DNA from: Oscillospiraceae bacterium | GTDB lineage: Bacteria; Bacillota; Clostridia; Oscillospirales; SIG627 | Length of the DNA: 64,000 nucleotides | Assembly (NCBI GenBank): GCA_015063985.1 | Contig: SVTC01000006.1 | Coordinates: 1-64,000, forward strand | Reading direction: 5' to 3' | In this document: piece after piece, positions 1 to 64,000 of the stretch | Numbering within the stretch: the stretch's first letter is position 1 | Layout of the letters: every line of letters begins with the position of its first letter | Notes under the pieces: model-generated | Seen by the model: the letters and a program-made list of their open reading frames with translations, nothing else | The model's database searches: none | What the model was told of the DNA's origin: nothing | Made by a program: the position numbers and the translations under genes

Positions 1-61
1 GTACAATATTCTTGTTGGTATATTTGTTTTTTCATTTCAACTACATTTTACCACAAAAAGA

Positions 62-107
62 AGCCTATGTCTCCTCTTTCTTGGAAACATAGGCTCTCTT
101 TTTTTTT
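62..107. terminator. Bidirectional intrinsic terminator
   Basis: A 9-bp stem (AGCCTATGT at 62-70, ACATAGGCT at 87-95) is followed on the + strand by a T run at 98-107. On the minus strand it is followed by TTCTTTTTG. It ends the leftward gene at 143-1339 and could also end a + strand gene lying left of the window. Confidence 0.75.
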
Positions 108-142
108 GACCTTTTTTACAGCCCCTCTTTTTTTATGCCATA

Positions 143-1339
143 TTAAAGTCCGCCGAGGATCATCGCGCTCTCCGCCACAAAAGCGTATGACTGATGGAGA
201 TTCTCCCAATCCACGTGATCGCAATGCTTTATAAGCCTTGCAAGGGAGCTGTCAGCAATGGCTTTATCGCCGCAGGTAACGGCAATAAGCGCCGAAAACA
301 AAGCGTTACCCAAAACGCCGTGCTCAATTTTTCTGTGGGGAACCACCTCGCCGTGCCAAAAGGTGCTCTCCCGATAGGCAACGGAAATCCCCTTTGAAAC
401 GTTATTTTCATAATCCTCCCACAAATGGTTTATCCTTCTCCAATCAATATCAAAGCCTTCCTTGGAGTTGTCGTACTTTTTGATATCGTCAACGATCCCA
501 ACAGCCGTGATGCCGTTATTTTTCAGCCCCGCTTTATAGTATTGGGAGCCTTCCCCGTCAAGGCGGCTAAGCTCTCTTAAGCTGAGATGGGCGCAGGCGC
601 ATATCCAATTCTGCTTAGCTCCCAAAAAGGCCACAAGATCGTGGGAATAGCCGTGGGAGGCTATCTCCAGACGGCTGAATATACCGTCCGCGGGTCGCTC
701 TGCCCCAAGAGTCCTATAATATCTAAGATCCTCTTCATCACCCGTAAGCTCATAGATGACCCTTGCACAGAAAAGCAGTTTACATACTCCTCGCCACGCC
801 GAGCTGTTGCCCCAGCTGCAAAAATAAAGACCTTCGACGTCGCAGGGGATATTCCAGCCATTGTTTTTCACGGCAACGAGGGCACGCAAAAGCCGTTCCT
901 TTACCTCATCCTTATTCTTGCAAAGCTCGCTTTTATAATAACGGTACAGAGCCAATACAAAGGGTCCAAACTGATCCTCTGAGGAAAAGGGATAGTGGCT
1001 TTTTCCGTCATCCGCCACACCTCTGGCAATAAAGCCCTCCACGCTTCCAACGTCCTGTAATAAAAACATTCCATTTACAAGGATATCTATCTCGCCGCGC
1101 GTTTTTTCATCCTTGCTCTTTTCATAAGCCTCAATAAGGGAATAGAGATATACCCCCGTGAAAAAGGCTCCGTTTTCAATGGGCGTCCACCAGCCTAAGG
1201 GGTTTGGAACAGCCTTATCGCATTCCTCGGCGGTGGGGATAAACACCCTTCCCTTCTCATCGGCATAGTCAAGGACGTGGCCGTAGGGCATTCTTACAAA
1301 GCGCCTCCAGACCAGGTCGTGAAGGTATTGTATATCCAT
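143..1339 (-). CDS. Uncharacterised protein, possibly an (alpha/alpha) barrel glycan-active enzyme
   Basis: This 398-residue protein starts at the ATG at 1339, just after an AGGAG box; an in-frame upstream extension exists but has no ribosome binding site. There is no signal peptide, so it should be cytoplasmic. The sequence is rich in Trp, Tyr and His, with helical-looking stretches such as GWWTPIENGAFFTG near residue 48 and later HGYSHD and WHGE motifs. This pattern resembles alpha/alpha-toroid sugar enzymes, but I do not recognise a specific family and assign no reaction. It lies downstream of thrS in the same direction, with only a weak terminator-like hairpin between them. Confidence 0.75.
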   Translation of the reverse strand: MDIQYLHDLVWRRFVRMPYGHVLDYADEKGRVFIPTAEECDKAVPNPLGWWTPIENGAFFTGVYLYSLIEAYEKSKDEKTRGEIDILVNGMFLLQDVGSVEGFIARGVADDGKSHYPFSSEDQFGPFVLALYRYYKSELCKNKDEVKERLLRALVAVKNNGWNIPCDVEGLYFCSWGNSSAWRGVCKLLFCARVIYELTGDEEDLRYYRTLGAERPADGIFSRLEIASHGYSHDLVAFLGAKQNWICACAHLSLRELSRLDGEGSQYYKAGLKNNGITAVGIVDDIKKYDNSKEGFDIDWRRINHLWEDYENNVSKGISVAYRESTFWHGEVVPHRKIEHGVLGNALFSALIAVTCGDKAIADSSLARLIKHCDHVDWENLHQSYAFVAESAMILGGL

Positions 1340-1360
1340 ATTTTTCTCCTTAAAGCGCAA

Positions 1361-1390
1361 GGCGGCGGTGCTCCCACCGCCGCCTTTTTT
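1361..1390. terminator. GC-rich hairpin between thrS and the downstream gene
   Basis: A perfect 10-bp stem (GGCGGCGGTG at 1361-1370 with CACCGCCGCC at 1375-1384) has a 4-base loop. The clear T run follows it only on the + strand, while both flanking genes run on the minus strand. On the minus strand the tail is TTGCGCTTT, so termination there would be partial. Confidence 0.5.
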
Positions 1391-1391
1391 A

Positions 1392-3155
1392 TTAAAGTCT
1401 TTCTCTGGTTTCTCTTGTGATCTTTTCAACAAAGGCTTCAAGACTCATTGTTTCGGTGGTTGCGGTGTCACGGCTTCTGATGGAAACAGTGCCCTCCTCC
1501 GCCTCCTTCTGACCGACGATCACCATATAAGGTACTCTGTCAACTACCTGAGCCTCACGGATCATATAACCGATCTTCTCGTTTCTGGAATCCAGCTCGC
1601 AACGGATCTTAGCCGCTCTGAGAGCCTGATATACCTTGTCGCCGTACTCAGCCCACTTTTCACTTACAAGCAATACCTTTGCCTGAGTGGGAGCAAGCCA
1701 TACGGGGAACTTACCTGCAAAGTGCTCGGTTATGATACCGATAAAGCGCTCGATGGAGCCGAAGCACACTCTGTGGATCATAATGGGACGCTGCTTTTCG
1801 CCCTTCTCGTCAACGTATTCAAGATCGAAGTTAAGGGGCATCTGGAAGTCAAGCTGAATAGTACCGCACTGCCAGGTCCTGCCCAGAGAATCCTCCAGAT
1901 GGAAGTCGATCTTGGGACCGTAGAAGGCTCCGTCGCCCTCGTTGATAGTGTAAGGCAAGCCCAGCTTTTCCAAAGCAGCCTTAAGACCCTCGGTTGCTGC
2001 CTCCCAATCCTCATCGCTGCCCATGCTGTCCTCGGGACGGGTGGAAAGCTCTACGTTATACTTGAAGCCGAACTTGTTGTATACCTCGTTGATGAGGTGA
2101 ACAACGCCGACTATCTCATCGGTGATCTGCTCACGGCGCATAAATATGTGAGCATCGTCTTGCGTAAAGCATCTTACTCTGAAAAGACCGTGCAGAGCAC
2201 CCTTAAGCTCGTGGCGGTGTACCAAGCCAAGCTCTCCCATTCTTATGGGAAGATCTCTGTAGCTGTGGGGCTGACTGCGGTATACCATAACTCCGCCGGG
2301 GCAGTTCATGGGCTTAACGCAGTAGGTCTCTTCATCGATGGTGGTGGAGTACATATTGTCCTTGTAATGATCCCAATGTCCGCTGGTCTCCCAGAGCTTG
2401 CGGTTCATTATCATAGGAGTCTGTACCTCAACGTAATCCTCTCTGGAATGAATGTCTCTCCAGTAGTCCACAAGAGTGTTCTTTAAGGTCATACCCTTGG
2501 GAAGGAAGAAGGGGAATCCGGGAGCCTCCTCCTGGAGCATAAACAGACCCATCTCCTTACCGATGCGGCGGTGATCGCGCTTTTCAGCCTCTTCAAGAAG
2601 CTTGAGATAATCATCCAGCTCCTGCTGAGAGGCAAAGGCTATACCCTTGATCCTGGTGAGCATCTTGTTGTTTTTGTCGTTCTTCCAATATGCACCGGAC
2701 TGAGTCATGATCTTAAAGGCCTTAAGCGCCTTGGTGTAGCAAAGATGGGGGCCGACGCACATATCGATATAGTCGCCCTGCTGATAGAAGCTGATAGCGG
2801 CATCATCGGGAAGATCGCCTATGTGCTCCACCTTGTATTTTTCTCCGCGGCTCTCCATAAGAGCAATTGCTTCCTCTCTGGGAAGGATGTAGGGCTTAAT
2901 GGGAAGATTTTCCTTAACGATCTTTCTCATTTCCTGCTCGATAGCCTGAAGATCCTCATCGTCCAGCTTTTTCTCGCCGAGGTCAACGTCATAATAAAAG
3001 CCGTTTTCCGTTGCGGGGCCGTATGCAAAGATAGCCTCGGGATGAAGCCTCTTGATGGCCTGAGCCATAATGTGCGCCGCACTGTGTCTGATAACGTGAA
3101 GCTCCTGGTCGGGAGCGCACTGGTCGCTTACGCCGTTGTTGTAGATTACCTTCAT
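1392..3155 (-). CDS. thrS: Threonyl-tRNA synthetase, TGS-less form
   Basis: This class II synthetase charges tRNA-Thr with threonine in the cytoplasm. The ATG at 3155 follows a purine-rich site, giving 587 residues. The editing (N2) domain motif IRHSAAH begins near residue 22, so the N-terminal TGS/N1 domain of the usual ~640-residue enzyme is absent. The catalytic core shows the zinc-binding cysteine in PMNCPGG, motif 2 around HRHELKGALHGLFRVR with the QDDAHIF stretch, and motif 3 in GSIERFIG. The anticodon-binding domain follows. Expression is very likely controlled by the T-box leader directly upstream. Confidence 0.97.
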   Translation of the reverse strand: MKVIYNNGVSDQCAPDQELHVIRHSAAHIMAQAIKRLHPEAIFAYGPATENGFYYDVDLGEKKLDDEDLQAIEQEMRKIVKENLPIKPYILPREEAIALMESRGEKYKVEHIGDLPDDAAISFYQQGDYIDMCVGPHLCYTKALKAFKIMTQSGAYWKNDKNNKMLTRIKGIAFASQQELDDYLKLLEEAEKRDHRRIGKEMGLFMLQEEAPGFPFFLPKGMTLKNTLVDYWRDIHSREDYVEVQTPMIMNRKLWETSGHWDHYKDNMYSTTIDEETYCVKPMNCPGGVMVYRSQPHSYRDLPIRMGELGLVHRHELKGALHGLFRVRCFTQDDAHIFMRREQITDEIVGVVHLINEVYNKFGFKYNVELSTRPEDSMGSDEDWEAATEGLKAALEKLGLPYTINEGDGAFYGPKIDFHLEDSLGRTWQCGTIQLDFQMPLNFDLEYVDEKGEKQRPIMIHRVCFGSIERFIGIITEHFAGKFPVWLAPTQAKVLLVSEKWAEYGDKVYQALRAAKIRCELDSRNEKIGYMIREAQVVDRVPYMVIVGQKEAEEGTVSIRSRDTATTETMSLEAFVEKITRETRERL

Positions 3156-3173
3156 ATTTCTTCTCCTGTTTAT

Positions 3174-3412
3174 AAAAAAATAAAAAAGCACACTCAAAGG
3201 CCTATGGCCTTCAAGGGTGCAGTGCACGGTTCCACCTTGAAATTTAACTCCTTTTACCCTATAACGGAGGTCAACCGTTTGCGCTTACTGAGATTTGGGC
3301 GCAAAAGCTCGGGAACGGTCTTCGCACGATCTCTTTTGCAGGAGGCTTACAGCCGAGACCTCCCTCTCTGAGCAAAATCCAAGGGCTACTCTTTCCTTCA
3401 TAGCTTTTATTA
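3174..3412 (-). ncRNA. T-box riboswitch leader of thrS
   Basis: On the minus strand the conserved T-box sequence AAGGTGGAACCGTGC lies at 3224-3238. It is followed by a terminator stem (3191-3202 with 3206-3219) and a U-rich tail at 3174-3189, just before the thrS ribosome binding site. The upstream part folds into a long stem I. An ACC codon near 3330, in the context AAGACCGTTCC, is a plausible threonine specifier but its assignment is tentative. Uncharged tRNA-Thr would favour antitermination. Confidence 0.93.
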
Positions 3413-3419
3413 CCTATCC

Positions 3420-3448
3420 ATTATATCAGTAAATCCTCGCTCTGTCAA
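3420..3448 (-). promoter_or_regulatory. Promoter of the thrS T-box transcript
   Basis: On the minus strand a perfect TTGACA (3443-3448) and a perfect TATAAT (3420-3425) are separated by 17 bases, with an extended -10 TGA. Transcription would start near 3412. Confidence 0.9.
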
Positions 3449-3465
3449 GAAAAACTTTAAAAAAC

Positions 3466-3497
3466 CTCGGCGAGCGTTTAAAAGCTGCTCGCCGAGG
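3466..3497 (-). terminator. Terminator of the zinc-finger/nuclease gene (copy 1 of a duplicated hairpin)
   Basis: A 10-bp stem CTCGGCGAGC/GCTCGCCGAG has an 11-base loop. On the minus strand it is followed by GTTTTTTAAAG. The same 32 bases recur at 5968-5999. Confidence 0.85.
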
Positions 3498-3505
3498 GGG
3501 GACAT

Positions 3506-5869
3506 TTATTTTTTCAGCTTATAACAATTGGGACAACCTGTCCCGTTCATCCTTGATTTAATGGCGGCTTCCCATTCATGCCCTTTTTCGCATATCCACC
3601 AAACTTTTTTATTGCTCCCTGCAGTAACATCAGTCGGTGAAATGTCGGTATTTTTGGAATAATTCCATTCTTTAATCAATTCGGGATGTTTTTCTGCCAA
3701 ACTTCCTTTTTTCAAAAGAAGGGTTCGGTTTCTATTCAAGGCACTTTTTACCTTTGCACAAGTCGGACATCCTCTACCTCTTGTTCGAGATGCTACTGTA
3801 GCTTCCCATTCATGCCCCTTTTCACATATCCACCACACTTTTTTATTACTAACACATGTAATAATCTCCGGCAACAAACCGCCATTCTTTCCATAATTCC
3901 ATTCCTTGACTAATTCCGGGTTTTGTGATGCCAGATCATTGTAACCTTTTGTGACAATCTGTCCGGCGCAGCGAGGACATCCGTTTCTCTTTCTGGAATT
4001 AGCCACCGCATCCCATTGATAGCCACATACTTTACACTTCCAATTTATTCGCTTTGTAGAGCCGTAAGAGATGTGCCATGGCGTAAGCTTTCCGTTCTTT
4101 TCTTGATCCCACTCATCAATCAACCAGGGATATTTTGCCGCTAAGCTGTTTGCCTTTTCATGCATAGCATACTGTTCAAGTATCAACATCCGGTCTCGTT
4201 TTATATCTACATCCACAGCTGCCAAACCGCAAATCTCTGTGAGCCTATGAATCACGCAGTCAAGGTTAGTATAATCGCTGTTCACATATTGATAGAATAT
4301 CGTATCCCCTTCAAAAAGCATCTTATCACTTTCGTATATCGCTATCATACGAATTCCACGATTACGGAAAAAACTGTATTTTTCCTCATCCTGCAATTTT
4401 CGATTCTTATGGTAATACATGCCATTGTATTCTATTCCGATATTTAATTCAGGTAAGAATATATCAATCTCACGTCCTTCAATTATATAGCGGTTAACAG
4501 CCTTTGTCACCTTCGAAAGATATAAAAACAAAGCTTGTTCAGGGAAGGAAGTGCTATGTTCCTTGTTACATTCGGGACAACCCCGCCCTCTTATTCGGGA
4601 AGCCACCATGGCTTTCCATTCATGCCCTTTTTCGCACACCCACCAAACTTTTTTATTGCTCCCCGGAGCTACGTCAGTGGGTAACAAACTTGTGTTTTTA
4701 TCATAATTCCATTCAGCTGCAATTTCCGGATGGATAGATGCAAGATCGTTCATGCCTTTTATGACGATTCTGTTTGCACAAATAGGACATCCTGTGCCGA
4801 GAGAAGTTCTGGAATAAATCGAAGTAAAGTATTCTTCTCCGCAATCCGGGCAAAGCCACCAAACCTTTTTGTCATTGTGAGCAGTGATCTTATCCGGTGT
4901 AAGCGGAAAGTTTTTGGGATGCCACTGTTTACTGATATCGGGAAATTTTGAGGCTAAATCATTGAAGCCAGCCAAAACCTCCTTTCCCGCACAAATATGG
5001 CATCCTGCTCCCGAAACTCTGTTATATACAGCAGCTTCCCAGCTATGACCGCAAACACCCTTCCACCAAACGATTTCTCTTGAACTTTTGTGGACCTGAG
5101 AGGGGAGCAAGGGAGCATTCTTTTCAAAATCCCACTCCTTTGCGATTTCCGGAAACTCCTCTTCCAAGGAGCCGCGTCTTTCTATCGTGTTTTGGGTTCT
5201 GGTTTTACCTCGCTGTATTTTCATACAGATTGGGCAACCGCTGTTTTTTAATGTCCTACCAATTATTTTTGTTTTCCAATGATGTCCGCAATCTTTACAT
5301 ATCCAATTAACCGATTTGTTTGAGCCTTCAAGGTATTCCTCGGGAAGGTGTTCATTGTTTTCGTAATCCCATTCCTCGAGCAGATGGGGATGGGTTGTAG
5401 CCAGGTCCGTTTCACCTTTTATAGGGAGCTTTCTCGCACAATATGGGCAAGCCGATCCCATAACTGTTCTGTGATCTATTCTTGCCACGTACTTATGCCC
5501 CTTATCACATATCCAATGGACATGTTTTGTGGAACCGTGAGACAAAAGATCCGGGTTTAAAGATAATTTATTATTTTCTTCCCAATCCCATTCCTTAATC
5601 AACTGAGGATGGGTCGTGGCCAAGTCCGTTTCGCCCTTAACAGGAAGCAGTCCTGCGCAATAAGGGCAGCCCGATCCCGATATTGTTCTATTGGATATAT
5701 TCGCTAGGTATTTATGCCCTTTTGGGCATATCCAATGGGCACGTTTTGAGGTGCCGTGAGTTAATATATTGGGATCTAAAAATAGTTTATTATTTTCTTC
5801 CCAATCCCATTCAGACATGAGTTGGGGAAAATCACGCAAATATTTCTTTTCTGCCGTAATGCCCACCAC
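3506..5869 (-). CDS. Nine-repeat treble-clef zinc-finger protein with an embedded Vsr-like nuclease domain
   Basis: The 787-residue protein contains nine copies of a ~55-residue unit. Each unit has a 'EW..EKN' start, a GS.K..WW.C....H.W core and a CP.C end; the CP.C/CH.C pairs lie near residues 68, 141, 212, 290, 361, 431, 631, 701 and 779. This matches the treble-clef/zinc-ribbon family (DUF4379 type). Between repeats 6 and 7 (about 440-550) lies a Vsr/PD-(D/E)XK-like domain, with EIDIFLP (D469) and IEYNGMYYHK (E480). The GTG start at 5869 has no clear ribosome binding site, so the start is uncertain. The gene is visibly more A/T rich than its neighbours. DNA binding and cleavage are inferred; no substrate is known. 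Confidence 0.88.
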   Translation of the reverse strand: MVGITAEKKYLRDFPQLMSEWDWEENNKLFLDPNILTHGTSKRAHWICPKGHKYLANISNRTISGSGCPYCAGLLPVKGETDLATTHPQLIKEWDWEENNKLSLNPDLLSHGSTKHVHWICDKGHKYVARIDHRTVMGSACPYCARKLPIKGETDLATTHPHLLEEWDYENNEHLPEEYLEGSNKSVNWICKDCGHHWKTKIIGRTLKNSGCPICMKIQRGKTRTQNTIERRGSLEEEFPEIAKEWDFEKNAPLLPSQVHKSSREIVWWKGVCGHSWEAAVYNRVSGAGCHICAGKEVLAGFNDLASKFPDISKQWHPKNFPLTPDKITAHNDKKVWWLCPDCGEEYFTSIYSRTSLGTGCPICANRIVIKGMNDLASIHPEIAAEWNYDKNTSLLPTDVAPGSNKKVWWVCEKGHEWKAMVASRIRGRGCPECNKEHSTSFPEQALFLYLSKVTKAVNRYIIEGREIDIFLPELNIGIEYNGMYYHKNRKLQDEEKYSFFRNRGIRMIAIYESDKMLFEGDTIFYQYVNSDYTNLDCVIHRLTEICGLAAVDVDIKRDRMLILEQYAMHEKANSLAAKYPWLIDEWDQEKNGKLTPWHISYGSTKRINWKCKVCGYQWDAVANSRKRNGCPRCAGQIVTKGYNDLASQNPELVKEWNYGKNGGLLPEIITCVSNKKVWWICEKGHEWEATVASRTRGRGCPTCAKVKSALNRNRTLLLKKGSLAEKHPELIKEWNYSKNTDISPTDVTAGSNKKVWWICEKGHEWEAAIKSRMNGTGCPNCYKLKK

Positions 5870-5967
5870 GTTTCTGTATCGCTGTATCTAAAAATTATTA
5901 TAACATACACTAGCTGTTTTTTCAACATACTTTAAATTTATCAATTTATTCTCTTCAAAGAAAAAAA

Positions 5968-5999
5968 CTCGGCGAGCGTTTAAAAGCTGCTCGCCGAGG
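5968..5999 (-). terminator. Terminator of the aminotransferase operon (copy 2 of a duplicated hairpin)
   Basis: These 32 bases are identical to 3466-3497, followed on the minus strand by seven T residues. It lies 20 bases past the stop codon of the DegT-family gene. Confidence 0.88.
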
Positions 6000-6019
6000 G
6001 CTTAAGTTTTTCACCTATG

Positions 6020-7183
6020 TCATTTAAGTGCTGCCTTTATTTTATTGACTGTATCATCAAGCTTTTCTTTAGTATAAAGAGGGCTTATGCCCACGTAGAC
6101 CGTGCGGGAAAGAAGGTCCAAGGTGTCGGGACACATATCGGGGCTGTAATCGGGAATAATGCCTTTATTAGCCTCCATCAAAAATGGATCCATCAAGGGG
6201 TGAAGCGCGCCCTTTTTCTGCATAATGGGAGTCCAGTTGGAATAAACGTGCTTGCCCGTATTAATGGGAACTGTCTTATTGGTAGCCTCTGCAAGCTTAG
6301 CGGCCTCTTCAGCGGAGTCGAATCTCAATGCCAGAGTGGTCGCGCAGTCTCCATCGGGATCATTGGAGGGAACAAATTTGCAAACATCGCCAAGGCGCTC
6401 CTCCAAATACCTTTTATTGGCTCTCATTGCAGAAAGGAAGCCTTCCAATCTCTTCAACTGAACTCTGAGCAGAGCAGCGCTTAACTCATTGGTCCTGTAC
6501 TCGTTTCCGCAAACGAGCTCTGCGGTCTTTCTGTCGATCTGCTCTCCGAAAAATGCCACCGCACTGCTGTCATGATATACCAGAGCCTTCTCCCATACCT
6601 TTTTGTCCTTAACAAACAAAGCTCCGCCCTCTCCGGAGGTAATTATCTTGTAATAGTTAAAGCTGAGAGCGCCGCCGTCGCCAAAGGTACCCAATCTTTG
6701 TCCCATAAAGCTGCCGCCGTCTGCCTGGCAAGCATCCTCTACGATCTTCAGTCCGTGCTTTTGGGCAATGGCGCAAAGCCTTTCCATATTGCAGGGAAAG
6801 CCCTGAATATGAACGGGCATTATTGCCTTTGTTGCGGGAGTAAGCTTTTTAAGAACGTCCTCGCAAGATAGCGTCAGAGTCTCATCCACCTCCGCTATCA
6901 CGGGGATAGCACCTGCGGCAACCACGGCAAGAGGAGTTGCCATATAAGTATAAGCGGGAACTATGACCTGATCGCCCGGGCCGATACCCAACGCAATAAG
7001 TGCGGTAGTCAAGGCAGCAAATCCGCTTGTCATAAGTATGGCGTGAGGAGTATTGAACATCTGCTCCAATTCCCTCTCAACATTGTACGAATGACGGTAA
7101 GGGCCGTCGTTGATCTTAAAAAGCTCTTTTGATCTTATTACCTCACTCAAGGCATCGATCTCTTCCTGACCTAAGTAGTACAT
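6020..7183 (-). CDS. DegT/DnrJ/EryC1/StrS-family PLP aminotransferase
   Basis: The 387-residue protein belongs to the sugar/cyclitol aminotransferase family. The PLP lysine is K179 in SFNYYKIITSGEGG. The conserved EDACQ (150-154), with D150 positioned to contact the PLP ring nitrogen, and the phosphate-contacting TSGFAAL near residue 52 are intact. The ribosome binding site AAAGGAAG precedes ATG 7183. It is the second gene of an operon with the ceramidase-fold gene 12 bases upstream, and a hairpin terminator follows. The family aminates keto-sugars, keto-cyclitols or similar substrates. The exact substrate cannot be read from the sequence. Confidence 0.9.
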   Translation of the reverse strand: MYYLGQEEIDALSEVIRSKELFKINDGPYRHSYNVERELEQMFNTPHAILMTSGFAALTTALIALGIGPGDQVIVPAYTYMATPLAVVAAGAIPVIAEVDETLTLSCEDVLKKLTPATKAIMPVHIQGFPCNMERLCAIAQKHGLKIVEDACQADGGSFMGQRLGTFGDGGALSFNYYKIITSGEGGALFVKDKKVWEKALVYHDSSAVAFFGEQIDRKTAELVCGNEYRTNELSAALLRVQLKRLEGFLSAMRANKRYLEERLGDVCKFVPSNDPDGDCATTLALRFDSAEEAAKLAEATNKTVPINTGKHVYSNWTPIMQKKGALHPLMDPFLMEANKGIIPDYSPDMCPDTLDLLSRTVYVGISPLYTKEKLDDTVNKIKAALK

Positions 7184-7195
7184 TTTTTCTTCCTT

Positions 7196-8509
7196 TCAAT
7201 CTTTATTATATAATTCTTCAAGATGCTTCACTGTCTGATCTATCAAGCGAACGTCGCAATCGTCTGTAAAAGGCTGTACGTCACGTACGAGGAACACCTC
7301 TATCTCATAGCCTCCCCTGCATATCTGATCGTGAGAGGGAAAATAGGCTTCAGAACCATTGGAATTGGACAGAGTCAAGGTATGTGCAAAAGGGGAAAAC
7401 TCAGCCGTTTTCAAGCCGATAAAGCTGAATAGCTCAAAGGGGCAGGAAATAAAGACAACTTCACCGAGAGCGATAATGGTCTGCTTATAGCTGAAAAACT
7501 CCTTTTCCTCATAGCCATTGCCGTATGAATCAAGAACCGCTTTATAGTAGCCTCCCTTTGCTCCCGCAATGTTCACCTTTCTGTCCTTATATTTAGCCCA
7601 GCCGACCTGCGCCTCTTCCATTGAGATCCTCTTCTTAAGAGGCAGCTCTACGGTTTTACAGGATACCTTAAGCTCGGGCTCGCTGTAGATCTTGGGATAA
7701 GCATATATCCTCGCCGCATCCGCCGCGGCGACGGCACCCACCTCCATTGCACCGCGCACGTCTCTGTCCTCGGTGGTCTTTTTATTGGTAAGTCTGGGTC
7801 CGACGTCTCCCTCGGGACCGTTAACAAAGGCGGTAGTTACTCCGCTGACGGTTTCCCGTTCCATCGTGTCCACCATCACTCCCGGCCAATCCCGTCCGAT
7901 ACAGTGAGCCGCGCCCGAGGCTGTGGGATGGCAACCGTAGTGAATTATATTGCAAAGCGGCTTTTTGTTGTTATCGGCAAAGCAAAGTACGGTCATTTTA
8001 GGATCGAAGGAGCCTCGGGGATCCTGACCGAGAACTATCTTAAAATCTCTGGTCATCTCTCTGCGGTTTATTCCCACCAAGCTCTCTCCGAAAAGAGTAC
8101 AAAGCTTTGCTTCGTCAGCATTATTGCAGGCATCCCGACTCGCCTCCAGAACAGCCGGAATCAGCTTTGCTTCGATATATTCAAAATCGGGATCGCCCCA
8201 GCCTGCCATTCCGCCAAGCGTGGGACCCGTATGGGTATGGATAGCGTGAAGGATTATATGATCCGCATCGATCCTGGTAGCTTCACTGACGATACCGCGT
8301 ATCCTATAGTTTAAAGCATTGGGAATCAAGCAAAGATCGCAGCTTATCAAAAGCGCCCTTGTACTCCCTTGAGAAAAGTAAAACGCCGTAACCGAAAGCA
8401 GATCGTGAATGCTGTCGCTTACAAGGTTTGGTCTGTAGCCGTAAAGGCAGGTTCCTATCTTGGGGGTAATATCCCTTCTTGCCACACCGATCTTAAATGT
8501 TTTATTCAT
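7196..8509 (-). CDS. Neutral ceramidase-fold zinc hydrolase (PF04734-like), serine nucleophile not conserved
   Basis: This 437-residue protein shows the N-terminal KIGVARRDITP signature and the zinc-ligand motif HTHTGP at 91-96. H194 in HYGCHPTASG is a further likely ligand. There is no signal peptide, so it is probably cytoplasmic, unlike classic secreted neutral ceramidases. The loop that normally carries the catalytic serine (GDVSPN type) reads EGDVGPR here (G237), so ceramide amidase activity is doubtful. It leads an operon with the DegT aminotransferase and is divergent from the AraC gene at 8884. A second family member lies at 58064-59407. Confidence 0.85.
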   Translation of the reverse strand: MNKTFKIGVARRDITPKIGTCLYGYRPNLVSDSIHDLLSVTAFYFSQGSTRALLISCDLCLIPNALNYRIRGIVSEATRIDADHIILHAIHTHTGPTLGGMAGWGDPDFEYIEAKLIPAVLEASRDACNNADEAKLCTLFGESLVGINRREMTRDFKIVLGQDPRGSFDPKMTVLCFADNNKKPLCNIIHYGCHPTASGAAHCIGRDWPGVMVDTMERETVSGVTTAFVNGPEGDVGPRLTNKKTTEDRDVRGAMEVGAVAAADAARIYAYPKIYSEPELKVSCKTVELPLKKRISMEEAQVGWAKYKDRKVNIAGAKGGYYKAVLDSYGNGYEEKEFFSYKQTIIALGEVVFISCPFELFSFIGLKTAEFSPFAHTLTLSNSNGSEAYFPSHDQICRGGYEIEVFLVRDVQPFTDDCDVRLIDQTVKHLEELYNKD

Positions 8510-8717
8510 TCCAAGCCTCTCTTTCTCTTCATTTCAATACCGATTTTAGTCCCTTCGTACCACAAAAATTATTCAAGCGGAAAAAAGCACTTTTTCTTTT
8601 AATACTTTACCGAAAAAAACAATGATCACATCAATCCTACCTCCCAATCGATCAATAAAACGGCTTATTCCAACGCATTTTGCTGTTTTCAAGCTTGTTT
8701 TTCAAGCAAGCTCTTAT

Positions 8718-8736
8718 CCCCGGCTTATTGTCGGGG
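8718..8736. other. GC-rich hairpin in the divergent intergenic region
   Basis: A 7-bp stem, CCCCGGC (8718-8724) with GTCGGGG (8730-8736), lies in the 374-base gap between the ceramidase-fold gene and the AraC gene. A small GCTTG/CAAGC hairpin lies near 8693-8707. On the minus strand these could be part of the operon's 5' leader. No gene was found in the gap; its right end carries the AraC promoters. Confidence 0.4.
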
Positions 8737-8785
8737 GGAGCTCCTATAGATAGTATACATCATCAAAAGGTCACAATCAAGGTAT

Positions 8786-8864
8786 AAAGCTATGCTATAA
8801 TACCCAAAAATTCACGATTATAATCAACCGTTATTGACTTATCCCAAAAGCTATGCTATACTAC
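8786..8864 (+). promoter_or_regulatory. Tandem extended -10 promoters of the AraC gene
   Basis: An almost exact repeat (AAAGCTATGCTATAAT at 8786-8801 and AAAGCTATGCTATACT at 8847-8862) places two TGC-extended -10 boxes about 61 bases apart. The downstream copy has a TTGACT -35 at 8834-8839 with a 17-base spacer to TATACT (8857-8862), and is the likely main promoter. The upstream copy lacks a good -35. Confidence 0.75.
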
Positions 8865-8883
8865 CGACGTTGGAGGTGAGGGT

Positions 8884-9723
8884 ATGCTTTACCAAAAAAT
8901 AATGACGGGCAACAGATCCTACAGAGTATCTATGGGAAGAATGACTGTTTTTGAAGAGCACCGCCACGCGGATATGGAGCTGAGGTACTGTCTCGAGGAT
9001 GAAGGAATATTCCGTATAGACAAGACGGATTATCTTCTTAAGCCCGGTCACCTTGCCGTGGTCGCGCCAATGGTCAGCCATTCCATTCCTCAAAGCTCCT
9101 CTGATACCCACAGATCCTTGATGGTAATAACCGGAGCAAGCTTTTTGAAGGAGCATTTCAGAAGCTTTTCACTGAACACTCTTTCCGATCCGATAATAGA
9201 TCTGAATAAAAACGACGGCAATCTACGAAATTTAAAAAGCGCTCTTGACGATATCGCCTTGTTATGCACCTCCACCGGCTCAAACAAAGAGCTCCTCACC
9301 GCGGGAAACGTGTTCAGAGTGTGCGGCTTTCTCCTTGCCGAGCTGGAAAAGGATATAGGCGGCAAGGATCCGGTGCGCGGAGATCTGCGCGCGGTAGCCA
9401 ACGTTGAAAAGGCATTGGAGCTTATCCACTGCAATTATTCCGACCGTATCACCTTAGAGCACGCTGCAAGGGTTGCCGGCTACACCCAGAGCAGCTTTTG
9501 TAAGATATTTAAAACTGTCACCGGAGATACCTTTCACAAGCATCTGAACCGTCACCGAATTCAGGCATCGCTGGGATATCTTACAGAAACCAATACCCCT
9601 ATTGCAGACATAGCCGTTCAGGTAGGCTTTGGAGAGGTCAAGACCTTTTGCAGAGTGTTTTCGTACTTTATGGGAACAACGCCCGGAGCATACAGAAAAG
9701 AGGCAATGCGGCAAAGCCCTTAA
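8884..9723 (+). CDS. AraC-family transcription regulator with cupin sensor domain
   Basis: The 279-residue protein has a ribosome binding site GGAGGTGA six bases before ATG 8884. Residues 20-80 form a cupin-like sensor domain (HRHADMEL, LLKPGHLAVVAP). Residues ~175-275 are a two-helix-turn-helix AraC DNA-binding domain with ITLEHAARVAGYTQSSFCKIFK and the closing PGAYRK. It probably binds a small ligand, perhaps a sugar. Being divergent from the hydrolase/aminotransferase operon, that operon and the MFS gene downstream are its likely targets. Confidence 0.92.
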   Translation: MLYQKIMTGNRSYRVSMGRMTVFEEHRHADMELRYCLEDEGIFRIDKTDYLLKPGHLAVVAPMVSHSIPQSSSDTHRSLMVITGASFLKEHFRSFSLNTLSDPIIDLNKNDGNLRNLKSALDDIALLCTSTGSNKELLTAGNVFRVCGFLLAELEKDIGGKDPVRGDLRAVANVEKALELIHCNYSDRITLEHAARVAGYTQSSFCKIFKTVTGDTFHKHLNRHRIQASLGYLTETNTPIADIAVQVGFGEVKTFCRVFSYFMGTTPGAYRKEAMRQSP

Positions 9724-9731
9724 TAAACAGT

Positions 9732-9761
9732 AAGCGCGATAAAACGCGCTTATTTTTATTT
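9732..9761 (+). terminator. Terminator after the AraC gene
   Basis: The stem AAGCGCG (9732-9738) / CGCGCTT (9745-9751) is followed by ATTTTTATTTT. Confidence 0.8.
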
Positions 9762-9776
9762 TAGTTCGGTTTTTTA

Positions 9777-9805
9777 TTGACAAAACAAGTCGGCAATGTT
9801 ATAAT
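9777..9805 (+). promoter_or_regulatory. Consensus promoter of the MFS transporter gene
   Basis: Perfect TTGACA at 9777-9782, a 17-base spacer and perfect TATAAT at 9800-9805 with an extended TGT. It directly precedes the MFS gene. Confidence 0.9.
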
Positions 9806-9879
9806 TGTCTTCTAAATTTTTTCGACGGCATTTTTCCCTATTCATTACAGCGGAACAAATGCGCCAAAAAGGAGTCGCT

Positions 9880-11088
9880 ATGAGCAAAGACAAGTATTAC
9901 AAAGCCCTTTGTATTCTGTGTTCAATGAGTTATTTTATAAGCTACATAACCAGGATCAATTATCAAGCCGTAATAAGTGAAATCGTAGCCGCCGAGGGGA
10001 TAACCAAAACGGTTGCCTCCTTCGCCGTCACCGGACTTTTCATAACGTACGGCATCGGTCAGATCATAAGCGGCTTCCTGGGAGATAAGATAGATCCGAA
10101 GCTGATTATGTTTATAGGCCTCGGCTCTGCCTCCCTTTTCAATTTAGCCCTTCCGTTTTGCCCAAATATATATATAATTACCGCGGTGTGGACCTTAAAC
10201 GGCTTTGCTCAAGCGCTTATCTGGCCTCCCCTGGTAAAGATCCTTTCGGTAAACTTAAGTCCCGATAAATATGAAACTGCGGTCTATTGGGTCTCCTGCG
10301 CCAGTGCTATAGGCACCTTGTCCGTATACTTTTTCGCTCCCGTCTGCATTTCTCTTTCGGGCTGGAGAAGCTTGTTCATCATCTGCGGAGCTCTTGGTGT
10401 GATCGGAAGCATTCTGTGGATAGCTTGCACGTCAAAAATGCAGCTTGCCACCTCACTGCCGACCGTAAAGGAAGCTCAAACACCATCGGAAAGCAAAAAA
10501 AGCATAAAGCTTTTTGATATCATAATCGTAATGCTTATAGCCCTTGCCGCCCAGGGACTTTTAAGAGACGGCATCGCAACCTGGACACCGTCATATCTTT
10601 CGGAAACCTTCGGCATCGGTACCGAGATAAGCATACTGACCAGCGTGGTGCTGCCCATATCCACTCTCGTTTTCTACCGTGTTACATCATTTGTGATGCA
10701 CCGTATGGGAGGAAATGAGGTCATAACAGGCGCCGTGCTTTACGCCGCCTTTGCCGTTTCGGCTGTTCTGCTTCTTTTGATCGGAAAGCTGAACGTAATA
10801 TTGGCAGTTCTGCTTTTGATGATATGCTCCGGTCTTGCACACGGCATAAACTACTCCCTCATCTCCATCGCCCCCAGGCGCTTCAAAGATACCAACGTGT
10901 CAACAATGGCGGGAACTCTGAACTTTTCCGTATACGTTGGAAGTGCATTGAGCACCTTCGGCTTTGCCAGCCTCACTGAGGCATGGGGTTGGAACGCAAC
11001 AATAATATCCTGGGTATCAATATCACTTGTAGGTATTCTGCTCTGCTTGTCAATAAGCAAAAAGTGGAAGGAAAGATTAATGAAATAA
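9880..11088 (+). CDS. MFS transporter, sugar-phosphate permease-like
   Basis: The 402-residue membrane protein has about 12 hydrophobic segments. The ATG at 9880, seven bases after AAGGAG, is preferred over an in-frame ATG at 9805 that would overlap the promoter -10 box. The N-terminal RINYQAVISEIVAAEGITKT and GYGIGQIISGFLGDKIDPK-type regions resemble the organophosphate:phosphate antiporter branch (UhpT/GlpT-like). Substrate is unknown; a sugar or sugar phosphate linked to the neighbouring AraC regulon is plausible. It has its own strong promoter and a shared convergent terminator. Confidence 0.9.
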   Translation: MSKDKYYKALCILCSMSYFISYITRINYQAVISEIVAAEGITKTVASFAVTGLFITYGIGQIISGFLGDKIDPKLIMFIGLGSASLFNLALPFCPNIYIITAVWTLNGFAQALIWPPLVKILSVNLSPDKYETAVYWVSCASAIGTLSVYFFAPVCISLSGWRSLFIICGALGVIGSILWIACTSKMQLATSLPTVKEAQTPSESKKSIKLFDIIIVMLIALAAQGLLRDGIATWTPSYLSETFGIGTEISILTSVVLPISTLVFYRVTSFVMHRMGGNEVITGAVLYAAFAVSAVLLLLIGKLNVILAVLLLMICSGLAHGINYSLISIAPRRFKDTNVSTMAGTLNFSVYVGSALSTFGFASLTEAWGWNATIISWVSISLVGILLCLSISKKWKERLMK

Positions 11089-11091
11089 AAA

Positions 11092-11119
11092 AACGGGCTT
11101 GCAAAATTGCAAGCCCGTT
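11092..11119. terminator. Bidirectional terminator between convergent genes
   Basis: An 11-bp stem AACGGGCTTGC/GCAAGCCCGTT has A and T runs on both sides. It serves the MFS gene on + and the radical SAM gene on minus. Confidence 0.9.
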
Positions 11120-11123
11120 TTCA

Positions 11124-12785
11124 TTATGCCTTTAAGTTACAGAAGAAAAGCTCGTATCTTGCGCTTATGGGATCTTTTTTGCAAAATCTGCCATTGTCGT
11201 AATCACAAAAAGCAACGAGCCCCTTTGAATAAAGCACTGCCGCCCCTCTTCTGCCATCGGGCTCCCCGAAGTACTTCTTTACTATGCTTTTGGGCTTCAG
11301 GCGCAAGGTATCAGCTTGCTTCAACAACAAAGACAGTCTGTCCGCCCCAACCGCCAGGCGGTCCATAACCAAAACATCACGGGCACATTGAGGATCATAG
11401 CCCTTATTTAATAAATACGAATAGAAAGTATCGCTGAGATCGTCAAGGCTCATACCGTGACGTATCCCCGAAAACGACGCAAATTCACAAAAGAAATCAA
11501 AGGGGGTCCTGCTAAGCTTCAACGCCTCCTTCAAGCTAACTTCAAATCTGTGGCTGTTGAAAAGCTTCTCAACACACATTGCAACCCTTCTTAAAAGCGC
11601 CAGCTCCTCGCCGTTGAGCCACGGAGTAGACTGCACCTCGTACGGCGGTTCCTTTGCGTATTCGCAGGGAAAGCTGTCCCGGTCCTCTCTTACGGAAGTC
11701 CCCTTCAAAAGCTTTAAAAAGCCAAGCTGAAGCTCATCGGGAGAAAGAGCGAAGGTCTTATTGAAGCTATCGGCAAAGCTTTCAAGATCCTCATATACCA
11801 AGCCCGCAATAAGATCCAGATGAACGGTCAAAGCCTTACACGAGCAAAGCCTTTTTACCCGCTCGCAAAGCTTTTTTTCGTCACAACGCCTTGAAAGTGC
11901 CGACAGTGTTTTTTCATTAAAGGACTGTATCCCCACCTCAAGTCGGAATAGTCCCTGAGGCGCACTGCAGAAAAGCTCGGTAAGCTCATCGCTGAGCATC
12001 ATAGCCTCAAGCTCAAAGTGAAAGCAAACGTCCTTGGGATAGCATTCACCGCGGGATCTGATAATAAACTCTATTATTTCCACGGCTCGGCTGTTCTTCG
12101 CATTAAAGCTTCTGTCAACGAATTTAACGGTCTTGGCAGAGCTGTTCGCCACAAGTAAAATATCCCGCTTTACCCTTTCCATATCGAAAAAAACAAGTCC
12201 TTCTTCCCTGCCCGAAACACAAAAAGCGCATTTATTGGGACATCCCCTCATGGTTTCGATATAAGCCATCCTTCCATTCAGCTTTTCAAGATACTCATCA
12301 CAATACGGAGATGGCATTTCGAGCTCCACCGCCTTCACCCTCGGAGCACTGCTTCTCGTATAAAGTGCGGGCACCTTATCAAAGCCGCTTTTATCCTCCA
12401 AGGCTTTACAAAGCAAGCCCAGCGGCATCTCCCCTGCTCCGCTTATCAAAAAGTCGCATTCGGCTATCTCATCAAAGGTATTTTGTATATCAAAGCCTAC
12501 CTCAGGCCCTCCGAGAACTATACTTGTCTGCGGCAAAACGTTTTTTATTTTCTTTACCAGAGACTTTACCGAGTTATAATTCCAAATATACGTGCAAAAG
12601 CCGATAAGCTCAAAATCCTCTTCAAGTATCCTTTCAAGCACGGCTTCTTCCTTTTCATTCACCGTCGCCTCTACCACCCGAACAAGGGTATTCGGAGAGT
12701 ATTTTTCAACTCCCGCCTTAAGACACCAGGGTGCTATAGACGCATGAACGTATTTTGCATTTAAGCAAACCAAAGTAAGCTTCAT
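11124..12785 (-). CDS. B12-binding radical SAM protein (DUF4080 type)
   Basis: This 553-residue protein starts at ATG 12785 after GGAGTG. Residues 1-135 form a cobalamin-binding-like Rossmann domain (MKLTLVCLNAKYVHAS, LGGPEVG). The radical SAM cluster is C182, C186 and C189 in RGCPNKCAFC. A C-terminal DUF4080-like region follows. The family contains B12-dependent radical SAM enzymes of unknown substrate, some of them methyltransferases. It is convergent with the MFS gene and downstream of the YesL-like gene, separated from it by a terminator. The classic DxHxxG cobalamin motif is not evident, so B12 use is inferred from family membership. Confidence 0.88.
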   Translation of the reverse strand: MKLTLVCLNAKYVHASIAPWCLKAGVEKYSPNTLVRVVEATVNEKEEAVLERILEEDFELIGFCTYIWNYNSVKSLVKKIKNVLPQTSIVLGGPEVGFDIQNTFDEIAECDFLISGAGEMPLGLLCKALEDKSGFDKVPALYTRSSAPRVKAVELEMPSPYCDEYLEKLNGRMAYIETMRGCPNKCAFCVSGREEGLVFFDMERVKRDILLVANSSAKTVKFVDRSFNAKNSRAVEIIEFIIRSRGECYPKDVCFHFELEAMMLSDELTELFCSAPQGLFRLEVGIQSFNEKTLSALSRRCDEKKLCERVKRLCSCKALTVHLDLIAGLVYEDLESFADSFNKTFALSPDELQLGFLKLLKGTSVREDRDSFPCEYAKEPPYEVQSTPWLNGEELALLRRVAMCVEKLFNSHRFEVSLKEALKLSRTPFDFFCEFASFSGIRHGMSLDDLSDTFYSYLLNKGYDPQCARDVLVMDRLAVGADRLSLLLKQADTLRLKPKSIVKKYFGEPDGRRGAAVLYSKGLVAFCDYDNGRFCKKDPISARYELFFCNLKA

Positions 12786-12801
12786 TTTCACTCCAAAAAA
12801 A

Positions 12802-12823
12802 GCCGCAGGAATCATCCTGCGGC
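12802..12823 (-). terminator. Terminator of the YesL-like gene
   Basis: Stem GCCGCAGGA/TCCTGCGGC, followed on minus by seven T residues that run straight into the ribosome binding site of the radical SAM gene. Confidence 0.85.
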
Positions 12824-12832
12824 AGATCTTTC

Positions 12833-13810
12833 TTATTCCGCTGAAACGTCATCCGAGAAAAGTGCTTCCTCGTGCTCCTCTTGCGGTAGAGGATTCTGTT
12901 CATAATAGGGGTCGATCATAAACTTTTTAATGTTGGGATATGCTGCGTAATTGGCAATAAAAGCACCCAAGGAAAAGCTTATCAGCAAGGGCATCAGCGC
13001 TCCGATGGGAGTAAGCACCATAAACAGCACCAGATTAAGAACCAAGACCAATATAATCCCCAGGACCGCCATAATGTTTCTCTTGAATCCAAGCATACTG
13101 AACAAAAATGCATTCTTCATTATCTTTGTAAGCTTAAGATCAAAGGTAACGACCATTGTGTACATATAGAATCTCATCATCATATACGTAACACCGATAT
13201 AAAGAGAAATAAACAGGAACAAAAGTGGTACAAAAGCCCCGCTTAAAATGGAATTATAATAAAAATAAACCACATCGAAGCTGAGAGCCAAGCCGGCAAG
13301 AAGATCCATAAATCCCAAAGGAAGTGCCTGCTTCCAGTTGCGCTTCATCGTGCCGAAAAAGTCATCCGCAAGATCGGCGGGAGAACGGCGGGCAAAGTTT
13401 CTGGTGATGCAAGCCATTCCCACGTTTGATAATCCGAAGGTTAAAAACACCAAGGCTCCTATACCGAAAAAGATCCACGTTGCGGTGGAGGCATAGCCCG
13501 CACTAACAAGCCTTGCTCCGAAATTCCACATAGAAAAAACCGAGGGACTTGCTTCATTTAACAGTATTCCGTTGATCGGCTGATGGGCAAGAGTGGCGGG
13601 AGTCTGAAAAGGAACATTCAGATTTCCCGAAAGACCGTAAAGTAAAAAGAAGATCGGAAGATTACAAAACACGTAAAAAATATTTACGCTTATAAGCTTC
13701 CATATATTATCCTTTACAAGAGAGAAAAACTTCCCAAAGCCGTAGCTTTCGCCGGATTCTTTTTTTACGCCCTTTCCCGGACGGTTGTAATCTATAAATT
13801 TAAATGCCAT
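12833..13810 (-). CDS. YesL/DUF624-like membrane protein
   Basis: The 325-residue protein has about six hydrophobic segments (near 40-60, 110-135, 165-180, 190-215, 245-270 and 270-290). The N-terminal ISVNIFYVFCNLPIFFLL matches the start of DUF624/YesL proteins, often found near carbohydrate ABC transporters, though none is adjacent here. The C-terminus is acidic and cytoplasmic. It lies 3 bases downstream of xerD in the same direction and is probably co-transcribed with it. Function is unknown. Confidence 0.8.
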   Translation of the reverse strand: MAFKFIDYNRPGKGVKKESGESYGFGKFFSLVKDNIWKLISVNIFYVFCNLPIFFLLYGLSGNLNVPFQTPATLAHQPINGILLNEASPSVFSMWNFGARLVSAGYASTATWIFFGIGALVFLTFGLSNVGMACITRNFARRSPADLADDFFGTMKRNWKQALPLGFMDLLAGLALSFDVVYFYYNSILSGAFVPLLFLFISLYIGVTYMMMRFYMYTMVVTFDLKLTKIMKNAFLFSMLGFKRNIMAVLGIILVLVLNLVLFMVLTPIGALMPLLISFSLGAFIANYAAYPNIKKFMIDPYYEQNPLPQEEHEEALFSDDVSAE

Positions 13811-13813
13811 GAT

Positions 13814-14713
13814 CTATCCTTTATATCTTTGTGCATGGGGGTGAAAATCCAAGGCTCTGTCACTGAGCTTTGAGCGAACGTACTTAACGTAGCCTTTAAC
13901 TGTAGCGGAATCCGCGTTACCCATAATGGTCTGCACCTCTTTTGCATCCGCTCCGTTTTCCAACAAATGCAAGGCAAAGGAATGCCTGAGAGTATGTGGG
14001 CTTATACCGTCCTTTATACCCGCTCTGTGGGCATACTCCTTAAGAAGCTTCCAAAAGCCCTGACGAGTCATCCTTTCGCCGGAAACGTTAACAAACAAGT
14101 ACGGACAGTTATCATTTTCCTTAACAAAGGCAGGTCTTGAATTTTCAAGATATTCCTCAAGGCATCTGACAGCCAAGGGATACAATGGAATAGCTCTGCT
14201 TCTCTTTCCGCACTGGCATATAACGATACCCGTCTTAAGATTCAAATTACTTATTTCCAGATCCAAAAGCTCGCTTACTCTCATACCGGTCGCATACAAA
14301 AGCTCCAGCATTGCCTTATCTCTCTTGCCCTTCGCATCTCCCATATCGGGCTGTGCCATAAGCTGCTCGATCTGCTTTCTGTCAAGCACCACAAGCTCCT
14401 TTTTGCTTGAGGATTTTCCGGGCTTTTTGACCTCGCTTGCCGGATTCTCACTGCAGATCCCCTTTGAAACAAGAAATTTAAAAAATCCCCTTAAAACACT
14501 GAGCCTTCTGAGAACGGAGGATTCTGTAAGAGTTTCCTTAAGACCGTCGATGTATTCCTGAATGTCATCGGAGGTGATATCATTGGGATGAAGCTTATTT
14601 TGGGCGGCAAAAAACTCCGAAAAGGCGCAAAGATCCCTTTCGTATGCACTTGCGGTATTCAAGCTCGATCTCTCTCTGACCTGAGTCAGATAAAGGCTGC
14701 AGCTATTAACCAT
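13814..14713 (-). CDS. xerD: Tyrosine recombinase, XerD-type, with an atypical catalytic site
   Basis: The 299-residue protein has an N-terminal SAM-like core-binding domain (1-95) and a C-terminal catalytic domain. Catalytic residues are R145 (GMRVSEL), K170 (CGKRSR), H240 and R243 (HTLRHSFALHL) and Y275. The sixth position, normally His or Trp in LGHA, is N266 (MGNADS). Size and the SpoIIM neighbour 30 bases upstream suggest the chromosomal dimer-resolution recombinase rather than a mobile integrase. No dif site or partner gene was identified. The unusual Asn may lower or alter activity. Confidence 0.88.
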   Translation of the reverse strand: MVNSCSLYLTQVRERSSLNTASAYERDLCAFSEFFAAQNKLHPNDITSDDIQEYIDGLKETLTESSVLRRLSVLRGFFKFLVSKGICSENPASEVKKPGKSSSKKELVVLDRKQIEQLMAQPDMGDAKGKRDKAMLELLYATGMRVSELLDLEISNLNLKTGIVICQCGKRSRAIPLYPLAVRCLEEYLENSRPAFVKENDNCPYLFVNVSGERMTRQGFWKLLKEYAHRAGIKDGISPHTLRHSFALHLLENGADAKEVQTIMGNADSATVKGYVKYVRSKLSDRALDFHPHAQRYKG

Positions 14714-14743
14714 ACTAAACCCTTTCTCTTTTTGCTTTGTGAT

Positions 14744-15388
14744 TTATAAACATCCCATAACAGCGCAATACCCCCAGCTGACAAGCAGTTGGATAATACT
14801 TACGGCAAAAAAGATAATAATATAAAAAAGCAAAAATCTCAAATTGACGATATTTTTGTAAAAAGAAGAACAAAAAAGACTGCCCGAAAAGATCCTTTGA
14901 TCGGTATCGGGAATAACACCGGTATGCTTAAAGCTTACACACAGACAAAAGGATCCGTAGCCAAAACATATCCCGGCGGAGAAAAAGCCAAAAAAGCAGT
15001 CCCACAGCATTCTCAATATGCTTCCCCCGTCGCTCAAAAGACGAAAATGCGCTCCGAGAACTATACCCTGGGTGATCCCCAGATAAGCCATCAACGCAAA
15101 GGAAACGAAGGGGGCATAGACAGTGATACCGGAGGCAAAGAACAGCGTCAAAGCAACTGCGTACATTTCAAAGGCACTTATTACCTGAAAAAAGCCCTGA
15201 CCAACGCCGCCCGAGCCAAGCTTCTCAGCAACAAGCTTCTCCCCCAAGGACGACAAAGACACTTTATTCCATATAAAAGCTCCCACCGCCAGAAAAACGA
15301 TAAAAACCAGTGCCTGTACAACAAAGCACCGCTTATACTCTCTGTACCTTTGGGAGTATTTCTTTCGGTCGTATCCCTTTAATAACAT
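14744..15388 (-). CDS. spoIIM: SpoIIM-like membrane protein
   Basis: The 214-residue membrane protein has about five hydrophobic segments and a basic N-terminus. The pattern EMYAVALTLFFASGITVYAPFVSFALMAYLGITQGIVLG resembles the SpoIIM/DUF95 core. Its position just upstream of xerD matches the spoIIM-xerD order of Bacillus-type genomes. In sporulating Firmicutes SpoIIM is part of the DMP peptidoglycan-degrading complex driving engulfment. The sequence match is moderate, so the assignment leans on gene order; whether this organism sporulates is not shown. Confidence 0.72.
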   Translation of the reverse strand: MLLKGYDRKKYSQRYREYKRCFVVQALVFIVFLAVGAFIWNKVSLSSLGEKLVAEKLGSGGVGQGFFQVISAFEMYAVALTLFFASGITVYAPFVSFALMAYLGITQGIVLGAHFRLLSDGGSILRMLWDCFFGFFSAGICFGYGSFCLCVSFKHTGVIPDTDQRIFSGSLFCSSFYKNIVNLRFLLFYIIIFFAVSIIQLLVSWGYCAVMGCL

Positions 15389-15735
15389 TTCTTCCTTACC
15401 TTTTTCTGATCTTTTTATGATACTATGACAAAGGAAAGGAATTTATGACCGTGTCAGAGAGTAGTGTTATGTAAATCTTTCGTACGTGTTATTTTACCCT
15501 ATTTTCACCTTTTTTTCAAGCAGTTTTTTCAATTTTCTTCAATTTCGTCAATAAACACATATCCTAAAAAAACAATGATCGATCTAATTTTATGTAAACT
15601 GTTTTAAGTGTTCATATCTTGTGGCAAGTATAAAAAAACAACACTGCATATTGTTTGGGACAGAAAAAGAAGAAGCGGAGCTTCCTTTCGGAAAATCCGC
15701 CTCAAATTCAGCTTTTTGTGCATCTTGCACAAAAT
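15389..15735. other. Gap between spoIIM and ligA
   Basis: No coding region was seen in these 347 bases. They are A/T rich and probably carry the spoIIM/xerD promoter on the minus strand, although no convincing -35/-10 pair was found. The ligA terminator lies at the right. Confidence 0.5.
15675..15700 (-). terminator. Terminator of ligA
   Basis: An imperfect stem, GCGGAGCTTCC with GGAAAATCCGC (outer GCGGA/TCCGC, inner TTCC/GGAA), is followed on minus by TTCTTCTTTTTC. Confidence 0.65.
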
Positions 15736-17736
<2,001 letters not shown>

Positions 17737-17783
17737 TCACTCACGTATATTGTATCACATTTTCATTATTTTTACAAGAAAAA

Positions 17784-17807
17784 AGCCCGAAGAAAAATCT
17801 TCGGGCT
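17784..17807 (-). terminator. Terminator of the rpmH-rnpA-yidD-yidC-jag operon
   Basis: Stem AGCCCGAAGA/TCTTCGGGCT, followed on minus by TTTTTCTTG, directly after the jag stop codon. Confidence 0.9.
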
Positions 17808-17813
17808 CGGTCA

Positions 17814-18623
17814 TCAGTTAAAGGTTACTATTTCGGTATCCTCAACGTCAGCCAGGGGAATATCGTCTATGCTCTTTGCTTTGACGATCTGTCTGGGGGG
17901 ACGCTCGGGATTATAGATATACTGGCTCTTTGTCTGAGCGGGAGCTGCAGGCTTTGCAGAAGGCTTTCTATCGGATCTGGGAGATCTTCTGGGACCGCCC
18001 TCCAAGGAAATAACAACTCTTCTGTCGTCTCCGGAGCCAACGGAGAAGGTAGTAACTCCGTCAATGTTTTGTATCTCGGAATGGATTATCCTTCTCTCGT
18101 ATGCATTCATCGGTTCAAAGCTCATATTTCTGCCGTTCTTCTTTACCTTAGCGGCAGATCTTCTCGCCAAAGCTCTGAGGGTCTCAATTCTCTTTTCGCG
18201 GTAATTCTCCACGTCAAGAGTTACTCTTGTGAAGCCCTCCTTGCCGCGGTTCGCCGCAAGTCCGGTAAGGTACTGCAATGCATCAAGCACGTCGCCGTGA
18301 TGGCCGATAAGGATACCGAGATTCTCTCCGTCCATTTCTACGTTGATCTCATCCTTTTCATTATCATAATCAGCCTTTACGTTAACGTTTTCCAAACCAA
18401 TATTTGAATTAAAGGTGTTAAGAAACTCCTTTGCGATCTCGCAGGGGCTGAGCTCGTATCTGACCTTTATACGAGCCTCAACGGCCCCAACACCGAAAAA
18501 GCCTTTCTTGGGCTGTTCTATAACGTCAATTGTAAGCTCTTCTTTTGTCTTGCCCAGACGTCCGCATGCCAGATCAATGGCATCCTCAAGAGTCTTGGCA
18601 GATACTTCGATCTCTTTTGTCAT
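17814..18623 (-). CDS. jag: Jag/KhpB RNA-binding protein (SpoIIIJ-associated)
   Basis: The 269-residue protein has the Jag N-terminal domain (2-55, ending GFFGVGAVEARI). A KH domain follows with its GHHG loop (about 90-165). An R3H domain comes next (ARRSAAKVKKNGR ... NAYERRIIHSEI, about 150-212), then a disordered basic/proline tail. The family binds RNA and in Gram-positive bacteria affects cell elongation with KhpA. The Jag core is about 210 residues, so the tail is an extension. It lies 15 bases downstream of yidC in the conserved rpmH operon. Confidence 0.96.
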   Translation of the reverse strand: MTKEIEVSAKTLEDAIDLACGRLGKTKEELTIDVIEQPKKGFFGVGAVEARIKVRYELSPCEIAKEFLNTFNSNIGLENVNVKADYDNEKDEINVEMDGENLGILIGHHGDVLDALQYLTGLAANRGKEGFTRVTLDVENYREKRIETLRALARRSAAKVKKNGRNMSFEPMNAYERRIIHSEIQNIDGVTTFSVGSGDDRRVVISLEGGPRRSPRSDRKPSAKPAAPAQTKSQYIYNPERPPRQIVKAKSIDDIPLADVEDTEIVTFN

Positions 18624-18638
18624 TGGTCTTCCTCTACT

Positions 18639-19865
18639 TTATTTTACGTCATCGTCCTTCAGGCGCGCCTTCTCTATAGGCGAGCTATCGGGAGCTTTCT
18701 TCTCTTTTATCTTTTTGCTCTGTTCCTGAGCGGCAGCTGCTTCTGCAGTATCATCGTCATCGTCGTCATATACCAAGGACTTTCTCTTGGGAAGATTCTC
18801 TTCTATCTTGGGCTCCTTCTTGGCGATCTCTTTATCGATAGCCTTGAGCTCTTCCTCGGTATAAACGTGCACCTTATACATCTTTGACAGGACGATCTGC
18901 TGAACGGGATTGAGGATATTGGTAGCGATCCAATATACCGAAACAGCCAAAGGCACCACTGCATAGGAGATATATGCACTGAACAGAGGCATCATGATGT
19001 TCATGATCCTCATGCTGCTCTGGGTTGCCGCATCACCGTTTGCGGGCTGATAGGTGAACTTTCTTGTGATAACCTGACCGCCGTATGCAGTGACAAAGCT
19101 GAGGATAACAAATATCATAGGAACGCTTATAAGGTTCTCATTTGCAGGCAAAACACCAAGATCGATAACGCCGAACATCTTAAGCTCGGGGATCGCATCT
19201 ATAAGCTTTTCGCATTCACCTGCGCCGAATTTCTGATTATATGCCTCGATAAAAGCCTGCTTGTTATTGTTGATAAACTGAATATCCTTGATCTGCTGGA
19301 AAGCATCTTCGGGAGCCTTCTGTGCCTCACTGCTGCTTGAAGGAGCGGTCTGAGCACCTTGTGAGCTCTGGGGAACCTTGGAGCCCTCGGGCTTGCTCTC
19401 GCCGGTCTGAGTCTGTGAAGAAGCTCCCTCCTCGGAGCCGTTCAAGCTTACAACCACCTGATGGACGTTATCCACTGTTTTTGCATCGAAATGTGAAACG
19501 TAGGTCAAGGGAACACGAACGACCGTGTAAAGGGAGATAAGAACCACCATCTGTACGATCAAAGGAAGGCATCCGCCCATAGGACTGAATTTTTCCTTCT
19601 GGTAAAGCTCCATTATCTCCGACTGCATCTTCTGCTGAGTTACTCTGTCAGTCCTGCCTGCGTATTTTTTTCTGATCCTGTCTTCCTTGGGCTTAAGAGC
19701 AGCCTGCTTCTGGGAATTTCTTTGCTGCTTTATGCCGAGGGGGAACAAAACGATCTTGCAAACCACTGCAAAAGCAATGAGTGCTATGGTATAGCTGTTG
19801 GTCCACGAATAAACGGCACTGATAACGTAGCCGAAGGGGACCTGAATAATGTCGAGTATATTCAA
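18639..19865 (-). CDS. yidC: YidC/Oxa1 membrane protein insertase
   Basis: The 408-residue insertase places proteins into the cytoplasmic membrane with or without SecYEG. The first hydrophobic segment ends AVVCKIVLFPLGIKQQ: the groove residue that is normally Arg appears as K37. The cytoplasmic coiled loop and the MGGCLPLIVQMVVLISLY segment follow. Residues 141-190 are a low-complexity Ser/Gln/Pro insert outside the usual domain. The C-terminus is charged with an Asp run. No lipobox is seen, unlike many Gram-positive SpoIIIJ proteins. It sits between yidD and jag as expected. Confidence 0.95.
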   Translation of the reverse strand: MNILDIIQVPFGYVISAVYSWTNSYTIALIAFAVVCKIVLFPLGIKQQRNSQKQAALKPKEDRIRKKYAGRTDRVTQQKMQSEIMELYQKEKFSPMGGCLPLIVQMVVLISLYTVVRVPLTYVSHFDAKTVDNVHQVVVSLNGSEEGASSQTQTGESKPEGSKVPQSSQGAQTAPSSSSEAQKAPEDAFQQIKDIQFINNNKQAFIEAYNQKFGAGECEKLIDAIPELKMFGVIDLGVLPANENLISVPMIFVILSFVTAYGGQVITRKFTYQPANGDAATQSSMRIMNIMMPLFSAYISYAVVPLAVSVYWIATNILNPVQQIVLSKMYKVHVYTEEELKAIDKEIAKKEPKIEENLPKRKSLVYDDDDDDTAEAAAAQEQSKKIKEKKAPDSSPIEKARLKDDDVK

Positions 19866-19907
19866 TACAAATTCCTTTCCGCTCCGCCTGATTGCGGGCG
19901 TTATCCG

Positions 19908-20117
19908 TCAGAAAAGCGGATCCCTTCCGCCCTTACCAAAAGGATTGCAACGCAATATGCGCCACAAGCCCAGTCCGCAACCCAAAAACACACCGTAACG
20001 GTATATAGCCTCATAGGTATAGACCGAACAGCTTGGATCAAAACGACACTGATTAGGGCGTTTAGACGACCAAAGCCGTCTGTAAACGAGTATCAGATAC
20101 AGAAGGATCCTTTTCAT
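19908..20117 (-). CDS. yidD: YidD membrane protein insertion efficiency factor
   Basis: The small 69-residue protein has the family signature CRFDPSCSVYTYEAI and a C-terminal RCNPF.KGG.DP motif, with an N-terminal amphipathic stretch. It assists insertion of membrane proteins next to YidC. Its start overlaps the rnpA stop by 4 bases, implying translational coupling, and yidC follows within 42 bases. Confidence 0.97.
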   Translation of the reverse strand: MKRILLYLILVYRRLWSSKRPNQCRFDPSCSVYTYEAIYRYGVFLGCGLGLWRILRCNPFGKGGRDPLF

Positions 20118-20479
20118 TTTTCGCTCTTTTCCTTGCCAAATAGCTTCAAGCTGCCGAACGCTCCCATAAGATCCCCGTAAACGTCGCGGGAACCGAAGCT
20201 TCCGTCAAAGCACCCCGAACGGGCAACGATCACAATGATATAACTATCGGAAAACGAGCCGTTTGCGGCAATTTCCCTGTATGCCGCTCTGATAATTCTC
20301 TTTGCTCTGTTTCTCTGTACTGCCCCACCGAGCTTGGTGCTGACGGTAATGCCTACGTAGCTGGCATCGTCTCTGTAATTCTTCATACAGTACACACAAA
20401 CAGACTTAGTTACCACCTTTTTGCCTTTTTTGTAGGCTTTTGAAAAAAGATGGTTCTTCTTGAGGGAATAAAGCTTCAT
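20114..20479 (-). CDS. rnpA: Ribonuclease P protein component
   Basis: The 121-residue basic protein binds the RNase P RNA and helps mature tRNA 5' ends. Start ATG 20479 follows GGGAGGGG; a longer in-frame form has no support. The hallmark RNxxKR appears as QRNRAKRIIRAAYR (RNR motif), and the N-terminal region SLKKNHLFSKAYKKGKK is typical. It is the second gene of the rpmH operon, 230 bases downstream of rpmH. Confidence 0.96.
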   Translation of the reverse strand: MKLYSLKKNHLFSKAYKKGKKVVTKSVCVYCMKNYRDDASYVGITVSTKLGGAVQRNRAKRIIRAAYREIAANGSFSDSYIIVIVARSGCFDGSFGSRDVYGDLMGAFGSLKLFGKEKSEK

Positions 20480-20709
20480 AAGCCCCTCCCATTGCCATCG
20501 ATTTGCCGCCAAGCGGCACACAAGCTAATTGCAGACCCAGCCAAATTCATTCTGATAAAAAACAAAAAGCCACCGAAACAGATGCCGATGATATGATTCC
20601 GGCACCATACGGCGGCACAAAAGAAAAAAGACAATTTGACAGACCTCCGAGGATCGCTCGGAAGTCCGTCTCAAATTTCAAAAGCTTTTTTCAGACAGGA
20701 AGCCTAAGA
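20480..20709. other. Spacer between rpmH and rnpA
   Basis: No gene was seen in these 230 bases. The spacer contains the large hairpin at 20638-20670 and a small CGCCAAGCGGC-like inverted repeat near the rnpA start. Confidence 0.5.
20638..20670 (-). terminator. Long hairpin after rpmH (attenuator or processing site)
   Basis: A 14-bp stem with two G-T pairs (20638-20651 with 20657-20670) has a 5-base loop and is followed on minus by AAATTGTCTTTTTTC. It would attenuate transcription of rnpA relative to rpmH or protect the rpmH message end. Confidence 0.75.
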
Positions 20710-20844
20710 TCAATAGGTGAGTCTTGCTCTTCCTTTTGCTCTGCGTCTCTTCAAAACCTTTCTGCCGTTAGAGGTCTTCATTCTCTTACGGAAGCCGTGC
20801 TCTTTCTTTCTCTGACGCTTCTTGGGTTGATATGTTCTCAGCAT
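20710..20844 (-). CDS. rpmH: Ribosomal protein bL34
   Basis: The 44-residue gene reads [20 protein letters not shown] then [19 protein letters not shown] and ends ARLTY, an exact bL34 pattern. Start ATG 20844 follows an AAGGAGGTG site. It is a structural protein of the large ribosomal subunit and the first gene of the operon continuing into rnpA, yidD, yidC and jag. In many genomes dnaA lies upstream; here a pantothenate kinase gene does. Confidence 0.98.
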
Positions 20845-20889
20845 GCTGACACCTCCTTCAAAAAAATAGTTGTCTGCAATATCTTGTTA

Positions 20890-20918
20890 ATTATAAGATA
20901 TTTTTATTGAATTGTCAA
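20890..20918 (-). promoter_or_regulatory. Consensus promoter of the rpmH operon
   Basis: On minus, perfect TTGACA (20913-20918), a 17-base A/T-rich spacer and perfect TATAAT (20890-20895). It lies 46 bases upstream of the rpmH start. Confidence 0.93.
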
Positions 20919-20985
20919 TATGATTTTGATATTTTTTTGTTTTTTTCTTGATTTTTGTTACCATATATTATGTATAGAAAGCAGA

Positions 20986-21813
20986 TCAGCGTTTTTTCTG
21001 AAAATAACTTAAGGCCACTCCTATTGCAGTTGCACTCTGTGCTCTCTCGGGGATTATAAAATTCACGCCGAAAAGCTCCTTCAAGGAGCCAAAAACCGCC
21101 TTTGCCTGCTTTAACAGCGCAAGGTTGCCCGTGAGGACTATATCCTTTATGTTGTAATTCCTTGCTGCAAAAATACTGATCATTCCAATGGTCTCAAACA
21201 CAAGATTAATTATTCCCAAGGCTATGTCCGCATTGGTCGCCGTGTCGGAAAGCTTTCCGAAATTCGCCGCCGTAGTGGATCCCTTAAGAGTGTTATTTAT
21301 ATCACTGTCGGATATATCCTTGATACGCAGGTCTATCTTTGAAAGGTCGCCCTCCATGGCAAGCTCACTGATGTGGTTTATATCCCTCATTCCCAGCATT
21401 TTGTTACTCAGTCCGACAAGAGTTCCTCCGCCTACGCCCGTTCCTCCCAGATACACTCTTTTGTCCTTATCTGCCATAACAGTGGCAGTTCCCGTTCCCA
21501 TGCTTACCACCACAGCCCTATCCAATCCGGAAAGATAAAGCCCGCCAAGCCCGATGGCTTCAAATTCCTCCACCTTTCCCGTGGGAAGTCCGTAAGGCCC
21601 GTCGGTTATGAAGGAAGAGCCCACTCCCGTTATCATAACGCTTTCTATATCCGAAAGAGAAACCGAATTCACCTGAGTAAACTTTCCAAAGGCACCGTAG
21701 TATGATGCCACCGGGTCGTTAGCTTTTACCAAGAGCGGCTCCGTCAGATTCATATCCTTATCAAAGCCGCATATCTTCGTTGTACTGCCGCCGATATCTA
21801 TTCCTACTATCAT
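20986..21813 (-). CDS. coaW: Type II pantothenate kinase
   Basis: The 275-residue enzyme phosphorylates pantothenate, the first step of CoA synthesis. Start ATG 21813 follows AAAGGAGC. It has the ASKHA-fold phosphate loop GIDIGGSTTK at the N-terminus and the SMGTGTATV adenosine-side motif. The GGTGVGGGTLVGLS stretch is typical of the type II (animal/staphylococcal) family. It is divergent from the type III enzyme at 21943, so two unrelated kinase families for the same reaction share one promoter region. The second function may be redundant or serve another pantoate-type substrate. Confidence 0.9.
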   Translation of the reverse strand: MIVGIDIGGSTTKICGFDKDMNLTEPLLVKANDPVASYYGAFGKFTQVNSVSLSDIESVMITGVGSSFITDGPYGLPTGKVEEFEAIGLGGLYLSGLDRAVVVSMGTGTATVMADKDKRVYLGGTGVGGGTLVGLSNKMLGMRDINHISELAMEGDLSKIDLRIKDISDSDINNTLKGSTTAANFGKLSDTATNADIALGIINLVFETIGMISIFAARNYNIKDIVLTGNLALLKQAKAVFGSLKELFGVNFIIPERAQSATAIGVALSYFQKKR

Positions 21814-21843
21814 TGTTAAGCTCCTTTGATACAATGTGTTACT

Positions 21844-21872
21844 ATTATACATCTTCATGCCAATTCTGTCAA
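21844..21872 (-). promoter_or_regulatory. Promoter of coaW
   Basis: On minus, perfect TTGACA (21867-21872), 17-base spacer and perfect TATAAT (21844-21849). Confidence 0.88.
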
Positions 21873-21881
21873 CCGACCTGC

Positions 21882-21910
21882 TTGACAAAGAAAAAAGCTT
21901 GTGATAAAAT
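21882..21910 (+). promoter_or_regulatory. Promoter of coaX
   Basis: Perfect TTGACA (21882-21887), 17-base spacer and TAAAAT (21905-21910). The -35 boxes of coaW and coaX lie 9 bases apart, back to back. Confidence 0.88.
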
Positions 21911-21942
21911 AGAGCGGAAGAACAAAAGTAAGGTAAAAAGAA

Positions 21943-22710
21943 ATGATACTTGCTATAGACATAGGAAACACAAACGTTGCTTTAGGCGGCTTTAATTCCG
22001 CCGAGCCATCCTTCGTTGCCCTCTTATCCACCAACTGTCCCAGAACCGATCACGAGCTCTGCACACAGATACTCAGCATTCTTTCTCTGTATCGGATAGA
22101 AAGCTCCTTAATTGAGGGTGTAATAATCTCATCCGTCGTCCCCAAGCTGACGCCGAGCTTTAAAAACGTTGCCAGAATGCTTTTTGACACAGATGCTCTG
22201 GTGGTGGGCCCCGGAATCAAGACAGGCCTTAACATCCGCTGCGATATACCTTCATCGGTGGGATCGGATCTTATCTGTGCCTGTGTGGCGTCAAACGCCC
22301 TTTATGGCGCTCCTTGTATTATAGTGGATATGGGCACCGCAACAAAGGTGATCGCAGTGGATGGCAGTGCTTCCTTTGCGGGAGTAAGTATAACCGCAGG
22401 CGTGGAGATAGCTCTCAGCTCACTGACCGATAATGCGGCACAGCTTTTCAGCGTCGGTATGGATGCCCCCAAAAATGCCATCGGTAAAAACACTGCGGAT
22501 TCTTTAAGATCCGGTGCAATTTTCGGCAATGCAGGTATGATAGATGCCCTTACCCGCCGCTTTGAGGAGGAGCTTGGCGATTCACCGAAGCTTATAGCTA
22601 CGGGTAACCTATCCGAGCTTATAATCCCCCATTGCCAAAGGAAATATAAGCAGGACAAGGACCTTGTTTTAAAGGGCTTATATTTCATCTATCAGAAAAA
22701 CTGCCACTGA
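21943..22710 (+). CDS. coaX: Type III pantothenate kinase
   Basis: The 255-residue enzyme carries the family DIGNTN phosphate loop (D6 to N11) and the VDMGTATK motif. The GVSITAGVEIALSSL region and GNLSELI near the C-terminus are also typical. It makes 4'-phosphopantothenate for CoA. A putative vitamin transporter gene follows 84 bases downstream in the same direction, fitting a pantothenate uptake and activation unit. Family members need a monovalent cation and are not feedback-inhibited by CoA, in contrast to most type I enzymes. Confidence 0.93.
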   Translation: MILAIDIGNTNVALGGFNSAEPSFVALLSTNCPRTDHELCTQILSILSLYRIESSLIEGVIISSVVPKLTPSFKNVARMLFDTDALVVGPGIKTGLNIRCDIPSSVGSDLICACVASNALYGAPCIIVDMGTATKVIAVDGSASFAGVSITAGVEIALSSLTDNAAQLFSVGMDAPKNAIGKNTADSLRSGAIFGNAGMIDALTRRFEEELGDSPKLIATGNLSELIIPHCQRKYKQDKDLVLKGLYFIYQKNCH

Positions 22711-22794
22711 CCGTGATCATTCTCTCCCACCAGGAGATGTGATATATTAATTTGCGTTGCATTGTCAAAGACAAGCGACAGCAAGGAGGTTTTT

Positions 22795-23388
22795 ATGAAT
22801 GAAACAAAAAAGGTAATGTCACCGCAAACACTTGCCTTCGGCGCGATATTGACCGCAATGGTGATAGTGTTGCAATTTATGGGAACCTTTATCCACCTGG
22901 GAGTGTTCAGCATTTCTCTGGTGCTTATTCCCATAGTGATCGGAGCCACCGTGTGCGGCGTGGGCGTTGGTGCCTGGCTGGGTCTGGTCTTCGGAGCCGT
23001 AGTATTATTCAGCGGTGATGCTACTCCATTTATGGCGATCAACGCCATAGGCACCATAATCACAGTTCTTTTAAAGGGCTTTTTGTGCGGTTTAGCCTCC
23101 GCCTTTACCTACAAAGCGCTTTCCAAGAAAAACGACACGCTGGGGGTTATAGCCTCTGCTATTGTTTGCCCCATAGTTAACACCGGAGTTTTCACCTTGG
23201 GTTGCTTCGTCTTCTTTTTTGACGGCCTCAGCCAGTGGGCCTTGGCAGAGGGCTTCGGCAGCACCGTAGCCTACATTTTCTTATTTATTATCGGAGCAAA
23301 CTTTATCTTCGAGCTGCTTTTCAACGCAGTCCTCTCCCCCATTATAGTAAAGCTTATCGGCATAGCAAAAAAGCAGCTGAAGGCTTGA
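22795..23388 (+). CDS. ECF transporter S component, probably for pantothenate or another vitamin
   Basis: The 197-residue membrane protein has about six hydrophobic segments. The ATG at 22795 follows AAGGAGG; a longer in-frame start lacks a site. TLAFGAILTAMVIVLQFMG matches the N-terminal helix of ECF S components, whose Ala-rich face contacts the EcfT energy-coupling subunit. S components bind the vitamin while the shared EcfAAT module, not in this window, powers uptake. Pantothenate is inferred from the adjacent coaX. Confidence 0.82.
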   Translation: MNETKKVMSPQTLAFGAILTAMVIVLQFMGTFIHLGVFSISLVLIPIVIGATVCGVGVGAWLGLVFGAVVLFSGDATPFMAINAIGTIITVLLKGFLCGLASAFTYKALSKKNDTLGVIASAIVCPIVNTGVFTLGCFVFFFDGLSQWALAEGFGSTVAYIFLFIIGANFIFELLFNAVLSPIIVKLIGIAKKQLKA

Positions 23389-23407
23389 TCCCCCAAAAAA
23401 CAAACAG

Positions 23408-23434
23408 GCTCCCGAATGCGGTGCATTCGGGAGC
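23408..23434. terminator. Bidirectional terminator between convergent genes
   Basis: A perfect 12-bp stem GCTCCCGAATGC/GCATTCGGGAGC has a 3-base loop, flanked by A- and T-runs. Confidence 0.92.
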
Positions 23435-23443
23435 TTTTTTCAT

Positions 23444-24943
23444 TTAATTCAATCTTGCAATAAGAAGAGCCGCAGGCTGACTTCCGCAACGGCAGTAGCC
23501 CTCCTCCTTTTCCATCAATAAAGCAGTGCTTCTCTTTTTTCCGGGAGCATCTACGCCGCTTACCTCAAAGGTTACGGCTATGTCATCTCCCTGCTTCTTC
23601 GCTTCGACAAAGGGCACACGGGCGCATACAACGTATCCCTCGTCGGTCGTGTTAACAGAATACTCGCAAAGCTCGGGCATATTGCAATCGCACATCGTAT
23701 CACCGAACTGCTTCTTTTCGTGGAAGAACTTCAAATAGTCTATCACACCGGGCTTTCCTTTGTAAGGAAGCCAGGTTTCTGCATATTTCATAACCGGCGT
23801 TTCCATTAAAAACAAACGTACACAGTTGGTATTTCCCGTTTTGGTAGCTGCGGGCTCGGAGGGCAAAACAGCCTTTTTGTAGCTTGCTCTGAACCAGAAT
23901 GCATCCTCTGTCCAAAGCATGGAAACCGCGCAAGCCGCCTCGGTGGCATTTTTAAGGGTCTCGACCAAGGAATAGGGCTCAGCCTTGTCCCAGGCAGGGT
24001 CTGCGGGGTTTGAAATGTCGGGAAGAACATCTGCCTTGGCGATGAAAAGCTCGGGCTCGGCGGATTTTTCCACAGGAGGAACCTTGATCATATAAGGATC
24101 GTCGCTGAGCTGAATAGGCATAGGAAGAACCACAGTTCCGTTGCCCTGCAAGTGAATTTCCTTAACGTTCATATCGCTTACCAGTGTACGGCTGACGGGA
24201 TTCAAGGTCATTGCCCAATACCAAAGGGTATCGTGAGATGCGGGCCACAGAAGGATCTGAGGATCGATAAGGCGGTAAAATTCTTCAGTGGAGCTGACAA
24301 AGCCGTGATGAGCTACCTGAACAACGTCACTCTTAAGCTCCTTGCCATAACGGGGGATCATAACTCGGTTAGCGGCAACCTCCGTGTCTCCGAGGAACAA
24401 GATCTTCTGACCGTCCACTGTAAGCCTGAATACCAGCGAAGAATCGTTGATATCCATTCTTCCGTCATAGCCGTCCACCGGAGGCAGATCCAGCCAAGTG
24501 AAAAGGATATCTATCTTCACACTGCCGAATTCAAAGTGATCACCGGTAATAGGATGAACTCTCTCCAAGCCCTCAAAGCGATCCGCCAGGCTCTCAAGCT
24601 CGGCTATCTCCTTATTTACAACGGGCTGAATAGTATCGTTAAAATGGAAGTCCGCAAAATGATATATCAGCTTTTTGACGGTGATCTGATCAGCATACTT
24701 TCTTGCCATCTCCATAAAGCAAAAGGTATGATCCGCATGGGGATGGGTAATAAACCAGGCATCGACAACGGGCTTTTCGCCGCCGCTGAGATTTTTTAAA
24801 TACTCCAGAAGAACGGGAGCGTCCCCATTCATAGAGCCGTCTATCACAAGTAAAGCTCCGTTGTCACACTCAATGACGTAGCTCATTCCGTCAAGAGGAT
24901 CTCTGACTGTCTGCAGCTGATGTAATACGTTGGAACGTTTCAT
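23444..24943 (-). CDS. Metallo-beta-lactamase-fold hydrolase with C-terminal beta domain
   Basis: The 499-residue protein has an MBL domain in residues 1-290, with the metal motif HPHADH at 67-72, FLGDTEVAANR and VAHHGFVSS. This arrangement is ComEC/beta-lactamase-like. Residues ~310-499 look like a beta-sandwich of the carbohydrate-binding module 9/DUF1083 type and end in a small Cys-containing tail. No signal peptide is seen, so it is likely cytoplasmic. ATG 24943 follows AAAGGAG. The substrate is unknown. A consensus promoter lies at 24973-25001. Confidence 0.82.
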   Translation of the reverse strand: MKRSNVLHQLQTVRDPLDGMSYVIECDNGALLVIDGSMNGDAPVLLEYLKNLSGGEKPVVDAWFITHPHADHTFCFMEMARKYADQITVKKLIYHFADFHFNDTIQPVVNKEIAELESLADRFEGLERVHPITGDHFEFGSVKIDILFTWLDLPPVDGYDGRMDINDSSLVFRLTVDGQKILFLGDTEVAANRVMIPRYGKELKSDVVQVAHHGFVSSTEEFYRLIDPQILLWPASHDTLWYWAMTLNPVSRTLVSDMNVKEIHLQGNGTVVLPMPIQLSDDPYMIKVPPVEKSAEPELFIAKADVLPDISNPADPAWDKAEPYSLVETLKNATEAACAVSMLWTEDAFWFRASYKKAVLPSEPAATKTGNTNCVRLFLMETPVMKYAETWLPYKGKPGVIDYLKFFHEKKQFGDTMCDCNMPELCEYSVNTTDEGYVVCARVPFVEAKKQGDDIAVTFEVSGVDAPGKKRSTALLMEKEEGYCRCGSQPAALLIARLN

Positions 24944-24972
24944 TGTTTTTCTCCTTTTTTGTTGTTTCTGTT

Positions 24973-25001
24973 ATTATAGCTAACAAGCCTTCGGATGTCA
25001 A
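24973..25001 (-). promoter_or_regulatory. Promoter of the MBL-fold gene
   Basis: On minus, perfect TTGACA (24996-25001), 17-base spacer and TATAAT (24973-24978). The rest of the 277-base gap up to 25220 holds no gene that I can support. Confidence 0.88.
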
Positions 25002-25220
25002 CAAGAAATAAAAAAAATCACAGTTCAATTACCAAAACTCTTCGAAATAGACATAAAAAGCGGCACAGCTTAAAGCCATGCCGCCCTTTAAATAATATTC
25101 AGTTAATCCTTTTTAATAACGTAGCTTTACATGAAGCGAAAAATAAATTTAGTCTTCTTTCAAGCCTCTTTATAATCCTCAATGCTAAATTGCATTAACG
25201 TTAGCTGTTGATTTAAACGT

Positions 25221-25829
25221 TTATTGATTTTCCACCGGTAAATCCAATTTTCTTTTGTTCTTTACGACAAAGAATATTGCAGTTGCAATTTTTATTAAGA
25301 GGAAAACAACAACGGATATAAGACATTCTCTAAACTCCAAATCCCTCCCACTCAAAAGATCAAACTTAGACCACGCAAACCAAAAGAAAACAAAATACAC
25401 CATATCGGATACACCTACCCAAAAGATATTGGTAAAAAGATACCTCTTGTGAATCGCCCGGTTTTCTGAGCAACCAATCAACTTTTTTCGTTCCAAGCGG
25501 TGTATAAGAAGAAATGATACTATAGTAAACAACAAAATTCCAATTAGTAACAATATAAGATGAGCATACCTAAAGAAATTCTCGGTTTGTGCGTTATAAA
25601 ATGCCAATAAAAGCACCCCAAAAAGCCCCCATGTAAAAACCATAGTTAAAATATGAGCTGCCTCTATTATAAAAATATCTGCAAATATGAGTTTTATTGC
25701 ACTTTTTGTCATCCGCATCGTTTTGAGCACAATTACATCAATAAGCTTAAAAAGTAGGAACATTACAAAGAGTGGAATAAAGAGCACCCACCAAATATAG
25801 CCAAAAAAAGATAATTCCATAATTGTCAT
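25221..25829 (-). CDS. Uncharacterised five-helix membrane protein
   Basis: The 202-residue protein has hydrophobic segments near residues 6-35, 48-79, 88-110, 132-153 and 169-189, with a basic C-terminal tail. No family was recognised. It is clearly more A/T rich than neighbouring genes and isolated, with its own promoter and a long structured leader, which suggests recent acquisition or unusual control. Start ATG 25829 follows AAAGGAGAAATG; an alternative ATG lies at residue 4. Confidence 0.65.
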   Translation of the reverse strand: MTIMELSFFGYIWWVLFIPLFVMFLLFKLIDVIVLKTMRMTKSAIKLIFADIFIIEAAHILTMVFTWGLFGVLLLAFYNAQTENFFRYAHLILLLIGILLFTIVSFLLIHRLERKKLIGCSENRAIHKRYLFTNIFWVGVSDMVYFVFFWFAWSKFDLLSGRDLEFRECLISVVVFLLIKIATAIFFVVKNKRKLDLPVENQ

Positions 25830-25970
25830 TTCATTTCTCCTTTCGGTTTTTAAAAAATTTTGGTTTAGAAAGACCCGTCACATTGCAAAGCGTGGCTTTG
25901 AAAAGGGGGAAATCTCGGACAATGGGAGGAAAAGCTCCTTTCCCCCAAAAGTCATTTATTACAATGCCAC
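25830..25970 (-). other. Structured 5' leader of the membrane protein gene
   Basis: The predicted transcript carries about 140 untranslated bases. They hold a GGGGGAAA/TTTCCCCC stem (about 25904-25946) enclosing an AGGAG/CTCC-type inner pairing, then a CAAAGCCACGCTTTG hairpin near 25886-25900. No known riboswitch motif was recognised. No gene is seen in the rest of the gap up to 26136. Confidence 0.45.
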
Positions 25971-25976
25971 ATCTTT

Positions 25977-26005
25977 ATTATATATTATACAAGGTATTAT
26001 GTCAA
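25977..26005 (-). promoter_or_regulatory. Promoter of the structured leader
   Basis: On minus, TTGACA (26000-26005), 17-base spacer and TATAAT (25977-25982). Confidence 0.85.
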
Positions 26006-26097
26006 TATCGGCAGGAAGATTTCTACAATATGCACAAAACGCTGTAGTTCAAAGAAGTTTAGCAAAAGGCTTTTTTGTGCGGGGTGATGAAAAAAGA

Positions 26098-26124
26098 GCA
26101 GACGCACCAAAGCGGTACGTCTGC
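26098..26124 (-). terminator. Terminator of the decarboxylase operon
   Basis: Stem GCAGACG/CGTCTGC with ACC/GGT inner pairs and a 1-base bulge, followed on minus by TCTTTTTTC. Confidence 0.85.
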
Positions 26125-26136
26125 GACAATTTATAT

Positions 26137-27543
26137 TCAGTTGCCTAAATCCTCAACGATAAGCTCTCTGACGGCATTTTCGTCGGCGGGCTTTTTGGGA
26201 TTGTTTCTTGCCTCAAGGAACTTGGGAGCAACCTGGGGGAAGAGTGCAAGGCTGAGAACGTCCTCTTCGCACTTTGCAAGGTCGCCTGCTTCCTTGGTGT
26301 ACTTTTCCATTTCGGGCTCAAGAAGATCGGCGGGACGGCAGGTAATGATCTCTGCATCACCGATAGCCTTCTTTCTGACCTCCTCGTTTACCTTTCCGGG
26401 AACCTTACCGTATTCACCCTTGAGAAGACCCTTGCTTTCCTTGGTGACCATCTTGTAGCGCTCACCGGAAAGAACGTTGAGAACTGCCTGGGTTCCCACG
26501 ATCTGGCTGGTAGGAGTAACGAGAGGAGGATAACCGAAGTCCGCACGGACTCTGGGAACCTCTTCAAGCACCTGATAATACTTATCCTCTGCATTTGCCT
26601 GCTTGAGCTGGCTGATGAGGTTGGAAAGCATTCCGCCCGGAACCTGATAAAGAAGTGTGTTGGTATCAACGTTAAGTACCTTAGGATCAAGTGTGCCGTC
26701 TGCCTTGAGCTTGTTTGCAATACCGCGGAAGTATGAAGCGGCCTCGCTGAGCTTGGAGAGATCAAGACCTGTGTCTCTCTCGCTGCCCTTAAGAGTAGCA
26801 ACAAGGCTCTCGGTTGCGGGCTGGCTGGTTCCGTTTGCAAGAGGAGACAAAGCGCAGTCGACAATATCAACACCCGCCCAAACAGCCATAAGGTTGGTCA
26901 TATCACCGGTACCGGAGGTGTTATGGGTATGAAGGTGGATAGGAGCCTTAACGTTCTCCTTAAGCTTCTTGACGAGGTTATATGCATCGATAGGCAAAAG
27001 AAGGTTTGCCATATCCTTGATACAGATAACGTCTGCGCCCATGCTTTCAAGAGTCTTTGCAAGATTGATGAAATATTCCTCGTTATGAACGGGGCTAACA
27101 GTGTAGCTGATAGCGGCTTCAACGATACCGCCGTGCTTCTTTACGCTCTTGACAGCCATTTCAACGTTTCTGGGATCGTTGAGGGCATCGAAGATTCTGA
27201 CAACGTCGATACCGTTCTCGATGCTCTTTGCACAGAACTTTTCGACAACGTCATCGGCATAGTGCTTGTATCCGAGAAGGTTCTGACCTCTGAGAAGCAT
27301 CTGAAGCCTTGTTTTGGGCATAGCCTTTCTGAGCTTTCTCAGTCTTTCCCAGGGATCTTCTCCCAAGAATCTCATACAGGAATCGAAGGTAGCTCCGCCC
27401 CAGCACTCCAGGGACCAGAAGCCTACGTTATCCAGCATTTCGCAAGCGGGAAGCATATCCTCAACTCTCATACGGGTTGCCGCCTGAGACTGATGTGCAT
27501 CACGCAAAATCGTATCTGTTATATATAAGGGTTTGTTTGCCAT
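26137..27543 (-). CDS. oadA: Oxaloacetate decarboxylase alpha chain (carboxyltransferase subunit)
   Basis: The 468-residue protein has the DRE-TIM carboxyltransferase barrel: TILRDAHQSQAATRMR at the N-terminus, CIKDMANLL with the catalytic lysine, and the metal-binding HLHTHNTSG. It ends before the biotin domain of long OadA proteins, which is encoded separately upstream. It transfers CO2 from oxaloacetate (or a related acid) to carrier-bound biotin in the cytoplasm. Last gene of the four-gene operon, 18 bases after the beta subunit. Confidence 0.95.
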   Translation of the reverse strand: MANKPLYITDTILRDAHQSQAATRMRVEDMLPACEMLDNVGFWSLECWGGATFDSCMRFLGEDPWERLRKLRKAMPKTRLQMLLRGQNLLGYKHYADDVVEKFCAKSIENGIDVVRIFDALNDPRNVEMAVKSVKKHGGIVEAAISYTVSPVHNEEYFINLAKTLESMGADVICIKDMANLLLPIDAYNLVKKLKENVKAPIHLHTHNTSGTGDMTNLMAVWAGVDIVDCALSPLANGTSQPATESLVATLKGSERDTGLDLSKLSEAASYFRGIANKLKADGTLDPKVLNVDTNTLLYQVPGGMLSNLISQLKQANAEDKYYQVLEEVPRVRADFGYPPLVTPTSQIVGTQAVLNVLSGERYKMVTKESKGLLKGEYGKVPGKVNEEVRKKAIGDAEIITCRPADLLEPEMEKYTKEAGDLAKCEEDVLSLALFPQVAPKFLEARNNPKKPADENAVRELIVEDLGN

Positions 27544-27561
27544 ATTATTCTCCTTCCGTCA

Positions 27562-28749
27562 TCAGCTGCAAATGGCAATAAGCACACCTGCGGCGATGGC
27601 TGATCCTATAACTCCCGCAACGTTGGGGCCCATAGCGTGCATAAGCAGGAAGTTCTTCGGATTTTCCTTCTGTCCGACCATCTGGGAAACTCGGGCAGCC
27701 ATAGGAACCGCGCTTACTCCCGCAGAGCCGATCAGAGGATTGATCTTGTTTTTGAGGAAAAGATTAAGGAACTTTGCCAAAAGAACACCGCCCGCAGAGC
27801 CAAGACCGAACGCAACAACACCCAAAGCAATGATCTTGATGGTATCAAAGATGAGGAAGGTGGATGCAGTAGCGGTAGCACCGACGGAGATACCCAGGAA
27901 AATGGTAACGATGTTCATAAGCTCGTTCTGAACGGTCTTATTAAGACGCTCAACAACGCCGCTCTCTCTGAAGAGGTTACCAAGCATAAGACATCCGATA
28001 AGGGGTGCCGCAGAAGGAACCAGGAATGCAACGAAGATCGTAACTACTATAGGGAAAACGATCTTTTCCGTCTTGGAAACGGTTCTGAGCTGCTTCATCT
28101 CGATCTGACGCTCCTTCTTTGTGGTGAGAAGCTTCATAATCGGGGGCTGGATAACGGGAACCAGCGCCATATAGGAATATGCGGCAACGGCGATGGGTCC
28201 GAGAAGGTGGGGAGCGAGCTTACTTGTTACGAATATAGCGGTGGGGCCGTCGGCTCCTCCGATGATACCGATACTTGCGCTCTCCAGCATATCAAAGCCC
28301 AAAACTCCGTTTGCGGCTGCGTATGTGGCAAAAATACCAAGCTGAGCCGCAGCGCCCAACAGAAGGCTTATGGGGTTTGCGATCAGGGGACCGAAATCGG
28401 TCATAGCGCCGACTCCGATAAAGATGATACAAGGATATATACCGAGCTTGACACCTAAGTAAAGATAGTCAACAAGACCCGGTGAAACCACCTGTCCCGC
28501 CTCGTTTGCGGCACCGCCGAACATATCCCAATGGACGTGTCCGTCGGCAAATAGCTCCTCGTGGAACATACCCGCACCGGGAAGGTTTGTAAGAAGCATA
28601 CCGAATGCAATTGGAAGAAGCAGCATGGGCTCATATTTCTTGACGATGGCAAGATACAAAAGCACGCAAGAGATAAGAAGCATTATAAGCTGCTTGGGAT
28701 CAACTGTTGCAAAACCGGTCTGCTTCAAAAAATTAAGCAGTGCGTCCAT
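27562..28749 (-). CDS. oadB: Sodium-translocating decarboxylase beta subunit
   Basis: The 395-residue integral membrane protein has about ten hydrophobic segments. The conserved [16 protein letters not shown] contains the aspartate that binds Na+ in this family. It decarboxylates carboxybiotin and pumps two Na+ out of the cell. [17 protein letters not shown] region near the C-terminus is also family-typical. ATG 28749 follows a GGAGG site. Confidence 0.96.
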
Positions 28750-28763
28750 TTATGCCTCCGATT

Positions 28764-29114
28764 TTATTTAATGGCACAAAGAAGAGCACCTGTCTCAACG
28801 GAAGCACCTTTGGTAACGCTGACAGCGTCAACAGTACCGTCGCAGGGAGCGAGGATCTCATTTTCCATCTTCATTGCTTCAAGGATCATAAGAACGTCAC
28901 CCTTCTTGACTGCCTGACCGTTTGCGACCTTAACGTCAAGGATGGTTCCGGGCATGGGAGCGTTGATCTTTTCGCCGCCTGCGGGTGCCTGAGCGGGTGC
29001 TGCTGCAGGTGCCGCGGGTGCTGCTGCAACGGGAGCCTTAACGTCAGCTCCGTCAACGACCTCAAGGGTGATCTCGTAAAGATTTCCGTTTACGTTAACT
29101 TTGTACTTTTTCAT
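28764..29114 (-). CDS. gcdC: Biotin carboxyl carrier subunit
   Basis: The 116-residue protein has an N-terminal short domain, an Ala/Pro-rich flexible linker (27-46) and a C-terminal biotinyl domain. The biotinylated lysine is K82 in EAMKMENE. It shuttles CO2 between the alpha and beta subunits. The separate carrier resembles the glutaconyl- or methylmalonyl-CoA decarboxylase layout, so the exact substrate of the complex is not fixed by sequence alone. Confidence 0.95.
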   Translation of the reverse strand: MKKYKVNVNGNLYEITLEVVDGADVKAPVAAAPAAPAAAPAQAPAGGEKINAPMPGTILDVKVANGQAVKKGDVLMILEAMKMENEILAPCDGTVDAVSVTKGASVETGALLCAIK

Positions 29115-29132
29115 ATTCTTTTACCTCTCTTT

Positions 29133-29444
29133 TCATATTTTCTTGAAAGAAATAATTCTCAATGCGGATACTTCAGTACCCAATTCCTCTGCAACCGCCG
29201 CGCTGACAGCCGCAATGATCTCCCGGCGGTTTTCGATAACTGCGTTATTGGTTGCCGCCGCAGGACTTGCCTTCTGAGGCTCGGTGTCTTTTTTGGGAGC
29301 CTTAAATGCTCCGAATATCATTCCCATTATTTTGCAAATGATAATGATAGATATCAGACCAACAAAAACCATTCCAAGCCCCAACATAATAACACCGGGA
29401 ATAGAAGATCTTGCCGCTTCAAGCAAAAACAATCCTGTGTTCAT
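29133..29444 (-). CDS. oadG: Decarboxylase gamma/delta subunit (OadG family)
   Basis: The 103-residue subunit starts at ATG 29444 after AGGAGGGGG. It has one membrane segment (GVIMLGLGMVFVGLISIIIICKIMGMIFG), an Ala-rich linker and a C-terminal helix with IENRREIIAAVSAAVAEELG. The subunit anchors the alpha chain to the membrane and stabilises the complex. It is the first gene of the operon, which continues into carrier, beta and alpha subunits. Confidence 0.88.
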   Translation of the reverse strand: MNTGLFLLEAARSSIPGVIMLGLGMVFVGLISIIIICKIMGMIFGAFKAPKKDTEPQKASPAAATNNAVIENRREIIAAVSAAVAEELGTEVSALRIISFKKI

Positions 29445-29531
29445 AAATCCCCCTCCTTTTAATTTTCGAAAAATGTTAAATTTAACAAAGCAACAAGGAG
29501 TTTTCACACCTTTTTGATAAAACTAACACTC

Positions 29532-29587
29532 TTTCGGCATAAAGCCGAAATCTTTTTTATTGTACAACAAAATGTCATCTTTTTCAA
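29532..29587 (-). promoter_or_regulatory. Promoter and leader hairpin of the decarboxylase operon
   Basis: On minus, TTGAAA (29582-29587), 17-base spacer and TACAAT (29559-29564). A leader hairpin follows with stem TTTCGGC (29532-29538) and GCCGAAA (29544-29550). Confidence 0.7.
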
Positions 29588-29635
29588 TTATTTTCACCTA
29601 CAATTCATAATTTGTTTACAATTCCCTATTTAACA

Positions 29636-29663
29636 AATACCGCCTCCTTGCGGAAGCGGTATT
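29636..29663 (-). terminator. Hairpin after the acyl-CoA ligase gene
   Basis: An 8-bp stem AATACCGC/GCGGTATT, followed on minus by TTGTTAAAT, a weak T tail. Confidence 0.6.
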
Positions 29664-29669
29664 AAGCAC

Positions 29670-31382
29670 TTAATGCTCGATCTTGTATCTGACTATTTTC
29701 TTTGAGCTGTTCTTCTCAAATTCCTCACGTCTGATCTTTACACTATGGATCTGCTTGTGGGAAGGAAGTCCCGAATTAAGCTTTTCAACGAACTGCTTGA
29801 ACATGGCAACAAGCTCATCGTCGCTCTTTTCCAAAAGCTCGGGAACAGGCACGATAATTGCGGTAAGCACCACCTTACCGACGTCGTTTTCATCTGCAAC
29901 CACAACAGACTCCAGAATGTCGTGGCTCGCGGCAAGATACTCCTCAAGCTCCTCGGGGAAGATGTTCTTTCCGTTGCTTAGGATTATAACGTTCTTTTTT
30001 CTTCCGGTGATAAAGATATATCCTTCATCGTCCATCCTTCCGATGTCACCTGTCCTGAACCAGCCATCCTCGGTAAATACAGCCGCGGTAGCCTCGGGAT
30101 TTTCGTAATAACCCATCATAACGTTATCACCCTTGACAAGGATCTCGCCGGTTCCCTCCTCGGAATCATCCACGTCTATTTTCACCTGACAGCCCTTGAC
30201 TGCAGTACCCACAGAGTGGAATTTTACCTTTCCGGGCGAGTTTACCGCCACAAGAGGAGAGCACTCGGTTATACCGTAGCCCTCAAGGACCGTTATGCCA
30301 AACTGATAAAAGTCCTTTATGATCTCGGGAGAGATGGGCGCGCCGCCGCATACTATACTCTTCAGCTCTCCGCCAAAGGCGTCGGTTATCTGCCCGAAAA
30401 GCTTCTTTCTTATATCGATCCCGCAGGCAAGCAGGGGCTTGTTGACGGCCATTGCAGCGCGAACGGTCTTTTCCATTCCACGCTTTCTTATCTCATCCCA
30501 CACCTTTTTATGCATTATCTCCACAACTCTGGGAACCAGCATAAGTGCATTGGGCTTAAACTGCTTGAAGTTTTTCAGAATATGCCTCAAGGAATCGTTT
30601 ATGAGAATAGACGCACCGAGATTTAAAATCGCAAGCTGTCCGCAGGTGATCTCATAAGTATGGAAGGGAGGCAGAACACTGACGAACTTATTGTTGTAAT
30701 CATAGGACATTGAAAGGCAGGATGCGTTGGTTGCCGCGGTTAAGTTTCCGTGGCTGAGCATAACGCCCTTGCTTGTTCCGGTAGTGCCCGAGGTAAAGAG
30801 CAACGCACAAAAGTCCTCAAGATTAAGGGGGCATTCAAGATACTCGGTGTTACCCTTTTCTATTTCTTCCCTTCCCATCTCTACGAGCTTATCGAAGGTA
30901 ATAACGCGGGGATCCTGAAGATCCTCCTCGCAGGGCTCGATGGGAAAGAGGTATTTTATCCTCTCCATTCCCTTGCAAAGCTCGGGCATCCTGCCGTTAA
31001 AATGGGCGGTATAGGCTATTGCCTCTGCCCTTCCCCAATCAACGAACTTGCAAAATTGCTCCTCGGAAACGTCCTTATCAATGGGAACCGAAACGCCTCC
31101 GCCGTTGATAACGGAAATAAAGGTACAAAACCATCCCGGATGCTGATCTCCGCTTATGGCGACGCGCTTTCCTCTCAAGCCCAGCTTGAAAAGAGCGGTA
31201 CCCACGTAATTCATATTATCGTAGAGATCTTGAAAGGTCCAGGTATGCTGTTTTCCGTCTCTGCCAAAGAAATAATATGCTATTCTGTCGGGAAATTTCT
31301 CTGCACTTCCCTTAAAAAGATCCCTAAGATCGCTTATTACCTTAGGAGGATGCGCCCCCTTGAGATTATTGATCATTTTCAT
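29670..31382 (-). CDS. AMP-binding long-chain acyl-CoA ligase family protein
   Basis: The 570-residue enzyme has the AMP-binding signature LFTSGTTGTSKGVMLSHGN, the YGITECSP motif, the GWFRTGDIG loop and GRKKNVIILSNGKN before the small C-terminal domain. This matches FadD-type ligases that activate fatty acids as CoA (or acyl-AMP) derivatives. ATG 31382 follows AAGGAT. It lies 15 bases after the phosphohexomutase gene in the same direction, suggesting a two-gene operon, although no functional link is obvious. Confidence 0.9.
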   Translation of the reverse strand: MKMINNLKGAHPPKVISDLRDLFKGSAEKFPDRIAYYFFGRDGKQHTWTFQDLYDNMNYVGTALFKLGLRGKRVAISGDQHPGWFCTFISVINGGGVSVPIDKDVSEEQFCKFVDWGRAEAIAYTAHFNGRMPELCKGMERIKYLFPIEPCEEDLQDPRVITFDKLVEMGREEIEKGNTEYLECPLNLEDFCALLFTSGTTGTSKGVMLSHGNLTAATNASCLSMSYDYNNKFVSVLPPFHTYEITCGQLAILNLGASILINDSLRHILKNFKQFKPNALMLVPRVVEIMHKKVWDEIRKRGMEKTVRAAMAVNKPLLACGIDIRKKLFGQITDAFGGELKSIVCGGAPISPEIIKDFYQFGITVLEGYGITECSPLVAVNSPGKVKFHSVGTAVKGCQVKIDVDDSEEGTGEILVKGDNVMMGYYENPEATAAVFTEDGWFRTGDIGRMDDEGYIFITGRKKNVIILSNGKNIFPEELEEYLAASHDILESVVVADENDVGKVVLTAIIVPVPELLEKSDDELVAMFKQFVEKLNSGLPSHKQIHSVKIRREEFEKNSSKKIVRYKIEH

Positions 31383-31397
31383 ATCGATATCCTTCTC

Positions 31398-32915
31398 TTA
31401 AAGACCGAGATAGCCTTCCAATGCGCTTACGTCAAGTCCCTTGCAGGTCTTGATAAAATCAAGAAGCTGGACCGCAATTACCTTACAGCCTTCCTTAACG
31501 TCACTTTCAATATTCAAGGGCATAACGGGATCGTGAACGCTGAGTCTCAGAAGGAACCAGCCGTCTCCGCTTCCCCTGTCAAAGCTTACCCTCACACCCT
31601 CTCTGCTGTCGTCGGCAAGCTTCCAGCCCATCTTAACCGCGTAAGCCTCAAGGTCTGCAAGGATCTTATTTCCCGCCGCGGCAAAATCAGGCTCGGTAAT
31701 ACTAAATCTGAGCTCAACGCTCTGCATAGGCTCTGCAAGATTCTTTATAAGATCCTCGAGCTTCTTTCCTTCCTTGGCAAGCCTTGCGGCTCTGATTATG
31801 ATCATAGTTGCAAGATATGCACCGTCATCAAGGAAATAGTTATCTCTCAATGCGGCGTGACCCGAGGTCTCTATGGCAAGAGGAGCATTTATACCCTCGT
31901 TATTAAGGCGGATCGCCTCGTTGATAACGTTCTTATACCCCCTCTTAAAGCGCAGATGCACAGCCTCGAGGTCCTTTTCGATAAAGGTCTTAAGACCGCT
32001 GGAGGTGATGGAGTCGGTTACGATGGTACCGCCGGGGTTATTTTCAAGAGCAATAACGGAGGCAAGAGCTATAAGACGGTTGCGGTTTATTTCCTTACCG
32101 GAGGAATCAACACAGCCCGCTCTGTCAACGTCGGTATCAAAGATAACTCCCATATCCGCCTTTGCATCCACAACTGCCTTGCAAGCGGATTCCATTGCCT
32201 TTTTATCCTCGGGGTTGGGAACGTGATTGGGGAAGCGTCCGTCGGGATCCAGAAACTGGCTTCCGGAGATATCGCATCCCAAGGGCTCAAGTACCTTGGT
32301 AGCATAGAATCCGCCGGCGCCGTTGCCCGCATCAACAACGATGTGGAAGCCGTTAAGAGGCTTATCTCCCGCATCAACTCCGTCGGTGATAAGCTTTCTG
32401 AGCCTTGCGGCATAAGCATTCATATAATCGGAGCTCTCCACCGATCCCTCTGCAGCCTCGGGCATAGCGCCCTCCTCGCAAAGATCCAATATAGCCGTGA
32501 TATCACTGCTCTCAAGTCCGCCGCTTCCGACAAAGAATTTAAGTCCGTTGCGGTTAAAGGGATGGTGGCTTGCGGTGATCTGCACTGCGCCGTCGCAATT
32601 AATATCCACGGTGGTCATAAACATGGCGGGAGTGGATGCCATTCCCACGTTCTTTACCTTAACACCTGCCGAAACAAAGGTGTCCTGAAGTGCTGCCATA
32701 ATACGCTCACCGGAAAGGCGGCTGTCTCTTCCGATGGAGATCACAAGCTCCGTTGCGGACTTTCCGACCTTTTTCTCCAGCCAGAGCACAAAGGCTCCTC
32801 CGATCTGCTTGACCACCTCGTCGGTAAGATCGACGTGCTGTCCCTCAACACCCTCAAGTGCTACTCCGCGGATATCGGTTCCGCTTTTGAAATGTTTCCA
32901 ATATGCTCCGGGCAT
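31398..32915 (-). CDS. Phosphomannomutase/phosphoglucomutase family
   Basis: The 505-residue alpha-D-phosphohexomutase has the catalytic phosphoserine loop ITASHHPFNRNGLKF (Ser in TASHH, where the usual Asn is His). The metal-binding loop FDTDVDRAGCVD, the sugar-specificity loop ETSGHAALRDN and a C-terminal phosphate-binding region (FDRGSGDGWFLLRLS) are all present. It interconverts 1- and 6-phosphates of glucose or mannose. Its start ATG follows ACGGAGG. Confidence 0.9.
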   Translation of the reverse strand: MPGAYWKHFKSGTDIRGVALEGVEGQHVDLTDEVVKQIGGAFVLWLEKKVGKSATELVISIGRDSRLSGERIMAALQDTFVSAGVKVKNVGMASTPAMFMTTVDINCDGAVQITASHHPFNRNGLKFFVGSGGLESSDITAILDLCEEGAMPEAAEGSVESSDYMNAYAARLRKLITDGVDAGDKPLNGFHIVVDAGNGAGGFYATKVLEPLGCDISGSQFLDPDGRFPNHVPNPEDKKAMESACKAVVDAKADMGVIFDTDVDRAGCVDSSGKEINRNRLIALASVIALENNPGGTIVTDSITSSGLKTFIEKDLEAVHLRFKRGYKNVINEAIRLNNEGINAPLAIETSGHAALRDNYFLDDGAYLATMIIIRAARLAKEGKKLEDLIKNLAEPMQSVELRFSITEPDFAAAGNKILADLEAYAVKMGWKLADDSREGVRVSFDRGSGDGWFLLRLSVHDPVMPLNIESDVKEGCKVIAVQLLDFIKTCKGLDVSALEGYLGL

Positions 32916-32944
32916 TTATATTTCCTCCGTTTTGCGTTTTTTCT

Positions 32945-33012
32945 TTTATTATATACCCTTAAATAAAAAAATGCAAGTTTTTTTGGACAAGAGAGGAAAA
33001 ATGTGCTATACT
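32945..33012. promoter_or_regulatory. Divergent promoters of the phosphohexomutase gene and dut
   Basis: On +, TTGGAC (32983-32988), an 18-base spacer and TATACT (33007-33012) with an extended TGC serve dut. On minus, a TTGCAT box and TATAAT near 32948-32953 with 17-base spacing serve the mutase gene. Confidence 0.7.
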
Positions 33013-33040
33013 TTATATATAACACTCAAGGAGAATGAAA

Positions 33041-33481
33041 ATGAACGGAATACTGAAAGTTAAAAAGCTTGCCCCCGCCGCCATATTGCCCACCTACGGC
33101 TCGGAGTTCTCAGCAGGCGCAGATCTTTATGCACTTCTGGACTGCGAGACCACTATACTCCCGGGGCAAATGCTTATGGTTCCCACAGGACTTGCAATGG
33201 AGATCCCCACAGGCTATGCGGGCCTGATCTTTGCAAGAAGCGGTCTGGCATCCAAAAAGGGGCTTGCTCCCGCAAACAAGGTAGGTGTCGTTGACGCAGA
33301 TTACAGAGGCGAGGTTAAGGTCGCGCTTTTCAACCATTCCGACAAGCCTCAGACCGTCAGCCCCGGCGAAAGAATTGCTCAGCTTGTTATCACTCCCTTT
33401 TACAAAGCCGAGTTTGAGGAATGTGTCGATCTTTCCGAAACAAAAAGAAGCTCGGGAGGCTTTGGATCCACCGGAAAATAA
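33041..33481 (+). CDS. dut: Deoxyuridine 5'-triphosphate nucleotidohydrolase
   Basis: The 146-residue trimeric dUTPase converts dUTP to dUMP, keeping uracil out of DNA and supplying thymidylate synthesis. Motif 1 (AGADLYAL), motif 2 (ARSGLASKKG), motif 3 (GVVDADYRGEV), motif 4 (GERIAQLVI) and the C-terminal motif 5 arm (RSSGGFGSTGK) are complete. ATG 33041 is chosen because AAGGAG lies seven bases upstream; the ATG at 33035 is too close to it. Confidence 0.96.
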   Translation: MNGILKVKKLAPAAILPTYGSEFSAGADLYALLDCETTILPGQMLMVPTGLAMEIPTGYAGLIFARSGLASKKGLAPANKVGVVDADYRGEVKVALFNHSDKPQTVSPGERIAQLVITPFYKAEFEECVDLSETKRSSGGFGSTGK

Positions 33482-33531
33482 GAAAATTCAAAAAATTTGA
33501 GGATTATTTGAAAAATTGTTAAAAAAAACTA

Positions 33532-33559
33532 TTGCCAACAAAAAATAATGTGATATAAT
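33532..33559 (+). promoter_or_regulatory. Promoter of the malate/lactate dehydrogenase gene
   Basis: TTGCCA (33532-33537), 16-base spacer and perfect TATAAT (33554-33559) with an extended TGA. Confidence 0.8.
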
Positions 33560-33618
33560 GTTATTGTTATGAGTTGGAATACCCAAATTTGAATTTTCAT
33601 GAAAAGAGGATGTAAGAA

Positions 33619-34731
33619 ATGGCAAAGACCAACATTGTTGATTGGAAAACAATAACAAATTTCGTCATTGATTCCTTCAAGGGCTACGGAATCCCCGAGG
33701 AAGATGCGAAGATCTGTGCAGACGTTCTTTTGGAGAGCGACAAGAGAGGCATTGAATCTCACGGTGTTAACCGCTTCAAGCCCATCTACCTTGACAGAAT
33801 CAAGGACGGGATCCAGAAGGCAGTTACCAACTTCGAGATCGTTAAGGAGACCGAGACCACCGCGGTCGTCGACGGTCACGACGGTATGGGTCAGGTCATC
33901 GGCTATAAGTCAATGCAGATGGCTATCGACAAAGCAAAGAAATACGGTATGGGTATGGTAGTTGTACGCAATTCCTGCCACTACGGTATTGCAGGATATT
34001 ATCCCTCTATGGCTTGCAAGCAGGGCTGCATCGGTATCACCGGCACCAACGCACGTCCCAGCGTTGCTCCTACCTTCGGTGTTGAAGGTATGTTCGGAAC
34101 CAACCCCCTGACCATCGGTATCCCCACCGACGAAGAGTTCGACTTCCTCATCGACTGTGCTACCTCCATTACCCAGAACGGTAAGGTAGAGTACTACGAG
34201 AGAATCGGCGAGGACGTTCATCCCGGCACCATCATCGCTCTCGACGGCTCCCCCGTTGAAGGCGACGCAGGTGTTGCTCTGAAGATGATCCGCAAGGGAA
34301 CCGCTGCTCTTACCACCCTCGGCGGTATGGGCGAGGCTCTTGGCGGCTACAAGGGCTTCGGTTACGCTCTGGTAGTTGAGCTTCTCAGTGCTGTTCTTCA
34401 GGACGGTAACTACGGTAAGGCTCTCAACGGTCTCGACGAGAACGGCAAGAAGATCCCCTATCACCTGGGCCACTTCTTCATCGCCATCGACACTGACCAC
34501 TTCCTGGGCGAAGAGCTCTGCAGAAAGAAATCCGGAGACATTCTCCGTGCAGTCCGCAACTCCAAGAAGGCTCCCGGTGCAGATAGGATCTACATCCCCG
34601 GCGAGAAGGAATACGACGTTCGTTGCGCACGCAAGGACGGTGTTCCGATCAACGAAAGCGTTCAGAAGGAGATCCTCGCCGTAAGAGACGAACTGGGTCT
34701 GACTCAGTACAAATTCCCCTTCGAAGATTAA
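33619..34731 (+). CDS. Malate/L-lactate dehydrogenase family (Ldh2/YlbC type)
   Basis: The 370-residue NAD(P)-dependent oxidoreductase belongs to the PF02615 family. Conserved features include the SHGVNRF motif near residue 48 and RNSCHYGIAGYY with the catalytic His. GTNARPSVAPTFGVEGMFGTNPL and the late GYKGFGYALVVELLS also fit. Family members reduce oxaloacetate, pyruvate or other 2-oxoacids. The gene is strongly biased to C-ending codons compared with its neighbours, suggesting high expression. Own promoter and terminator. Confidence 0.9.
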   Translation: MAKTNIVDWKTITNFVIDSFKGYGIPEEDAKICADVLLESDKRGIESHGVNRFKPIYLDRIKDGIQKAVTNFEIVKETETTAVVDGHDGMGQVIGYKSMQMAIDKAKKYGMGMVVVRNSCHYGIAGYYPSMACKQGCIGITGTNARPSVAPTFGVEGMFGTNPLTIGIPTDEEFDFLIDCATSITQNGKVEYYERIGEDVHPGTIIALDGSPVEGDAGVALKMIRKGTAALTTLGGMGEALGGYKGFGYALVVELLSAVLQDGNYGKALNGLDENGKKIPYHLGHFFIAIDTDHFLGEELCRKKSGDILRAVRNSKKAPGADRIYIPGEKEYDVRCARKDGVPINESVQKEILAVRDELGLTQYKFPFED

Positions 34732-34739
34732 GCTTCAAA

Positions 34740-34767
34740 GCGCCCCGAGGTCGGGGCGCTTTATTTT
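34740..34767 (+). terminator. Terminator of the malate/lactate dehydrogenase gene
   Basis: Stem GCGCCCCGA/TCGGGGCGC (34740-34748 and 34751-34759), followed by TTTATTTT. Confidence 0.9.
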
Positions 34768-34786
34768 GCCAAAGAAAGGATACCTT

Positions 34787-35515
34787 ATGAAGCTTCTTAT
34801 TATCCGTCACTGCGAACCTGACTACTCAATAGACGGCCTCACCCCCAAGGGATATAAGGAGGTCGAGCTTTTAACCAAGCGCCTCGCAAGAGAAAACATA
34901 GATCATCTGTACTGCTCACCTCTTGGCAGAGCAAGACTTACGGCCGAGCCCACCGCAAAGCTTCTTAACAAGGAGCCTATTATTGCCGATTGGGCAAGAG
35001 AGTTCTTTTACTGCACTGTTAAGCCCGACTATATGAAGGAGCCGGACTGCTGTTGGGATATACTTCCCGAATACTTAAAAAGCAGAAACGGAATATACGA
35101 TCCCGAGGATTGGAAAAGCGTGGATTTCGTAAAGGAATCGCAAGTTCCCCAAGCCTATGACAAGGTGATCGAGAGCTTTGATGCCTTTCTTGCCGATCAC
35201 GGTTACGAGCGTGACGGAAACTGCTACAGGGTCACCCGTTCCAACCACGAGACCGTGGCGCTGGTCTGCCACTTCGGCATTACCGCAGTGCTTATGAGCA
35301 GGCTTCTTAACTGCTCCCCCTACTCTCTGTGGCAAAACTGCGTAACTGCTCCAAGCTCGGTGACTACCTTCTTCACCGAGGAAAGAAGAAACGGCATTGC
35401 TTCCTTCCGTTGCTGCGGTATGGGAGACGTATCCCACCTTTATGCAGGTAACGAACCCCTCTCCTTCCACGCACGCTTTTGCGAGTGCTTTACCGACGAT
35501 ACAAGACACGACTGA
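34787..35515 (+). CDS. Histidine phosphatase family protein
   Basis: The 242-residue protein starts at ATG 34787 after AAAGGA. It carries the catalytic RHG-type motif as IIRHCEPDYS: R7 and H8 are present, but the usual Gly is Cys. The supporting SPLGRARLTAEPTAK and the late CHFGITAVL histidine also fit the phosphoglycerate mutase-like fold. The substrate is unknown. It begins shortly after the dehydrogenase terminator, so may rely on read-through or a promoter I did not identify. Confidence 0.88.
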   Translation: MKLLIIRHCEPDYSIDGLTPKGYKEVELLTKRLARENIDHLYCSPLGRARLTAEPTAKLLNKEPIIADWAREFFYCTVKPDYMKEPDCCWDILPEYLKSRNGIYDPEDWKSVDFVKESQVPQAYDKVIESFDAFLADHGYERDGNCYRVTRSNHETVALVCHFGITAVLMSRLLNCSPYSLWQNCVTAPSSVTTFFTEERRNGIASFRCCGMGDVSHLYAGNEPLSFHARFCECFTDDTRHD

Positions 35516-35520
35516 AAAAA

Positions 35521-35548
35521 GAACGTCACCGAGAAATCGATGACGTTC
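35521..35548. terminator. Bidirectional terminator between convergent genes
   Basis: Stem GAACGTCA/TGACGTTC, flanked by A and T runs. Confidence 0.85.
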
Positions 35549-35552
35549 CTTT

Positions 35553-36401
35553 TTATTTACTTCCCTTTCTGTATTCCGCAGGAGATACTCCGAGCTTTCT
35601 TTTAAAGAGTCTCGAAAAATACAAAGGATCCGAATATCCCACTATATCCGAGATCTCTCCGACGCTCAGATCGGTGCAAAGCAAAAGCTCCATACCTCTG
35701 TCAAGCCTGAGCTTTATTATATATTCCTTGGGACTCATTCCCATAAGATCATCAAAGACACAGCGGTATCTTCCCGGACTCAGATGCTCCATTGCCGCAA
35801 GCTCATCTATCTCAATAGCCGATGTGAAATTTTTTGTGAGGTATTCTATTGAAGTATAAAGCCGGTTCACCTTACTCTTGACCGAATACCTTGCCGCATC
35901 CACTATCAAGGCGGTCAATTCACAGCTCAGCCTGAGAGAATATCCGTCATCTTTTCTGAGACACTCCTCGGAAATGATCTCGATGTGCTTTGCAAGCTTT
36001 TCTCTTACTCCCACCTGCCTCGGCACCGAATGAACGAAGCCACAGCTTTGGGTCACCTCAAGAGCATCCCTTCCGGAGTAATGAATGAAATAGTATAAAA
36101 TCGGCTTTCCCGAAACGTTTCTGTAGCAATACTTTTTTTCGGGATAAAACACCACGACGCTTCCCGCGGTTATATCACGCCATTGCTCCCCGCTTAATAC
36201 CTGAAGCTCGCCCTTGACAAGGTACATAAAATAAAAATCCCTTCTGCCGGTCGGCACGCACGTATCAAAGTCGGCAGGGATGTTCATTTGACCAAAGACG
36301 TTTATGACCAAGGGAAACTCACAGCTTACCTCGTTGCAAGCAAAATAATTTCTCCCGGTTCCCTCAATTCTCGTATAATTGATCAATATCACCCCAAACA
36401 T
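35553..36401 (-). CDS. AraC-family regulator, divergent from the Gfo/Idh pair
   Basis: The 282-residue protein has an AraC-ligand (cupin) domain at residues ~20-120 (RRDFYFMYLVKGELQV, GSVVVFYPEKKYCY). A two-HTH DNA-binding domain occupies ~185-280 (IDELAAMEHLSPGRYRCVFDDL, VGEISDIVGYSDPLYFSRLFKR, SPAEYRK). Start at 36401 is a choice without a clear ribosome binding site; an upstream in-frame ATG at 36455 overlaps the promoter. It probably controls the oxidoreductase genes at 36511-38882. Confidence 0.9.
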   Translation of the reverse strand: MFGVILINYTRIEGTGRNYFACNEVSCEFPLVINVFGQMNIPADFDTCVPTGRRDFYFMYLVKGELQVLSGEQWRDITAGSVVVFYPEKKYCYRNVSGKPILYYFIHYSGRDALEVTQSCGFVHSVPRQVGVREKLAKHIEIISEECLRKDDGYSLRLSCELTALIVDAARYSVKSKVNRLYTSIEYLTKNFTSAIEIDELAAMEHLSPGRYRCVFDDLMGMSPKEYIIKLRLDRGMELLLCTDLSVGEISDIVGYSDPLYFSRLFKRKLGVSPAEYRKGSK

Positions 36402-36448
36402 TCGTTTTGTCCATATTTTCAATAAAAAAAACCATTGAAATATTCCCA

Positions 36449-36482
36449 TTGACATTATACACTATTGTATAGAAAAATACAA
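36449..36482. promoter_or_regulatory. Divergent promoter/operator between AraC gene and Gfo/Idh genes
   Basis: On minus, TTGTAT (36477-36482), 17-base spacer and TATAAT (36454-36459). A near-palindrome TATAC-ACTATT-GTATA (36456-36471) lies within this promoter. On + a TTGACA (36449-36454) has no good -10 at the proper distance, as expected for an activator-dependent promoter. Confidence 0.55.
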
Positions 36483-36510
36483 GTATAAAGCCTTAAAAGG
36501 AGTTAAAAAA

Positions 36511-37740
36511 ATGGAAAAGATAAAATTGGGTGTTATAGGCTACGGCCAGAGAGGAAAAGGGGTCATTAAGGGACTCATCATTCCGCATTTTGAAAACGTT
36601 GTCGTCACTGCGGTCTGCGACTGCTATGAGGACAGAACTCAGAAAGCCAAAGCCGATTGCGACAAAGCTTATTCTCAAAACACTTTTGCCACCACCGATT
36701 ACCGTCAAATGATAGACAAATCTCTTGTGGACTGCGTAATAATCTTCTCCGCTTGGGAGAGTCATATACCCGTTGCGATAGATTTTCTTAACGCAGGTAT
36801 TCCCGTTGCCTGCGAGGTTGGCGGAGCGTATTCCATTCAGCAGTGCTGGGATCTTGTGCGCACCGTTGAAAGAACAAAGACAAAGTTTATGTTCCTCGAA
36901 AACTGCTGCTACGGAAGAAAAGAAATGCTCTGTATGAATATGGCCGATCTTGGCCTTTTCGGAAATATCGCATTTTGCAGCGGCGCATACATCCACGATC
37001 TTAGAGACGAGATAGTCAAGGGCTTTGAAAACCGCCATTACAGACTGAGAAACTTCATAGGCCGAAACTGCGACAACTACCCCACCCACGATCTGGGACC
37101 CATAAGCAAGCTTCTCGGTATAAACTATAATAACCGCATCCTCACCGTTTCATCAACCTCCTCAGGCTCCTGGGGACTTGCGGATTATGCCGAAAAGCTG
37201 GGCGAGGGCTACGAGGACCTGGCAAAAACAAGATACAGCGAGGGTGACGTTGTAGTAAGCAATCTTAAGTGTGCGGGAGGTCAGATGATAACCCTCACCC
37301 ACTCCACCACTCTTGCACAGCCCTATTCCAGAAACTTCACGGTCAGAGGAAGCAAGGGCTCCTATTTTGAAGATACGAGAAGCGTATTTCTCGACGTTGA
37401 CCATACACAAAAGGACGGCGACCATTGGAAAAACCACTGGAATAATGAGGAACAGTATTATGAAAAATACGATCATCCCACATGGAAAAAGTACAACGAG
37501 GGAGGTATCGTAGGCGGTCACGGCGGTATGGACGGTCTGGTTTACGGAGACTTTTTCGAATACGTGCTCGACAAGATCCCCTGTCCCATCAACGTTTACG
37601 ATGCGGCTACCTGGATGAGCATTTCAACCCTCAGCGAGCAATCCATTGCCATGGGCGGTGCTCCCGTTGCCGTTCCCGATTTCACCGAGGGCAAGTGGCT
37701 GATGAACGTCAACAAGAAGACACCTTTGTTCGGAATGTAA
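36511..37740 (+). CDS. Gfo/Idh/MocA family oxidoreductase
   Basis: The 409-residue NAD(P)-dependent enzyme has an N-terminal Rossmann fold (LGVIGYGQRGKGVIKG) and the C-terminal alpha/beta domain. Where the family usually has EKP it reads CEVGGAYS (VGG), a variant seen in glycosidase-like branches of the superfamily. The metal or sugar His region appears as YPTHDLGPISKLLG. It has AAAGGAG at 36496-36502 and is followed 11 bases later by a second family member. A sugar or inositol derivative is the likely substrate. Confidence 0.9.
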   Translation: MEKIKLGVIGYGQRGKGVIKGLIIPHFENVVVTAVCDCYEDRTQKAKADCDKAYSQNTFATTDYRQMIDKSLVDCVIIFSAWESHIPVAIDFLNAGIPVACEVGGAYSIQQCWDLVRTVERTKTKFMFLENCCYGRKEMLCMNMADLGLFGNIAFCSGAYIHDLRDEIVKGFENRHYRLRNFIGRNCDNYPTHDLGPISKLLGINYNNRILTVSSTSSGSWGLADYAEKLGEGYEDLAKTRYSEGDVVVSNLKCAGGQMITLTHSTTLAQPYSRNFTVRGSKGSYFEDTRSVFLDVDHTQKDGDHWKNHWNNEEQYYEKYDHPTWKKYNEGGIVGGHGGMDGLVYGDFFEYVLDKIPCPINVYDAATWMSISTLSEQSIAMGGAPVAVPDFTEGKWLMNVNKKTPLFGM

Positions 37741-37751
37741 TGGAGGATATT

Positions 37752-38882
37752 ATGTTACGCGTAGGATTTATCGGCTTCGGAACAAGAGCAAGCAGCTTTT
37801 TTGAAAACAATATGGAGCCTCTCAACGTCTGCACCCTCGCGGCAGTCTGCGACCCCAAAGCGGATGAAATAAGAAAAAAATGGGATGAAAAGTATCCCGA
37901 CTGCCATTGGTACAGCGATGCCGAGGAAATGCTGAATAAGGAATCCCTTGACGGCGTATACGTAGGCACAAGATGCAACCTGCATACCAAGTACGCAATG
38001 CTTGTGGCAAAATACGACATCCCGATGTTTTTGGAAAAGCCCGTTGCGGTAAATGAGGAGGAGATCGCCCTTCTTGAAAGCATACCCCATATGGACCAAA
38101 AGACAGTCGTAAGCTTTCCCCTGAGACTTGCTCAGCTCGTTACAACGGTAAAGGATTATATTGACAGGGGAATGATAGGCACTCTTTCACAGGTACAGGC
38201 ATACAACAACGTTCATTACGGAAGGATCTACTATCACGGCTGGTACAGAGACGAAAGCATCACCGGCGGTCTATTCCTGCAAAAGGCTACTCACGATCTG
38301 GACTACATAAACTACGTTTTGGGTATGGATCCCGTTTCGCTTTGCGCAATGGAAACAAAATCCATATTCAAGGGAAGCAAGCCCGCGGGAGTTGCCTGCA
38401 AGGATTGCAAGGAATACTACACCTGCACCGAATCCCCATATAACGTGGCTCTTTACGATCCCAAAAGAGTTATCGACGACGCCCACTGCTGCTTCGCCAC
38501 GGACACGGGCAACCACGACAGTGCCACGGTGATGATGCAATACGCAAACGGAGTTCACGCCGTCTATTCACAGAACTTCGTGGCAAGAAAGGGTGCAGGC
38601 AAGCGCGGTGCAAGATTTATCGGCTACAAGGGCACCATCGAATTTGATTTTAACAGCAAGACCGTCACCTTCTTTGACCACACATCCGACCGAGTTGACC
38701 GCATTTCAGTTATGTCCAGCGGAGGACACAGCGGCGGAGACAATGCCCTGGCGACAAACTTTATCGATATTATGACAAAAAGGGACGTTTCCCACTCTCC
38801 TCTCAGTCAGGGCGTTCAGAGCGCAAGGCTCTGCCTCGCGGCAAAGAGATCCGCAAAAACCAACACCTTTATCAAGCTTTAA
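37752..38882 (+). CDS. Gfo/Idh/MocA family oxidoreductase with cysteine cluster
   Basis: The 376-residue protein starts at ATG 37752 after GGAGG. The Rossmann fold begins LRVGFIGFGTRAS; the cofactor-side lysine is in EKPVAV (95-97). The catalytic-side motif is ATHDLDYINYVLG (H181). C216, C219, C225 and C246/C247 form a Cys cluster in the C-terminal domain that could bind a metal. It is probably in one operon with the preceding gene under AraC control. A NAD-dependent sugar oxidation is inferred from the family. Confidence 0.9.
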   Translation: MLRVGFIGFGTRASSFFENNMEPLNVCTLAAVCDPKADEIRKKWDEKYPDCHWYSDAEEMLNKESLDGVYVGTRCNLHTKYAMLVAKYDIPMFLEKPVAVNEEEIALLESIPHMDQKTVVSFPLRLAQLVTTVKDYIDRGMIGTLSQVQAYNNVHYGRIYYHGWYRDESITGGLFLQKATHDLDYINYVLGMDPVSLCAMETKSIFKGSKPAGVACKDCKEYYTCTESPYNVALYDPKRVIDDAHCCFATDTGNHDSATVMMQYANGVHAVYSQNFVARKGAGKRGARFIGYKGTIEFDFNSKTVTFFDHTSDRVDRISVMSSGGHSGGDNALATNFIDIMTKRDVSHSPLSQGVQSARLCLAAKRSAKTNTFIKL

Positions 38883-38922
38883 GCGTAATTTTGATATAAA
38901 GCATTAAATCACGCAAAAGAAA

Positions 38923-38960
38923 AGCGGTTGCTTTTTACCGAAGGGTATTGAGCAACCGCT
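38923..38960 (+). terminator. Hairpin after the Gfo/Idh pair
   Basis: A 10-bp stem AGCGGTTGCT/AGCAACCGCT (38923-38932, 38951-38960) has an 18-base loop and a weak T tail. Confidence 0.6.
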
Positions 38961-39034
38961 GATTTGTTTAAAAAAACCAAAGCTTTTTTATCATTCTCTA
39001 CTCGGCACGTAATCATTCGGGAGTCAATTTAAAA

Positions 39035-39067
39035 AGCGGCGTTGTGCCGATTCAGACACAACGCCGC
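39035..39067 (-). terminator. Terminator of lacZ
   Basis: An 11-bp stem GCGGCGTTGTG/CACAACGCCGC, followed on minus by TTTTTAAA. Confidence 0.88.
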
Positions 39068-39074
39068 CTTAGTT

Positions 39075-43070
<3,996 letters not shown>

Positions 43071-43116
43071 ATACCGTTTTTTTGAAAAAAATAAGTCATA
43101 AAATTCATTTTTCCTA

Positions 43117-43145
43117 TTGAATAATGTGAGAAAAAGTTATATAAT
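43117..43145 (+). promoter_or_regulatory. Promoter of asnS
   Basis: TTGAAT (43117-43122), 17-base spacer and perfect TATAAT (43140-43145). About 100 bases of leader follow; no T-box motif was seen in it. Confidence 0.75.
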
Positions 43146-43253
43146 GTTATATTGTAATATATCATAGGGGCATAATGTTTTCTTTAAGCTTGCCTCGCAA
43201 AGCACCATTTATCACAATATGCCATATATAATATTCTGAAAGGATATATAAAA

Positions 43254-44654
43254 ATGTACCCACAAAGAATCAAAGTAAGCGAGCTCTTCAAGGACTCTGC
43301 TAAATTCGATCAGAAACAGATCACCGTTGCGGGATGGATCAGAACCATCAGAGCCAGCAACCAGTTCGGCTTTATTGAGCTTAACGACGGAAGCTGCCAC
43401 AAGAATCTCCAGATAGTATTTGAAAGCAACGTTTTGGATAATTACAAGGACATCGCCAAGCAAAACGTCGGAGCGGCGCTGAAAATAGAAGGCACCTTCA
43501 TTCTCACCCCCGAAGCAAAGCAGCCCTTCGAGATCCAGGCAAAGGCAATATCCGTAGAAGGTGCGTCCACTCCGGACTATCCTCTGCAGAAAAAGCGCCA
43601 CAGCCTTGAATTCTTAAGGACCATCGCTCACCTCCGTCCCAGAGCCAACACCTTCAACGCAGTGTTCAGAGTACGCAGTGCGGCGGCCTTTGCCATTCAC
43701 AAGTTTTTCCAGGAAAAGGGCTTTGTCTACGTCAACACTCCCCTTATCACCGGCAGTGACTGCGAGGGTGCAGGCGAAATGTTCAGAGTAACCACCCTCG
43801 ATCTTGATAACGTTCCCCGCACAGAGGACGGCAAGGTAGACTTTTCCAAGGACTTCTTCGGAAAGAGCACCAATCTCACCGTTTCAGGTCAGCTCAACGG
43901 CGAGTGCTTTGCTATGGCATACGCCAACATCTACACCTTCGGTCCCACCTTCCGTGCGGAAAACTCCAATACTCAGCGTCACGCCGCGGAATTCTGGATG
44001 ATCGAGCCCGAAATGGCCTTTGCCGATCTGGAGGACGACTGCAACATCGCAGAGGAAATGGTAAAATACATTACCAAATACGTTCTGGAGACCTGTCCCC
44101 AGGATATGGAATTTTTCAACAAATTTATCGACAATACTCTTCTTGAAAGACTTAACGAGCTTGTAAGAAGCGACTTTGGAAGAGTGACCTACACCGAGGC
44201 AATAAAGATCCTTCAGGAGTCGGGCGCAAGCTTTGAGTATCCCGTAAGCTGGGGCATGGATCTTCAGACAGAGCACGAGAGATACCTCACCGAGCAGGTC
44301 TTCAAGAAGCCCATTTTCGTAACCGACTATCCCAAGGATATAAAGGCCTTCTATATGCGTCTTAACGACGACCAAAAGACAGTCGCCGCCGCAGATATGC
44401 TTGTACCCGGAGTCGGCGAGCTTATCGGAGGAAGCCAAAGAGAGGAAAGATTAGATCTTCTGGAAAAGAGGATCACCGAGCTGGGAATGAATCCCGAGGA
44501 CTACTGGTGGTATCTCGATCTCAGAAGATACGGCGGAGCCAAGCACGCGGGCTTCGGTCTGGGCTTTGAAAGAATGGTAATGTATCTTACCGGCATCAAC
44601 AATATCCGCGACGTTGAGGCATTCCCCAGAACCGTTTCCAACGCAGATTTTTAA
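43254..44654 (+). CDS. asnS: Asparaginyl-tRNA synthetase
   Basis: The 466-residue class IIb synthetase charges tRNA-Asn. It has an N-terminal OB-fold anticodon domain ([27 protein letters not shown]). The catalytic core shows motif 2 ([24 protein letters not shown]) and motif 3 ([24 protein letters not shown]). The ENSNTQRH signature separates it from aspartyl- and lysyl-tRNA synthetases. A ribosome binding site GAAAGGA precedes ATG 43254. It lies 19 bases before an aspartate aminotransferase gene. Confidence 0.97.
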
Positions 44655-44673
44655 CCCATAGCAAGGAGAGACC

Positions 44674-45957
44674 ATGTACTATAGCCAAATGACGGACTCA
44701 CAGCTAAAGGAAGAGCTGGAGAGAGTCCGTGCACAATACAAACAAAAGCAAGAGCTTAAGCTGAAGCTTGATATGTCCCGAGGCAAGCCCGCTCCCGAGC
44801 AGAGCGCTCTTTCCAAGGGCATACTGACAGTAATAAGCGAGGATTCCGATTGCATTTCCAGAGAAGGGATCGATTGCAGGAATTACGGCTTTCCCAAAGG
44901 CCTTATTGAACTCAAGGAGATCTTTGCTCCCATTATAGGAGCAGATCCCGAGCAGATCATCCCCTGCGGAAACTCTTCCCTTAATCTGATGTACGACTGT
45001 GTAAGCGATGCTTATCATTTCGGCTTTCCCGAAAGTGACAAGCCTTGGGGAAAATATGAAAGGATCAAGTTTATCTGTCCCTGCCCCGGCTACGACAGAC
45101 ATTTCTTCATAACACAGAATCTGGGCGCGGAGCTTATCGCCGTGGATATGCTTCCCACAGGCCCCGATATGGACAAGGTCGAGGAGCTTTGCAAAAACGA
45201 TCCTACCGTAAAGGGTATATGGTGTGTGCCCAAGTATTCCAATCCCGACGGCTACACCTATTCCGACGAGACCGTTAAGCGTCTGGCCTCAATGGAATGT
45301 GCCGCAAAGGACTTTAAGATATTCTGGGACAATGCATATTGCATCCACGATCTTTACGATGAAAGCGACCCCTTGCTGAACATTCTGGAGGAATGCAAAA
45401 AAGCAAATAATCCTGACAGAGCCCTTGTATTTTTCTCCACCTCCAAGATAACCTACGCAGGCGGAGGCGTGGCATTCGTTGCCGGAAGTCCCAACACCGT
45501 CAAGTATTTTTCCGATAGATTTGCGATCAGGGTAGTTTGCTACGATAAGCTGAATCAGCTCCGTCACGCAAGATTCTTCCAAACAACGGAAAAGGTATAC
45601 GAACATATGAAAAAGCACGCCGCACTGCTCAGACCCAAATTCGAGATGGTTTGCAACACCCTTTCCCAAGAGCTCGATCAATGCGGCTTTGCTCAGTGGA
45701 ACAAGCCCAGAGGCGGATACTTTGTAAGTCTCAACGTTATGGATCATACCGCAAAAAGAGTTTTTGCTCTTTGTGGCGAAGCAGGTGTAACTCTCACAAA
45801 CGTGGGTGCGACCTTCCCTTGCGGAATGGATCCCCGTGACAGAAACATAAGAATCTCTCCCAGCGCCGTCACCGAGGCAGAGCTCAAGCAGGCTATGGAG
45901 ATACTTTGCATCTCGGCAAAGCTTGCGGCATTGGAAAAACTTCTTTCGCATAGATAA
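44674..45957 (+). CDS. Aspartate aminotransferase, subgroup Ic (PF12897 type)
   Basis: The 427-residue PLP enzyme interconverts aspartate/2-oxoglutarate and oxaloacetate/glutamate. The PLP lysine is K258 in FFSTSKITYAGGG. The DMSRGKPA segment near residue 33, PKYSNPDGYTYS and the FWDNAY motif fit the MocR-like aspartate aminotransferase subgroup. AAGGAGAG precedes ATG 44674. Its position next to asnS, in apparent co-transcription, ties aspartate supply to asparagine/tRNA-Asn metabolism. Confidence 0.9.
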   Translation: MYYSQMTDSQLKEELERVRAQYKQKQELKLKLDMSRGKPAPEQSALSKGILTVISEDSDCISREGIDCRNYGFPKGLIELKEIFAPIIGADPEQIIPCGNSSLNLMYDCVSDAYHFGFPESDKPWGKYERIKFICPCPGYDRHFFITQNLGAELIAVDMLPTGPDMDKVEELCKNDPTVKGIWCVPKYSNPDGYTYSDETVKRLASMECAAKDFKIFWDNAYCIHDLYDESDPLLNILEECKKANNPDRALVFFSTSKITYAGGGVAFVAGSPNTVKYFSDRFAIRVVCYDKLNQLRHARFFQTTEKVYEHMKKHAALLRPKFEMVCNTLSQELDQCGFAQWNKPRGGYFVSLNVMDHTAKRVFALCGEAGVTLTNVGATFPCGMDPRDRNIRISPSAVTEAELKQAMEILCISAKLAALEKLLSHR

Positions 45958-45974
45958 AGTTAATAATTTATTCA

Positions 45975-46003
45975 TTGACTACATAGGAAAATAAAGGTAT
46001 AAT
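45975..46003 (+). promoter_or_regulatory. Promoter of the SecD/SecF-like genes
   Basis: TTGACT (45975-45980), 17-base spacer and perfect TATAAT (45998-46003). Confidence 0.85.
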
Positions 46004-46051
46004 AACAATATTATATTCATTCAAGTAAAAAACAAGGAAGGAAACACACAA

Positions 46052-47305
46052 ATGGCAAAAAGCACATTGAAAATTGCTCTGGCGATCCTTACAACTTTGT
46101 GTCTTGTCATTATTCCCATTCTTGGAATTCCCCAGCTGGGCTTTTCCGGAATGCTGACCGATAATGACATCGACATCTCCAACGAATTGGCTGAGGGGCA
46201 GTTGATACAATTTACCTTGGCAGTAGATTCCAAGGCAGATGCTGACACACTTACAAAGAACGCAAACGAGACCGCACGCATAATCCGCAAGAGGCTTTCC
46301 GTTCTCGGCTACAGCGATGCTCAGGTAAACGTACTTTCCGACAGGAAGGTCGTTGCGGTACTCCCCTTCAATGCTGACGTATCTATAGTAAAAACAAAGC
46401 TTGGCATCACCGGCGACTTTATCTTCAAGGATAATTCCGGTAAGACCATCATATCCTCCAAGGATATTGAGGAATGCTCCGCATACTACACCACCAGCTA
46501 CAGCTCAACCGGTGAAGGAACCATAAACTATTACCTCTCCTTCCATCTTACAGATGAAGCTATGAAGGTATATACAGAAAAGACCACCGAGATCGCAAAG
46601 AGCTCCAACAAATTCGTAAAGCTCTACATCGACTCCACACAGCTCTCTCAGCTGACTATAAACGAAGCGGTTACTGAAAACGATTTCTCCTTCGGTCCAT
46701 TCAGCTCTGAGGATGCCATTTGGTTTGCTAACCTGATCAATGAAGGTCCCCTTCCCCAGACCACCGTCACGGTTACTCACGGAATTGAAGCAAGCTTTGG
46801 CTCCGGCGCCTTCGGCGGTTTGTTTATCGCTCTTATTGTATCTTTTGTAATTGCCGCAGTCATTTTCATTGTCCTCTTCAAGCTTTCCGGTCTTTCCATC
46901 GCAGTAAGCACTGCTGCTGCAATGGGCTCCACCCTCACTCTCACCACCGTGTTTGATCTGGGAATCAGTCTTTCCGGCTTGGCAACAGTATTCTTTACGG
47001 CAGTTCTGGCCATCCTTCTTAACAGCGTTATCACCTCCGGTGCTAAGCTTCAGCAGTCCGAAAACGTCAGAGCAAGCTACCTTCTTTCCGTTAAGAAAAA
47101 CGCTTGGCTTATAGTTGACCTTCTGGCTCTTCCCTTTATTGTCGGCATAGCAATGATGATATACGGAAGCGTATATACCGTTATCTTTGCAGACCTTATA
47201 TTCATCGCAGTGATCTCCGCGGCAATAAGCTTCGGTATCAACTATTTATTCATCAGCGCCTTTAACGATGCAGGCAAGAAAAAGACCTGTGTCTACGGCA
47301 ACTGA
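46052..47305 (+). CDS. Diverged SecD-like membrane protein
   Basis: The 417-residue protein has an N-terminal membrane segment (9-30), a ~220-residue outer P1-like domain and five C-terminal hydrophobic segments (about 254-400). ETARIIRKRLSVLGYSDAQVNVLSDRKVVAVLP matches the SecD P1 domain. The usual SecD TM4 motif GMAVDANVLIFERI, carrying the proton-path Asp, is replaced by a TAVLAILLNSVITSGAKLQQ-type segment. It pairs with the SecF-like gene 14 bases downstream. SecDF normally uses proton or sodium flow to pull exported proteins out of SecYEG. Confidence 0.8.
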   Translation: MAKSTLKIALAILTTLCLVIIPILGIPQLGFSGMLTDNDIDISNELAEGQLIQFTLAVDSKADADTLTKNANETARIIRKRLSVLGYSDAQVNVLSDRKVVAVLPFNADVSIVKTKLGITGDFIFKDNSGKTIISSKDIEECSAYYTTSYSSTGEGTINYYLSFHLTDEAMKVYTEKTTEIAKSSNKFVKLYIDSTQLSQLTINEAVTENDFSFGPFSSEDAIWFANLINEGPLPQTTVTVTHGIEASFGSGAFGGLFIALIVSFVIAAVIFIVLFKLSGLSIAVSTAAAMGSTLTLTTVFDLGISLSGLATVFFTAVLAILLNSVITSGAKLQQSENVRASYLLSVKKNAWLIVDLLALPFIVGIAMMIYGSVYTVIFADLIFIAVISAAISFGINYLFISAFNDAGKKKTCVYGN

Positions 47306-47319
47306 AAGGGGGATCTGAA

Positions 47320-48162
47320 ATGACAAACACAATCAAAGAATTTAACCTTGCCCCCAAAAAGCTCCTTATCTTTATAATCAGCCTTGCACTTATCGCAGTC
47401 AGCGCAATTCTCACCGTAGCAATGGGTCTGAACTTCAACACAGAATTCGGCGGCGGCGCGGCTGTAAGCGTAAGCTTTAAAACCGAGATCACCGACGCAG
47501 ACGTCAACAAGGCACTGGATGCCCTGAAGGCAAACTGCAACGCAAAGATCATCTCCGTTCAGAAGTATTCCACCGACTCCGTTCTCATCAAGACCACAGC
47601 CATTGAAGATACGCTGAAGCTTGACGAAGCACTGACCGCCGCACTGGGTCTTAAGACCGAGGGCGTCGAAAACAACGACAGAGTCAACGTGGCAAACACT
47701 CAAAGATATGCAACCAAGGATGCTATGATAAGCGTTGCCAGCAGCTTCCTTGTCGGAGCCGCAGTTCTTCTTATCTACTATATAATCCGCTTCGGATTTG
47801 TCAGCACACTGGCAAGCATCTTCGGACTTATCGTAGTTACCGCCGTTTGGCTTCTCCCCTACGTATTCGGAGCTACCTTTGAATATAGCGCCTTTGCGGT
47901 ATTGGGTGTAGGTGTTGCGGCCTACGCCGTTGAAACCGCAGTAGCACTGAAAAAGAAGATCAAAAAGGCAAGCGACCTTAACGTAAGCTCTGCTATCCTT
48001 CCCGTTCTTGCGGTAACGGTTGTGGGAATCCTCGCCGCACTTTGCATCGGAATCTTTTCCGGAGCTTGGAGCCTGGCCATCGCACTGTGCTTCGTCTTTG
48101 CAGGCGCAGCCTTTGCAAGTCTTTTCTCCACCGGATCTGTTATATTGATGATCAAAAAGTAA
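47320..48162 (+). CDS. Diverged SecF-like membrane protein
   Basis: The 280-residue protein has an N-terminal membrane segment (12-36), then a P4-like outer domain that starts GLNFNTEFGGGAAVSVSF, matching the SecF GxDFxGG signature loosely. Five C-terminal segments follow. The conserved SecF TM4 motif (YSINDTIVVFDRIRE) reads GVGVAAYAVETAVALKKKIKK, with no Asp or Asn in the pore position. AAGGGGGA precedes ATG 47320. A strong terminator at 48168-48192 ends the two-gene unit. Confidence 0.8.
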   Translation: MTNTIKEFNLAPKKLLIFIISLALIAVSAILTVAMGLNFNTEFGGGAAVSVSFKTEITDADVNKALDALKANCNAKIISVQKYSTDSVLIKTTAIEDTLKLDEALTAALGLKTEGVENNDRVNVANTQRYATKDAMISVASSFLVGAAVLLIYYIIRFGFVSTLASIFGLIVVTAVWLLPYVFGATFEYSAFAVLGVGVAAYAVETAVALKKKIKKASDLNVSSAILPVLAVTVVGILAALCIGIFSGAWSLAIALCFVFAGAAFASLFSTGSVILMIKK

Positions 48163-48167
48163 TTTTA

Positions 48168-48199
48168 AATCGGGCAGAGTATCTGCCCGATTCTTTTTT
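48168..48199 (+). terminator. Terminator of the SecD/SecF-like operon
   Basis: An 11-bp stem AATCGGGCAGA/TCTGCCCGATT, followed by CTTTTTT. Confidence 0.9.
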
Positions 48200-48212
48200 C
48201 GAAAGGAATAAA

Positions 48213-48623
48213 ATGGATAATTTAGAAAAAGCACGGGAGTTTTTTTCAAAAGACCTGTATGCAACCAAGCTCAGCGGAGCAAGAATAGACAGCATCGGTG
48301 AAGGCTTTGCCCAATGCTCAATGGATATAATCGCCGATCACAAAAACGCGGTCGGGCAGGTTATGGGAGGAGCGATCTTCACCCTTGCCGATTTTGCCTT
48401 TGCGGTGGCAACCAACTTTGACAAGCCTTATCCCACCGTAACCCTCACGAGCAATATCAGCTTTTTAAGCGCAGTAAAAGGTAAGACCCTGATAGCCAAG
48501 GCAAAGCTTATCAAAGACGGAAGCAGAAGCTGCTTCTACACAGTCGAGGTAAGCGACGAGCTTGATACTCCCATCGCCCTACTGAACGTCAGCGGTGCAA
48601 AGCTTATAAAACAGACCAAATAA
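48213..48623 (+). CDS. Hotdog-fold thioesterase (PaaI-like)
   Basis: The 136-residue protein starts at ATG 48213 after GAAAGGAA. The hotdog core shows NAVGQVMGGAIFTLADFAFAVATN, matching the HGG/MGG catalytic loop of PaaI acyl-CoA thioesterases, here MGG where HGG is usual. The substrate is unknown, probably a phenylacetyl- or other acyl-CoA. It starts just past the secDF terminator. Confidence 0.9.
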   Translation: MDNLEKAREFFSKDLYATKLSGARIDSIGEGFAQCSMDIIADHKNAVGQVMGGAIFTLADFAFAVATNFDKPYPTVTLTSNISFLSAVKGKTLIAKAKLIKDGSRSCFYTVEVSDELDTPIALLNVSGAKLIKQTK

Positions 48624-48630
48624 GAAATCA

Positions 48631-48656
48631 CGCTCCCCACCGCGGTGGGGAGCGTC
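48631..48656. terminator. Bidirectional terminator between convergent genes
   Basis: A 12-bp perfect stem ACGCTCCCCACC/GGTGGGGAGCGT between the thioesterase and the glycosidase-like gene. Confidence 0.88.
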
Positions 48657-48671
48657 TCATTTATCTTATCA

Positions 48672-50606
48672 TTATATAAGCTCGATGACCTGATAGCACT
48701 TAAACTTATCCAAAGTGAAATTGATCCTTGAAGCTTCGTCAACAGTAAATTCCAGCTCTTTATTCTCGGGACGGGCAATAATCTTTGTGATCTTTCTGCC
48801 CACATCTATGCTGACGTTGATATCGGCAAGAGTAACGATGTCCTCGATCACCTCAACACCGTCACCGCGCTTGACGGTGTTGGCATAAAGCAGATGGAGG
48901 AAAAGACTTTCACCCTTCTTGTAAAGGACCGCTTTACCGGACGAAGGAAGATTCGTCTTAATGATCTTTTTGCCATCAAGAAGCTTTTCCACAAGGGGAA
49001 GGAACAACTGCTTGGGATTCAGTGAGCCGTATATCGCATACTCACGGAAGAGGTCGGCACAAACGTAGATACCATCCTTGCCTTCGGTTATAGCACAGCT
49101 CTTTTTCTTGTAATCACAAGGGGTAACGGAGTGAGAACAGAAGTTCACTGTCTCCCTGACAAAATAAGGCGAAAGCTTATGAGCAAGGCAAGCTCCGCCA
49201 ACCGCCAGAGTGACGTTCATCTGAATACCCTCTTTTATAAGAAGCGCCATGCCGTCTGCGGCATCAAGCTTGTAATCAGCCTGCAGATATGCGGGTATCT
49301 GAGTATCCTCCCCTATGATCTCGCATCCGAGATCAAAGGCGCACTGACCGTCAAGCAAGGGAGCCTTTGCCATTGCGATCATCTTACCGCCGTTTTTTGC
49401 ATACTCCCTTAGCCTTGCGGCACAATCTCTGTCAAGAGGAGTTTCGGAGTCGGCAAGAATGATCAAGGGATATTTATTTGATATCTCTTCAACGGAAATC
49501 ACGTCAAAAAGATATTTTGCCTCAAAAAGCATTCTGCAAAGTCCCGTCTTCATTGTATCGGTGCCTTTACGGGTATTTCTCGAAAGAACAGCGAGCTCGG
49601 GAACAAAATCTCCGCCTCTGTAAGGCTCGTATTTTTCCATAAAGCTTACCGCATTACCGACGTTCTCGTAGGTATATGCATCTACCTTGCCCGAAGGATG
49701 GAGCTGATCGCCAACGCAAAGTCCCGCATCAAAGGCAACGCACTGGGCACCCTCGTACAAAAGAGCATCCTTGTACTTATATCCGCCGAATTCACCCCAG
49801 GACTTGTGGAACTTTCCGGTCATTCCTATGCAGTTCTTGCCCAACCTTCTTGCATAGCTGATAGCGGCGGGGAAATAGTCGTAACCCCATCCTCCCGTAG
49901 GAAGTGCCTCCAGCTCCAGCTGATCGTTGACCTCAACGTAATCCATATTTCCGGTAGGAACAGCGCCTGCATTAAAGAAGGTCATAACGTCGGGCTTTAT
50001 CTTTTTTGCCGCCTCTGTGACGGCATCGGTCATCTTCCTGTAGGTGATCCTTGCCTGCTTTTTCAGATCCTCGGGATCCTTCCAATCAAGCCCCGCCTTT
50101 TCCATGCTTTCGCGGCACCAACGGCAAGCACAGGGAGTCTCCCCTATAATATCCAAAAAGATACCGTCGGGCATATATCTTTCGACTACCTCTTCCGTCT
50201 GTGCAACAAGCAGATCCAGATAAGGAGTGTTAAAGCAAAGTCTGTGGAACTTGGGCTGAAGCATATTCTGAGGAGTACCGTCGGGCTTAACAAGAAGCCA
50301 CTGGGGGTTCTCTCTTGCGGAATACTCGTCAAAGCCTGCGGATATATATATTTTTGAGCTGACTCCCGCCTCCTTACAAGCCTCGACCTGCAGATCAAGC
50401 AAAGGCTTTTTCAGGTAAGGATGGGTAAAAAACTTTTCAGACTCATAGTAAAAGCATCCGTGATGACACTTTGCAAAGATCGATATAGAATCCAAGCGCG
50501 CGGTCTTTAATGCCGCAATAAACTCTTCCTTGTCAAATTCTCCTCCGATATCCTTTATCTTTTCACTGGTATGAAAATCAAGGTGTACACAATGCAGATC
50601 TTTCAT
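48672..50606 (-). CDS. GHL6-like glycosidase with beta-galactosidase trimerization-type domain
   Basis: The 644-residue protein starts at ATG 50606 after GGAGGATAAA. The N-terminal TIM-barrel half (1-360) resembles 'hypothetical glycosyl hydrolase 6' and GH42-like enzymes: DSISIFAKCHHGCFYY, GIFLDIIGETPCACRWC with its cysteine trio, and FKSWGEFGGYK-type segments. The middle shows the LIILADSETPLDRDCAARLREY trimerization-like flavodoxin fold. The C-terminus is beta-rich. No signal peptide is seen. It lies beside the Gfo/Idh genes at 50781, divergently, suggesting intracellular glycoside breakdown. Substrate unknown. Confidence 0.8.
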   Translation of the reverse strand: MKDLHCVHLDFHTSEKIKDIGGEFDKEEFIAALKTARLDSISIFAKCHHGCFYYESEKFFTHPYLKKPLLDLQVEACKEAGVSSKIYISAGFDEYSARENPQWLLVKPDGTPQNMLQPKFHRLCFNTPYLDLLVAQTEEVVERYMPDGIFLDIIGETPCACRWCRESMEKAGLDWKDPEDLKKQARITYRKMTDAVTEAAKKIKPDVMTFFNAGAVPTGNMDYVEVNDQLELEALPTGGWGYDYFPAAISYARRLGKNCIGMTGKFHKSWGEFGGYKYKDALLYEGAQCVAFDAGLCVGDQLHPSGKVDAYTYENVGNAVSFMEKYEPYRGGDFVPELAVLSRNTRKGTDTMKTGLCRMLFEAKYLFDVISVEEISNKYPLIILADSETPLDRDCAARLREYAKNGGKMIAMAKAPLLDGQCAFDLGCEIIGEDTQIPAYLQADYKLDAADGMALLIKEGIQMNVTLAVGGACLAHKLSPYFVRETVNFCSHSVTPCDYKKKSCAITEGKDGIYVCADLFREYAIYGSLNPKQLFLPLVEKLLDGKKIIKTNLPSSGKAVLYKKGESLFLHLLYANTVKRGDGVEVIEDIVTLADINVSIDVGRKITKIIARPENKELEFTVDEASRINFTLDKFKCYQVIELI

Positions 50607-50780
50607 TTTTATCCTCCGAATCACACTGCTTAATTTTTTTAATTCTACCACAGCCCTTCGGAAATTGTCAACAGAAATAAAAAAATAAGCAAAAAATTGA
50701 TATTTTTGAGCATAGAATTTATAGATAAAAAGGCAAATAATTGGTATTATAATATTAATCTTATAATGGAGGATAAAATC

Positions 50781-51866
50781 ATGTCAAGAAAAGTAAAAGT
50801 AGGAATTATAGGTTGCGGCGGTATCGCTAACGGTAAGCATATGCCCAGCCTTTCCAAGATCGCAGAGGTTGAAATGGTAGCATTCTGCGACATTAAGATC
50901 GAAAAAGCAAAAAAAGCCGCCGCTGAATACGGCACTCCCGATGCAAAGGTGTACGAGGATTACAAGGAGCTTCTCAAGGATGAGAGCATAGAGGTAGTTC
51001 ACGTTCTCACTCCCAACAGAGAGCACGCTGACATCACCGTTGATGCTCTTTATGCAGGCAAGCACGTTATGTGCGAAAAGCCCATGGCAAAGACCGCAGC
51101 AGATGCTTTGAGAATGGTAGAAGCAGCAGAAAAGACCGGCAAAAAGCTCACTATAGGCTATCAGCACAGACATAAGGCACAGAGCAGATATGCCAAGGAC
51201 GTTATCGACCACGGCGATCTGGGCGAGATCTACTATGCAAACTGCCTTGCTATCCGTCGCAGAGGCACTCCCAACTGGGGTGTATTTCTGGACGAGGAGG
51301 CTCAGGGCGGCGGTCCTATCATCGATATCGCCACACACAGCCTTGACCTTACTCTCTACCTTATGAACAACTACGAGCCCAGATTGGTAATGGGCAAGAC
51401 CCACAAAAAGATGGAGCACCCCGAAGCCGCTAACCCCTGGGGCGACAACGGTGTAAGCACCACCACCCTCGAGGAGGCTGCTTGTGCATACATCGAAATG
51501 AAGAACGGCGCAACCATTATGCTTGAGACCAGCTGGGCACTTAACACCGCAGAGCCCGTAGCCGAGGGAAGCTGCGTTCTGTGCGGCTCCAAGGCAGGTC
51601 TTCAGATAAAGAACGACAACCTTGTCATCAACAAGGTCGAGTACGACCGTCAGGTAAAGACAGAGGTCAACACCAAGAGCGGCGGAGTTGCCTTCTACAG
51701 CGGCGCTTCCGATAAGCCCGCAGAGGTGGAGGCAAGAGCTTGGATCAACAGCATCATCAATGACACCGAGCCCGTTGTTAAGCCCCGTCAGGCATACGTT
51801 GTAAGCCAGATCCTTGAGGCCATCTACACCTCCTCCAAGACCGGAATGCCGGTGATCTTTGAATGA
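50781..51866 (+). CDS. Gfo/Idh/MocA family oxidoreductase
   Basis: The 361-residue protein starts at ATG 50781 after GGAGG. It has a Rossmann fold (VKVGIIGCGGIANGKHMP) and the cofactor/catalytic lysine in CEKPMAKT. The substrate-site motif is IDIATHSLDLTLYLM. It is divergent from the GHL6-like gene and overlaps the next oxidoreductase by 4 bases, so the two are translationally coupled. A keto-glycoside or inositol-like substrate is inferred, not shown. Confidence 0.92.
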   Translation: MSRKVKVGIIGCGGIANGKHMPSLSKIAEVEMVAFCDIKIEKAKKAAAEYGTPDAKVYEDYKELLKDESIEVVHVLTPNREHADITVDALYAGKHVMCEKPMAKTAADALRMVEAAEKTGKKLTIGYQHRHKAQSRYAKDVIDHGDLGEIYYANCLAIRRRGTPNWGVFLDEEAQGGGPIIDIATHSLDLTLYLMNNYEPRLVMGKTHKKMEHPEAANPWGDNGVSTTTLEEAACAYIEMKNGATIMLETSWALNTAEPVAEGSCVLCGSKAGLQIKNDNLVINKVEYDRQVKTEVNTKSGGVAFYSGASDKPAEVEARAWINSIINDTEPVVKPRQAYVVSQILEAIYTSSKTGMPVIFE

Positions 51867-52798
51867 AAACGGCAATTTGCGGAGTCTGGCACGTTCATGC
51901 CGACGAATACGTCCAGCACGCTTTAAATCACACCGAGGTCGTCGGCGTATGGGACAGCGATCCCCAAAAGCTTGAAAAGTTCTGCCTTAAGCACTCTCTC
52001 AAGGCCTTTTCATCCCTTGACGAGCTTCTTAAAAGCAATGCGGATTCCGTTATCGTATGCTCCGCCTCCAACGAGCACTGCGAGCATATGATAAAGCTTG
52101 CAGAAGCAAAGAAGGACATCTTCACGGAAAAGGTGCTTTGTCTTAATTCAGAGGATTGTCTCAAGGTAAAAAAAGCAGTTGAGGATAACGGTGTTAAATT
52201 CGTTATCAGCCTTTTCCAGAAATTCGTAGGCAAGATAATGACCGTTAAAGATGTCGTTGATTCCGGCGAGCTGGGAAGGATCAACTTTGTACGCTTCACC
52301 AACTGCCACAACGGAAGCATCGGTAATTGGCTCCCCGACCACTTCTACGACCGAGAGGAATGCGGCGGCGGGGCTATGATAGATCTGGGAGCCCACGGAA
52401 TGTACCTTATAGACTGGATCCTCGGAAAGCTTCCGGTTAAGTACTCCTCTGCCTTTACGGTTTTTGATTCCAATCCAAAAAACGCCGACAAGGTCGAAGA
52501 CAACGCTATCACGGTAATGACCTTTGACGACGGGTGTATCGCCGTGAACGAAACCGGATTTGTAACCTCCTCCAGACCCATTTGCCTCGAGGTATTCGGA
52601 GATAAGGGCTCTGTGATCCTGAGCGCAAATACGGTAACAAAGCGCATAGGCAAGGAAAGCACCGAGCTTGAGCTCAAGGAAAATCTTCCCCGCCCCATCG
52701 AGCAATTCGTAACCGGAAAGACTCCCGAGGGTTGCGGAATAGAAGAAGCGATCAGATTAACAAAAATGATGGAAGGGGCATATTCCAACATTATTTAG
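51863..52798 (+). CDS. Gfo/Idh/MocA family oxidoreductase
   Basis: The 311-residue protein starts within ATGA overlapping the previous stop. The usual GxGxxG is weak at the start (AICGVWHVHADEYV), the catalytic lysine is in FTEKVLC where EKP is usual (EKV), and the His motif is MIDLGAHGMYLIDWILG. It is shorter than the typical family size of ~340-380. A solute-binding lipoprotein gene follows 31 bases later and is probably co-transcribed. Confidence 0.88.
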   Translation: MKTAICGVWHVHADEYVQHALNHTEVVGVWDSDPQKLEKFCLKHSLKAFSSLDELLKSNADSVIVCSASNEHCEHMIKLAEAKKDIFTEKVLCLNSEDCLKVKKAVEDNGVKFVISLFQKFVGKIMTVKDVVDSGELGRINFVRFTNCHNGSIGNWLPDHFYDREECGGGAMIDLGAHGMYLIDWILGKLPVKYSSAFTVFDSNPKNADKVEDNAITVMTFDDGCIAVNETGFVTSSRPICLEVFGDKGSVILSANTVTKRIGKESTELELKENLPRPIEQFVTGKTPEGCGIEEAIRLTKMMEGAYSNII

Positions 52799-52829
52799 TA
52801 AAACACACAATAAAAAAAGGAGAAAAGAA

Positions 52830-54395
52830 ATGAAAAAACTGCTAACCCTTATGCTGGTTCTTTCTATGGTTCTCGTTTTATTTGCCGCATGCGGCGGTGA
52901 GCCTGCAAAGACTCAGCAACAAAAGACCGAAGCATCAACTCAGACCGAAACGAAAGGGCAAGATCCCGACAAGGATGAGTGGGGCAGAGATAAGGTCGAC
53001 TCCTCCCTTCCCACCGATCTTAACTTCAATGGCGAAACAGTTAATATCTACGTTGGAGACTATCACAAATCCGATCTTTTCACCGATGCTCTTAACGACG
53101 ACATCATAAACGATGCCGTATACAACAGAAATATCAAGGTAGAAGAGGAGCTTGGCGTTGAGCTCAACTGGATACTCTTTGAGGGCAACCCCAGCGATAC
53201 CGCGTTTGCATCATCCATAGACACAGCGGTATTCAACGATACCGGCGACTACGATATCGCTATGGGCTACGGATACTTCCTCCCCAGCGTTATTCAGTTG
53301 ATGACCTACAGCAATCTGTACGAAATTCCTTATCTGGATTTCGAAAAGCCCTGGTGGAACCAGATCTACGTCGAACAGGCAACCCTTAGCGATCAGATGT
53401 ACACCTGCGTCGGAGATCTTTCCCTGGCATCCACCTACAACGCAGGCTGTATCTTCTTCAATAAGCGCCTTGCCGACGAGCACTACGGTGACATCGGCGG
53501 TGCAGACGGCATCTACAAGCTGGTAATGGACGGCGAATGGACTATAGATAAATTCACCGAGCTTGTAAAAGACAAATGGATAGACTCCGACGGCGACGGT
53601 CAAAAGAGCGAGGGCGACTTCATTGCCTTTGGAAGCATCTGGAGCGGTCCTATTCCCTGCGATTCATTCCAGTACGGTATGGATGCTCCCATCACAAGAG
53701 ACGATGAAAACGGTATTCCTTACCTCACCTACAATACCGAAAAAACCGTTAACGCTCTCAACAAGCTTTATACTCTCGCCTACGAATGCGACGGTGTTCT
53801 CTCCAACCAGTCGTATTACAACAACGGTACAGCCCGTGAAATGTTCCAGAATAAGTTCATAAATGCAAATATGATCTTCTACGCATATACTCTCTCCTTT
53901 GCGAACCAGCTGGGAGACATGAAGGACGATTACGGTCTGCTTCCAATGCCCAAATTCGATACAAAGCAGGATAAGTACTACACCTCTCAGTCCGACACCT
54001 ACACCGCCTTTGCGATCCCCGCAGGTATTGAGAACCATATGTGCAGCGACGGCACCACCTCAAGAGATTATCTTGCAGGTGCAGTTCTTGAAAAGCTCAA
54101 CGAGGAAAGCTACAGAACAGTTGCACCCAACTACTTTGAGGTAGTTATGAAGTATCGTTACATCCGTTCCGAAAACAGCGAAGACTACGATCTGAAGGTA
54201 TATGATTTAATCCTTGAAGGAAATAACTTCAACTTCGGTCTTATCTATTCCAACCTCTACGGAAACGTGTCCTTCAAGTTCCGCCATATGATCGGCAAGG
54301 ATGCCTCTAACGACTTTGCTTCCATGTGGAGCAGCATTGAATCAGACGTTACGTCAAAATTCGAGGATACCATCTCCTTCTTCACAGATTTCTAA
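52830..54395 (+). CDS. ABC transporter solute-binding lipoprotein, paralog 1
   Basis: The 521-residue protein has a lipoprotein signal peptide with lipobox LFAAC (C21 lipidated), so it is anchored outside the cytoplasmic membrane. The body looks like a family 1 extracellular sugar-binding protein: ETVNIYVGDY, YDIAMGYGYFLPSV, PWWNQIYVEQAT and the SFYRTVAPN-like C-terminal region. Residues 252-263 read DSDGDGQKSEGD, an EF-hand-type calcium loop as in some sugar-binding proteins. No permease or ATPase gene is adjacent. A sugar ligand is inferred. Confidence 0.88.
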   Translation: MKKLLTLMLVLSMVLVLFAACGGEPAKTQQQKTEASTQTETKGQDPDKDEWGRDKVDSSLPTDLNFNGETVNIYVGDYHKSDLFTDALNDDIINDAVYNRNIKVEEELGVELNWILFEGNPSDTAFASSIDTAVFNDTGDYDIAMGYGYFLPSVIQLMTYSNLYEIPYLDFEKPWWNQIYVEQATLSDQMYTCVGDLSLASTYNAGCIFFNKRLADEHYGDIGGADGIYKLVMDGEWTIDKFTELVKDKWIDSDGDGQKSEGDFIAFGSIWSGPIPCDSFQYGMDAPITRDDENGIPYLTYNTEKTVNALNKLYTLAYECDGVLSNQSYYNNGTAREMFQNKFINANMIFYAYTLSFANQLGDMKDDYGLLPMPKFDTKQDKYYTSQSDTYTAFAIPAGIENHMCSDGTTSRDYLAGAVLEKLNEESYRTVAPNYFEVVMKYRYIRSENSEDYDLKVYDLILEGNNFNFGLIYSNLYGNVSFKFRHMIGKDASNDFASMWSSIESDVTSKFEDTISFFTDF

Positions 54396-54404
54396 ACCCA
54401 AGCA

Positions 54405-54435
54405 CGGATGCGGCATTGCCGCATCCGTTTTTTTT
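54405..54435 (+). terminator. Terminator after solute-binding paralog 1
   Basis: A 10-bp stem CGGATGCGGC/GCCGCATCCG, followed by eight T residues. A near copy follows paralog 2. Confidence 0.92.
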
Positions 54436-54463
54436 CCTAAAGCGAGGGGTAAGGCAGCTTATA

Positions 54464-54492
54464 TTGACAAAGTATGTAGTATATGATATAAT
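54464..54492 (+). promoter_or_regulatory. Promoter of solute-binding paralog 2
   Basis: Perfect TTGACA (54464-54469), 17-base spacer and TATAAT (54487-54492) with an extended TGA. Confidence 0.9.
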
Positions 54493-54537
54493 AACCTTAA
54501 AGGAGCAAAAGCTCTTTCAAGAAAAGGAGATGAAACA

Positions 54538-56270
54538 ATGAAAAAAATCTTTACGCTTATGCTGGTTCTTTCCATGGTTCTCATTTTCTTTGCCGCTTGC
54601 GGCACTGAGCCAAATAAGAATCAGACGTCCGCTCAGCCCAACAGTGAAAATGATCCTCACCCCTCCACAGAGGATAGTATGATGGGCGTAATCAACACGA
54701 CCGAGGAAGAAACAAAAACGCAAGAGCAGACACAAACCGGCGAATCAGGCGGCTTTTCCGGTGACTGCACTTTCGGTCCTACAATTATCCCATCCGCACT
54801 TCCCGAGGATCTCAATTTCAAGGGAGAAACGGTCAACATCTTAGTTGCCAACAGCCAAACCCAAACCCTCTTTACAGACGATCTTAATTTCGATATCATA
54901 AACGATGCGGTTTACTCTAGAAACATCAAGGTTGAAGAGGATCTGGGTGTGGATCTCAACTGGATCGTATATGAGAGCGACGGAGCTTCCCAAGCCTTTG
55001 CCAACCACATTAACGAAATTCAATTTAACGGCACCGGCGAATATGATATTTGCATTTCAAATTCCTATTACCTCCCCTCGGTTATGCCTTTAATGACCTA
55101 TACCAATCTCTACAACATCCCCTATCTTGATTTTTCAAAGCCCTGGTGAACCAGAACTACATCCAAAACGCCACCTTGGACGGACAGCTTTACACCGCTG
55201 TCGGAGATCTCTCCCTTTATTCCAAAGCAAGTGCAGGCTGTATTTTCTTTAACATCGAGCTTGCCGACGAGCATTATGCTTCCCTTGGCGGCGCGGAAGG
55301 AATTTATCAGCTGGTTAAAGACGGAAAGTGGACTATCGACAAATTCACCGAGATAGTTAAAGACAAATGGATAGACTACGACGGAGACGACAAAAGAAGC
55401 ACAGGTGACCTCTATGGCTTTGGTTCATCCTGGGACTCTTCCCTTGTCTGCAACGCTTTCCAATTTGGAATGGACGTGAGCATCACCCAAAAGGATGAAA
55501 ACAAAATCCCCCGCCTTAGCTACAACAACGCTAAAAACCTTGAAGCTTTTAAAAAGCTCTATACTCTTGCTCATGATTGTGAAGGAGTGTATACCAACGC
55601 CCAATATTACAACGATAACAGCTATTTTACCAACGCCTTTATAAATTCCAAAATGATCTTCCATTGCGGCCCCCTGACAGAATCAGAAAAATTCAAGAAT
55701 GAAATGAAAGACGAATACGGCATTCTCCCCATGCCAAAATTCGACGAAGCTCAGGAAGGCTATTACACCACCGCAGACAGTTCCTACTTGGCGTTCGTTA
55801 TCCTTGAGGGTATCGAGCAATTCCGTTGCTTCAACAGCGACTTCACAAGAGATTATCTTGCAGGTGCTGTTCTTGAAAAGCTCAACGAAGAAAGCTATAA
55901 GCATGTCAGACCCAACCTTTGCGAAGTGGTTTTAAAATACCGTTGGTTGCAATCCGATAGAGCAGAAGATCATGATCTGGCGAACTTGGATCTTATCATC
56001 GACGGCTGCAGATTCGATTTTGGCTACATATATTCCAACTTGTGTGGTAATATCTCCATTAACATCAGCAAGATGATCAGAAAAGATGCCAATAATGATT
56101 TCGAGGCTACCTGGAGCAATATCCCCCTAAGCGTTGAAAGTAAATTCAATCAGCTTATCAGCTTCTTCAACCAAAGATCCGGCAACGCTTCCCAAGCTTC
56201 TTGGAATGACTCTGACCAAAGCTATGAAAGGCGCTTCTATGAGGTTGTCGACTACTACCTCGAAAGATAA
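54538..56270 (+). pseudogene. Solute-binding lipoprotein paralog 2, broken by a one-base frameshift
   Basis: The reading frame starts at ATG 54538 with a lipoprotein signal (FFAAC lipobox) and matches paralogs 1 and 3. At about 55142-55151 the paralogs read CCCTGGTGGAACCAG but this copy reads CCCTGGTGAACCAG, one G short, giving an early TGA after 203 residues. The other frame then continues with full homology (NQNYIQNATLDGQLYTAVGD) to 56270. The frameshift is the only visible defect: promoter, ribosome site, EF-hand-like loop (DYDGDDKRSTGD) and terminator are intact. It could be a recent mutation, a phase-variable change or a sequencing error. Confidence 0.85.
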
Positions 56271-56279
56271 TACACACAG

Positions 56280-56307
56280 CGGATGCGGTTTTACCGCATC
56301 CGTTTTC
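56280..56307 (+). terminator. Terminator after solute-binding paralog 2
   Basis: A 9-bp stem CGGATGCGG/CCGCATCCG (56280-56288, 56294-56302), then TTTTCATTT; almost the same stem as after paralog 1. Confidence 0.85.
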
Positions 56308-56330
56308 ATTTAATAATAATGCAAAAGCTC

Positions 56331-56359
56331 TTGATTATTCTCCTCAAATGTGTTAAACT
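56331..56359 (+). promoter_or_regulatory. Promoter of solute-binding paralog 3
   Basis: TTGATT (56331-56336), 17-base spacer and TAAACT (56354-56359) with an extended TGT. Confidence 0.7.
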
Positions 56360-56400
56360 AAAGGCAGTAATATTTCTTTAATCTAAAAAAGGAGAAAATA

Positions 56401-57969
56401 ATGAAGAAACTGCTTACTCTTATGCTGGTTCTTTCGATGGTTCTCGTTCTCTTTGCTGCTTGCGGCGGAGAGCCTGCAAAAACCCAACAAGCAACCGGCA
56501 ACAAGCAAACCCAAAGCCAAACCGGCACAAAGCAGGATCCCAACAAGGATGAATGGGGCAGAGACAAGGTCGATTCCTCCCTTCCCGCAGACCTTAATTT
56601 CGGCGGCGAGACCATCAACATCTACACCTGCCAAAGTCAGTTAGGCGACCTCTTCACCGAAGAACTCAACGACGACATCATCAACGATGCTGTTTACAAC
56701 AGAAACATCAAGGTAGAGGAAGATCTTGGCGTCAAACTCAACTGGATCATTTTCGAAGGCGCATCCGGATCCACCGACTTTGCAAACTCTGTCGATGCAA
56801 TGGTCTTTAACGATACAGGCGACTACGATATCGCTATGGGCTACGGCTACTTTCTCCCCAGTGTTATCATAGTAAACACCTACACAAACCTTTACGATAT
56901 TCCCTACCTCGATTTTGAAAAGCCCTGGTGGAACCAGATCTACGTCGAGCAAGCGACCCTTAACGGTCAGATGTACACCTGCGTAGGAGATCTTTCCCTG
57001 GCTTCCACCTCTGCAGCGGGATGCATCTTCTTTAACAAGCGTCTTGCAGACGAGCATTATGCCGACATCGGCGGTGCTGAGGGTATCTACAAGCTGGTTA
57101 TGGACGGTGAATGGACCATAGACAAATTCACCGAGCTTGTAAAGGATAAGTGGATAGACTCCGATGGCGACGGTCAGAAGAGTGAAGGAGACTTCTTCGG
57201 CTTCGGCAGCTGGTTCTCCGGACCCATTCCCTGCGATGCATTCCAGTACGGTATGGATGCTCCCATCACAAGAGACGATGAAAACGGAATCCCCTACCTC
57301 ACCTATAACACCGAGAGAACCGTTAACGCTCTCAACAAGCTCTATACCCTCGCTTACGAGTGCGACGGCGTTCTCGCAGACAAGAGCTATTACGGCAACG
57401 GCGAAAAGAACAGCATGATGTTCTCCAAGTTCATCAACGGAAGCATGATATTCTTGGCTGATACTCTCAGTGTTGCAAATAGCTTCAGAGATATGAAGGA
57501 TGACTACGGTCTGCTCCCCATGCCCAAGTATGACACAAAGCAGGATAAGTACTACACCTCTCAGCATGACTACTACAAGGCATTTGCAATTCCCGCGGGA
57601 ATCGAGCGCCATATGTGCAGTGACGGCACCACCACAAGAGACTATCTTGCAGGCGCTGTTCTTGAAAAGCTCAATGAGGAAAGCTACAGAACCGTTGCTC
57701 CCAACTACTTCGAGGTAGTTATGAAGTATCGCTACATCCGTTCCGAGGACAGCGAGGATTATGATCTGAAGGTCTACGATATGATCCTTGAAGGTAACAA
57801 CTTCAACTTCGGTCTGATCTATTCAAACCTCTACGGAAACGTATCCTTCAAGTTCCGTCATATGATAGGAAGAGATGCTTCCAACGATTTTGCTTCTATG
57901 TGGAGCAGTATTGAGACTGACGTAACCAGCAAGTTTGCTGACGTTATTTCATATTTCACAGAGGAATAA
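56401..57969 (+). CDS. ABC transporter solute-binding lipoprotein, paralog 3
   Basis: The 522-residue lipoprotein has the LFAAC lipobox (C21) and high identity to paralog 1 through the whole length. It carries the same EF-hand-type loop (DSDGDGQKSEGD). Differences cluster in the N-terminal linker after Cys and in a few binding-lobe loops, for example near residues 150-160 and 345-370, suggesting different ligands. Own promoter and terminator make it an independent unit. No transporter membrane genes are nearby. Confidence 0.88.
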   Translation: MKKLLTLMLVLSMVLVLFAACGGEPAKTQQATGNKQTQSQTGTKQDPNKDEWGRDKVDSSLPADLNFGGETINIYTCQSQLGDLFTEELNDDIINDAVYNRNIKVEEDLGVKLNWIIFEGASGSTDFANSVDAMVFNDTGDYDIAMGYGYFLPSVIIVNTYTNLYDIPYLDFEKPWWNQIYVEQATLNGQMYTCVGDLSLASTSAAGCIFFNKRLADEHYADIGGAEGIYKLVMDGEWTIDKFTELVKDKWIDSDGDGQKSEGDFFGFGSWFSGPIPCDAFQYGMDAPITRDDENGIPYLTYNTERTVNALNKLYTLAYECDGVLADKSYYGNGEKNSMMFSKFINGSMIFLADTLSVANSFRDMKDDYGLLPMPKYDTKQDKYYTSQHDYYKAFAIPAGIERHMCSDGTTTRDYLAGAVLEKLNEESYRTVAPNYFEVVMKYRYIRSEDSEDYDLKVYDMILEGNNFNFGLIYSNLYGNVSFKFRHMIGRDASNDFASMWSSIETDVTSKFADVISYFTEE

Positions 57970-57983
57970 TACCTTTTAATTTT

Positions 57984-58010
57984 GAGGAGAGCTTAACACT
58001 CTCCTCTTTT
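57984..58010 (+). terminator. Terminator after solute-binding paralog 3
   Basis: Stem GAGGAGAG/CTCTCCTC (57984-57991, 57999-58006), followed by TTTTTT. Confidence 0.88.
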
Positions 58011-58021
58011 TTGCATAAAAA

Positions 58022-58057
58022 AAGATACTCAATCTCCCTAAGGAAATTGAGTATCTT
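58022..58057 (-). terminator. Terminator of the second ceramidase-fold gene
   Basis: A 12-bp stem AAGATACTCAAT/ATTGAGTATCTT, followed on minus by a T run. Confidence 0.88.
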
Positions 58058-58063
58058 AGTTTT

Positions 58064-59407
58064 TTATCTCATTGAATCGAGAAGCTTTGTTCCCTCTTTA
58101 ACAAGGAACTCCGCAACGCCTGCGGCAAATCTGGAGCTTCTTGCTTCATAACCACCCTCGTCATAAGCATCTTGCATGGGGAAATATCCCTCAGAGCCGT
58201 TGGTAAGGCAGGAAGGAAGAACCAGATCCCATCCCTTAGCCTCCTTAAGCGCTCTGCCTATTCCGGTAAAGGGCTCACCGGGAAGGCCGATCATTACGAG
58301 ATTACCTATCGCAATAGCGGTAAGCTCCATCTCAAAAGCCTCAGGACCGTGCTCCAATTTTACCATTCGGCCTGCTTCTGCAACAACGGTGGTAAGCATC
58401 ATACCCTTATAGGGAAGCTCACTGTCCTTGCCTGCAAGGTGGAGATCGTTAATTCTGTGAGCCTCCGGGATCTGCTCGGGTGTAGGCATATTGGAGGGGA
58501 CCTTGATGGTCACCTTCTTGGATCTGATATTATCTACGTCTACGTAGCAAACCTTATCAAAGACCTGCATTACACCTGCGGCAACAACTCTGCCCATAAA
58601 TCTTGTGTGACCGTAGCCTCTGGAAACGTCATCAAAATCATTAAAGGTATCGTTAAGATATCCGCCTGTGGGATGTACGTTAACGTGGTTTACGTCACCC
58701 TGGACACCGTTGAACATCATACACTTAACGTTATCTATAGCCTTTTCAAAGCTATGTCTCATAAGAGTGGGCCAGTCACCGGAGATCTTGTTTCCGCCAA
58801 CGGTATCGGGATGGTTACCGAAGTTTACAACAACTATGCTTTCAGCGCCCTCTCTGTCAAAGCGCAGAACGTTAACACGCTCATCAACGTCACCGATGGG
58901 AGCGACGATATCGGGATTATTAACACCGGGGTTTGTCATAACGCTTCCGTCCTTCATACGGAATCTTCTGACAAAGGCAATATTAGGTGCATTTCCTATC
59001 GCCCAGCCCATACGTGCGGGCTTAAGATCCTCCAATGCCATAACGGCGGCATCGCAGAGTCTGCGGCGGACCCAAGAATAGTATTCCTGCTCAAGAGGCT
59101 TTTCACTGTTGAATTTGATAAAGGGACCGGTGTGAGTGTGGGTGCAATGGATGTAGATGCTATCCTCGCAAACTCCCGTTGCCTCGGTAATGGCAGACGC
59201 AAGGTCAGCTATTGTCTCGCGGTTGATTCCCTCGTTATCAAGACTGAAGATAAGAACCTTCTTATCCCCCGCGGAAAGCGCAAGTGCATTAAGCTCCAGC
59301 TCATCCAACACTCCGTCGGCAAGACGGGTCTTGAAATAACCGATAAGGTCGATACCCAGCATAGGGGTAATGTTCATTCGGCAAAAGCCCGCTTTAAGAT
59401 TATTCAT
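58064..59407 (-). CDS. Neutral ceramidase-fold zinc hydrolase, serine nucleophile not conserved
   Basis: The 447-residue protein carries the N-terminal LKAGFCRMNITP signature, the zinc motif HTHTGP (90-95) and H199 in NFGNHPDTVGG. As in the homolog at 7196-8509 there is no signal peptide, and the nucleophile loop reads QGDVNHV (N240) instead of GDVS. It lies next to the solute-binding genes, convergent with them, and is followed upstream by an SDR gene in the same direction. The real substrate is unknown; ceramide is unlikely. Confidence 0.85.
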   Translation of the reverse strand: MNNLKAGFCRMNITPMLGIDLIGYFKTRLADGVLDELELNALALSAGDKKVLIFSLDNEGINRETIADLASAITEATGVCEDSIYIHCTHTHTGPFIKFNSEKPLEQEYYSWVRRRLCDAAVMALEDLKPARMGWAIGNAPNIAFVRRFRMKDGSVMTNPGVNNPDIVAPIGDVDERVNVLRFDREGAESIVVVNFGNHPDTVGGNKISGDWPTLMRHSFEKAIDNVKCMMFNGVQGDVNHVNVHPTGGYLNDTFNDFDDVSRGYGHTRFMGRVVAAGVMQVFDKVCYVDVDNIRSKKVTIKVPSNMPTPEQIPEAHRINDLHLAGKDSELPYKGMMLTTVVAEAGRMVKLEHGPEAFEMELTAIAIGNLVMIGLPGEPFTGIGRALKEAKGWDLVLPSCLTNGSEGYFPMQDAYDEGGYEARSSRFAAGVAEFLVKEGTKLLDSMR

Positions 59408-59429
59408 ATTGATCCTCCGTTTATTATAT

Positions 59430-60143
59430 TCAAATACCGATCAGCTGACCGCCGTTGGGGCAAATAAGCTGAGCGGTAATATACGACGATCTGTCATCAC
59501 AAAGAAATCTGCATATCTTTGCGATCTGCTCGGAAGTTCCAAAGCATCCCAGCGGAATGCTCTCTTCCATTTCTTTTCTTTCCTCCGACGTAAAATGTCG
59601 GTTCATAGCGGTGTCGATAACACCCGGACTTACGCAGTTAAATCTGATATTGCAGGGTGCAAGCTCAAGGGCAAGAGCTCTTGTAAGAGCGATCATCGCT
59701 CCCTTGGCGGCAGAATATGCGCTTTCGCAGGATGCTCCGCTCTGACCCCACATAGATGCCACGTTTACCACAGCGGCTTTTTTTCCTTGAGATATAAGCC
59801 TCGGTATAAGCTTATGCAAAACCCCATAGGAGCCGAAGAGATCCACTTCAAAAAGCTTCTTCATTTTTTCCGTGGGGGTATCCTGAAGCATAGAAAACAA
59901 GCTGACTGCGGCATTATTGACTACAGCATCATAACTTGCCTCATTGTCTAAGCTATCCACAGAAGCACTGTCTCCAAGATCCATTTTTATACAACTGCAA
60001 TTATCAAAGCGTCGGCATAATTCCTTTGCTTTTTCCTCTGACTTTAAATAGGTAAAAGTGACCTGCCAGCCGTTTTTTGAAAACTCCTCAACGCAGGCAC
60101 TTCCTATGCCGCCCGTGCCGCCGGTGATAAATACCCGTTTCAA
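59430..60143 (-). CDS. Short-chain dehydrogenase/reductase (FabG-like)
   Basis: The 237-residue enzyme has the cofactor loop TGGTGGIG (7-14), NNAAV (76-80) and a catalytic triad S130, Y143 and K147 in the YSAAK motif. The substrate is unknown; 3-oxoacyl or sugar-like ketones fit the family. Its start overlaps the DivIVA-like gene by 4 bases, so translation is coupled. The ceramidase-fold gene follows 22 bases downstream, so the three genes probably share a transcript. Confidence 0.9.
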   Translation of the reverse strand: MKRVFITGGTGGIGSACVEEFSKNGWQVTFTYLKSEEKAKELCRRFDNCSCIKMDLGDSASVDSLDNEASYDAVVNNAAVSLFSMLQDTPTEKMKKLFEVDLFGSYGVLHKLIPRLISQGKKAAVVNVASMWGQSGASCESAYSAAKGAMIALTRALALELAPCNIRFNCVSPGVIDTAMNRHFTSEERKEMEESIPLGCFGTSEQIAKICRFLCDDRSSYITAQLICPNGGQLIGI

Positions 60144-60646
60144 CAGTCGGCACTCTCCCCGCCTTCAAGGCAAGCCAGTCTCTTCTCAAGGCCTTCAATA
60201 CTATCAGCAAGGCTCTTTTTCAACTGACTTCTGTCTGCGGGCTCCGGAGCATCAAACTCCTCCTTCTTGGGATCTATGCTGAACATATCACCTAAGGTCA
60301 AAGCAAGACGGTCGTACTTCGCCGCCTTTGAGGAATTTTCCGCGCCCTTCTCCACTGCACGATCAAGCTCATCGACAAGCGAGATCACCTCATCCAGCTT
60401 AAGCTTAAGTGCAGCAAGATCGCCCTTTAAGCCGCAAGCGGATTCTCCGACTCTCTGTTTTAATATGCGCTCCTTTTCCTCTGCAAGCCCCTCGGCCTTC
60501 ATAAGACGGGAAGAGAGCTCCTTTATCTCCGCATCCTTTAATGCGAGTATTTCTTTAGTTTCATTGGATTTAGAAATAAGGTATTGATTAACGTCCTTTT
60601 TATTGTAGCCGCCCAATGCGGATCTGAAAAGAACCTGCTTTGACAT
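60140..60646 (-). CDS. DivIVA-like coiled-coil protein
   Basis: The 168-residue protein starts at ATG 60646 after GGAGAAAAC. The N-terminal FRSALGGYNKKDVNQYL matches the membrane-binding start of DivIVA/GpsB-type proteins. The remainder is a long helical, charged coiled coil (about 25-110) with a short acidic tail. Such proteins mark negative membrane curvature at poles and division sites and recruit partners. A fusion or link with the SDR gene downstream is odd and unexplained. Confidence 0.72.
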   Translation of the reverse strand: MSKQVLFRSALGGYNKKDVNQYLISKSNETKEILALKDAEIKELSSRLMKAEGLAEEKERILKQRVGESACGLKGDLAALKLKLDEVISLVDELDRAVEKGAENSSKAAKYDRLALTLGDMFSIDPKKEEFDAPEPADRSQLKKSLADSIEGLEKRLACLEGGESADC

Positions 60647-60676
60647 AAGTTTTCTCCGATCTTGGTTTATAGGCAT

Positions 60677-60705
60677 ATTATAACACATATAAATAGATTT
60701 GTACA
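60677..60705 (-). promoter_or_regulatory. Promoter of the DivIVA-like/SDR operon
   Basis: On minus, TGTACA (60700-60705), 17-base spacer and perfect TATAAT (60677-60682). The -35 box is only a partial match. Confidence 0.6.
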
Positions 60706-60734
60706 GTGATATTTTTATTTTACGGAGATAAAAA

Positions 60735-61985
60735 ATGCTCGATATTATAAACGGTATCCTCTGGGGAAAGCTTCTTATTGTTATGCTTAGCTTATTGGGA
60801 ATCAAGCTTTTATTTCAAAGCAGGTTCTTCATTTTCAGAAAATATAAAGAAATACTCCGCCTTACAATAAAGGAGGACAGAAAAGCTCTGTCCAACCTAT
60901 GCGCAGCCCTCGGAGGAACGATCGGTGTGGGTAATACCGTGGGTGTTGCCTCGGCAATAGCCATAGGAGGCGCAGGCAGTATATTCTGGATGCTTGTCGC
61001 CGCATTTCTTGCAATGTCGGTCAAATTTTTTGAAACCTATCTGTCTTGCATCTACAAGGACTCCGATCTGGGCTTTGGCGGTCCTATGTATTACATAAAG
61101 GCTCTGTTAAACTCAAGGCTTTTATCAAATATTTTCTCCTTTGCCCTTCCCTTTTGCGCCCTTTTTGTGGGCAACATCTGCCAAAGCGATATGTTCTGCC
61201 GCGCATCGGAAAGCTTTAGCGGTATAAGACAGGAATATTTCGCTCTCATCCTTGCGCTGTTTGCGGGAATGGCAATTTTGAAAAACAAAACGATAAAGCT
61301 TTTAGGTGCCGTGGTCCCCTTTATGAGCGTTGCCTATCTTCTTTTATGCGGAGTTATTCTGTTTATTCAGGCTTACGAAATACCGTCTGCTCTTATGATG
61401 ATAATCAACGACGCCTTCCATCCTCAAGCCGCACTGGGAGGATTAAGCGGAGCAGGTATAGCCAATGCCATAAGTCAGGGCTTTTCCAAGGGGATGTTTT
61501 CCAACGAGGCGGGAATGGGCTCATCACCCTTAGCCCACAGTCAATCCGAGAATCCTTGCCCCAAGACCCAAGGCTCCTGGGGAGTGATTGAGGTATTTAT
61601 CGACACTGTGGTCATCTGCCTTATTACCGCACTTGTGATACTTTCCTCACCATTTTCGGATATGCAAAGCTGCTTTAATTATTATCTCGGACTATGGGGC
61701 GAGGGCTTCTTCTGCCTTTGTATGGGGCTTTTTGCCTTTGCAAGTATGTGCTCATGGTGGATGTATGCAGACTGCGCCTTAAGATATCTTAACGTCGGAA
61801 GCATTATCCGATCGATATACAAAGCCGTTTTTATTCTAATTATACCGATAGCCTGCTATCTTCCCACCGAAACCTGCCTCGCTCTGGGCGATGCACTGAA
61901 CGCTATAACCGCAACGGTAAACGTTTCGGCGTTGACAGTGATATCCTCGGATAAAAAGATAAAGCTTCTGCTGAAGGAGCTATAA
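60735..61985 (+). CDS. Sodium:alanine/glycine symporter (AGCS family)
   Basis: The 416-residue membrane protein has about ten hydrophobic segments. The family motif GGTIGVGNTVGVASAIAIGG lies near residue 60, and EAGMGSSPLAHSQSE is a second hallmark. AGCS proteins take up alanine or glycine driven by a sodium gradient. It is shorter than typical family members (~450-500). ACGGAGAT precedes ATG 60735. The Na+ dependence matches the Na+-exporting decarboxylase at 26-29 kb. Confidence 0.92.
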   Translation: MLDIINGILWGKLLIVMLSLLGIKLLFQSRFFIFRKYKEILRLTIKEDRKALSNLCAALGGTIGVGNTVGVASAIAIGGAGSIFWMLVAAFLAMSVKFFETYLSCIYKDSDLGFGGPMYYIKALLNSRLLSNIFSFALPFCALFVGNICQSDMFCRASESFSGIRQEYFALILALFAGMAILKNKTIKLLGAVVPFMSVAYLLLCGVILFIQAYEIPSALMMIINDAFHPQAALGGLSGAGIANAISQGFSKGMFSNEAGMGSSPLAHSQSENPCPKTQGSWGVIEVFIDTVVICLITALVILSSPFSDMQSCFNYYLGLWGEGFFCLCMGLFAFASMCSWWMYADCALRYLNVGSIIRSIYKAVFILIIPIACYLPTETCLALGDALNAITATVNVSALTVISSDKKIKLLLKEL

Positions 61986-61988
61986 AAA

Positions 61989-62010
61989 AAGAACCTTTTT
62001 CAAGGTTCTT
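61989..62010. terminator. Bidirectional hairpin between convergent genes
   Basis: Stem AAGAACCTT/AAGGTTCTT overlapping the 3' end of the RNase M5-like gene, flanked by A and T runs. Confidence 0.75.
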
Positions 62011-62587
62011 TTAATGCTTCGTAAGCTAAAGTGAACTCCTCTTCACTGCAAAGAAGATTAACGCTCTCCAAAAACGAGCTTGTTGAAAGCTCCTCGTAAA
62101 TGCCTAATTTCAGGGAAAGCCGTTTTCTTTTTTCCGAGCTGTCACTTTTCCCCATCAAGCCAAGAGAATAAAGCCTTGCTCTATCCAAAAAAGGCTTGCG
62201 TTCACAGCCGTCGTCCACAAGTCCTGCTCTTGTAAATAACTCTGTCAGCACCTTCTCGTCCATTCCTTCAACGCCCAGATATCCTTGCTTTGACGGCGTT
62301 TTTTTGCGTTTCTCCTTGCCTTTGATACGGGGAATATAAAGATTTATTGTCTGTGCACCGGGCGCAATGGACTTCAAACGCTTTCTTATAAGCTCTCCGC
62401 CCCTATCACTGTCTGTAAGGATAATAAGCTTCCCGCTGTTGCAAAGCTTTGAAAAAAAGCGAGTCTTGCTTTCATCCTTGAAGATCCCGAAGCCATCGGT
62501 GGTAAAAACGGGACTTGTTATAATTGATGAAAGCCTTATCTTATCGTACTTTCCCTCCACGGCTACGGGATATTTTAGTTTTATCAA
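62000..62587 (-). CDS. rnmV: Toprim-domain protein, ribonuclease M5-like
   Basis: The 195-residue protein has a Toprim domain with VAVEGKYDKIRL (catalytic Glu) and ILTDSDRGGELIRK (DxD), followed by a DUF4093-like C-terminal part, matching RNase M5. RNase M5 trims 5S rRNA precursors in Firmicutes. The start is probably a TTG at 62587, seven bases after GGAGGAG. It follows holA by 12 bases in one direction. Confidence 0.85.
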   Translation of the reverse strand: MIKLKYPVAVEGKYDKIRLSSIITSPVFTTDGFGIFKDESKTRFFSKLCNSGKLIILTDSDRGGELIRKRLKSIAPGAQTINLYIPRIKGKEKRKKTPSKQGYLGVEGMDEKVLTELFTRAGLVDDGCERKPFLDRARLYSLGLMGKSDSSEKRKRLSLKLGIYEELSTSSFLESVNLLCSEEEFTLAYEALKEP

Positions 62588-62599
62588 CTGCTCCTCCGC

Positions 62600-63682
62600 T
62601 TACTTATAAAAGCTGGATTTTTCAACCCCAAGCATTATAAGCTGATACACAAGATTTTCAATAAGCATATATCCGTCACCGCTCATCCCCTTGAGCTTTC
62701 CGTCGCACTCAAGGCAAAGAGCCATAGCCTCGGCAAAATAGCTTCTGTCATAATTCCTGCCAAGCTCTCGGTATCTCTTTGCTTGCCAAGAGCTTAGCTT
62801 TGCCGCCGCAAAGCAGCTCTTATCATCCGCCCCGGATACCGCCAAAGCGGCACTGCCCAATGCTTTGAACAGTACTCCCGCTATGCTTATGGGCTCGGTC
62901 CTGGTAAGCTTCAAGCCTTCCATTATATCTCTTGCCGCCTGAGCATCCTTGGCAAGCACCGCATCTGCAAGATCAAATACCACCACGTCAGAGTCGGGGA
63001 TCACGAAAAGCTTAACGTCATCGACCGTAAGCTCCGTCCTCCCCTCGCTTTTCAAATACTGCTCAAGCTTGTAAAGCTCGTTTCTCATTCTGAGCATATC
63101 TGTGGAGCAATACTTAATAAGCAGCCTTGCCGCACGCTCGGTGGTATGCAAGCCGGAAGGCTGAAGACACTTTTTTTCCACCCAGTTTATCAAAGTATTT
63201 TCTCCGAGATGGGTAAAATTAACTGCATTAAACCTTTCCTCAATAAGCTGAGCGCGCTCCTTATCGGAGGTCTTTTTTAAAACCGACTTATCAACAGAAT
63301 ACTCCGAATTTCTGCAATATATCACAAAAATGAGATAATCCGGAATATCCTCCGCAAGCTCGACAAGCTTAGCGAAATCCTTATCGGAAAGCTTCATAGG
63401 CAACAGATTTCTGACCTCCAGCAATCTCACCTCGCCACCCATAGGCATAACGAAAAACTCGGAGGCAAGATCATCTATGGTCTTGTTTTCAAAATCAAGC
63501 TTGCTATAGTCAAGCTGAGCAAAGCCGCCCTTATCCACAAGCTCACGCAGCTTATCAAGATAAAAGCTCTTTAAATATTCTTCCTCTCCGAAGAACAAAT
63601 AGGCTCCGCATGGCTCACACTTGATTTTTGTTTTTAAAGCATCTACAGTTATTCCGTATTTGTTATTATTGTAATAAGCCAT
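62600..63682 (-). CDS. holA: DNA polymerase III delta subunit
   Basis: The 360-residue clamp-loader subunit begins with the typical GAYLFFGEEEYLKSFY (residues ~27-42), the opening AAA+ core of delta. It opens the sliding clamp for loading by the DnaX complex. The start codon is separated by one base from the HIT gene stop, and translation is likely coupled. The gene order HIT-holA-RNase M5 suggests a housekeeping operon. Confidence 0.9.
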   Translation of the reverse strand: MAYYNNNKYGITVDALKTKIKCEPCGAYLFFGEEEYLKSFYLDKLRELVDKGGFAQLDYSKLDFENKTIDDLASEFFVMPMGGEVRLLEVRNLLPMKLSDKDFAKLVELAEDIPDYLIFVIYCRNSEYSVDKSVLKKTSDKERAQLIEERFNAVNFTHLGENTLINWVEKKCLQPSGLHTTERAARLLIKYCSTDMLRMRNELYKLEQYLKSEGRTELTVDDVKLFVIPDSDVVVFDLADAVLAKDAQAARDIMEGLKLTRTEPISIAGVLFKALGSAALAVSGADDKSCFAAAKLSSWQAKRYRELGRNYDRSYFAEAMALCLECDGKLKGMSGDGYMLIENLVYQLIMLGVEKSSFYK

Positions 63683-63683
63683 C

Positions 63684-64000
63684 TCAGCACATCTTTTCGG
63701 CGAGTTGAGTGCCGCCGATAATATGGAAGTGCAAATGCTTTACAGACTGACAGCCGTGCTCGCCGCAGTTTGTGATTACTCTGTAGCCCTTGTCAAGTCC
63801 CGCCTTGGCGGCAATTTGAGGAATCGCCAGGAATATTTCCTTAACGTAATCTGCATTCTCTGCGTTTATCTTGTCGCAGGATTCAACGTGGATCTTGGGT
63901 ATTACAAGAATATGCACCGGTGCCTGAGGGTTAACGTCGTTAAAGGCAAGAACGTAATCGTTTTCAAATACCTTATTAGAGGGGATCTTTCCATCCCTTA
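63684..64000 (-). CDS. HIT family protein (partial, runs off the right edge)
   Basis: The gene continues past the window's right end. The visible residues read through GKIPSNKVFENDYVLAF, NDVNPQAPVHILVIPK and the catalytic histidine triad HLHFHIIGG near the C-terminus. HIT proteins hydrolyse nucleotide conjugates such as adenosine phosphoramidates. The real start lies outside. The visible end at 63684 is the true stop codon, and the next gene holA follows one base later. Confidence 0.93.
   Translation of the reverse strand, partial: RDGKIPSNKVFENDYVLAFNDVNPQAPVHILVIPKIHVESCDKINAENADYVKEIFLAIPQIAAKAGLDKGYRVITNCGEHGCQSVKHLHFHIIGGTQLAEKMC

Follow-up and report, generated by a model that had tools for sequence, protein, structure and literature searches.

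The window, a stretch of 64,000 nucleotides from an Oscillospiraceae genome, encodes a 787-amino acid protein in which nine DUF4379 zinc-finger repeats surround a nuclease domain of the Vsr/I-Bth0305I type. The protein is probably a free-standing DNase resembling homing endonucleases, with a zinc array that would pick the target and a gene that would be spread by break repair.

The open reading frame begins with GTG (Table 1). Nine stretches of the protein match DUF4379 (PF14311) with very strong support (E=1.4e-163, 531.6 bits versus a curated cut-off of 24.5), in agreement with the nine treble-clef zinc repeats described in the first-pass annotation. Six repeats precede the nuclease and three follow it. 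Four zinc-ligand residues can be read in each repeat (C..(H/C)..CPxC), slightly shifted in repeats 4, 5 and 7, and pairwise identity among the repeats is mostly 30-67%. In the full-length model (pLDDT 85.7, pTM 0.39) nine confident strand-strand-helix units are seen, with an uncertain mutual placement, as would be found in a flexible chain. Modelled repeat 6 matches a solved DUF4379 domain, that of a trypanosome mitoribosome assembly factor (9hny_Fd, Z 11.5). The repeats therefore belong to DUF4379 by profile match and by modelled treble-clef fold, and are predicted to bind zinc. The gene had also been described as A/T rich; its GC content is indeed below that of the window, but only mildly (42.1% versus 46.5%).

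A Vsr-like nuclease had been proposed between repeats 6 and 7, marked by D469, E480 and an IEYNG motif, with Vsr and I-Bth0305I as the structures to compare. These residues are at the positions given, and an AlphaFold model of the segment from repeat 6 to repeat 7 (pLDDT 93.2, aligned with 68 relatives) has the nuclease fold. Its nuclease part matches I-Bth0305I (PDB 3r3p) with Z 9.6 (rmsd 2.8 Å over 91 residues) and Vsr (1cw0) with Z 8.8, although Z values of 8-10 are modest if taken alone. The I-Bth0305I structure was found independently with a sequence profile of the same segment (E=4.9e-5), and PHROGs matches are to endonuclease and homing endonuclease families. Among 76 aligned relatives, D469, E480, H487 and K497 are invariant and E444 and E467 are 99% conserved. 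Nor are D469 and E480 generally lost in homologues, a possibility raised earlier: of 223 distinct nuclease domains, 214 cover the core, and 208 of these retain all four residues D, E, H and K. E513 is conserved in addition to E444, D469, E480, H487 and K497, and an E-D-x-H-D mapping onto I-Bth0305I is possible only in part. Because sequence, fold and active-site conservation agree, the Vsr/I-Bth0305I-type assignment is firm, and the modelled domain has the fold of EDxHD/Vsr homing endonucleases.

Position 510 is A in the window protein and mostly R (80%) in the 76-domain alignment. This substitution would be compatible with a relic of an old homing endonuclease that is inactive in the window genome, as would the decay that homing endonuclease genes are known to undergo once fixed (PMC13405050). 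However, the frame of 787 codons is intact and has its own promoter-like site, and none of the six conserved acidic, H and K residues is missing; we consider a relic very improbable.

The gene is flanked upstream by the terminator-like stem-loop that ends an aminotransferase unit, and downstream by the promoter and T-box leader of thrS. The thrS promoter (3448..3420, minus strand), ahead of the leader, has a perfect consensus. No tRNA, intron or mobile gene adjoins the window gene. An association with an intron was considered and rejected, the Rfam matches around the gene being to the thrS T-box only. A second, diverged family member is found elsewhere in the genome, with four repeats, a nuclease and three repeats. 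Comparison of the two copies revealed no convincing common flank and no common target sequence.

Table 1. Positions of the array-nuclease gene, its domains and its flanking signals in the window.
Feature	Position	Strand	Support
Whole gene, nine DUF4379 repeats and embedded nuclease, 787 aa	3506..5869	-	
DUF4379 repeat 1, residues 8-73	5651..5848	-	
DUF4379 repeat 2, residues 81-146	5432..5629	-	
DUF4379 repeat 3, residues 154-217	5219..5410	-	
DUF4379 repeat 4, residues 233-295; first zinc ligand shifted (KGVCGH)	4985..5173	-	
DUF4379 repeat 5, residues 303-366	4772..4963	-	
DUF4379 repeat 6, residues 374-436	4562..4750	-	Z 11.5 to 9hny_Fd
Nuclease domain, I-Bth0305I/Vsr-like, residues 440-545 (E444, E467, D469, E480, H487, K497)	4235..4552	-	
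Predicted helical linker 3' of nuclease, residues 555-572	4154..4207	-	Full-length model
DUF4379 repeat 7, residues 574-636	3962..4150	-	
DUF4379 repeat 8, residues 644-706	3752..3940	-	
DUF4379 repeat 9, residues 722-784	3518..3706	-	
Promoter-like site of the gene, TTGAAA-17-TATAAT, 11/12, consensus match only	5897..5925	-	
Terminator-like stem-loop and T run ending the upstream aminotransferase unit, read by eye	5961..5998	-	
thrS T-box leader, directly downstream of the gene	3210..3410	-	RF00230, 96 bits

The distribution of relatives is patchy, and constant partners are absent. A homologue is found in 6 of 22 genomes of the window organism's family. Genomes with DUF4379 matches above the cut-off number 35 of 391 in the class, 12 of 398 in the phylum, 60 of 397 in the family to which Pseudobutyrivibrio belongs and 25 of 397 in the order that contains Halobacillus. 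Relatives are also common in phages, where they often carry a homing endonuclease annotation; Hef-like homing endonucleases are among them (tblastn). Repeat number varies across relatives, from 2 to 10 in all, with 0-9 repeats before and 0-7 after the nuclease (175 proteins). At four loci (L026, L041, L074, L087) array-nuclease genes are present in tandem neighbouring copies with differing repeat numbers. One genome in the family of Pseudobutyrivibrio (L347-L351) has several dispersed three-repeat DUF4379 genes on at least seven contigs, with no nuclease detected.

The genes directly beside the relatives are of many kinds, with 157 Pfam families represented in 126 proteins; site-specific recombinases are the commonest, with five. 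In Rhodococcus and Crinalium plasmids, DUF4379 arrays occur in fusion with a helicase and a methyltransferase of PF05148 (L136:6175-10215, L295:5962-10212, L304:3433-6843), and in two Bacteroidales MAGs a Panacea (SocA-like) antitoxin gene is directly upstream of a DUF4379-nuclease gene (L063:840-1799, L072:4033-4992). The defence role guessed at in the first-pass annotation would make the protein a nuclease kept by the host against phages and plasmids, with an array that recognises foreign DNA and a domain that cuts it. The fusions and the antitoxin genes could be accommodated in this way, as could purifying selection on the nuclease and the PADLOC matches to PD-(D/E)XK models. However, these matches are weak and homing-endonuclease-like, with no strong one among them, defence genes do not recur among the neighbours of relatives, and the protein is without a modification partner. 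Defence thus appears unlikely, and a free-standing homing endonuclease is the better analogy.

Array genes in which no intact nuclease was detected form a further group of loci (L059:4830-6107, L064:5167-6354, L066:5155-6120, also L060, L061 and L065). Gene order is kept at the L059-L066 array loci: two Pfam-less proteins (often of about 535 and 260 amino acids), the array, and a Y-family DNA polymerase. IMS domains are found in L059 and L064, and IMS is matched by four neighbours in all. Array proteins of 464 amino acids are encoded near ParA/ParB genes (L257:5666-7057, L258:4617-6008), and one of 431 amino acids lies by ParB and a ParM-like gene (L344:1348-2640), its nuclease core changed to Q, I, M and R. 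In these three a dead nuclease seems to have been domesticated for replicon maintenance. Array proteins beside a Y-family polymerase at first seemed to have no nuclease; one ParB-linked array protein proved to carry a degenerate one.

Such Par-linked proteins, and the arrays followed by a polymerase gene, might be taken to indicate that the array serves RNA or the maintenance of chromosomes and plasmids rather than homing, with the nuclease secondary. The solved DUF4379 domains are those of trypanosome mitoribosome proteins, and because the domain is present there, RNA binding is possible for the fold. This reading is nevertheless quite unlikely for the window protein, which keeps all catalytic residues, and the related zinc finger CapR represses transcription (PMC10448857).

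The homing-endonuclease-like reading can be examined further among plasmid relatives. The same five-repeat-nuclease gene recurs in six Streptomyces plasmids with 79-92% DNA identity. Homology usually runs from 30-60 bp before the ATG to around the stop codon, the flanks mostly differ, and an upstream neighbour is common to three of the six copies. The dN/dS of the gene is 0.23, as is that of its nuclease part. This relative is thus a single-gene unit in different flanks and under purifying selection, an observation that applies to plasmid relatives only. On Rhodococcus plasmids there are copies without an annotated frame at the site where a relative is intact, and one broken copy is found on a Mesobacillus plasmid. 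Because a single gene recurs in different flanks and frameless or broken copies occur, the pattern fits the gain-and-decay life of single mobile genes.

Several points count against homing for the window gene: it is larger than typical homing endonuclease genes, it shares no convincing flank with the second copy in the genome, its position 510 is A instead of the common R, and no empty site was found for it in the only other genome of the genus. In that genome (G001) the gene is absent, thrS is 45% identical and there is no common synteny. In the genus Halobacillus the region and its flanks are unique, and of 56 matching records from Listeria phages, 53 span most of the region together with the gene. 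Among relatives of E. coli phage Bas95 the flanks match different phages, with no clean empty site.

Pairs of repeats from one protein with at least 65% identity vary above all at columns 48, 50, 51, 53, 54 and 56 of the 64-column repeat. At these columns pN is 0.41-0.48, versus about 0.08-0.13 at the remaining columns, and pS is similar. At matched overall identity, the six columns account for 21% of within-protein differences and 16% of between-protein ones (p=0.0005), although this test is circular, the columns having been picked on the same pairs. When the columns were fixed in advance and new proteins taken, the values were 20.8% versus 16.1% (17 pairs each, p=0.039), an excess equalled by 1.3% of random six-column sets. 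An initial, smaller set of these proteins, contained in the enlarged one, gave p=0.09. The excess is therefore weakly replicated on new proteins. In the Streptomyces orthologues the six columns change only slightly faster than the others (pN 0.093 versus 0.079), although residues at these columns differ among the five repeats. Positive selection (dN/dS >1) at the six columns was rejected, pN/pS being 0.76-0.97 with synonymous sites near saturation. In the model, the columns are located at the end of the second strand, within the short helix and immediately before CPxC.

This pattern is what target-reading positions would show, and relaxed constraint alone explains it less well. The repeat sequences suggest that each repeat may contribute its own specificity. 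The modular reading of DNA raised in the first-pass annotation thus gains indirect statistical support, with weak replication. A wider and distinctly tentative possibility is that DUF4379 arrays are a natural modular DNA-reading system, in which treble clefs of about 60 residues would each add specificity via the six columns. Such arrays would be lengthened and shuffled by duplication, and coupled to an EDxHD nuclease, to helicase-methyltransferase or to ParB- and polymerase-linked units.

For the window protein as a homing-endonuclease-like DNase, we infer that the array binds DNA, that cleavage and homing take place, and that each repeat adds specificity through the six columns. The nine treble-clef modules, with linkers between them that are short and sometimes helical, would form a flexible array on a long DNA target, gripping and reading it. 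The embedded EDxHD/Vsr-like domain (PD-(D/E)XK fold; E444, D469, E480, H487, K497), presumed to be metal-dependent, would cut within or beside the site, and repair of the break from the gene-carrying copy would spread the gene.

The same two kinds of domain are combined in homing endonucleases of phage group I and II introns, in which fingers related to DUF4379, CapR and DUF723 accompany EDxHD/Vsr-like nucleases; these form a large, previously unrecognised outgroup of EDxHD/Vsr homing endonucleases (PMC12350094; EDxHD enzymes are reviewed in PMC3943268). The phage enzymes have 3-5 fingers before a C-terminal nuclease and are found in introns (PMC12350094), whereas the window protein has nine around the nuclease and is free-standing, chromosomal and without an intron. 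I-Bth0305I shares the nuclease fold and profile match, in a comparison over the nuclease only; relatives of the window protein conserve D-E-H-K, and the correspondence to EDxHD is mapped in part. Hef-like homing endonucleases of Campylobacter phages and T4-like phages are likewise free-standing and match over repeats and nuclease (tblastn), but with only 22-23% identity. T5orf172 (GIY-YIG) homing endonucleases carry repeated CapR/DUF723-type fingers, CapR being a zinc-finger repressor. These tandem fingers are a target-recognition module whose repeat number varies by recombination (PMC10448857), but their nuclease domain is unrelated and at one terminus. The Vsr mismatch endonuclease is alike in fold but is a single-domain repair enzyme without a zinc array. 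As to TALEs, which have a near-identical scaffold with set specificity positions in each repeat, DUF4379 proteins show the six-column excess, but with repeats mostly 30-67% identical the window array is not TALE-like in uniformity.

The plan of a finger array with an EDxHD nuclease is thus already published for phages, and the long bacterial array around the nuclease is a variant of it. No description of this bacterial long-array, embedded-nuclease form was found in the literature searched, in which DUF4379 is seldom named. The concentration of differences between duplicated repeats of a protein at six columns is new.

DUF4379 is widespread, in bacteria, phages, giant viruses, fungi and trypanosomes, and is functionally unnamed in Pfam. 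In the window gene it is joined to a nuclease whose active site is intact and conserved, and the six columns are specific candidates for the residues that determine which target is chosen. Should each module read DNA, the relatives with their differing repeat numbers would provide modular DNA-binding proteins from a new source.
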